Positions 1 to 35,525 of a DNA stretch of 35,525 bases are shown here, piece after piece. The position numbers and the translations under genes are program-made. Below the pieces are notes generated by a model. The model made no database searches, was not told where the DNA came from, and was given only the letters and a program-made list of their open reading frames with translations. Source of the stretch: an uncultured SAR86 cluster bacterium (GTDB taxonomy: Bacteria; Pseudomonadota; Gammaproteobacteria; Magnimaribacterales; AG-339-G14); the NCBI GenBank assembly GCA_902589965.1, contig CACIUX010000001.1, forward strand, positions 1 to 35,525, given 5' to 3'. Numbering within the stretch: the first letter of the stretch is position 1; every line of letters starts with the position of its first letter.

Positions 1-371
1 ATCAAAATAAAAACTTAAAAACTGAAAAGAATGCAATAGATAACTCTATTTATCTTAAAAAATTAGCTGAAGATTTTAATCCTGAGAAATTAAAGAAAAA
101 TACAGATTATCTTGGAGAGCTTTTAAATGAAAACTGGAATTTTAAGAAAAATATGAGTAACAAGATTTCTTCTGAAACAATTGATCAATTTTATGAAGAT
201 GCGAGATCAGCCGGAGCAATTGGTGGAAAGCTCTTAGGCGCAGGTGGTGCCGGGTTCTTTTTGTTGTATGTCAGGGAAAAAGATCAAAGGAAAGTAAGAG
301 AACAATTAAGTAATTTTTATCAAGAAGATTTTAAGCTTGAGAAATATGGATCAATCCTACAAAAATTATAG
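1..371 (+). CDS. hddA: D-glycero-D-manno-heptose 7-phosphate kinase, C-terminal part (5' cut by window edge)
   Basis: The frame is open from base 3 to the stop at 369-371, so this is the last ~122 residues of a longer protein. It ends with the glycine-rich GHMP-kinase C-terminal motif GGKLLGAGGAGFFLLYV, preceded by a LGELLNENW segment, both typical of HddA-type heptose kinases. HddA phosphorylates D-glycero-D-manno-heptose 7-phosphate at C1 in the cytosol, on the way to GDP-D-glycero-alpha-D-manno-heptose for surface glycans. The neighbour on the opposite strand (366-1559) carries the next two activities of the same pathway, which supports the call. The two genes converge and overlap by 6 bp. 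An ATG at 153 is internal, not the start. A related GHMP sugar kinase cannot be excluded without the N-terminus. Confidence 0.8.
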   Translation, partial: QNKNLKTEKNAIDNSIYLKKLAEDFNPEKLKKNTDYLGELLNENWNFKKNMSNKISSETIDQFYEDARSAGAIGGKLLGAGGAGFFLLYVREKDQRKVREQLSNFYQEDFKLEKYGSILQKL

Positions 372-1559
372 GAATTTTAAATATTTGAAAATTTTTTTCT
401 TGCTATTTTTAGATTGAATGTCAAAAAAAATAATTCCTGAGTTTTTAGCTAAATTTTTATCTGCATTACTATCCCCAACAAACACAGATTTTTTTAGTAG
501 TAAATTGTATTTATTTACAAGATTATCAACTAAAAGAGTTTTCGGCTTTCTACAATTACACTTTTCAGATGGCATATGAGGACAAAACACAGAATCGGTT
601 ATGTAGGCACCTTTGCTTCTGAAGTCATCAATTAAAAAGTTATTAAATTTTTCTACTTTTCTTAGGTTATTAATTTTTCTGTTTATAGAGGATTGATTAG
701 AAACAATAAAAACTTGATAGCCAAGACTTTGGAAAAGTTTTACAAAGAGATATGAATTTTGCATGACAAGGTAATTTGTAAGATCAGCGTTATACCCATC
801 GTCATGCACCAATGTATTGTCTCTATCAAAAAAAACTCCAGGTCTTTTGCTTAGAGTTAAAAAATTTTTTTTCGCAATTTCAAGTTTTTCAGGCGTACCA
901 ATATCAAAAAATAAATCAAAATCTGTTAACTCAAAATATGCCAATGATTTTTTTTTGATATATTCAGGTAAAAATTCTTCCTCAAAACTAAATTTTTTTG
1001 GATATTTACCTAATACCTTCTTGAGAGGGCTTGATTTAAAAAAATACACACCGGTGCTAACTAAAGCATTACTTATTTCATTTTTTTCTCTAAAACTTAT
1101 TACTTTGCTTCCTTCAACATTATAAGTTCCATAATCCGAACAATCACCTTTAACTCTTTTTAGCAAAACTAAAGAATTTACTGAATAATTATCTTTAACT
1201 CTTTTCCATTCATAAGCAAAAAACCCTAAATCAAAATTAATTAAAGTATCACCATTTAAAAGACAAAACTCTCTTATTTGAAAATTCTCTAAAAAAAATT
1301 TTATAGCACCGCCCGTTCCTAGTTTTTCAGGCTCATTTACTATATGTACATATTTTTCATCTTTAAAAAATTCTCTTATTTCCTCACCTTTGTAGAACGT
1401 AGAAATATATATATTTGCTTTATTGTCATAAAGGAGAATATGATCAACTATTCTTTGAATTGCTGGCTTTCCCGATATGTTAATCATGGGCTTTGGCAAA
1501 TTAAAATTTAACGACTCAAGTCTAGTACCAGTGCCTCCAGCTAATATGAGATAATTCAT
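366..1559 (-). CDS. Bifunctional heptose-1-phosphate nucleotidyltransferase / heptose-1,7-bisphosphate 7-phosphatase (HddC-GmhB-type fusion)
   Basis: A 397-residue two-domain enzyme. Residues 1-~230 are a sugar-1-phosphate nucleotidyltransferase: LAGGTGTRL at 6-14, LPKPM at 21-25, NGDT at 102-105 and a DIGTPE ending at 219-224. Residues ~239-397 are a HAD phosphatase of the GmhB type: DRDNT at 245-249, SNQS at 287-290, the zinc-type cluster C326-x-H328...C334-x-C336, and GDSNAD at 362-367. Known HddC and GmhB are normally separate proteins. Together with the converging kinase they would cover kinase, phosphatase and guanylyltransferase steps of GDP-D,D-heptose synthesis. The nucleotide used (GTP or another) is inferred from context. 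The start at 1559 begins directly at the first beta strand. It is divergent from the epimerase gene across a 59-bp promoter gap. Confidence 0.85.
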   Translation of the reverse strand: MNYLILAGGTGTRLESLNFNLPKPMINISGKPAIQRIVDHILLYDNKANIYISTFYKGEEIREFFKDEKYVHIVNEPEKLGTGGAIKFFLENFQIREFCLLNGDTLINFDLGFFAYEWKRVKDNYSVNSLVLLKRVKGDCSDYGTYNVEGSKVISFREKNEISNALVSTGVYFFKSSPLKKVLGKYPKKFSFEEEFLPEYIKKKSLAYFELTDFDLFFDIGTPEKLEIAKKNFLTLSKRPGVFFDRDNTLVHDDGYNADLTNYLVMQNSYLFVKLFQSLGYQVFIVSNQSSINRKINNLRKVEKFNNFLIDDFRSKGAYITDSVFCPHMPSEKCNCRKPKTLLVDNLVNKYNLLLKKSVFVGDSNADKNLAKNSGIIFFDIQSKNSKKKIFKYLKFL

Positions 1560-1582
1560 TTTAAAGAAAGTTGCGAGACATT

Positions 1583-1590
1583 ATTATAAT
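1583..1590. promoter_or_regulatory. Overlapping divergent -10 boxes between the HddC-GmhB fusion and the epimerase gene
   Basis: The 59-bp gap contains TATAAT on the plus strand at 1585-1590 and TATAAT on the minus strand (plus-strand 1588 to 1583), so the two perfect -10 hexamers overlap. For the minus strand a TCTACA lies 18 bp upstream (4/6 match to TTGACA). For the plus strand only a weak TTAAAG fits as -35. Predicted leaders are about 20 nt in both directions. Overlapping -10 boxes would make the two promoters mutually exclusive. Sequence inspection only; no transcript evidence. Confidence 0.45.
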
Positions 1591-1618
1591 TTATCCGCAA
1601 CCTATATGTAGAATTAAA

Positions 1619-2584
1619 ATGACAATAGCAATCATAGGGGGGTCTGGTTTTTTAGGAACAAGCTTATGCAGGATTCTAAAAGACAATGACAAATCATTTA
1701 TTAATCATGATATTGAGGAAAGCTTAAATTTTCCGAATAATTATGAGTATTTTTCAGTGCATGATAAAGCTTCAAATCTTTCAGATAAATTCGATACCAT
1801 TATTAATTTAGCGGCAGTTCATAGAGATGATGAAAAAAAAGAGGACTATAAAAAAGTTAATGTTGAAGGCGCAAGGAATATTTGTAATTTAGCATCTGAG
1901 AAATCCATTAATAAGATTATATTCACTAGCACCGTTGCAATCTATGGGTTCTCTAATGATCCTATAGATGAAGATTTTGATCCAAATCCGTTCAATGAAT
2001 ATGGAAGATCTAAGCTTCAAGCTGAGGAAATATATAAAGAATGGCAAAGAGAGGATCCAATTAATAGGTCTCTCGTCATCATTCGACCCACAGTGATTTT
2101 TGGCGAAAAGAATAGAGGCAATGTTTTTAATTTGATAAAGCAAATTAAAAGTAAATTTTTCGTAATGATTGGCGATGGCAATAATATTAAATCAATGTCA
2201 TATGTGGAGAATGTTGCTCAATTTTTGTATCAATGTCTTGAATTGAAAGAGGGTCTTTACATAAAAAATTATGTAGATAAGCCTGATCTAAGGACTAAAG
2301 ATATAGTGAAAATTGTTCAAAAAAGTTTATCCATAAAGGGATTCAAAAAATTTTATCTTCCGGTTACATTAGGATTGTTTGCGGGTATTTTGGTGGATTT
2401 GTTTTCACTCTTAACTGGTAAAAAATTTCCTATAAGCTTGATTAGAATAAAAAAATTTACATCTAATACAATAATAAATTCTAATAATAATTTTTTTGAT
2501 TTCAAACCTCCAGTGAATCTTGAAACTGCTTTAAAAAAGACAATAACTTATGAATTTAAATCAAGTAATGAGACCTTCAAATAA
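1619..2584 (+). CDS. NAD-dependent epimerase/dehydratase (extended SDR), nucleotide-sugar modifying
   Basis: The protein starts best at the ATG at 1619 (321 residues): this places the Rossmann motif GGSGFLG at residues 7-13, as in other extended SDR enzymes. The longer frame back to 1571 would add 16 residues with no family match. Other features are the active-site Ser/Thr at TST 103-105 and the Y128-xxx-K132 pair. Near the C-terminus there is a hydrophobic stretch (LPVTLGLFAGILVDLFSLL) that may bind the membrane. Enzymes of this family epimerise or dehydrate NDP-sugars for O-antigen or capsule. The exact substrate is not readable from sequence. The 3' end overlaps galU, so the two genes are probably co-transcribed. 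Confidence 0.85.
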   Translation: MTIAIIGGSGFLGTSLCRILKDNDKSFINHDIEESLNFPNNYEYFSVHDKASNLSDKFDTIINLAAVHRDDEKKEDYKKVNVEGARNICNLASEKSINKIIFTSTVAIYGFSNDPIDEDFDPNPFNEYGRSKLQAEEIYKEWQREDPINRSLVIIRPTVIFGEKNRGNVFNLIKQIKSKFFVMIGDGNNIKSMSYVENVAQFLYQCLELKEGLYIKNYVDKPDLRTKDIVKIVQKSLSIKGFKKFYLPVTLGLFAGILVDLFSLLTGKKFPISLIRIKKFTSNTIINSNNNFFDFKPPVNLETALKKTITYEFKSSNETFK

Positions 2585-3467
2585 TGTAAATACTGTTGTT
2601 ATTCCTGTAGCTGGTCTCGGTACAAGATTGCTTCCTGCAACAAAAGCTGTTCCAAAAGAAATGCTTCCAATAGTTAATAAGCCAATTATTCAGATAATAA
2701 TGGAAGAAATTGAAGATGCGGGCTTTAAAAATGTTTTATTTATTACGCATTCGAGCAAAAACTCTATTGAAAATCATTTTGATAAAAGTTTTGAGTTAGA
2801 AGCCACTTTAGAAAAAAGAATAAAAAGAGGTCTCCTAAAAGAAATTCGTTCAGTATCAAGACTCAAGGTATCTATACAAAGTATCAGACAAGGAGAAACA
2901 TTAGGATTGGGCCATGCGGTTTTATGTGCCAAGCCCATGCTAGAAAATATGCCTTTCGCCGTGGTTCTGCCAGATATGTTAATCAAAGATGATCTGAATA
3001 AAGGCATTAACAATCTCAAAAAAATGAGAGATGATTATTCAAAATCTGGAGATAGCTCAATTCTTTTATCTAGGGCGAGCAAAAAGGATATTTCTAAATA
3101 TGGAATTGTTAAATTTAAAAATTCATCAAAGGCAAAAGGTTTTTTACATCTTACTGGCATGGTGGAGAAACCAGTTTTGAATAAAGCCCCTTCTAATCTA
3201 TTTGCAACTGGCAGGTATATATTTAATGAGAAATTTATGAATTATCTTGAAAAGACCCCAATTGATAAAAATGGAGAGATTCAATTAACTAATGCAATAA
3301 ATTCTTTTGTAGAAAGCAAGAACATTCTTAAAGGATTCTTACTTGAAGGTAAATTATTTGATTGTGGTGATAAACTTGGTTATGCAATTGCTAACCTTGA
3401 ATATGCTAAGACTGATAAGGATATTTCAAAAGACTTTATCAGATATCTAAAGAAGAAGACTAAATGA
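2550..3467 (+). CDS. galU: UTP-glucose-1-phosphate uridylyltransferase
   Basis: A 305-residue GalU. The signature VIPVAGLGTRLLPATKAVPK sits at the N-terminus, followed by EMLPIVNKPIIQ. DM in the LPDMLIKDD segment fits the metal-binding aspartate, and GMVEKP and FATGRYIF are family motifs. It makes UDP-glucose from UTP and glucose-1-phosphate in the cytosol, the donor for lipopolysaccharide core and other glycans. Two starts are possible: 2550, or ATG 2568, which leaves 10 residues before VIPVAG as in other GalU proteins. 2568 is slightly preferred, but neither has a clear ribosome site. It overlaps the epimerase gene by 17-35 bp and the next gene by 4 bp, so the three are likely translationally coupled. 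Confidence 0.95.
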   Translation: MNLNQVMRPSNNVNTVVIPVAGLGTRLLPATKAVPKEMLPIVNKPIIQIIMEEIEDAGFKNVLFITHSSKNSIENHFDKSFELEATLEKRIKRGLLKEIRSVSRLKVSIQSIRQGETLGLGHAVLCAKPMLENMPFAVVLPDMLIKDDLNKGINNLKKMRDDYSKSGDSSILLSRASKKDISKYGIVKFKNSSKAKGFLHLTGMVEKPVLNKAPSNLFATGRYIFNEKFMNYLEKTPIDKNGEIQLTNAINSFVESKNILKGFLLEGKLFDCGDKLGYAIANLEYAKTDKDISKDFIRYLKKKTK

Positions 3468-4240
3468 AAATATCTGTAGTAAGTGGAGGATTTGATCCTA
3501 TTCATAGTGGGCATATTTCTTATCTGAAGGATGCTAAATCATACGGGGAAATTCTTATTGTTGCCCTGAATAGTGATAACTGGCTGATCAATAAGAAAGG
3601 TCAAAACTTTCTTACATTTAAGGAGAGAAGAATAATACTTGAATCTTTAGAGTTTGTAGATGAAGTCATCGATTTCGTTGACGACGAGATGGGAAGTTGT
3701 ATTAATGCCCTAAAAGATTTAAAAAATCGCTATCCTTCAGATGAAATAATTTTTTGCAATGGAGGAGACAGAACAGATGAAAATATTCCAGAAATGGAAA
3801 TTGAGGGAATATCATTTCAGTTTAGAGTTGGAGGTGATGATAAATTGAATTCTTCGAGCATGATTTTAAAAAATTGGAAGTATCTTAAGGAAAAAAGAAG
3901 CTGGGGAACTTTTTATGAACTATTTCAGGATAAAAATATAAAACTTAAAGAACTAATAGTTGAACCTAAACAAGGTATGAGTTTTCAAAGGCACTTCCAT
4001 AGAAATGAGCTCTGGTTCGTAAGTGAGGGTTCTTGTGAAGTAAATCATAGCAAATCTCTTGAAGATGAAACTCAAACCATCGTATTAAATAAAAATGATT
4101 TCTTTCATATTGATGTTGAAGATTGGCACCAAATTACAAATCCAAATGATGTTGAGTGCAAAATTATAGAAATTCAATACGGTGAAAAAACTGAGGAAGA
4201 GGACATTGAGAGACTATTTTATTATGAGCAAAAAGACTGA
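3464..4240 (+). CDS. Nucleotidyltransferase (cytidylyl/adenylyltransferase fold) fused to a cupin
   Basis: A 258-residue protein with two domains. Residues 1-~137 match the glycerol-3-phosphate cytidylyltransferase/HldE-C family: GGFDPIHSGH at 8-17 with the HxGH nucleotide-binding motif, TFKER at 51-55, and NSSSMI at 129-134 in the place of the ISTT-like motif. Residues ~150-250 are a cupin of the mannose-6-phosphate isomerase type II kind, with putative metal ligands H177, H179, E182 and H222. The likely role is transfer of CMP or AMP to a sugar or polyol phosphate, with the cupin as isomerase, epimerase or sensor. That pairing is inference. The start overlaps galU by ATGA, and the neighbours make activated sugars, consistent with surface glycan synthesis. 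Confidence 0.75.
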   Translation: MKISVVSGGFDPIHSGHISYLKDAKSYGEILIVALNSDNWLINKKGQNFLTFKERRIILESLEFVDEVIDFVDDEMGSCINALKDLKNRYPSDEIIFCNGGDRTDENIPEMEIEGISFQFRVGGDDKLNSSSMILKNWKYLKEKRSWGTFYELFQDKNIKLKELIVEPKQGMSFQRHFHRNELWFVSEGSCEVNHSKSLEDETQTIVLNKNDFFHIDVEDWHQITNPNDVECKIIEIQYGEKTEEEDIERLFYYEQKD

Positions 4241-4242
4241 TT

Positions 4243-5097
4243 ATGTCGCTGTCAGCTTTTATAAGAAAATTAACAAAAAAAAATAAAAAAATTTTTTTCA
4301 TCACAGATAATTTGGATTTTCAATTACTTGATAAGAGTCTTAACGAAAATAGAATCTTATCGATAGATACTGAATTTGATTGGAGAAATACATACTTTCC
4401 AAATTTATCTTTGCTACAAATTGGATTCTCTGATGAAATTTATATTCTTGATTGTTTGACATGTGATCCCACAAAACTTCTTAAAAACGTTCTTGAAAGT
4501 ACGTCTTATTTAAAAGTTTTTCATTCCTCAAGGAGTGATGCAACTATTTTAAGTAAATGTCTCGGCATTAAAACTTTAAATTGCTTTGATATTCAACAAG
4601 GAGAAAAAATAATTAGAGGGACTGAAATTGAGGGATATGCATCTATAGTTAAACGTTATTTCCTTACCAATCTTGATAAAAGTCAAACTAAATCTAATTG
4701 GCTAAAGAGACCTTTATCTGCAGAGCAAATTGAATATGCATCAAATGATGTTGATTATTTGCTAGAAATATATCATGTACAAAAGAATCTTCTTGATAAA
4801 AAAAATAAGCTTAAGGAGGTTATATATTTAACAGAAAAAGAGGTTAATCTTGGTAATGAGGACTTATTAGATTCGAGAATTAGGAGAATTAAAAAAAAAT
4901 ACTCAAAAGAGTACCTTTCAATATTTTTGTGGAGGGAAAAAATTGCTATACAAGAAAATGTTCCACCAAAGAAAATTTTGAAAGACGAAAATATAAAAAA
5001 GCTCATTCAAATTATTGACAATGATAAAGTGAAGGAGTGTGATTGGATAATTAAAGAAGACAAACATAGAATTGACTTTTTAAAGAAATTTAAATGA
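4243..5097 (+). CDS. rnd: Ribonuclease D
   Basis: A 284-residue DEDD-family 3'-5' exoribonuclease that trims stable RNA precursors, notably tRNA 3' ends. Motif I is D42-T-E44, motif II has D99 in SSRSDATIL, and motif III is Y165 with D169 (YASNDVDYLL). A single HRDC-like helical segment follows at ~220-270. The protein is shorter than E. coli RNase D (about 375 residues), which has two HRDC-type modules, so one appears to be missing here. It starts 2 nt after the cupin fusion gene and overlaps the next small gene by ATGA, so it is part of a run of coupled genes. Confidence 0.92.
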   Translation: MSLSAFIRKLTKKNKKIFFITDNLDFQLLDKSLNENRILSIDTEFDWRNTYFPNLSLLQIGFSDEIYILDCLTCDPTKLLKNVLESTSYLKVFHSSRSDATILSKCLGIKTLNCFDIQQGEKIIRGTEIEGYASIVKRYFLTNLDKSQTKSNWLKRPLSAEQIEYASNDVDYLLEIYHVQKNLLDKKNKLKEVIYLTEKEVNLGNEDLLDSRIRRIKKKYSKEYLSIFLWREKIAIQENVPPKKILKDENIKKLIQIIDNDKVKECDWIIKEDKHRIDFLKKFK

Positions 5098-5393
5098 TTT
5101 ATTTTTTTTGGTCTCTTTATTTTATCTTATCCATACTCATTTCTTATTTCATAAGAAAACTTTTTAGTAAGAGATTCTATAGAACTATCTTTTTTTCAGT
5201 TTCGCTCGGATTCTTTTTAACGATTTGGTTTTCTTATCCAGGTTCAAAAAATTTATCACCAGCCTTTTCAATTTTTTTGATTGATCTCATGCAAGGGGAT
5301 ACAGATGGAATAAACAGGTTATTGAGGCCTTTTATTTCATGTGTTTTTGTAATATCAATTTCAGATCTTATATTCTCTAGATTTAAAAGTTAA
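5094..5393 (+). CDS. Small hydrophobic membrane protein, unknown function
   Basis: 99 residues with three hydrophobic stretches (about 3-18, 31-47 and 82-94) and basic residues between them (RKLFSKRFYR), compatible with two or three membrane helices. No domain recognised. It is supported as a gene by the ATGA overlap with rnd and by an uninterrupted frame. Its 3' end overlaps the converging phosphodiesterase gene by 11 bp. Confidence 0.6.
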   Translation: MIYFFWSLYFILSILISYFIRKLFSKRFYRTIFFSVSLGFFLTIWFSYPGSKNLSPAFSIFLIDLMQGDTDGINRLLRPFISCVFVISISDLIFSRFKS

Positions 5394-5871
5394 TAACATC
5401 CATTGACGGTAAAGCTGTATTAACTACTCCTATGCTGTTCTTTCCTTTCATAAATCCAGCACATTCACCAGGATTGAAAATATGGGTACCATTTATTACT
5501 TCATCTCTAAATCTATGAGTATGACCATGAACAATAATATTTCCTTCGCCATAAAATGATTCTTCTATGTCTAGAGGGTCATGAACAACAAAAATATTGG
5601 AGTTATTTTGCTTAATTACCTTCGGATAAGCATCAAAATCAAAGTTATATTTTACACAGACTTCTAGCAATTCTGTCTTATCGCCTTGATCATTATTACC
5701 AAAAACTCCCATAAAGGGCATTTTAAGTTTGTTAAATTTTTCCAATGCTTTTGGTAGGGTAATGTCACCAGTATGGACTACAAAATCTAAATCAGATTCA
5801 TTGAATATATTACAAATAATCTCAATATTTTTAAGATTATTATGGGTATCTCCAGTTAAACCGAATTTCAA
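5383..5871 (-). CDS. YfcE/MJ0936-family metallophosphoesterase
   Basis: A 162-residue calcineurin-like phosphoesterase. Metal ligands are visible in order: D8 and H10 (GDTH), D36 (GDI), N60 (GNND), H97, and H115/H117 (HGHTH). Family members hydrolyse phosphodiesters in vitro using two divalent metals; the physiological substrate is generally unknown. Length is close to the usual 160-185. The gene lies 18 nt downstream of the thiolase gene on the same strand, so it is probably the last gene of that cluster. No clear ribosome site precedes the ATG at 5871. Confidence 0.88.
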   Translation of the reverse strand: MKFGLTGDTHNNLKNIEIICNIFNESDLDFVVHTGDITLPKALEKFNKLKMPFMGVFGNNDQGDKTELLEVCVKYNFDFDAYPKVIKQNNSNIFVVHDPLDIEESFYGEGNIIVHGHTHRFRDEVINGTHIFNPGECAGFMKGKNSIGVVNTALPSMDVINF

Positions 5872-5889
5872 GAATTGAGAAATTAATTT

Positions 5890-7032
5890 TCAGTTCGTTT
5901 TCTCTAGAATATGGATACCACATGCTGTTCCTAAACCAATAACATGTGTCATTCCAATCTTGGCTCCTTCAACTTGCCTTTTTCCTGCTTCTCCTCTGAG
6001 ATGTGTACAAACTTCATAAATATTAGCAATACCAGTAGCTCCAAGAGGATGACCTTTAGAAAGTAATCCTCCAGAAACATTCACTGGGACCTTCCCTCCA
6101 AGTTCTACATGTCCCTCATCAATCATTCTTCCTGCTTCTCCATCATTACAAAGCCCAAGATTTTCGTAATGGAGCATTTCTGCAGTTGCAAAACAATCAT
6201 GAAGCTCTACAAGATTAACATCTTCTGGACCGATTCCTGCTTGTTCATATGCATCTTTTGCTGCAAGTCTTGTGCATGCATTAACATCAGGCATTACCAG
6301 ATCCCTGTCAGTATAAGGATCACTTGCCATAGCCGATGCTCTGACTTTAACTGCCCTAGACATTCCCAATTCTTTTGCTTTTTTCTCAGATACTAAAACA
6401 GCGGCAGCAGATCCATCAACATTCACTGAGCACATTAGTTTAGTATTCGGATAAGAAATCATCTCAGCATTCATTACCTCATCAAGAGGAGTTTCAATCT
6501 GGTACATTGCTTTTGGATTCATGGTTGAATGATGATGATTTTTAACTGAAATTTTTGCGAATTGCTCAAAAGTGGTGCCATACTCTTTAGCATGCTCCAT
6601 TCCGGCTTCCGCAAAGACACAAGGCATAGTTCCAGAACCTAAAAGACCTTCCTTGGGAATACCATCACCACCTCCAGCTCCACCTAGAAGACCTTTACCC
6701 ATTTGTTCAACACCAACAGCTAAAACAACATCGTACATACCAGCTTTTATAGACATCCAGGCCTCTCTGAAAGCGGTTGCTCCTGTAGCGCAAGCATTTG
6801 CAACATTCACAACAGGCATTCCAGTTTGACCAATTTCTTGCAATATCCTCTGACCCACCATCGCGTTGGCTTGTCCTAGATTTCCACAGTATAAAGCTTG
6901 CATATCTTGTATGCCTAAACCGGCATCATCTAGTGCCATTAATGCAGCTTCTGCACCTATATTTGGAACACTTCTGTCAGGAAATCTTCCAAACTTAATC
7001 ATGTCAACACCCATTACATAAACATCACTCAT
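5890..7032 (-). CDS. SCP2/SCPx-type thiolase family protein
   Basis: A 380-residue thiolase of the sterol-carrier/nonspecific lipid transfer class. The nucleophile C81 is in NACATG, the catalytic histidines are H278 (LHDCF) and H328 (GHPLGATG), and C371 is in GTACG, so the active-site set is complete. Such enzymes cleave or form beta-ketoacyl-CoA, or act as retro-aldolases with a DUF35 partner. A DUF35 gene lies 13 nt upstream on the same strand, which points to a two-subunit complex, possibly in side-chain or branched-lipid degradation (inference). The ATG at 7032 has a good ribosome site (AGGTGA). G+C appears somewhat higher than in the flanking genes. Confidence 0.9.
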   Translation of the reverse strand: MSDVYVMGVDMIKFGRFPDRSVPNIGAEAALMALDDAGLGIQDMQALYCGNLGQANAMVGQRILQEIGQTGMPVVNVANACATGATAFREAWMSIKAGMYDVVLAVGVEQMGKGLLGGAGGGDGIPKEGLLGSGTMPCVFAEAGMEHAKEYGTTFEQFAKISVKNHHHSTMNPKAMYQIETPLDEVMNAEMISYPNTKLMCSVNVDGSAAAVLVSEKKAKELGMSRAVKVRASAMASDPYTDRDLVMPDVNACTRLAAKDAYEQAGIGPEDVNLVELHDCFATAEMLHYENLGLCNDGEAGRMIDEGHVELGGKVPVNVSGGLLSKGHPLGATGIANIYEVCTHLRGEAGKRQVEGAKIGMTHVIGLGTACGIHILEKTN

Positions 7033-7045
7033 AATTTCACCTCAA

Positions 7046-7462
7046 TTAAGCTGGTTCAAAAAAATAACTAAGATAAGAATTTCCGTCCTTATCTTTTCTG
7101 CCTAAAGCATCACCATAAGTTATTTTCACTGGCATATTAAATTCTATTTTATCAGGATCTGGTTCAATATTAATCAAATTTCCTTTAATAGTTCCCCCTC
7201 CATCAAGATCTACAATTGCAGAAATATAAGGAACATCGATTCCAGGAAAAGACCTAAAAACAATTGCATAACTATGCAAAATTCCTGTTTCGGAAAGTTT
7301 GATAACTTCCATTTCGTCTCTAGCAAAACACTTTGAGCAAACATTTCTCTCTCCTAAATAAATAGATCCACATTTCTTGCATCTATATCCTTCAAGATAA
7401 GGATCTCCATCCTCTGGAATTTTAAGGAAATCAACTACAGGCAAAGGTTTTGATTCAGACAT
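7046..7462 (-). CDS. DUF35 acyl-CoA-associated protein (zinc ribbon + OB fold)
   Basis: 138 residues from the ATG at 7462, chosen because GGGGGA lies 4 nt before it; a longer frame to 7510 has no such site. An N-terminal rubredoxin-like zinc ribbon uses C28, C31, C42 and C45, followed by an OB-fold (ILHSYAIVFRSFPGIDVPYI). DUF35 proteins partner thiolases, for example ChsH2 with the Ltp2 aldolase and the archaeal thiolase/HMG-CoA synthase complex. The adjacent thiolase gene (13 nt downstream) is the obvious partner. It is divergent from the DnaJ-domain gene. Confidence 0.9.
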   Translation of the reverse strand: MSESKPLPVVDFLKIPEDGDPYLEGYRCKKCGSIYLGERNVCSKCFARDEMEVIKLSETGILHSYAIVFRSFPGIDVPYISAIVDLDGGGTIKGNLINIEPDPDKIEFNMPVKITYGDALGRKDKDGNSYLSYFFEPA

Positions 7463-7530
7463 GTTTCCCCCAATAAAACTTAACCATGTACAATCATTAA
7501 ACCATAGCAATGCATAAAAATTAAGAAAAA

Positions 7531-8262
7531 ATGAGTTTAATTGGCGGAATAGTAGGTGGAATGATTGGATTCACTTTACTTGGACCTATCGGTGCTCTTG
7601 TTGGAAGCGTAATGGGTTCAAGAATGACAAGGCAGGCTAAATCTAGAAGAAATCCAAATAATTTAGATCATCAAGTAGCTTTTTTTACAGCTTTATTTGC
7701 ATGCCTAGCAAAAATAGCAAAAGCAGATGGAAGAGTAAGCGAAGAAGAAGTTTCCAAAATAGAAAGTTTTATTTCTAACAAATTTAATTTTAGTGAGGAT
7801 GAAAGAAATTTTGCTATAAACATTTTTCAAAAAGCTAAATCAGATAGCATTTCTTTTGACGCATATGCAAAACAGCTTTATCAACTTTTAGGCTCTAGTC
7901 CAAATTCACTTTTGGTTTTTTATGAGCTTTTATTTGAGTTAGCCATGGCTGATGGAGAAATGCATGAAAATGAAGAGAGATTGTTAAGAAAAATCCCTAA
8001 CATCTTTGGGTTTGATAAAAATGTTTATAAAGATTTATACAACAAATATGTTGGAAAAATTTCAAATTCTTATGAAATTCTGGGTGTTACTAAAAGCATG
8101 ACTTTAGAAGAAATAAAAAAAGTCTATAGAGTAAAGAGGAAAGAATTTCATCCAGATGCACTGATTTCTAAAGGTCTCCCAGAGGAATTAATTGAAAAAG
8201 CTAAAGAAAAATTTATAGAAATACAAACAGCATTTGAGATAATAGAAAAGGAAAAAAAATGA
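7531..8262 (+). CDS. DjlA-like membrane co-chaperone (TerB + DnaJ domains)
   Basis: 243 residues. The N-terminus (3-30) is a glycine-zipper-like hydrophobic segment likely to sit in the inner membrane. A TerB-type helical domain spans ~50-170, with its two acidic repeats at AKADGRVSEEE (63-73) and AMADGEMHENE (139-149). A J domain spans ~179-240 with the HPD motif at 207-209, needed to stimulate DnaK ATPase. This domain order is that of DjlA. It overlaps the next gene by ATGA. The exact cellular job is unknown. Confidence 0.88.
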   Translation: MSLIGGIVGGMIGFTLLGPIGALVGSVMGSRMTRQAKSRRNPNNLDHQVAFFTALFACLAKIAKADGRVSEEEVSKIESFISNKFNFSEDERNFAINIFQKAKSDSISFDAYAKQLYQLLGSSPNSLLVFYELLFELAMADGEMHENEERLLRKIPNIFGFDKNVYKDLYNKYVGKISNSYEILGVTKSMTLEEIKKVYRVKRKEFHPDALISKGLPEELIEKAKEKFIEIQTAFEIIEKEKK

Positions 8263-8729
8263 TTAGATTTATTTTAAAAATAGATAATTTTTTAGTTAAC
8301 CTAAAAGCCTTTGATTTCATTGGTCTATTCTTTTTGAGAGTCTACTTATTCTTCATATTTTGGAACGCTGGGGTCAGAAAAATAGCATGGGAAGATGGCA
8401 TACCAAATGTTGATAGATTTTCAGAGTTTTTGAGTCCAGGAGGAGAAGATAACCTCAATTTAATTCTACCCGACCTCTTTGCTTGGCTAACAGTTATTGC
8501 TGAAGCAGGAGGGGCTGTCCTTTTGTTAATAGGCCTTTTTTCGAGATGGGCGACCGTACCTATTTTAGTCTGTATGGTTGTAGCTACTTATTATCATTCT
8601 CCTAATGGATGGAATGCAGATGCTGGAGGCTATGAGATGTCAGTTACTTATCTCTTAATGACGTCAATCATTTTATTATTTGGTCCAGGCAAATATTTAT
8701 CGCTAGATTTTTGGGTTCAAAGAAAATAA
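8259..8729 (+). CDS. DoxX family membrane protein
   Basis: 156 residues with four hydrophobic helices and the DoxX pattern: an N-terminal FLRVYLFFIFWNAGVRKIAW helix, AWLTVIAEAGGAVLLLIGLFSRW with the conserved acidic residue and glycine, then two further helices. DoxX proteins are small inner-membrane proteins; some are linked to redox or sulfur metabolism, many are uncharacterised. It is coupled upstream to the DjlA-like gene by ATGA overlap and its stop is followed directly by pdxH. Confidence 0.82.
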   Translation: MIRFILKIDNFLVNLKAFDFIGLFFLRVYLFFIFWNAGVRKIAWEDGIPNVDRFSEFLSPGGEDNLNLILPDLFAWLTVIAEAGGAVLLLIGLFSRWATVPILVCMVVATYYHSPNGWNADAGGYEMSVTYLLMTSIILLFGPGKYLSLDFWVQRK

Positions 8730-9323
8730 ATGAATTTTGATTCAATTTCTCAAGAACCCCTTCTTGAAGTCAAATATTTTCTTGAGCAGGCTAGAGATAA
8801 AAATTTGAGAGACTGGAATGGTATGACCCTTTCAACCGTCGATGAAGATCAAAGACCTTCTTCCAGAGTCGTGTTATTAAAAAAATTTAATGATGATGGT
8901 TTATTTTTTTATACCAACTACAAAAGCAAAAAAGGTCAAGAGATTTCAAAAAATAATAATGTTTCAGTAAATTTTTGGTGGAGAGAGCTACAAGTACAAA
9001 TTAGAATTAGTGGGTCAATATCAGAAGCTTCCAGGTCAGAATCGGAGGAATATTTTAATTCTAGATCAAAAGGCTCAAGAATATCGGCTATTGTTTCAAA
9101 ACAAAGTGAAGAAATTGAATCTTTTGAAAGTTTTCAAAAAAAAGTTGAGGAAGCTATCAATTCTTTGGATGAGAAAGATATTAAACTTCCAGATCATTGT
9201 GGCATGTATAAAATAAAGCCTGAACTGATTGAAATTTGGAAAGAAGGAGAATTTCGGAGACATGAGAGGACACTTTTTAAACTAAAAGAAAAAAAGTGGA
9301 TTAAATCTTACCTTTCTCCTTAA
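8730..9323 (+). CDS. pdxH: Pyridoxamine 5'-phosphate oxidase
   Basis: 197 residues (E. coli about 218). It oxidises pyridoxine or pyridoxamine phosphate to pyridoxal phosphate using FMN. Family motifs are RPSSRVVLLK, the FYTNYKSKKGQE FMN loop, FWWRELQVQIRI.G, SRGS-like SKGSRISA, and the C-terminal EIWKEGEFRRHER ending in LSP where most members have LAP. The ATG follows the DoxX stop without a spacer, so it depends on coupling. The shorter length comes from the N-terminus. Confidence 0.94.
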   Translation: MNFDSISQEPLLEVKYFLEQARDKNLRDWNGMTLSTVDEDQRPSSRVVLLKKFNDDGLFFYTNYKSKKGQEISKNNNVSVNFWWRELQVQIRISGSISEASRSESEEYFNSRSKGSRISAIVSKQSEEIESFESFQKKVEEAINSLDEKDIKLPDHCGMYKIKPELIEIWKEGEFRRHERTLFKLKEKKWIKSYLSP

Positions 9324-9378
9324 AAAATAGTGATTTTTAAGTAAAATAACTCTAAAGGCCCCTCGTATAGGTCAAAAA

Positions 9379-11307
9379 ATGATAGAAATTACACTTCCTG
9401 ACAATTCCAAAAGAAATTTTAATGAGCCTCCTAGCATATTTGAATTGGCCCAAGACATAGGTCCTGGTTTAGCTAAAGCAACTTTGGCGGGTCTTATCAA
9501 TGGGGAAGAGCATGATGCTTGTGACTTAATAGATAAAAACTCAGAAGTTTCTATCCTAACAAGCAAAGATAACCAGGGTATGGAAATTATTCGACATAGT
9601 TGTGCACACCTATTTGGACATGCTATCAAACAAATTTTCCCTAAAACTAAAATGGCAATTGGACCAATCATTGAGGATGGATTTTATTACGATATCGATT
9701 TAGATCATAAACTTACCCAACAAGACCTTGCAAGGATTGAAAAACGTATGAAAGAGTTAGCCAGTTCATCTTACGAGGTTGAAAAAAAAGTAGTTCCGCA
9801 CAAAGAGGCTGTAAAAGTTTTTAAAAGCAGAAAAGAGGACTATAAGCTTGAAATACTAAAAGATATCGATAAATCAGAAAAAGTTGCTCTTTATCATCAT
9901 CAAGAATATGTAGATATGTGTAGGGGACCGCACATTCCTAATATGAGTTTTATTAAAGCTTTTAAACTGACCCATGTTGCTGGCGCATACTGGAGAGGTA
10001 AATCAAACAATAAAATGCTTCAAAGAGTCTATGGAACGGCATGGAATTCAAAAAAAGAGCTTGAAGATCATTTGCATATTAAAGAAGAAGCATCCAAAAG
10101 AGACCATAGGCTTCTAGGAAAAAAATATGATTTATTCCATCTACAAGAAGAAGCTCCTGGTATGGTTTTTTGGCATCCTAAAGGATGGAGCATTTATACC
10201 GCGGTTGAAAAATATATGAGAGAGAAGCAAATTAATGCAAATTACTCTGAGATAAAAACGCCACAAGTCATCGATAGAAAATTATGGGAGAAATCTGGTC
10301 ACTGGGAAAAATACAAAGAAAATATGTTTATCACGGAAATTGATGAAGAGCATGCAAATGAAAAAAGAACCAATGCTCTAAAGCCTATGAATTGTCCAGG
10401 GCATGTTCAAATTTATAATCAATCTCTTAAGTCTTACAGAGACCTACCTATTAGATTTGCAGAGTTTGGAAGTTGTCATAGATACGAACCCTCAGGGACT
10501 ATGCATGGACTTATGAGGGTTAGAGGCTTTACACAGGACGATGGACATATATTTTGCACTGAGGATCAAATTCAAGAAGAGACTGCTTCTTTTATTTCTC
10601 TTCTTTATGATGTTTATGAAGATTTTGGATTTAAAAAAATTGATATAAAGCTTTCAACAAGACCAATAGTAAGAGTTGGTTCTGATAAGATTTGGGATAA
10701 GGCTGAAAAAGCTCTCAAGAATGCTATAGAAGCACTGAACATTGATTATGAGATTGCAGAAGGCGATGGTGCTTTTTATGGTCCAAAAATTGATTTTGTT
10801 CTTACTGATGCATTAAAAAGAGAATGGCAGTGTGGGACTTTTCAGGCTGATTTTAATTTACCTGAAAGGCTTGATGCTTCTTATGTAGGTGAGGATGGAA
10901 AAAAACATAGGCCAGTCATGATGCACAGAGCAATTCTGGGATCGTTTGAAAGATTTATTGGAATTTTAATTGAGCAATATGATGGTTCCTTTCCTTTGTG
11001 GTTATCTCCTATTCATGCAGTAGTCATGAATGTGTCGGAGAAACATACTGATAGAGTTGTTGAGATCACCGAGATATTGAAAAAAAATGAAATAAAAGTC
11101 ATTTCAGACTTGAGGAATGAGAAAATCACTTATAAAATCCGCGACCACTCTATACAAAAGATACCATATCAAATTGTGATAGGTGATAAAGAGGTTGAAG
11201 AGGGTTCTATAAGCGTTAGAGATAGAGGATCTCAAAATCAATCTTCAATGTTAGTGAGTGATTTCTCAAAAATGGTTTTGAGAAAAATAAGATCCAAGGA
11301 GGTCTGA
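9379..11307 (+). CDS. thrS: Threonyl-tRNA synthetase
   Basis: 642 residues, the usual full length. Domains in order: TGS (1-60), editing domain with H73 and H77 in [10 protein letters not shown], further SAD motif CRGPHIP, class II catalytic core with MNCPGH (zinc cysteine), [16 protein letters not shown] motif 2, and [13 protein letters not shown] motif 3, then the anticodon-binding domain. It charges tRNA-Thr. It heads the translation operon; a TAAAAT at 9342-9347 may be its -10 box. Its last codons contain an AGGAGG ribosome-binding site (11297-11302) for what follows. Confidence 0.98.
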
Positions 11308-11330
11308 TTGTTAAAATTTTTCATTAGAGG
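11297..11330 (+). promoter_or_regulatory. Two ribosome-binding sites in the thrS-infC junction
   Basis: AGGAGG at 11297-11302, inside the end of thrS, is a near-perfect Shine-Dalgarno sequence 5 nt before a TTG at 11308. GAGG at 11327-11330 lies 6 nt before the ATA at 11337 that I take as the infC start. The strongest site thus serves the tiny upstream frame rather than infC directly. Confidence 0.5.
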
Positions 11331-11340
11331 TTTAAAATAG
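11308..11340 (+). CDS. Possible 10-codon leader peptide coupled to infC
   Basis: Starts with TTG 1 nt after... directly after the thrS stop, 5 nt from a strong AGGAGG, and reads [10 protein letters not shown] before TAG at 11338-11340. That stop overlaps the proposed infC initiator (11337-11339) as ATAG. The arrangement looks like translational coupling of a rare-start gene to an efficiently initiated mini-frame. Too short for coding statistics; alternatively it is chance, or the remnant of an ATG start lost through a frameshift. Confidence 0.35.
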
Positions 11341-11885
11341 CTTCTCCTAAACCTAGGCAGACGTCTTTTAAAAAAAGACAACCTGTAAACCAACAAATAT
11401 CCGCTTCAAAAGTAAGACTAATATCTGAATCAGGAGAACAGTTGGGAATAGTTGCGATTGAAGAAGCCATGAAAAAAGCCTCAGCCGCAAGCCTTGATTT
11501 AGTTCAGTTAGCAAATGATTCTGAACATCCTGTTTGCAAACTCATGGATTACGGTAAACACCTTTTTGACAAGAAAAAACAAAAATCTGCTTCAAAGAAA
11601 AAACAAAAAAGAACACAGGTTAAAGAAATAAAATTTAGGCCTGGAACAGAAGAAAACGATTATCAAATAAAGTTAAAAAGCATAACTAGATTTATTCAAG
11701 ATGGAGATAAGGCAAAAATTACAATGAGATTTAGAGGCAGAGAAATGATGCATCAGGATTTAGGTCTTGAGCTTCTGAAAAGAATTGAAACGGACCTTTC
11801 TGATCAGGCTGTAGTAGAGCAAGAGCCTCAGTCAGAAGGAAGACAACTTGTAATGGTCATGTCACCAACAAAAAAGAAAAATTAA
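11337..11885 (+). CDS. infC: Translation initiation factor IF-3, with a probable AUA start codon
   Basis: From ATA at 11337 the product is 182 residues, close to the 180 of E. coli IF3. The frame has a stop at 11325-11327 and no ATG, GTG or TTG before 11442. Starting at TTG 11442 would delete the conserved N-terminal part ([19 protein letters not shown]), so it is rejected. E. coli infC starts with AUU, and its own product represses initiation at such codons; an AUA start suggests the same feedback here. Later motifs match IF3: [46 protein letters not shown]3 binds the 30S subunit and proofreads initiation. rpmI follows after 2 nt. Confidence 0.9.
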
Positions 11886-11887
11886 AA

Positions 11888-12085
11888 ATGCCAAAAGTTA
11901 AAGTACATAAAGGAGCTGCAAAGCGCTTCAAAAAAACAGGCTCTGGACTCAAGAGGAAACAAGCTAATAAAAGACATATTCTTACTAAGATGTCGACAAA
12001 ATCAAAAAGGCAACTCAGAGGCACAACTCAACTAGCTGCTGGCGATGAAAAATTGGTTAAAAGAATGTTTAGAGAAAAATCATGA
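11888..12085 (+). CDS. rpmI: 50S ribosomal protein L35
   Basis: 65 residues, the standard length, very basic. Family motifs are [41 protein letters not shown] and the C-terminal VKRMF. It is a large-subunit component located between infC and rplT as in other gammaproteobacteria, 2 nt after infC and overlapping rplT by ATGA. Confidence 0.97.
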
Positions 12086-12438
12086 GTAGAGTAAAACGGG
12101 GCGTTCAAGCCAAAAAAAGACACAAGAAAATTCTCAAATTAGCCAAAGGTTATAGAGGAGCTCGGAGTAGGACTTTCAAAGTCGCTAATCAAGCTGTATT
12201 AAAAGCTGGCCAATATGCATACAGAGATAGAAAAGTTAAGAAAAGAACTTTTAGATCGCTTTGGATCATCAGAATTAATGCAGCAGTAAGAGAGCATGGC
12301 CTTAGCTATAGTGTTTTTATGAATGGTCTAAAAAAAGCTAACATTGATTTGGATAGAAGAGTTCTAGCCAACATGGCTGTAGAAGACAAAGAGGGTTTTG
12401 CATCTCTAGTTTCAAAGGTTAAAGATATTGCTGCATAA
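12082..12438 (+). CDS. rplT: 50S ribosomal protein L20
   Basis: 118 residues, the same as E. coli. It begins [18 protein letters not shown] and carries [32 protein letters not shown] and [15 protein letters not shown]20 binds 23S rRNA early in 50S assembly and in E. coli also represses its own operon. The start overlaps rpmI by 4 bp. The stop is followed after 6 nt by pheS, with no room for a pheM-type attenuator. Confidence 0.98.
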
Positions 12439-12439
12439 T

Positions 12440-12457
12440 GGGCTATGGATTTAGCCC
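12440..12457 (+). promoter_or_regulatory. Hairpin enclosing the pheS start codon
   Basis: GGGCTA (12440-12445) pairs perfectly with TAGCCC (12452-12457) around a 6-nt loop. The pheS ATG (12445-12447) lies in the stem and loop, and no good ribosome-binding site precedes it. A ribosome finishing rplT (stop 12436-12438) would open the stem, so pheS translation probably depends on rplT translation. Confidence 0.4.
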
Positions 12458-13416
12458 AAGAGAAAAAATCTTTCTTAAGTAAATTTAAAGAAGCAGATTC
12501 TCAAGAATCTCTTAATACTCTAAAAATTCAATATCTTGGCAAAAAAGGTATTCTTTCGGCCTTAATGTCTCAACTTTCAAATGCTCCTGCTAAAAAGAAA
12601 CCTAAGTTAGGTAAATCGATCAATGAATTTAAATATTTAATTGAGAAATCAATCAGTTCGTCCTTGGAAAAAATTGAACAATCTGCTCTGGATGAACAAT
12701 TATCTAATGAAGCAATTGATGTTACTTTGCCATTAAGTCTAGACGTAGGAAGTTACCATCCTATATCTTTGATAGCTAATGAAATCTCAAATTATTTTAA
12801 AAACAAAGGTTACGTTCTTCGAGAGGGGCCTGAAATTGAATCAGAGTATTTCAATTTTTCTGCATTGAATATTCCTGAGAATCATCCTGCTAGAGATATG
12901 CATGACACCTTTTATTTTGATAATGGCAATCTTCTTAGGACGCATACCTCACCCGTTCAAATCAGGTCTATGGAATTAGAATCTCCTCCTTTAAAAATAT
13001 TATGTCCTGGCAAAGTATTTAGATGCGATTCAGATCAGACCCATACTCCCATGTTTCATCAAGTGGAAGGTCTTGTTGTCGATAAAGATATAAATTTTGC
13101 CCATCTGAAAAATGAAATTTTGGAGTTTATCGAATCTTTTTTTAAAGACAATCCAAAGGTAAGATTTCGACCTTCATACTTCCCATTCACAGAGCCCTCA
13201 GTAGAAGTAGATATTCAGGGAGAGAATGGTTGGCTGGAAATAATGGGATGTGGAATGGTCCATCCAATTGTATTGAAAAACGTTGGTCTAAGCCCGGAAG
13301 TTTACTCAGGCTTTGCTTTTGGTATGGGAATTGAAAGAATGACTATGCTCAGATATCAAATATCTGATATTAGAATGTTATTTGAAAATGACTTAAGGTT
13401 TGTCATAAAAGGATAA
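12445..13416 (+). CDS. pheS: Phenylalanyl-tRNA synthetase alpha subunit
   Basis: 323 residues (E. coli 327). N-terminal coiled-coil arm (1-~85), then the class II catalytic core: HPISLIANEISNYFKNKGY, GPEIESEYFNFSALNIPENHPARDMHDTF (motif in which the ATP site lies), LLRTHTSPVQ, GKVFRCDSDQTHTPMFHQVEG, and motif 3 GFAFGMGIERMTMLRY. It works as an alpha2-beta2 tetramer with PheT to charge tRNA-Phe. The stop TAA shares its last base with the pheT ATG (TAATG). Confidence 0.97.
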   Translation: MDLAQEKKSFLSKFKEADSQESLNTLKIQYLGKKGILSALMSQLSNAPAKKKPKLGKSINEFKYLIEKSISSSLEKIEQSALDEQLSNEAIDVTLPLSLDVGSYHPISLIANEISNYFKNKGYVLREGPEIESEYFNFSALNIPENHPARDMHDTFYFDNGNLLRTHTSPVQIRSMELESPPLKILCPGKVFRCDSDQTHTPMFHQVEGLVVDKDINFAHLKNEILEFIESFFKDNPKVRFRPSYFPFTEPSVEVDIQGENGWLEIMGCGMVHPIVLKNVGLSPEVYSGFAFGMGIERMTMLRYQISDIRMLFENDLRFVIKG

Positions 13417-15410
13417 TGCAATTCTATAAATCCGATCTACTTCAATACATATCAGGATCGATTTCTGATACAAATCTCTTAGAACAGCTTACAGAGTTGG
13501 GTCTAGAAGTTGATCAATCAAAAAAAGAAAAAAATGATTTGTTAATCAAACTAGATTTAACTCCTAACAGAGGTGACTGTTTTAGCCTGATAGGTATAGC
13601 GAGAGATGTTTGTGCAGTAAATAATTTAAAATTAAAACTTCCAAAGTTTAAGAAGCAACAAGAAATTCTCGATTCAAAAAAAACTGTTTCATTAGATAAA
13701 AGCGCCTGTTCAAGCTATCTGGGTCAAATCATTAAATTAAAAAGTAAAGGCAAAACTCCGCAATACATTAAAAAAACATTAAAGGCTGCCGATATTGGCC
13801 AAGTTAATCCAATAGTTGATATTACAAACTATGTAATGCTCCACACCGGACAACCTTTACACGCTTTTGACAATAAAAAGATTGGAAAAAAAATCTATGT
13901 CAAATTCCCTTCCAAAAGAACAAAGTTGAAACTTTTGGATGGTGCTTCCCATGAGATATCTAAAGATTTCTTGACAATATCCGATGAAAAAAAAGTAATA
14001 GCTCTTGCTGGAATTATGGGATGTGCTAATTCCGAAGTGGATGGAACGACTCAAGAAATTTTTTTAGAGTCAGCTTGTTTTGAGCCTGCAAGCATCAGAG
14101 GAAATGCAAGAAAGTTAGGTTTTCAATCTGAGGCATCTTTAAGATTCGAAAGAGGGGTTGATAAAGAAATCCAAGAGTATGCAATTAATTTTGCAGCACA
14201 ACTTTATGCTGAAATCTTTGGAGGAGAATTTTCAAAGATTATTAAACAATCTAAAAATCATAAAGCAAAGAAAATATCGATAAGTAAGGAATTCATTGAT
14301 TCGAGGCTCGGGACAGAGATTCCTACTGCCAAGGTTATAAAACTTTTAAAGGCGCTAGAATTTAAAGTTGAATCTAAAAGAAATTTTATGGAGTGTACTT
14401 GTCCTTCTCATCGATACGATATTGAAATAAAAGAGGACATTATCGAAGAGATAGCGAGAATAATTGGATACGATAATTTACCTAGCAAAAGATTGAAATT
14501 ACTAGCTTCCTCTCCTGAAGATGTTTCTATTGAAAAGGAGAAACTAAGTAAAGATATTTTTGTTAATGCTGGTTTTAATGAAGTTATTAATTACGCTTTT
14601 GTTGATTCATCTTTTGTTCAAATGCTTGGGTTAAATAACGATTCAATTAAGCTTGCCAACCCTATGTCGAGCAATCAGGACGTTATGCGTTCCTCTCTTA
14701 TTCCAGGATTGTTAAGTAACTTTGAATATAATTTCAATAGAGGCGCTCAAAAATTCAGAATTTTTGAAGTCGGGAACGTCTTTACTAAAGAGAAGAGTTG
14801 GAAGAGTCTTGCTGGACTAATCTTTTTTGATAAATCTTCATCTGATTGGTCCGGTTCTTTTCAAAGCAGCTTTTATGATCTAAGAAAAAGTCTAGATATG
14901 TTTTTTTCTAGATTAAATATTGAACCTATTTATAAAAAAACTTCTGCAAGTCATTTGCATCCAGGAATATCAGCAGAAATAAAAATGAAAACTAAATCAA
15001 TTGGAAATATTGGCGTTTTGCATCCAGTGATTCAAAAAAAACTTAAGTTGCCGGAAATAGTTTTGTTTGAGGTAAATTTAGATTCTATAAAATTACCGAA
15101 AATTAATGCGATAGCTCAACCACCAAAATTTCCAGGAAGCGAAAGAGATTTGTCCTTTCTTGTCTCTAAAGAAATACCTGCTAACGAATTTATAAATCAG
15201 CTTAAAAAAGCTGGAGGATCAAATCTGAGGTCTGTTTCAGTGATCGATGTTTATCAAGGCAAAGGAATAGATAAATCTTTTAAAAGCATAACTTTTCGAC
15301 TCTTTTGGCAAGCGACTGGAGCTACATTGGAAGACAAAGAAGTAGATAAATTTGTTGAAAACCAAATTAATCATATGGCTAAAATTTATAATGCTAAATT
15401 AAGATCTTAA
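13416..15410 (+). CDS. pheT: Phenylalanyl-tRNA synthetase beta subunit, lacking the N-terminal tRNA-binding (EMAP-like) domain
   Basis: 664 residues against about 795 in E. coli. The N-terminal start (residues 1-35, ...TELGLEVDQ) is followed almost at once by LTPNRGDC at 48-55, whereas in E. coli the same two landmarks are separated by some 114 more residues that form the OB-fold tRNA-binding domain. The rest is present: B3/B4 editing region (VNPIVDITNYVMLHTGQPLHAFD), B5 (KEDIIEEIARIIGYDNLP), catalytic-like domain and the C-terminal FDX-ACB anticodon-binding domain (FPGSERDLSFLV). The frame is clean at the junction, so this is a domain loss, not a frameshift. Function as beta subunit should remain. 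Confidence 0.95.
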   Translation: MQFYKSDLLQYISGSISDTNLLEQLTELGLEVDQSKKEKNDLLIKLDLTPNRGDCFSLIGIARDVCAVNNLKLKLPKFKKQQEILDSKKTVSLDKSACSSYLGQIIKLKSKGKTPQYIKKTLKAADIGQVNPIVDITNYVMLHTGQPLHAFDNKKIGKKIYVKFPSKRTKLKLLDGASHEISKDFLTISDEKKVIALAGIMGCANSEVDGTTQEIFLESACFEPASIRGNARKLGFQSEASLRFERGVDKEIQEYAINFAAQLYAEIFGGEFSKIIKQSKNHKAKKISISKEFIDSRLGTEIPTAKVIKLLKALEFKVESKRNFMECTCPSHRYDIEIKEDIIEEIARIIGYDNLPSKRLKLLASSPEDVSIEKEKLSKDIFVNAGFNEVINYAFVDSSFVQMLGLNNDSIKLANPMSSNQDVMRSSLIPGLLSNFEYNFNRGAQKFRIFEVGNVFTKEKSWKSLAGLIFFDKSSSDWSGSFQSSFYDLRKSLDMFFSRLNIEPIYKKTSASHLHPGISAEIKMKTKSIGNIGVLHPVIQKKLKLPEIVLFEVNLDSIKLPKINAIAQPPKFPGSERDLSFLVSKEIPANEFINQLKKAGGSNLRSVSVIDVYQGKGIDKSFKSITFRLFWQATGATLEDKEVDKFVENQINHMAKIYNAKLRS

Positions 15411-15412
15411 CA

Positions 15413-15691
15413 ATGGCGATAACCAAACTAGAACTAGCTGATCAATTGCACAAAAAGATGGGTCTACCAAAAAAAGACTGCCTAGATTTTGTTGATTCTT
15501 TTTTTACTGAAATCTCAAATAGTTTAGAAAAAGGTGATGAAGTGAAATTGAGTGGTTTTGGAAATTTTTCTCTATTAAAAAAGAAAGCTCGCCCAGGGAG
15601 AAATCCAAGAACCGGCAAAGAATATGTAATTTCTGCAAGAACTTCTATTTCTTTTAAGCCAGGTCGAAAATTAAGGGATAAAATTGTCTGA
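15413..15691 (+). CDS. ihfA: Integration host factor alpha subunit
   Basis: 92 residues (E. coli 99, shorter at the C-terminus). HU/IHF fold with the DNA-intercalating beta-arm RPGRNPRTGKEY at 60-71 and the IHF-alpha-like SARTSISFKPGRKLRDKI end. IHF bends DNA at specific sites in recombination, replication and transcription and works as a heterodimer with IHF-beta, not in this window. The position after pheT is the classical one. It starts 2 nt after pheT. Confidence 0.94.
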   Translation: MAITKLELADQLHKKMGLPKKDCLDFVDSFFTEISNSLEKGDEVKLSGFGNFSLLKKKARPGRNPRTGKEYVISARTSISFKPGRKLRDKIV

Positions 15692-16013
15692 TATTGATTT
15701 TTCAGGACTTCCAAACAAAAAGTATTATTCCATTTCAGAAGTCTCCACTTTACTTGGAATCAAGCAAACAGAAATAAGGTACTGGGAGAAATTTCAACCC
15801 AAGTTAAGATCTAAAAGTGTTAATAGAAGTTATGATTTAAAAAGAATAAAACTTCTTCTCGAATTGAAAAAACTCATTAAGGATCAAGGCATAAAACCTG
15901 GAAAAGTTGCTTCTCATTTGACTGCCAAAAAGAACTCTAAATCTCCGCAATTAGAAATAAAAAAAGAATTAATCAAAATTAAAGATAGCATTAAAAATGC
16001 TAGTAAAGTTTAG
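15684..16013 (+). CDS. MerR-family transcriptional regulator
   Basis: 109 residues from a TTG start at 15684 that overlaps the ihfA stop by 8 bp. The winged-helix DNA-binding domain occupies ~13-70 (YYSISEVSTLLGIKQTEIRYWEKF, then RSYDLKRIKLL). A short lysine-rich tail follows, with no obvious metal- or ligand-binding cysteines. A MerR-type gene after ihfA is common in gammaproteobacteria such as Pseudomonas. Its target is unknown. No ATG or GTG gives a full domain, so the TTG is accepted. Confidence 0.88.
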   Translation: MSDIDFSGLPNKKYYSISEVSTLLGIKQTEIRYWEKFQPKLRSKSVNRSYDLKRIKLLLELKKLIKDQGIKPGKVASHLTAKKNSKSPQLEIKKELIKIKDSIKNASKV

Positions 16014-16050
16014 ATTAAGTAGTATCATCAATATTAGATTAGGAGATATT

Positions 16051-16320
16051 ATGAAGAGATTTGGGTCATTATTACTTATAACAACTTGTCTAATTTTTGC
16101 TTCCTGTGGTGGAGGCGGAGGAGGGAGTTCATCCTCATCTGTAAGCTCCTCTGGTTCAGCTTCAGGTTCAGGAGCTGGCTCAGGATCAAGTACAGGCTCA
16201 GGATCAAGCACAGGCTCAGGATCAAGCACAGGTACAACGGGAGGAAATTCCTCATCAACCTCTATAAATCCAGCTGATTTTGTTTTGCCAACAAAAGTTG
16301 AAGCAATAGCTGTCGAATAA
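16051..16320 (+). CDS. Serine/glycine-rich lipoprotein, unknown function
   Basis: 89 residues from the ATG at 16051, which has AGGAGA 6 nt upstream; the frame extends to 15997 but that start has no such site. A basic and hydrophobic signal (MKRFGSLLLITTCLIF) ends in the lipobox FASC, so the mature protein begins with a lipid-modified cysteine followed by six glycines. The middle is a Ser/Gly linker including three tandem GSGSST units; only the last ~20 residues (NPADFVLPTKVEAIAVE) look ordered. It lies 18 nt before the large exported protein and is probably its operon partner, possibly a flexible outer-membrane tether (inference). Confidence 0.75.
   Translation: MKRFGSLLLITTCLIFASCGGGGGGSSSSSVSSSGSASGSGAGSGSSTGSGSSTGSGSSTGTTGGNSSSTSINPADFVLPTKVEAIAVE
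16177..16230 (+). repeat. Three tandem 18-bp repeats within the lipoprotein gene
   Basis: GGCTCAGGATCAAGCACA occurs three times in direct succession (16177-16194, 16195-16212, 16213-16230). The first copy differs by one base (T for C at its 15th position). In frame it encodes GSGSST three times. Such units can expand or contract by slippage in whole codons, changing linker length. Confidence 0.9.
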
Positions 16321-16338
16321 AAAAAATCTAGGAGAAAC

Positions 16339-19300
16339 ATGAAGAAACTAATATTACTTTTGGTGATTTTGAGTCCCCTTGGCTACTCTCAATCCTATAA
16401 CGAAGATAAAAAAGAGATTTATACGGCTAATAATGAAGTTGAGAATACTCTAGGCGAAGCCAATAATATTTTATGTACTATTTCAAAACTGAAAGTTGAG
16501 CAATTTATTGATAAAGGTCCTTACAGGGCTCAAGTTTATGATTCCAGATGTGATGTAAGTGCAGCCAGACAAGCGGCACAAAACGCTGCTCAGCAAGGAA
16601 ATCAGCAACAACAAGGTGCGTCAGAAGTAGAAATACCTAGTTCATTTGTTTTAGACGTTAAGTCAGCTTTTAGTGAAGTAAGAAATAAGGATTACATAGA
16701 GGTTAGAGGTTGGTTTTTCCAACAAGGCGATTATTCAGAGGCCCAAGCAGATTATGAAGGAATGTGGGATGCAGAACCCGACATGCTCATTTATTTTCTA
16801 GCGAAAGTTCTTTCAGGTGCAACAGAAGCGGATCCTAATGGAGATATAGAGCTTGATTTCGTGGCCGAGTCGAATTGTCAGAATGCGCCCTATCAAAATG
16901 AAGAAGAAGCCAGGCAAGCTGCCTTAGACGCAGGCGTAGCAGAGGGCACCCAATCTTTTTATAGTGACTACTTGGAACATTATTATAAGTGCCCACCTGC
17001 GGGAGATCAGATGGGGGCAGGCAGATTAGATACAACCGATGCTCAAACTTTATTTCTTGGTCCAAGAGGAAGAAGTATTTTGATGAGTGATAATGCAAAT
17101 GGACGAGATGGAATTTGGAAATCTTATGCTTCCGAGTGTTTCATTGATGGAAAACTTGTTGAGTGGCAAGAAAGACAGGCCGACCCTTCAATCTGTGGAG
17201 AACAAAGTGATGCAAACCCAAACTTTTGGGATGGTGAGCTGATTCTTGCATTTTCCTATGATGAGAACACCAAAGCATCTTGCACAAAATTAGTTGGTGC
17301 AAATAGAAGAACTAGACAAGATAACCAATCTGAACCTGTAATTACACCCGATCTGGAAAATTATCTATCTTATGATTTCAGAACAGATGAATTTCCCTGG
17401 TTGGCTCAACAAGGACCTGCTCAGGGCGTTCAGGAAAAATGTGAATCTACAAATGCAGCGGATGCAAAATTAGCTGTCTGGGAATACGGTCTTTATACCA
17501 CAGCAGATGATCTTCGTTATGACATGAAAAATCCTGGTTTCGAGCTTAAAACAGAAGAGGAATTTACTTCACCTTACGATGATAATAGAACTGAACCAAT
17601 TTATGCTTGGGCTGATTACTGGGGAACACATATTTGGGAAGAAATGAGATCTAATGTTACTGATACGACTGTCTTTAAGAAAGTAAATTCGGATGATACT
17701 TCTTCATACAATTTAAAACAGAGAAAAATGACCCTAAGAAAAATGTCTATCGATAAGGTTTCTTTGAATAGCCTTTCAGGAGTTGAATTAAACCTTCATA
17801 TTGAGTGGGACAGAACTGAGACCGGAGGTAACTGTTGGTGGAATGATTACAAGGTATGGACAGGGACTACTCTTGCAGATAACGATATGGATACTAATTC
17901 AAATGGTGAAGATGATAGATGTCCTATAGAAAGATGGCGAGAATTAGGAGTTCCAACTGAGTCTGTTGATGATAACGGTAACTCTTATAACATATTCTTG
18001 GGTTATTGGGATGCAGCCTATGGTTCTGGTGGAACTGGTCCAGTAGGTGCTTTTGTCTTCGATAGAGCGGTTAAAGAAGTTAACAACAGATGGGTTGCTG
18101 AAATTGACATAACACCATTTACTTTTACGCCTGCAGAATATCTTAAAATTTGGGACGATGACAGAAATAGTGCTAATGGCTATGAAGTTTGGAGAAACTT
18201 GTGGGCACATGGTCGAGGTCAAGGTTATGAAATCAGGGGTGATGCTTTAGCTGCTCCTGCTGATGAGCTAGTGAAGAGAAGAACTGAGAAAGATATAGCT
18301 CCTTCTGAGCTTGCCGGATTGACTTTAGGATGCATCGAGAGATGTCTGTCTGGATCGAGTTTCACAGCATATTTCAATGAAGCATTAGCCTTAATTGCAA
18401 CAGGCACTGAAAATTCTCCAGCTACGGGAACTTTAAGTAATAGTCCTTACTCGAGCCCAGCTTTAGCTGGTGGTGATACTTCAGCTCTTCCAACAGGACC
18501 TTATGTCCGTGCTGGAACTGATAAAGGAAATTGGACACAAGAAGGTGTGTTGTCTAATGAGGTTATGCAATATCAAGTTTCTGGAGAATCAATTGCAGAT
18601 ACGGTTACTAATATACCAATTGTTTTGCCTGCCGGAATGTATGAACTAAATAATCCTTGGAGTAAATTCGAAGGAAATATTTGTATTAAAGAACCCAATG
18701 GTGTTGATACAGACTGCTGGGGTATGAAGAATCACATGACACTTTTTGATATGGCAAAAGCCTCAGAAGTTGAATGTGAAAAAACTCGAGACACCAACAA
18801 TGACGGTAATAAAAATGCTTATGAATATCACTCAGATTCTACTGTTCAGTCATCAGAAAATTTTAGATACTGCAATAGTAAGCTTTGGAAGATGACAGAA
18901 TACTATGAGGTTTTCTGGGATCCTTGGGTAAATTATCAAGTTTATGACTCCAACGGTGCATTAGTTGAAATTTCAAGACCTGAAGCAGTCACCTTAACAC
19001 TTCCCAATGATGAAAGTTTTGGCTCTGATGCTGGAAGGAAAAAGACACTTGAATATGCAGGTTTTGGAAGACTTCATGGTTTTGAATGGACTAACTTTAA
19101 TATTGCAACCTGGACTGAGCTTGGTGAGTACCTTGACTGGGACTCACTCTCAGAAACCGACAGACAAAATACAAGAGGTTTCCCTACTTATGTGATTCCT
19201 GATGGCACTATAGTAATGAGTGAAGACGGAGAAACTGAGCTTAAATCAAAGTTTTTGAGAGGAGAGTATTATCTTAAACCACTACCAGGAGCTGTAGGTC

Positions 19301-19491
19301 AAAATATTTATACTACCTTAGTAACTGGCCTAGACGATGTTCAACCGCAAATTTATGATTCTGCCTTTATTGGAGCAGTGCCAGATGATTCAACACTACT
19401 AAATTCAGGCGAAGTATGTGTTGACCACGGAGAAATTATAGAAGTTTGTAAACAGTTTGCCATTGATGGCACAACGCCGGTCTCAAACTGA
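16339..19491 (+). CDS. Large exported protein (1050 residues), unknown function
   Basis: The ATG at 16339 follows AGGAGA by 5 nt. A Sec signal ([18 protein letters not shown]) precedes a long acidic, Cys-, Trp- and Asp-rich mature chain. A Gln/Ala-rich segment lies near 75-95. A possible thrombospondin-type-3-like calcium stretch [13 protein letters not shown] is at 514-526, and a textbook EF-hand loop [12 protein letters not shown] is at 818-829. Many cysteines suggest disulfides and a periplasmic or surface location. No catalytic domain or transmembrane anchor is recognisable, and no internal large repeat was seen. G+C seems a little above the neighbours. It sits with the lipoprotein gene between merR and tRNA-Pro, and ends 7 nt before the tRNA. 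I do not recognise the family. Confidence 0.85.
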
Positions 19492-19498
19492 TTTATTT

Positions 19499-19575
19499 CG
19501 GGGCGTGGCGCAGTCTGGTAGCGCACTTGACTGGGGGTCAAGTGGTCGCTGGTTCAAATCCAGCCGTCCCGACCA
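19499..19575 (+). tRNA. tRNA-Pro (anticodon GGG)
   Basis: A complete cloverleaf can be drawn. Acceptor stem 19499-19505 pairs with 19565-19571 (one G-U). The D stem is GCGC/GCGC at 19508-19511 and 19521-19524, the anticodon stem CTTGA/TCAAG at 19526-19530 and 19538-19542 with GGG at 19533-19535, and the T arm GCTGG-TTCAAAT-CCAGC at 19548-19564. The CCA end is encoded (19573-19575). It lies 7 nt after the large exported protein gene and 8 nt before the next start, so it is probably cut out of a longer transcript. In Pseudomonas a tRNA-Pro follows the ihfA-merR pair (from memory), matching this locus. Confidence 0.97.
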
Positions 19576-19583
19576 AATGAAAT

Positions 19584-20756
19584 ATGGATAGGGAATATCA
19601 AATAATTTTATACGGTGCCACCGGATTTACTGGAAGGCTCTGTGCAGAGTACCTAAGGGATAATTATCCCGAAATTGAATGGGCAATTGCTGGTCGCAAT
19701 GAGCAAAAACTAGAAGATCTCAAAAATTCATTGAGACTGAATTGTAAAATTTTCGTTGCTGATGGAGAAGATTGTCATTCAATCGATCATTTTGTTAGTA
19801 AAACAAAAGTAGTGTTGTCTACTGCAGGTCCTTTCGTCAGATATAGTAATTTAGTAGTCAAATCTTGTGTTGAAAATAAAACACATTACACAGACATAAC
19901 CGGAGAAAATCATTGGGTAAAGGACTTAATTGATGAATATCATGAAAAAGCTTCTGAAAATGGAATAAGAATAATACCCTCATGTGGTTACGATTCTATA
20001 CCATCAGATATGGGTGTTTTTTATTCAGTTCAGCAAATGGCAAAACCTGTAAAGAAAATAACAGTTTTTCACTCGGGTCAAGGAGGAGTTAGCGGAGGGA
20101 CGACTGAAACAATGTTTACTATTGGTCCATTACCTAAGGAAAAAAGAGATCCTTTTCTTTTAAATCCTGAGAACAGTGTTACTGAAAAACAAAGAAAGCT
20201 CAGCAAAGATGGTTTTGAAATAAAACAAATTGAAAATACAGATTCATATTCAGGAATTGGATTAATGTCTTTTGCCAATACAAGAGTCGTAAGACGTAGT
20301 TCAGCATTATATGATGCCGATCAAAGAGGTTATGGTTCTGATTTTATTTTCAAAGAGCTTGGAAGTTATCCCTCAAAAAGATCAGCAAGATTGGCCAGTT
20401 TCGGACTTATATTTGCTTTTTTAGTAATCTCAACACCCTTAAGGCACATTGTTAGGCGATTTCTACCTCAGCCTGGCGATGGTCCAGATAAGGAAACTAG
20501 AGAAAATGGTTGGTTCAAAGGATTATTTAAAGTTGAAGCTGAAGATGGTGAAATCAAATTTTTTCAAATCTATGGAGATGGAGATCCAGGTTATAAAGCA
20601 ACTGCACAAATGGTTTGTGAGTCTGCTATGACACTAGCAATTTCTGATGAACTCGTTGCAGGAGGAGTTTTAACTTCAGCTTATGGGCTTGGCAATCCAC
20701 TTTTAGACAGGCTAATTAATTCTGGTATAAAATTTGAAGAAGTCATTTATAACTAA
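19584..20756 (+). CDS. Saccharopine dehydrogenase-like reductase (SCCPDH/trans-acting enoyl reductase family)
   Basis: 390 residues. The N-terminal Rossmann domain begins [12 protein letters not shown] (GATGFTG at 11-17) and continues [10 protein letters not shown], then [13 protein letters not shown] and [12 protein letters not shown], the family pattern. A hydrophobic segment at about 274-292 ([19 protein letters not shown]) may attach it to membrane. The C-terminal part ([13 protein letters not shown]...[11 protein letters not shown]) is also conserved in this family. Members include mycobacterial enoyl reductases and lipid-droplet proteins; lysine metabolism is not implied. The substrate is unknown, a lipid being likely. 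Start at 19584 chosen as the first in-frame ATG after the tRNA. Confidence 0.83.
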
Positions 20757-20777
20757 AGATTAGCACTTTATAACTTC

Positions 20778-20942
20778 AACCTACCTTTTTTTTATATAGA
20801 ATGCATTTGTTCAGGCAATCTTTCTCCCCCATAATCTCTCCTATTACCTGAACATGGCGGGTTTAATAGACCCGCCAATTTATGGTAGGTTAGTGGGTAT
20901 TAATTTTAATAGGTTGGGCGAAATATTCTCGCTGATCTACCA
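20778..20942 (+). ncRNA. Candidate structured RNA / switch-like leader upstream of the photolyase gene
   Basis: The 194-bp gap before the photolyase gene folds into a three-way junction. P1 is AACCTACC (20778-20785) with GGTAGGTT (20884-20891), 8 perfect pairs. P2 is GTTCAGGCAAT (20809-20819) with ATTACCTGAAC (20843-20853), 10 of 11 pairs, with a 23-nt pyrimidine-rich loop. P3 is GGCGGGT/ACCCGCC (20856-20862, 20870-20876). A further small hairpin lies at 20917-20933. TGGTAG (20883-20888) can instead pair with CTACCA (20937-20942) 8 nt before the start codon, which excludes P1. No known RNA family was recognised, and the transcribed strand is not certain. Confidence 0.4.
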
Positions 20943-20950
20943 CCATTTTT

Positions 20951-22351
20951 ATGAACCTTTTCATTTTTTCAGACGATCTAAGAATAAAAGACAATAGGGC
21001 GCTTTATGAAGCTTCTCTAGACCAAGATGGTTTGGTTGCCTTATTTATTATTGATAAAACAAAAAATAAAGCTCATGGAGATAGCTCAGCTAAGTTAAAA
21101 CTAAAACTTTTAGGGCTAGAAAAAATCACTGAACCTTTGAGTTCTTTAAATATTTCATTGAAAATTTTATATTCTCATAAAATTTCAGATGAGCCTGGAG
21201 ATATTGTAGATTTCTGTAAGTCGCATGGAATCAAAAAAATTTTTTTAAATTCTGAATATCCATTCAACGAAAAACAAAGAAATAAAAATTTAAAGAAAAT
21301 CTGTCATCAATACCAAATATCCTACAGAGAATTTAATTCTCAACTTATTAACCCTGACGACGTTAGAAATAGTTCTGGGCTTCCTTTTAAAGTTTTTACT
21401 CCTTATTCAAAAAAAATAAGATCTTTGATGACGCCAGATATTCTCAGCGAGACTCCTGTTCCTCTGAAGCAAGAAAATAGAATAATTGTTCAAGATGAGA
21501 TTCCCCAATTCCAGCATGCTTATGATCAGAATCTTAACTTTTCGTTCGATGATTTCCCATTAACAGAAGGTTCTGCAATTCAAAAGCTAGATGATTTCAT
21601 AGATTCTTCAATTCAAAACTATAAAGAATTGAGGGATATTCCAAGTTTATCTGCAACAAGTAAATTATCCTCTTCATTTGCAATAGGTTTGATTTCCTCA
21701 AAACAAGCCATAAATCTAGTGCTCGAGAGGCTTCCAGATGAAATTGGGACCGGCCAATTTGCGTGGATTACAGAAATAATATGGAGAGAGTTTTATAAGT
21801 ACATTACTTATCACTTCTCACATGTGTCAAAGGGGAAATGTTTTAATCCAAAATATGATCATATTTTGTGGAGAGAAGATGAAGAATCCTTCCTTAAATG
21901 GTGTGAAGGAAAAACTGGAGTGCCAATTATTGATGCAGCTATGAGACAGCTGAATGAAACTAAATGGATGCACAATCGATTAAGGATGATAACGGCCATG
22001 TTTCTTAGCAAAAACTTATTAGTAGATTGGAGAAAAGGTGAAAGGTACTTCATGGAAAACCTGATAGATGGTGATTTTTGTTCGAATAATGGTGGTTGGC
22101 AATGGAGTGCATCTACTGGAGTAGACGCATCACCTTATTTTAGAATTTTTAATCCAATTACACAGTCCGTAAAATTTGATCCTGATGGAAAATTTATTAA
22201 AGAATTTGTACCTGAATTAATTGACCTTCCATCTAATGAGATACATAACCCTTCTAAAGAAATTAGATCATCTTTAAACTATCCAGAAATGATTGTAGAC
22301 TTGAAGACTTCAAGACTTAGAGCGATAGATGCATTTAAATCAATCAAATAA
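20951..22351 (+). CDS. phrB: Deoxyribodipyrimidine photolyase (class I CPD photolyase/cryptochrome family)
   Basis: 466 residues. The N-terminal alpha/beta domain starts FIFSDDLRIKDNRAL, the place of the FRxDLRxxDN motif. The FAD-binding C-terminal half holds WREFYKYITYHF, GKTGVPIIDAAMRQL, WMHNRLRMITAMFLSKNLLVDWR, and GGWQWSASTGVDASPYFRIFNP, with the tryptophans used for flavin photoreduction. It repairs cyclobutane pyrimidine dimers with blue light, in keeping with a sunlit habitat. A cryptochrome-like role cannot be fully excluded. There is no Shine-Dalgarno sequence before the ATG; the candidate leader RNA lies immediately upstream. Confidence 0.93.
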   Translation: MNLFIFSDDLRIKDNRALYEASLDQDGLVALFIIDKTKNKAHGDSSAKLKLKLLGLEKITEPLSSLNISLKILYSHKISDEPGDIVDFCKSHGIKKIFLNSEYPFNEKQRNKNLKKICHQYQISYREFNSQLINPDDVRNSSGLPFKVFTPYSKKIRSLMTPDILSETPVPLKQENRIIVQDEIPQFQHAYDQNLNFSFDDFPLTEGSAIQKLDDFIDSSIQNYKELRDIPSLSATSKLSSSFAIGLISSKQAINLVLERLPDEIGTGQFAWITEIIWREFYKYITYHFSHVSKGKCFNPKYDHILWREDEESFLKWCEGKTGVPIIDAAMRQLNETKWMHNRLRMITAMFLSKNLLVDWRKGERYFMENLIDGDFCSNNGGWQWSASTGVDASPYFRIFNPITQSVKFDPDGKFIKEFVPELIDLPSNEIHNPSKEIRSSLNYPEMIVDLKTSRLRAIDAFKSIK

Positions 22352-22778
22352 CTCAGATAATAGACCAGTCTATCTAGATATATTCAATGCCAAGGTTGAG
22401 AAAGTAGATAAGGCTAAAGAAACTCTCTCAATGAGCTTTGAAGCTTCATCAGACTTTTGCCACACTGGAGGAAGAATCCTTCAAGGTGGTTTCGTTGCCA
22501 CTATGCTTGATTGTTCAATGGCTTTTCTTGCATTTGAGTTAACGGATTATGAAAAATCTCCAATGACGATTGATATGAATATCAATTATTTATCATCAGG
22601 CGCTCCTGGCAAATATTTAGCTAGAGCAAAAGTTACTAAGATTGGAAAATCAATTGGATTTCTTTCTTCAGAATTATTTCAAGACGATAAATTAATTGCC
22701 TCAGCTACTTGCACAGCAAAAATGGCAGATATTAATAAAAAATACCTGAAGCAGATGAAAGATACTGTAAGAAAATAA
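22329..22778 (+). CDS. PaaI-like hotdog thioesterase
   Basis: 149 residues with the 4HBT fold: HTGGRILQGGFVATMLDCSMAFLA carries the usual G-G-x-x-A/T-x-x-D pattern on the central helix, followed by TIDMNINYLSSGAPG and ARAKVTKIGKSIGFLSSEL. Such enzymes hydrolyse acyl-CoA thioesters. The start overlaps the photolyase gene by 23 bp, indicating co-transcription. The 3' end stops 1 bp short of the converging acyl-CoA dehydrogenase gene. Confidence 0.87.
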   Translation: MHLNQSNNSDNRPVYLDIFNAKVEKVDKAKETLSMSFEASSDFCHTGGRILQGGFVATMLDCSMAFLAFELTDYEKSPMTIDMNINYLSSGAPGKYLARAKVTKIGKSIGFLSSELFQDDKLIASATCTAKMADINKKYLKQMKDTVRK

Positions 22779-22779
22779 T

Positions 22780-23997
22780 TTAAAAACCAAAGTCCCAAGA
22801 AAGACCTTCGTGATATTTTTTTAAAATTTCCTTAGCGATTAATACTCTGTGAACTTCATCAGGTCCATCGGCTAGTCTCAATGTCCTTGCTCCCTGATAC
22901 ATACCCGCTAGAGGAAGGTCAGATGAAACTCCTTTCCAACCATATACTTGAATAGCTCTGTCTACGACCTTGTGCATAGCATTTGGGACGTATACTTTCA
23001 GAGCAGAGATATCAACTCTGGGGTTACCTTCAGCCTCCATAACTTCGGCACAATGAATAGTCATTAGCCTAGCCGTTTGAATATCTATATATGAGTCAGC
23101 AATAAAACCCTGAATAAGTTGTTTAGTTTCTAATTTTCCACCATGAACTTCTCTCTCAATAGTTCTCTTAAGCATTAGATCAAAAGCTCGCCACATTTGT
23201 CCTATAGAATTCATACAATGAAAAACTCTGCCTGCTCCCAATCTATCCTGAGCAGCTTGATGACCTGATCCTCTCGCTCCAAGAGTATTCTCTAAGGGAA
23301 CCCTGACATTTTCGTATTTAATTTCTACATGATCTCCTCCGGTATGTCCCCATATCGGTACTGATCTAACTATATTGAATCCTTCTGAGTCTGTGGGGAC
23401 AATAATTTGAGACATTCTTGAATTCACTCCTCCAGATCCATCTTCTTCTTCTGTTCTGCACATGACAATTGCGAAATCAGCCCTAATACCGTTAGATGTC
23501 ATTACTTTATGACCATTTATGACCCAGTGATCTCCATCTTTTTTTGCAGTAGTTTTTATTGATCTTGGATCTGATCCAGCATTATCAGGCTCAGTCATAG
23601 AAAAGCATGATTCCATTTCTCCCTCTATTAATGGAAGCAGCCATTTTTTCTTTTGTTCTTCAGAACCGTATTTAAGGAGAACTTTTTGGTTACCTGAATT
23701 AGGAGCTATTACTCCAAAAAGTCTGTTGGAAAGAGGAGACCAAGCTAAAATTTCATTCATATAAGCATGAGCTATAAAGCCTATTCCCATTCCTCCATAT
23801 TCTTCTGGCAAATGAGGTGCCCATAGTTTTTCCTTTTTAACTTCTTGTCTAATATCATCTCTAAGAGACTTTGATTTATCTCCACCTGAATAAATGTCTT
23901 TTTCATTGGGAATAATATGTTCAGCAACAATATTTGCTGTTCTAGTTCTTATGTCATTAACTTCTTCTGAAAGTGTAGGTATTGGTTTTATATCCAT
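22780..23997 (-). CDS. Acyl-CoA dehydrogenase (ACAD10/11-like)
   Basis: 405 residues in the standard three-domain ACAD order: N-terminal helices, beta domain with CFSMTEPDNAGSDPRSI, WVINGHKVMTSNG and IWGHTGGDHVEIKYENVRVP, and C-terminal helices ending LRLADGPDEVHR. It uses FAD to introduce a 2,3-double bond in acyl-CoA and passes electrons to ETF. The neighbouring thioesterase and the thiolase elsewhere in the window fit a lipid-degrading lifestyle. A good ribosome site (AGGAGA) precedes the ATG at 23997. It is divergent from the DsbA-like isomerase gene. Confidence 0.93.
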   Translation of the reverse strand: MDIKPIPTLSEEVNDIRTRTANIVAEHIIPNEKDIYSGGDKSKSLRDDIRQEVKKEKLWAPHLPEEYGGMGIGFIAHAYMNEILAWSPLSNRLFGVIAPNSGNQKVLLKYGSEEQKKKWLLPLIEGEMESCFSMTEPDNAGSDPRSIKTTAKKDGDHWVINGHKVMTSNGIRADFAIVMCRTEEEDGSGGVNSRMSQIIVPTDSEGFNIVRSVPIWGHTGGDHVEIKYENVRVPLENTLGARGSGHQAAQDRLGAGRVFHCMNSIGQMWRAFDLMLKRTIEREVHGGKLETKQLIQGFIADSYIDIQTARLMTIHCAEVMEAEGNPRVDISALKVYVPNAMHKVVDRAIQVYGWKGVSSDLPLAGMYQGARTLRLADGPDEVHRVLIAKEILKKYHEGLSWDFGF

Positions 23998-24078
23998 AAT
24001 TCATCTCCTATAAATGATTTTATCATTGCCCTTGCAAGCTTCAAGAATTGAAAGAATAATAAGTAAAAAGGAGTTTTT

Positions 24079-24678
24079 ATGAAGGAAGTAGATTTTTACT
24101 TTGATTTTGCAAGCCCAAATGCTTATCTTTCGTTAATGGCCGGCAAGGAGCTAGAGGATAAGTTAGGTTTTAAATTCAATATTAAATTAGCTTTGCTTGG
24201 AGGAATATTCAAATTGACTAATAATCAACCTCCGATGGTAGCTTTTGCAGGGATCAAAAATAAACTTGATTATGATGGCGTAGAAATGCAGAGATTCATT
24301 AATAAGCATAATCTTTCAGACTTTAAAATGAATCCAAATTTTCCTGTGATTACACTTCAAATTATGAGAGCAGCTGTTGTTGCCGAAAAAGAAGGCTTCC
24401 TTATGGACTATGTTCAAAAAATTACGAGATCCATGTGGGAAAGAGAAAAGAAAATGGATGATCCTGAGGTTATCAAGGCAGAATACGACCATTGGGGTTT
24501 TGATTCTTCACTTCTAATGGACGGCATGAATGATCCTGATGTTAAATCTTCTTTGATGGATAAAACTTCTGAAGCTGTAGAAAGAGGTGTTTTTGGGATT
24601 CCAACTTTCTTTGTTGGCAGTGAAATGTTCTTTGGAAAAGACAGGTTAGGACAAGTCGAGGAAGAGATCTTAAAGTAA
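24079..24678 (+). CDS. 2-hydroxychromene-2-carboxylate isomerase / DsbA-family oxidoreductase-like protein
   Basis: 199 residues of the thioredoxin-fold HCCA isomerase/GST-kappa family. FYFDFASPNAYLS near the N-terminus places S12 in the active-site position used for glutathione; the C-terminal GVFGIPTFFVGSEMFFGKDRL has the cis-proline motif. Family members isomerise aromatic degradation intermediates or use glutathione; the substrate here is unknown. AGGAG lies 5 nt before the ATG. The PAP2 gene follows after 5 nt. Confidence 0.87.
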   Translation: MKEVDFYFDFASPNAYLSLMAGKELEDKLGFKFNIKLALLGGIFKLTNNQPPMVAFAGIKNKLDYDGVEMQRFINKHNLSDFKMNPNFPVITLQIMRAAVVAEKEGFLMDYVQKITRSMWEREKKMDDPEVIKAEYDHWGFDSSLLMDGMNDPDVKSSLMDKTSEAVERGVFGIPTFFVGSEMFFGKDRLGQVEEEILK

Positions 24679-24683
24679 ATCTT

Positions 24684-25238
24684 GTGGATTTTGATCTCCT
24701 AGAATTATTTAACTCTCTGAGAGGTCAAAGCAATCTTTTAGAGGGTCTAATGCAAATCCTAAGCAATAATTTGTTTGGATTATTTTTAGCTTTTTTTGTT
24801 ATCCCGTATTTTTTTTACAAATCTCAAGAGAAATTGTTTTGGGCTTTTATAGCTTGGATTTTGACCATTGGAATAACTGACTTCAGTGCAAATCTTTTAA
24901 AAAGTTACTTTTTAGACTTTAGGCCATGTTTTTCTGACTATTCATATCTTTTAGACAGTAAAGGTCAACTTTTGAATCAATGTTCTGCAACTCTGACAGG
25001 CATGCCTTCAAATCATTCAGCTAATTTTTTTGCAGGTGCATTATTTTTATTAGTTATTTTTAAATTTAATAGATATTCTCTAACTTTTCTTTTAATTTCT
25101 TGCTCTGTAGCTTTATCTAGAATCTACCTTGGAAAACACTTTCCTCATCAGGTTTTTGCTGGTGCGTGTTACGGAGCTGTTCTTGGTTGTTTAGGAGGAT
25201 ATCTGTATTTAAAAAATTTTAGGAATTCTCTAAATTAA
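24684..25238 (+). CDS. PAP2-family membrane phosphatase
   Basis: 184 residues from a GTG start, with about five membrane helices. The phosphatase motifs are KSYFLDFRP (K73, R80, P81), PSNH at 108-111, and SRIYLGKHFPHQ (R146, H152). In the third motif the usual Asp after the catalytic histidine is Gln (Q156). Members dephosphorylate lipid phosphates, including undecaprenyl pyrophosphate. The 3' end overlaps the converging WecA-like gene by 20 bp; both proteins would act on the polyprenyl carrier, a functional link that is inferred. Confidence 0.87.
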   Translation: MDFDLLELFNSLRGQSNLLEGLMQILSNNLFGLFLAFFVIPYFFYKSQEKLFWAFIAWILTIGITDFSANLLKSYFLDFRPCFSDYSYLLDSKGQLLNQCSATLTGMPSNHSANFFAGALFLLVIFKFNRYSLTFLLISCSVALSRIYLGKHFPHQVFAGACYGAVLGCLGGYLYLKNFRNSLN

Positions 25239-26604
25239 ACCTATATCTCAGAAATACCAAGCTTACAAAAACTAAAAGAAGCATGGAAACTAACTCTGAT
25301 ACACCCATTAATTCAAGAGTTACACCTGTTAGCGCAAGCAAAGATGAGATTATTAAAACAACGAAAGAAACTCTTATACCTTTGAGGCCAAGTCTATCTA
25401 GCGCATGATGAATATGACTTCTATCAGATGTTAGCGGAGATCTTTTATTGACAAGTCTAATAATTATTGTAGATATCGCATTAAATAAAACAAAACCAAC
25501 GATCCAAACAGCAGTTATAGGATTCATATAGTCAGCCCTTTCCATTGCAAAATAAATTAAGCACCATGCCACAATGTATCCACAAAACATTGAGCCATGA
25601 TCTCCCATAAAAATGACAAATCTTTTACCTATGACTTTCAGATTCATAAGTGCGTAAGGTAGAAAACAAATAACAAGAAATAAATATATTTGCTCAATGA
25701 AAAGCGAATTGTTTGTTGATAGAAGTATTAAAGGAGCCGTGATACCTACAAGAAATTGGCTACTCAAACCTCCATTAAAACCATCAATCCAATTGAAAGC
25801 ATTAAGAATTCCTATTACACAAAAAATTGTGAATAAAACTCCTAAGGCTGGATAGAGTTCAATAGAACCTAAACCAAATAAATTTCCTAAATTATCTATA
25901 TATAAACCAGACTGAGTAATAAGAATTAAACAAGCTATGGCTTGGGATAGGAATCTTGTTGGGACGCTTAATCCCCATAAATCATCAATTAAAGTTATAA
26001 AAGCAAGAATGATTCCTGTTATTAGCATCCATATAAAAAAAGGAGGAACATTTACATTAATTTTTTGATAGTAAGTTGACTCATTGCCATTGATATTTAC
26101 AGTAACTTTTGGAGGTAACAGTGCGTCTTGAACGTAATTTGAGTTGGCCTCGAAACCATTGCCTTTTATTTGGAAAGAGCCAGATTCATCCTTATGTATT
26201 TCCATCAACTCCGTTTCAAAAGTTTTCTTGTTTATAACCACGACAGCTTGAGAATTTTCATTAATATCAATAACTTCGATGTCAAAAGAGTCATTGCCAA
26301 TAAGATCAATCTTTTTATCAAGATTTTCATTTAATGAATTATCTTCTTTAATAGAATTGCCAACAAAAAAGCCATTCCAAGACAAATTGAAATTTACCCC
26401 CGCAAAGAAATCAAAGATTAGAACTGCAAAAATTAATGATATTATGAATGACACGCCTCCAGAAAGAGGTATATCATTCTTGTGAAGTTTCTTTATTCCG
26501 TCGGGCTTATCTACCCAGCTTAAAGATTTAAAGATTTTCCTAAATGCAAAATTTGCAAGAAAGGAAAAAAAAAGAACTACCCCAAGCAGGTAAATAAGAA
26601 ACAT
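25219..26604 (-). CDS. WecA/MraY-family polyprenyl-phosphate glycosyl-1-phosphate transferase with large insertion
   Basis: 461 residues, about 100 longer than WecA. Family motifs are VDKPDGIKKLH (31-41), IPLSGG, LIDDLWGL (205-212), NAFNWIDGFNGGL (268-280), GDHGSM (334-339) and SPLTSDRSHIHHALDRLG (389-406). About 115 residues (~71-187), polar and beta-rich, are inserted between the second and third helices, a loop expected outside the cytoplasm. The second Asp of the NAFNxxDGxDG motif is Asn, and GDAGS is GDHGS. The enzyme should transfer a sugar-1-phosphate from a UDP-sugar to undecaprenyl phosphate, starting O-antigen-type glycans. The sugar is not predictable. Confidence 0.9.
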   Translation of the reverse strand: MFLIYLLGVVLFFSFLANFAFRKIFKSLSWVDKPDGIKKLHKNDIPLSGGVSFIISLIFAVLIFDFFAGVNFNLSWNGFFVGNSIKEDNSLNENLDKKIDLIGNDSFDIEVIDINENSQAVVVINKKTFETELMEIHKDESGSFQIKGNGFEANSNYVQDALLPPKVTVNINGNESTYYQKINVNVPPFFIWMLITGIILAFITLIDDLWGLSVPTRFLSQAIACLILITQSGLYIDNLGNLFGLGSIELYPALGVLFTIFCVIGILNAFNWIDGFNGGLSSQFLVGITAPLILLSTNNSLFIEQIYLFLVICFLPYALMNLKVIGKRFVIFMGDHGSMFCGYIVAWCLIYFAMERADYMNPITAVWIVGFVLFNAISTIIIRLVNKRSPLTSDRSHIHHALDRLGLKGIRVSFVVLIISSLLALTGVTLELMGVSELVSMLLLVFVSLVFLRYRFNLENS

Positions 26605-26607
26605 TGC

Positions 26608-27414
26608 TTAATTTAAGAAACTTGGATCTTTTTCAAGCATTAAGTCATATAAAGGCTGATAACTTGCCCACATTGCCATATCCGAACCAACCTGGGATTT
26701 TGTTAGTTTAGCTACATCATCTGGAATTCTTTCCATTTGCCCAACAGACTCGGCCAAAATTTGTGATTGACAGCATCTATCCATTGACAAGAAAGCCCAA
26801 AGTGCTTCATCAACCGTACCACCTGTAGTTAGGAGGCCATGATTCTTGAGAATAGCAGCCTTTTTATCGCCTAAGGCTGCAGCAATTCTCTTGCCTTCAT
26901 CTCCTTCTAAAACAACGCCTGTGTAATCATCAAATAGAACATGATTATCAAAAAAAGCGCAGGAATCTTGAGTTATTGGTTCAAGAAGCCTGCCAAAAGT
27001 TGAAAAAGTCTTACCGTACATAGAATGAGAGTGAGCTGCAGCATTTACATCTGGCCTAGCATCATGAAGAGATGAATGAATTGCAAATGCAGCCGTATTT
27101 ACTGGCTTATCTCCTAATACTACTTCACCGTCCTTGTTTACTAGTATTAAATCAGAGACACAAATCTGATTGAAATGCATTCCAAAAGGGTTTACCCAAA
27201 AATGATCTTCGTGCTCAGGGTCTCTGTATGTAATGTGACCAGCGATACCTTCATCAAAACCAAAATGAGCAAACATTCTAAATCCTGAAGCCAATCTTTC
27301 TAAGTTATATCTTCTTGTTTCCTCAATCGTTTTACATTCTATTGGAAGCAAAGAACCTTTTTCTTTTTGATCTAATTTTCCTTTTGAGACATCGATATTT
27401 AGATTGTTTGACAT
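26608..27414 (-). CDS. Class II aldolase/adducin family protein
   Basis: 268 residues. Zinc-type histidines are H128 and H130 (AHSHSMYGK) and H192 (KNHGLLTTG). The Glu that acts as acid/base in fuculose-phosphate aldolase is not seen at the expected place (VNTAAFAIHSSLH, around 106-117), so this is the adducin-like branch, whose reactions are mostly unknown. The gene lies 3 nt upstream of the WecA-like gene on the same strand. A ribosome site AGGAGA precedes the ATG at 27414. Confidence 0.87.
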   Translation of the reverse strand: MSNNLNIDVSKGKLDQKEKGSLLPIECKTIEETRRYNLERLASGFRMFAHFGFDEGIAGHITYRDPEHEDHFWVNPFGMHFNQICVSDLILVNKDGEVVLGDKPVNTAAFAIHSSLHDARPDVNAAAHSHSMYGKTFSTFGRLLEPITQDSCAFFDNHVLFDDYTGVVLEGDEGKRIAAALGDKKAAILKNHGLLTTGGTVDEALWAFLSMDRCCQSQILAESVGQMERIPDDVAKLTKSQVGSDMAMWASYQPLYDLMLEKDPSFLN

Positions 27415-27455
27415 ATATTTCTCCTACCTACTTAATTTCCATATTACAATTTTAC

Positions 27456-27467
27456 TAGTTTAAACTA
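27456..27467. promoter_or_regulatory. 12-bp perfect palindrome in the aldolase/fumC divergent promoter region
   Basis: TAGTTTAAACTA reads the same on both strands and lies in the 77-bp gap between two divergent genes, 24 bp before the fumC start. TAAAAT at 27473-27478 could be a fumC -10 box, so a protein bound at the palindrome would overlap the promoter. A chance palindrome in AT-rich DNA is possible. Confidence 0.3.
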
Positions 27468-27491
27468 ATCAATAAAATATACATAAGTCCT

Positions 27492-28895
27492 ATGGCAAAA
27501 AAAGGTTACAGAGAAGAGTCAGACAGCATTGGGATAGTTTACGTTCCACGAAATGCTCTATACGGCGCACAAACACAGAGAGCCATAGACAACTTTCCTA
27601 TAAGTGGAATTAAAATGGATTTTCCATTTACCAAATCTTTTGTTAGCTCATTAGGATTAATCAAAGATGCTGCAGCTAAAGCTAATAATAAATTGAAGCT
27701 TCTTTCCAATAAGAAGGCCAGAGCAATATCCAAGGCTTCCAAAGAGGTATGGCAAGAAAAACATCATAAAGAGTTTCCTATCGATGTATTTCAAACAGGA
27801 TCTGGAACTAGTTCAAATATGAATGCAAACGAGGTAATAGCTAATTTAGCATCAGAATTTTCTGGCGAAGAGGTTAGCCCGAATGATGACGTGAATATGT
27901 CACAAAGTAGCAATGATGTAATACCAACTGCGATAAAAATCAGTGCACACATGGATTTATCTAAAAAGTTATATCCCAACTTAGAAAACCTTATTAATGC
28001 AATTGATAAAAAAGCAGCTTCTGTCAAAGGAACAATAAAAACAGGAAGAACTCATCTTATGGATGCAATGCCTATAGATTTTGCGGATGAATTATCTGCA
28101 TGGTCCAGTCAATTAAAGAATTCTCTAAAAAGTCTTAGACTTATTGAGGCTAGGCTTTTAGAGCTACCTCAAGGTGGAACTGCTGTTGGAACAGGAATTA
28201 ATGCTCACAAAAGATTTGCCAAAGTCTTTGCTCAAGAAATCACTAAGTTATCTGGTAACAAATATAAAAGTGTTGCGAGTAACAACTTCTTTCATGAGTT
28301 AAGTTCTCAAGATACCGCAGTACAACTATCTGGCGAACTAAAAAACTTAGCAGTTAGTTTGATGAAGATTTCAAATGATTTGCGATGGATGAACAGCGGA
28401 CCTTTAGCTGGACTATCAGAGATAGAGTTACAGGCTTTACAACCAGGAAGCAGCATTATGCCAGGTAAGGTAAATCCAGTAATTCCAGAAGCTGTAACCA
28501 TGGTCTCTGCCGATGTTATAGGAAATGATGTAAGTATTACTGTTGCAGCACAAGCAGGAAACTATCAGTTAAATGTGATGCTCCCCGTTATAGCTTATAA
28601 CTTGCTTAAAAGCATTAATTTACTATCTGGTGCTTGCGATGTTCTTGCAAATAAAGCAATTAAATCCTTCAAGGTGAACAAAAAGAATTTGGAATCGTCC
28701 TTGGCAAAAAATCCAATACTTGTAACTGCCCTTAATCCAATTATTGGTTACAAAAAAGCTGCTGCAATCGCTAAAAAAGCGTACAAAGAGAATAGACCAA
28801 TCATTGATGTTGCTGCTGAAGAGACAAATCTCTCCGTAGCAAGATTAAAGAAATTATTAGATCCTGCTAAGCTGGCAAAGGGCGGAATTCAATGA
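27492..28895 (+). CDS. fumC: Class II fumarate hydratase
   Basis: 467 residues, identical in length to E. coli FumC. Active-site pieces visible: GSGTSSNMNANEV (103-115), SSNDVIP (139-145), TGRTHLMDAMP with H188, and the GSSIMPGKVNPVIPE loop (319-333) with the catalytic serines. It interconverts fumarate and malate in the TCA cycle and needs no iron-sulfur cluster. There is no strong ribosome site before the ATG. It overlaps the next gene by ATGA. Confidence 0.97.
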   Translation: MAKKGYREESDSIGIVYVPRNALYGAQTQRAIDNFPISGIKMDFPFTKSFVSSLGLIKDAAAKANNKLKLLSNKKARAISKASKEVWQEKHHKEFPIDVFQTGSGTSSNMNANEVIANLASEFSGEEVSPNDDVNMSQSSNDVIPTAIKISAHMDLSKKLYPNLENLINAIDKKAASVKGTIKTGRTHLMDAMPIDFADELSAWSSQLKNSLKSLRLIEARLLELPQGGTAVGTGINAHKRFAKVFAQEITKLSGNKYKSVASNNFFHELSSQDTAVQLSGELKNLAVSLMKISNDLRWMNSGPLAGLSEIELQALQPGSSIMPGKVNPVIPEAVTMVSADVIGNDVSITVAAQAGNYQLNVMLPVIAYNLLKSINLLSGACDVLANKAIKSFKVNKKNLESSLAKNPILVTALNPIIGYKKAAAIAKKAYKENRPIIDVAAEETNLSVARLKKLLDPAKLAKGGIQ

Positions 28896-29242
28896 AAGTT
28901 GACTCTCTTTTAGATTCTAATTGCGAAGCTTGTAGGGCAGATGCTCCTAAAGTTACCAAAAATGAATTAAAAGAACTTAAGCCTTTAGTCCCTTCTTGGG
29001 AAATTATTGAAGTAAATCGATTGAAAAAACTGGTTTGCTCTTTTGCCTTCTCTAACTATAAAGAATGCGTTAATTTTGCAAACAAAATTGCTGATCTAGC
29101 TGAAAAAGAAGATCATCACCCAGAAATTTTAATTGAATGGGGAAAAGTCACCGTGACTTGGTGGTCACATAAGATCAAAGGTTTGCACAAAAATGATTTT
29201 ATAGCTGCCGCAAAGACGGATCAGATTTTTTCAGGTTCTTGA
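28892..29242 (+). CDS. phhB: Pterin-4a-carbinolamine dehydratase
   Basis: 116 residues. The signature EKEDHHPEILIEWGKVTVTWWSH...GLHKNDFIAA holds the histidine pair and later His expected in PCD. It dehydrates 4a-hydroxytetrahydropterin formed by aromatic amino acid hydroxylases; no phenylalanine hydroxylase gene lies in this window. Coupled to fumC by a 4-bp overlap. The 3' end overlaps the converging MFS gene by 22 bp. Confidence 0.9.
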   Translation: MKVDSLLDSNCEACRADAPKVTKNELKELKPLVPSWEIIEVNRLKKLVCSFAFSNYKECVNFANKIADLAEKEDHHPEILIEWGKVTVTWWSHKIKGLHKNDFIAAAKTDQIFSGS

Positions 29243-30456
29243 ATTTGACTTGCTAAAAAGACTGCAACTAGAGCAACACAACCCATAATATTGAAAGCAA
29301 CGAAGTAGGTATCTTGGAAGCCTATTAAGATGCTTGTTATCAAGATTCCAATTGGTTGAAGCGGAGAGACTATCGGAGAAGAAATACCTCTGGCTTTGCC
29401 AAGATTATGTGCTCCAAAAGTTCTTAAGTAGCATGCAGTCATAAGGGGCATAGCAGCACCAAAACCCAAACCAAAGATGAATGCACTTAAAAGAAATATG
29501 CTCGGTTCATTGATATAAGTAATTCCAAAGATTCCAAGCGCTTGAAGAAACATTGCCATCATTGAAGGATAAGCTGCCTTCATTATATCCATGAGATATC
29601 CGAATATAATTTTCCCTAACACTCCACCAAAAGCAGACAGAGCATAAGCAAAAACATATTGTTTCACTGGCAGACCTAAAAGATTCCAAGTTTCATCTAA
29701 TCCCATTTTGCTTGCGTGTATAGGCAAAAAAGAAAGCACACCCATCATGGAGAGAAATTGAAAAGCAAAAGCCAAGGAAATTATCCAAAAAACTTTTTTG
29801 GACAATAGATCTTTTGCAGTCATCTCTTGAGGTAAGGATTCTTCTTCATTTTCTCTCTTTATTCCATCTTTAGATTGATTGACACTCTTTGGATCATCAA
29901 TCACGGTAAAAAAGATAAGAGGTAAAATAATAAATAGAATTACTGAGGCAAAGATTACGTAAACATTTCTCCAACCTACTAAGTCAAGGAGCGGATCAAC
30001 AACCAAAGGAAGCACAACGCCTGAGAAAGAAATACCAACTGCAGCAATTCCCAGAGCTCTACCCGCATTTTTATCAAACCAATTCGAGATTAATTTAGCT
30101 ACTGCTAAATTTCCCATCATGATTGACCCCAACGCAAGGACAGTAAGATAAATTGTCAGAAGCGACCAATAAGAATTTATGAAACTTAGCGAGAAAAGTC
30201 CTATGGCATAAATGACAGCTCCAATCATCATAAAATTTTTAACTGAATACTTATCAAGAGCTCGACCGATAACTATTGCTAATATTGCCACAGGCATAAA
30301 ATAAAAAGCGGAAACCATTCCAAGCTGACTTTCGGTCATGCCGAGCTCTGATATAAGGTATGGCCAAATCACTGGAAAGCTATAAAAAAGGAAACCTATC
30401 ACAGTAAATTCAACGGTAAGACCCGTAAAAACCATTCTCCAACCAAAAAACTTCAT
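29221..30456 (-). CDS. Major facilitator superfamily transporter (OFA/monocarboxylate-like)
   Basis: 411 residues with about twelve membrane helices in two halves separated by a charged loop (DDPKSVNQSKDGIKRENEEES, near 190-210). The first half has GRALDKYSVKNFMMIGA, the loop 2-3 MFS pattern, and WFDKNAGRALGIA as in oxalate/formate and monocarboxylate carriers. The second half has GKIIFGYLMDIMK. It probably moves a small organic acid; substrate unknown. It is divergent from guaB across 56 bp. Confidence 0.87.
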   Translation of the reverse strand: MKFFGWRMVFTGLTVEFTVIGFLFYSFPVIWPYLISELGMTESQLGMVSAFYFMPVAILAIVIGRALDKYSVKNFMMIGAVIYAIGLFSLSFINSYWSLLTIYLTVLALGSIMMGNLAVAKLISNWFDKNAGRALGIAAVGISFSGVVLPLVVDPLLDLVGWRNVYVIFASVILFIILPLIFFTVIDDPKSVNQSKDGIKRENEEESLPQEMTAKDLLSKKVFWIISLAFAFQFLSMMGVLSFLPIHASKMGLDETWNLLGLPVKQYVFAYALSAFGGVLGKIIFGYLMDIMKAAYPSMMAMFLQALGIFGITYINEPSIFLLSAFIFGLGFGAAMPLMTACYLRTFGAHNLGKARGISSPIVSPLQPIGILITSILIGFQDTYFVAFNIMGCVALVAVFLASQIQEPEKI

Positions 30457-30500
30457 TTTTCTGTATTTTTTAGAAATTTATTAAAATTCTGGCAATCCTG

Positions 30501-30506
30501 TATAAT
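30501..30506 (+). promoter_or_regulatory. guaB -10 box, suggesting a leaderless mRNA
   Basis: A perfect TATAAT is placed 6 bp before the guaB ATG at 30513. Transcription usually begins 6-7 bp after the -10 box, that is at or next to the A of the start codon. No Shine-Dalgarno sequence is present. The -35 region is weak (TTATTA at 30478-30483, spacer 17). Confidence 0.5.
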
Positions 30507-30512
30507 CTATAA

Positions 30513-31979
30513 ATGTTGCGGCTTAAAGAAACAGCTCTTACCTTTGACGACATCTTATTGCTCCCTGACTATTCAGAAGTCTTGCCCAATGATGTTGATT
30601 TAACCACACGTCTGACAAAAAACCTAAGCATAAACATTCCTATAATTTCTTCTGCTATGGATACCGTCACTGAATCCAGAATGGCTATTGCTTTGGCAGA
30701 GCTTGGAGGTATTGGAATTATTCATAGGAACTTAAGCATTGTAGATCAAGCTAATGAAGTTCGGGCAGTGAAAAAATTTGAGAGCGGTATTGTAAGAGAT
30801 CCAACAACTATCTCATCAAGTAGCACAGTTGGCGACCTTATTCAGCTAACTAAAGAATTAAACATCTCTGGTATGCCTGTGGTAGACGATGACAATCTGG
30901 TTGGAATTGTGACTTCCAGGGATTTTCGGAATGAATCCAACATGACCGCCACCGTAAGTTCGATTATGACCCCGAAAGAAAAACTTATTACGGCTAAAGA
31001 GAATGAAAGTATCGATAATATAAAAACTCTACTTTATAGAAATAGAATAGAAAAAATATTGCTCGTGGATGACGCTTTTGGTCTGAAAGGTCTAATCACT
31101 CTGAAAGATATAAATAAATCAAAAGATTATCCATCTGCAACTAAGGACTCAGAAGGAAGACTTCTTGTTGGCGCAGCAATAGGTAATGGACCCGATACAG
31201 ATGAAAGAACTGAAAAACTTGTTCAAGCCGGAGTCGATGTTCTCGTTGTCGATAGCGCCCACGGACACTCTCAAGGCATTTTAGATAGAGTTAAAAAAGT
31301 AAAAAAAGATTATCCAAATATAGATGTCATTGGAGGAAATGTTGCTACTGCGGAAGGAGCTACAGCATTAATGAAGGCTGGGGCTGATGGAGTGAAAGTT
31401 GGTATTGGACCAGGTTCCATCTGCACTACGAGAATTGTGACAGGAGTTGGTGTTCCCCAAATTACAGCAATTGCAGATGTGGTTTCAAGCATGAAGAAAA
31501 AAGGAATTCCAGTCATTGCAGATGGCGGAATTAGATTCTCTGGTGATTTTGCTAAAGCAATTGCAGCAGGCGCAGATAGTGTCATGCTCGGCAGTATCTT
31601 GGCAGGAACAGAGGAAGCTCCTGGTCAGGTAGAACTCTTTCAAGGCAGAAGCTATAAAGCTTATAGAGGAATGGGATCTGTTGGAGCAATGTCAGGTGAA
31701 TCCTCCTCAGGGGATAGATATTTTCAGGAAAATGAACAAACCGATAAACTGGTACCCGAAGGTATAGAGGGAAGAGTTCCTTATAAGGGTTGGGTAGAAA
31801 CTACCATTCATCAAATGTTGGGCGGCTTAAGACAAAGCATGGGTTACACCGGATGCAAAGACATTGATACGATGAAGACTAAACCTAAGTTTGTTCAAAT
31901 CACTACTTCTGGAATGAGCGAGAGTCATGTACATGATGTCAGCGTCACTAAAGAAGCGCCAAATTACCGAATTACTTAA
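30513..31979 (+). CDS. guaB: Inosine-5'-monophosphate dehydrogenase
   Basis: 488 residues, full length. It begins [21 protein letters not shown], aligned with other IMPDHs, so the start is firm. Two CBS domains are inserted at ~93-205, the GNVATA and [15 protein letters not shown] loop carries the nucleophile C304, and the mobile flap and GYTGC near the C-terminus are present. It converts IMP to XMP with NAD, the committed step to GMP. guaA follows after 5 nt, the standard operon. Confidence 0.98.
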
Positions 31980-31984
31980 TTTAA

Positions 31985-33541
31985 ATGCAGAAAATTGATC
32001 AAGATAAGATAGTTATCCTTGATTTTGGTTCGCAATATACTCAGCTGATTGCTAGAAGGATAAGAGAAATAGGAGTTTTATCTGAAATTGTCTCATGCGA
32101 AATATCCCCAAAAGAACTTTTAAAATTAAATCCAAGAGGCATTATTTTTTCTGGCGGTCCAGAATCGGTTAATTCCAAGTTTAAACCTAAATTTAATTCT
32201 AAGATTCTTAAAATAAACCAACCTATTTTAGGGATTTGCTATGGAATGCAATTATTAGCGAACCAATATAAAGGAAAAGTAGATTTGTCGGCGAAAAGAG
32301 AGTTCGGTCACTCAGGATTAGCATTTAACAAAAACATTCTTTTCAAAGGAGTAAATGGGAAAAAAACAAAAATTGATGTATGGATGAGTCATGGCGATAA
32401 AGTTGTAAAGCTTCCGAAACAATTTAAAAGGATTGCCTCGTCGACAAATTCTAAAATTGCAGCATTCGCTTCGAATGACAAAAAACGCTTCGGTGTGCAA
32501 TTTCACCCCGAGGTGTCTCACACCGATCAAGGGCAAAAAATATTAAGTAACTTTGCTTTGGATATCTGTGGCTGTAAGAAAAATTGGACTTCAAAAAATA
32601 TTATTGATGATTTGGTTCAGAACATTAAAAATCAGGTTGGTAATAAACATGTTCTCTTAGGAATTTCTGGCGGTGTGGATTCCAGTGTCGTAGCTGCTCT
32701 GATTTCAAAAGCTATCGGTAAAAGATTGCATTGTATTTTTGTCGATAACGGACTTTTAAGGAAAGATGAATCTATCCAAGTTAATCGTGATTTAAAAAAA
32801 GGTCTTGGCTTGAAGATTGCGACGGTAAATGCCGAAGATATATTCCTGAAAAAACTCAAAGGAATGACAGATCCTGAGGAAAAAAGAAAAATAATAGGCA
32901 GAACTTTCATAGATGTATTTTCAAAAGAGGCAAAAAAAATAAAAAATATAGATTTTTTAGCCCAAGGAACTATCTATCCAGATTATATTGAATCAGCAGG
33001 AAAAAAGGGCGGTAAAGCGCATGTCATAAAATCGCATCATAACGTTGGAGGATTACCTGAAAAATTAAAGTTTCCCCTTGTTGAGCCGCTAAAATTTCTA
33101 TTTAAAGATGAGGTTAGAAAGATAGGAAGAAAATTAGGATTGCCACCTTATCTAATCGAAAGGCATCCTTTTCCAGGTCCAGGATTAGGCGTTCGATTAT
33201 TGGGTGCGATAGACAAAAGTAAGTTAGAGATTTTAAGAGAAGCTGATGCAATTTTCATGGAAGAATTAATCAAGCAAAAGCTTTACAACAAAATCAGTCA
33301 AGCTTACGCAGCTTTTCTGCCGGTAAAATCAGTTGGTGTTGTTGGAGATGCAAGAAGATATGAATACGTAATTGCTCTTAGAGCGGTTGTAACTCTAGAT
33401 TTCATGACAGCTAATGTATTTCCTTTCAAACAAGAATTTCTTAATCATGTTTCAACAAGAATAATGAATGAAATAGATAAAGTTTCTCGAGTTGTTTATG
33501 ATATTTCAAGCAAACCTCCTGCAACTATTGAGTGGGAGTAA
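31985..33541 (+). CDS. guaA: GMP synthase (glutamine-hydrolysing)
   Basis: 518 residues (E. coli 525). The class I amidotransferase domain has C85 (GICYGMQ), H174 and E176 (FHPEVSHT). The ATP pyrophosphatase domain has SGGVDSS at 228-234, and the C-terminal dimerisation domain ends KPPATIEWE. It aminates XMP to GMP. The last 15 bp of the gene are repeated at 34528-34542, at the far side of an inserted unit, so the guaA 3' end has probably served as an integration site. Confidence 0.98.
   Translation: MQKIDQDKIVILDFGSQYTQLIARRIREIGVLSEIVSCEISPKELLKLNPRGIIFSGGPESVNSKFKPKFNSKILKINQPILGICYGMQLLANQYKGKVDLSAKREFGHSGLAFNKNILFKGVNGKKTKIDVWMSHGDKVVKLPKQFKRIASSTNSKIAAFASNDKKRFGVQFHPEVSHTDQGQKILSNFALDICGCKKNWTSKNIIDDLVQNIKNQVGNKHVLLGISGGVDSSVVAALISKAIGKRLHCIFVDNGLLRKDESIQVNRDLKKGLGLKIATVNAEDIFLKKLKGMTDPEEKRKIIGRTFIDVFSKEAKKIKNIDFLAQGTIYPDYIESAGKKGGKAHVIKSHHNVGGLPEKLKFPLVEPLKFLFKDEVRKIGRKLGLPPYLIERHPFPGPGLGVRLLGAIDKSKLEILREADAIFMEELIKQKLYNKISQAYAAFLPVKSVGVVGDARRYEYVIALRAVVTLDFMTANVFPFKQEFLNHVSTRIMNEIDKVSRVVYDISSKPPATIEWE
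33527..33541 (+). repeat. 15-bp direct repeat, left copy (guaA 3' end), possible attachment site
   Basis: ATTGAGTGGGAGTAA encodes the last codons and stop of guaA and is repeated exactly at 34528-34542. The two copies are 1001 bp apart and bracket a single gene of foreign-looking composition. Confidence 0.7.
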
Positions 33542-33581
33542 AGAAATCGAACTTAACCAGAATTTTTGAATAGGAAGAGAA

Positions 33582-34439
33582 ATGACAAATGTAGAACACG
33601 TGGTTCTGAGTGACGGACGAAAACTGGCCTATGAGCAATTTGGCGCAGAGAATGGTGTGCCGGTTATCTACAACCACGGTTGGCCTTCATCCCGTTTAGA
33701 ATGTCGCCATTTAGTACCAATTGCTGAAAAAACTGGTGTTAAATTGATCTCAGTTGACCGGCCAGGGATGGGCGGGTCAGATTTCCAGCCGAATCGTGCC
33801 CTTCTGGATTGGCCGAATGATATTTCTCAACTCGCTGATCACCTGTGCCTCGACAAATTTCATATCTTGGGTGTATCAGGTGGGGGTCCTTACGTATCAG
33901 TCTGCGCTTACAAGATTCCAGAACGTTTGTTAGGCGCAGCGATAATTGCTGGTGTTACTCCGATGACTAACCCTCGCACAAAACACGGAATGAGGATGAT
34001 GAACCGCATTTTACTGAATGTGGGGAAACCGGCGCCCTGGTTGCTCAATTGGTTTATGAAATACATGCAAAATGTGGCCAACGACACTGAAAAGTTAAAG
34101 AGAGCGTTAAGTGATCTTCCAGAGGTAGACAAGCAGATGATGACAGGAGATACAATCGATGAGTTAGCCGAGTCGGCGCAAGAATGTCTCCGACAAGGGA
34201 CCGCAGGAGCGACGCAAGACGGTCGCATCTATGCCCTACCATGGGGGTTCGAGCTCAATCAAATCGACATACCCGTTTCCGTCTGGCAAGGCTCGCTGGA
34301 CGTCAATGTCCCGCTGTCCAACGGCCAGATCCTGGCAGAGTCCATTCCTAACGTATCTTCCAATTTTATAGATGGAGAAGGACATTTTTCTATACTGATT
34401 AACCATGGCGAAACGATGTTGACCGAGTTAATCGGTTGA
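33582..34439 (+). CDS. Alpha/beta hydrolase, probably horizontally acquired
   Basis: 285 residues with the alpha/beta hydrolase fold: oxyanion HGWP (32-35), DRPGMGGSD (59-67), nucleophile S99 in GVSGGG, acid D240 (GSLDVNVP) and H268 (GEGHFS). It probably hydrolyses an ester, lactone, epoxide or similar bond; the substrate is not predictable. AGGAAGAG precedes the ATG. Base composition and codons (CGC, CTG, GCC, CTC) are unlike every neighbouring gene and point to recent transfer from a higher-G+C genome. It is the only gene of the repeat-bounded unit. Confidence 0.9.
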   Translation: MTNVEHVVLSDGRKLAYEQFGAENGVPVIYNHGWPSSRLECRHLVPIAEKTGVKLISVDRPGMGGSDFQPNRALLDWPNDISQLADHLCLDKFHILGVSGGGPYVSVCAYKIPERLLGAAIIAGVTPMTNPRTKHGMRMMNRILLNVGKPAPWLLNWFMKYMQNVANDTEKLKRALSDLPEVDKQMMTGDTIDELAESAQECLRQGTAGATQDGRIYALPWGFELNQIDIPVSVWQGSLDVNVPLSNGQILAESIPNVSSNFIDGEGHFSILINHGETMLTELIG

Positions 34440-34495
34440 CGCCACTATAATGACAAATATCATATACAAAGTTAATACAAACTTTTTTGAAACCC

Positions 34496-34508
34496 CCTTT
34501 ATTAAAGG
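34496..34508 (+). other. Small hairpin within the island's trailing end
   Basis: CCTTT (34496-34500) and AAAGG (34504-34508) can pair around a 3-nt loop, and flanking AACCC and GGGT could extend it. There is no T-run after it, so I do not call a terminator. The rest of the 34440-34546 gap holds no gene. Confidence 0.25.
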
Positions 34509-34527
34509 ATTTCAGAGGGTATTACTC

Positions 34528-34542
34528 ATTGAGTGGGAGTAA
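34528..34542 (+). repeat. 15-bp direct repeat, right copy, possible attachment site
   Basis: Exact second copy of ATTGAGTGGGAGTAA. It overlaps inverted repeats TTACTC...GAGTAA (34522-34527, 34537-34542) and ACTCA-T-TGAGT (34524-34534), a layout reminiscent of tyrosine-recombinase core sites. Its GGAG (34536-34539) also sits 7 nt before the GTG of the next gene and can serve as its ribosome-binding site. Confidence 0.7.
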
Positions 34543-34546
34543 TTTT

Positions 34547-35525
34547 GTGAAAAAAAATACTAAAATAAAAAATATAAAATTTTTATCATTAGTTTCAATT
34601 GTCCTTTTTTTCCTTGGATGCTCTAATGATAATAAACCTGAGTCATCAGAGATATCTGAAACTGAAGAGATCCTCTTATCTTATGAGCTTAGCGTTGAAG
34701 AAAAGTCTTTAAAGCATCCTATCATCCTTCCTGGCGCCCCTGGAGAAGATTCAAAGTTAATTGATCCAGAAGTAGCTACAAATATTGCAATTTCCACCTA
34801 TGTGGATGCGGATGTAAATTTCCTTCAGGGAATGATAATCCATCATCAACAAGCCATAGTTATGTCCAATATGGCAGATAAAAGAACTAACAATAAAACG
34901 ATAGTTGATCTGGCAAATAGAATCGATGCTTCTCAAGAAGATGAAATTAGTTTCATGGAAAACTGGCTTAATTCTAGAGATGAAGATACATCAGTTAACC
35001 ATGATGGTCATCACATGCAGATCGGTATGGCTGGAATGGCTAGTGAAGCTGAAATAAAGGAACTTGAAAATTCTGAAAGTACGGATTTTGACAAGTTATT
35101 CTTACAACTGATGATCTCCCATCATGATGGCGCTTTAAAAATGGTCAAGGACTTAAAAGAATACCCAGGCGCAGCTTACGATCCCATCTTGAATGAATTT
35201 ATCTCTGATCTCGTGAATGATCAAAGTATTGAAATTGAGAGAATGAATACTATTGCAGTGAATTTATCCGACGATCCAAGATCCAAATTAAGCGCTGGTC
35301 ATCATGATGCAGAAGAAGCTATATTAAATTTAGAGAAAGTTGCATCCCTTAAAAAGCCTATTGGATTCTACAATCCAAATAATCCCAAATCAAAAGGTAT
35401 AAAAAATCCCGAAGAAGAGGATAAAAATAACAATACGGATAAAACAATTGAAGATAAATCACGATCACTTAGGTCACCTATTTTGAGTTTTGCAAATACT
35501 GATATGGCTTTCAGAGATAATGTTC
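34547..35525 (+). CDS. DUF305 lipoprotein, 3' end beyond the window
   Basis: A GTG start at 34547 with GGAG 7 nt upstream opens a frame of 326 codons that runs off the window. The signal ends in lipobox FLGC (C25), so a lipoprotein. DUF305 hallmarks follow: FLQGMIIHHQQAIVMSNMA and LFLQLMISHHDGALKMV, with His and Met pairs that bind copper in some relatives. Two further His clusters (HDGHHM, GHHDAEEAI) are present. After a polar, charged linker, the last residues (SPILSFANTDMAFRDN) resemble the start of an LVIVD-type repeat region, which is tentative. It would have followed guaA directly before the insertion. Confidence 0.85.
   Translation, partial: MKKNTKIKNIKFLSLVSIVLFFLGCSNDNKPESSEISETEEILLSYELSVEEKSLKHPIILPGAPGEDSKLIDPEVATNIAISTYVDADVNFLQGMIIHHQQAIVMSNMADKRTNNKTIVDLANRIDASQEDEISFMENWLNSRDEDTSVNHDGHHMQIGMAGMASEAEIKELENSESTDFDKLFLQLMISHHDGALKMVKDLKEYPGAAYDPILNEFISDLVNDQSIEIERMNTIAVNLSDDPRSKLSAGHHDAEEAILNLEKVASLKKPIGFYNPNNPKSKGIKNPEEEDKNNNTDKTIEDKSRSLRSPILSFANTDMAFRDNV

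Follow-up and report, generated by a model that had tools for sequence, protein, structure and literature searches.

The hairpins of alpha-r14 sRNAs have stems that diverge and share an identical CCUCCUCCC motif; these sRNAs act at the ribosome-binding site of mRNAs, which they silence (PMC10746234). CcsR sRNAs are part of the photooxidative stress response in Rhodobacter, where a photolyase gene is a target of RpoE (PMC8307010). Yfr1 of marine cyanobacteria combines a 5' stem-loop, a conserved pyrimidine motif and a 3' terminator hairpin (PMC2190773), and RepG of Helicobacter pylori is a trans-acting sRNA that pairs with a G-rich 5' UTR in a host without Hfq or ProQ (PMC8322730). Here we describe an RNA encoded upstream of the photolyase gene phr in an uncultured SAR86 cluster bacterium which, on present evidence, appears to work like alpha-r14/Cuckoo, Yfr1 and RepG while being a member of none. 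CcsR carries the alpha-r14/Cuckoo motif, and the loop of RepG is pyrimidine-rich.

The window, the whole stretch of 35,525 nucleotides that was analysed, has a GC content of 35% and is part of a 1.12-Mb assembly (G000). Four families of the order were among those searched, namely the window's own (f1), its sister f2, f3 and f4, and many of the compared genomes are incomplete. With moderate confidence, we read the region before phr as encoding an independent, structured plus-strand sRNA that would act in trans through anti-Shine-Dalgarno (anti-SD)-type loops and without Hfq.

Stem-loops in the gap upstream of phr

The gap spans positions 20757-20950 and measures 194 bp, as the earlier note had claimed. 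It is flanked by a saccharopine-dehydrogenase-like gene and by phr (20951-22351, plus strand), which encodes a DNA photolyase (FAD_binding_7 and DNA_photolyase in Pfam) and is directly followed in the window by a 4HBT thioesterase gene (22329-22778, plus strand; Pfam). An HU/IHF-like gene, merR and a tRNA-Pro(GGG) (19499-19575, plus strand; ARAGORN) lie upstream on the same strand. A 1050-aa protein without Pfam match is encoded between merR and the tRNA (16339-19491), and a strong SD sequence in front of its gene, taggagaaacATG, is complementary to the loop of the RNA described below. DNA searches recovered the gap in seven same-genus genomes at 90-96% identity, and a 49-base core of it also in a second genus. 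When the region upstream of phr was compared in 21 genomes, a common architecture emerged in all four f1 genera (g1 to g4), consisting, in order, of a TATAACY direct repeat, a pyrimidine-loop hairpin (SL-A) and a second hairpin (SL-B).

The plus strand of the gap folded better than 200 of 200 shuffles (z = -3.5), and the 74-nt piece comprising SL-A and SL-B reached a z of -5.2. The earlier note had drawn a three-way junction, in which a helix P1 closes over helices P2 and P3. P2 (GTTCAGG/CCTGAAC) and P3 (GGCGGGTTT/AGACCCGCC) exist and correspond to SL-A and SL-B; they covary, with compensatory changes at 13 of 17 pairs and 95.7% of cells paired in 29 sequences. Shuffling this alignment never gave as much pairing or as much covariation, and slid registers stayed far below. 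P1, formed by AACCTACC (20778-20785, plus strand) and GGTAGGTT (20884-20891), showed zero compensatory changes. Across eight same-genus sequences its 3' strand was invariant and its 5' strand drifted, so that 78% of cells were paired, four of the eight pairs broke often and the helix was intact in the window only. The 5' strand lies outside the RNA structure and, being upstream of the -10-like box TATAGAAT, is probably promoter DNA outside the transcript. Conservation of the 3' strand, GGTAG, reflects its use as the 5' side of a third stem-loop, SL-C.

The helix of GGTAG with CTACC, which had been put forward as an alternative to P1, is real, longer (10 pairs) and strongly covarying; its alternation with P1 found no support. 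Since P1 is uncompensated and the SL-C helix covaries, this copy has neither a three-way junction nor a supported fold switch, and the plus-strand RNA is a row of stem-loops. The two mutually exclusive folds are not conserved. Minimum free energy and centroid folds of the window copy alone disagree, and the competing folds are a peculiarity of this single sequence.

SL-A (20809-20853, plus strand) has a covarying stem (20809-20815 with 20847-20853) that is unrelated between genera, around an invariant loop. This loop reads UUUCUCCCC (20821-20829, plus strand) followed by AUCUCUCC (20834-20841, plus strand), or close variants, in all copies, and is unpaired in the predicted fold of the window copy. 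The tracts UCUUUCUCCCC and AUCUCUCC singled out in the earlier note are thus present, and are conserved although the stems diverge. In SL-A, evolution has kept the loop fixed and not the stem.

SL-B, the hairpin TGGCGGGTTTAATAGACCCGCCA (20855-20877, plus strand), covaries and was called terminator-like. It is an intrinsic terminator in relatives, with a strong U-tract in g3 and most of g4; the U-tract is poor in the window genome (ATTTATGG).

SL-C (20884-20945, plus strand) consists of a closing helix (20884-20893 with 20932-20941), a core GUUGGGC (20913-20919) and a 3' ACCA. In an alignment spanning two families, 160 of 160 cells of the closing helix were paired, with both-side changes at 8 of its 10 pairs, and the core UUGGGC was invariant within the covarying stem. 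A small ORF in SL-C (ATG-ATG in g2 and g3) was rejected, as its frames break within genera (an early stop in L045 and L047, a 2-nt deletion in L058) and the helix is kept. A tRNA-like 3' end, considered for the ACCA behind the stem, was rejected also, the ends varying to GCCA, AUCA and ACCC.

A direct repeat, ATAACT-N14-TATAAC in a 21-bp register (20749-20774, plus strand), is a putative upstream promoter element. It is kept at the locus in all four f1 genera, and in each g1 genome having the locus it is the sole match of the pattern. A TATAACY-repeat regulon was considered and rejected, as other sites per genome were no commoner than those of a reversed control pattern. The -10-like box TATAGAAT (20795-20802, plus strand) is conserved in g1 and g4 as TATAGAAT/TATA[AC]AAT; a simple sigma-70 scan did not pick up this box, and the promoter there therefore counts as putative.

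Read on the plus strand, the paired columns hold 147 G-T cells versus 11 A-C cells. Wobble pairs tolerated on the plus strand would be mismatches on the minus strand. This bias is matched by the U-tracts of the terminator and by the conserved box upstream, and together they show by computation that the RNA lies on the plus strand. A minus-strand transcript would be CsrB/RsmZ-like, its hairpin loops presenting GGA motifs; the reverse complement does fold equally well, and its loop shows AGGAGA and GGGGGAGA. We discarded this candidate on the wobble bias of 147 to 11 and, with the promoter-like and terminator features also sitting on the plus strand, consider it highly improbable.

Distribution of the RNA and its relation to phr

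Genomes were searched with model R1 (SL-A and SL-B), model R2 (SL-C) and model R3 (SL-C with f2 copies added). R1 gave one strong match per genome in 36 of 40 f1 genomes, where the RNA adjoins phr; the negative f1 genomes have partial phr matches only (G002, G061, G017) or no phr of this type (G021). Beyond f1, neither the rest of the order nor 369 genomes of the class yielded a convincing R1 match. The only match at E 1e-4 outside f1 among these 369 was rejected, as it lies inside an ORF of a pilin-like cluster, and five of six inspected weak R1 matches in f2 and f3 (E 0.01-0.1) were dismissed as lying in coding-looking stretches. The sixth (G086) led to a different sRNA. A pattern scan of the species collection returned 20 scattered matches, about the number due to chance (about 15 by our own estimate, given 17.5 specified bases and 257 Gb of sequence). 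In Rfam, no family matched at gathering score and there was no credible weak match.

R2 gave weak matches in the sister family f2. From their sequence these proved to be the same RNA, with the SL-A loop and a middle hairpin upstream of SL-C. R3 found a single SL-C per genome in the f2 genera g8, g12 and g13, and in g5 a weak match (E 0.068) with the SL-A loop alongside. It found no SL-C in eight f4 genomes, and its matches in f3 were rejected as not credible. As R1 matches to f2 were individually weak (best E 0.013), it is mainly SL-C, the loop motif and synteny that argue for homology of the f1 and f2 RNAs.

The SL-A loop of f2 reads UUCUCCCC followed by CCUCC or CCUCUCC, and the genomes of g12 and g5 have a single SL-A, those of g8 and g13 a tandem pair with the same loop. 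Each unit of the tandem copies (L202-L211, L213 and L214) can form a true three-way junction, its stem enclosing the mini-hairpins UUCU-CCCC-AGAA and ACCU-CUCCA-AGGU. The f2 middle hairpin lies between SL-A and SL-C and may be homologous to that of f1, with position as the sole basis. It carries conserved UCACCCA and AGCUGC (e.g. L194:829-890), complementary to UGGG and GCAGC of SL-C, and a loop-loop contact between the two is possible.

The RNA precedes phr in f1, and the f2 copies are not beside phr. In g12, merR and tRNA-Pro(GGG) immediately precede the RNA, and the next gene downstream is convergent and encodes a TPP enzyme. In g8 and g13 a 4HBT thioesterase gene is often directly behind it (39% identity to the window's post-phr thioesterase in the two sequences tested); the other f2 genes in this position encode a hydroxyacid dehydrogenase, a beta-lactamase-fold protein or an SDR protein. 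The phr genes of f2, f3 and f4 are elsewhere and, in the cases examined, nearly always follow other genes immediately, without a comparable gap. The stand-alone SL-A and SL-C of f2 argue that this is an independent RNA gene and not ancestrally a phr leader. On the simplest reading, the RNA gene would predate its association with phr, and phr would have either arrived between RNA and thioesterase in f1 or been lost there in f2. The RNA is no obligatory phr leader, whichever history holds.

These results bear on the riboswitch-like phr leader with mutually exclusive helices proposed in the earlier note, which fails because P1 is unconserved and the f2 RNA is not by phr. In a wider form, the RNA would be the 5' UTR of phr, a cis-acting leader with attenuation at SL-B and with SL-C masking the start region. 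The RNA is indeed always ahead of phr in f1, in g1-g3 a stretch of 5-10 nt separates the end of SL-C from the phr start codon, and the g3 terminator abuts SL-C, so that an SL-C-bearing phr mRNA must be a readthrough product there. Against this, the f2 RNA is away from phr and f2 phr lacks such a leader, f1 g4 has phr without SL-C, and the switch between P1 and its alternative is unconserved; we regard a cis leader as unlikely. As SL-C ends so close to the start codon in g1-g3, it may nevertheless have a secondary effect in cis on the f1 phr.

Proposed anti-SD-type loops and possible protein binding

The trans-acting sRNA with anti-SD-like loops, which the earlier note had also raised, draws support from the conserved loop and covarying stems, and further from the terminator in relatives, the wobble strand bias and the stand-alone f2 copies. 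Such an sRNA would start at the putative promoter made up of the conserved TATAACY repeat and TATAGAAT; in g3 and g4 it would end for the most part at SL-B, in f2 past SL-C. The loop tracts UUUCUCC and AUCUCUCC would then pair in trans with GGAG-containing ribosome-binding sites and so repress or tune a set of mRNAs, with no need for Hfq. In f1, where phr is directly behind the RNA, readthrough would yield mRNA whose SL-C falls within the ribosome footprint of phr.

SD-like motifs precede 8 of 31 genes in the window, and an anti-SD mechanism would therefore reach a minority of genes. GGAGAAA, complementary to seven nucleotides of the loop (UUUCUCC), stands before the start codon in two of these eight; phr has none. 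The bipartite complement, used as a target pattern, matched only the locus itself. Hfq (PF17209) was detected in none of 41 genomes of the order, 5 of 14 control genomes being positive.

The anti-SD model leaves the invariant SL-C core without a role. Its main rival is a protein-titrating RNA, in which the repeated hairpin loops and the SL-C core would bind and sponge a regulatory protein. The tandem loop units of f2 g8 and g13 fit such a sponge, and an invariant core within a covarying stem would suit a protein or ligand site. However, f1 has a single unit, no protein partner is known, and the complementarity of the tracts to ribosome-binding sites would be superfluous; we hold titration to be doubtful. 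An improbable dual-function reading would have SL-C bind a protein or ligand, with the f1 RNA serving both as a trans-acting sRNA and as a translational switch for phr.

Taken as a trans-acting anti-SD sRNA, the RNA shares with the alpha-r14/Cuckoo sRNAs of Alphaproteobacteria (NfeR1, CcsR) diverging stems and ultraconserved C-rich anti-SD loops. The combination that defines alpha-r14 hairpins, diverging stems with an identical C-rich loop, is found in SL-A, and the unit is doubled in f2. The alpha-r14/Cuckoo sRNAs belong to a different bacterial class, have no counterpart of SL-C and carry CCUCCUCCC, whereas the present loop reads UUUCUCCCC followed by AUCUCUCC; CcsR moreover interacts with Hfq, which is absent from the present genomes. 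Like Yfr1, the present RNA is short, single-copy and kept in streamlined marine genomes (PMC2190773). Yfr1 differs in sequence and lineage, lacks SL-C and has its motif, ACUCCUCACAC, between hairpins, whereas the present tracts lie in the SL-A loop. The CCUCCUCCC motif is absent from unpaired regions of the present RNA copies, as is the Yfr1 undecanucleotide ACUCCUCACAC from this RNA; with both motifs absent and no Rfam model matching, it is a member of neither alpha-r14 nor Yfr1. The target of RepG is a variable homopolymeric G-repeat, and RepG is unrelated to the present RNA in sequence and lineage.

The RNA family is new to Rfam, and two families of streamlined bacteria conserve it. Free-living bacteria with streamlined genomes possess few transcription factors. 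Given this scarcity and the lack of a detectable Hfq, an sRNA kept in nearly every f1 genome likely matters. The RNA can be sought in existing marine metatranscriptomes. It points to another lineage whose anti-SD-type sRNAs with pyrimidine loops seem to act Hfq-free, and would document a gene, phr, settling directly behind an older RNA gene.

A different candidate sRNA was seen in g17 of f3 (loci L111-L115 in G086, G080, G077, G098 and G091, at about 1450-1720 on the matching strand). It shows a UUCCCCC loop twice and a hairpin GAAGGGTCTTTAATTAGACCCTTC, and the box TTGGCAC/T-N5-TTGCAT upstream of it resembles a sigma-54 promoter. This sRNA is a possible functional counterpart in f3, a family without the present RNA.
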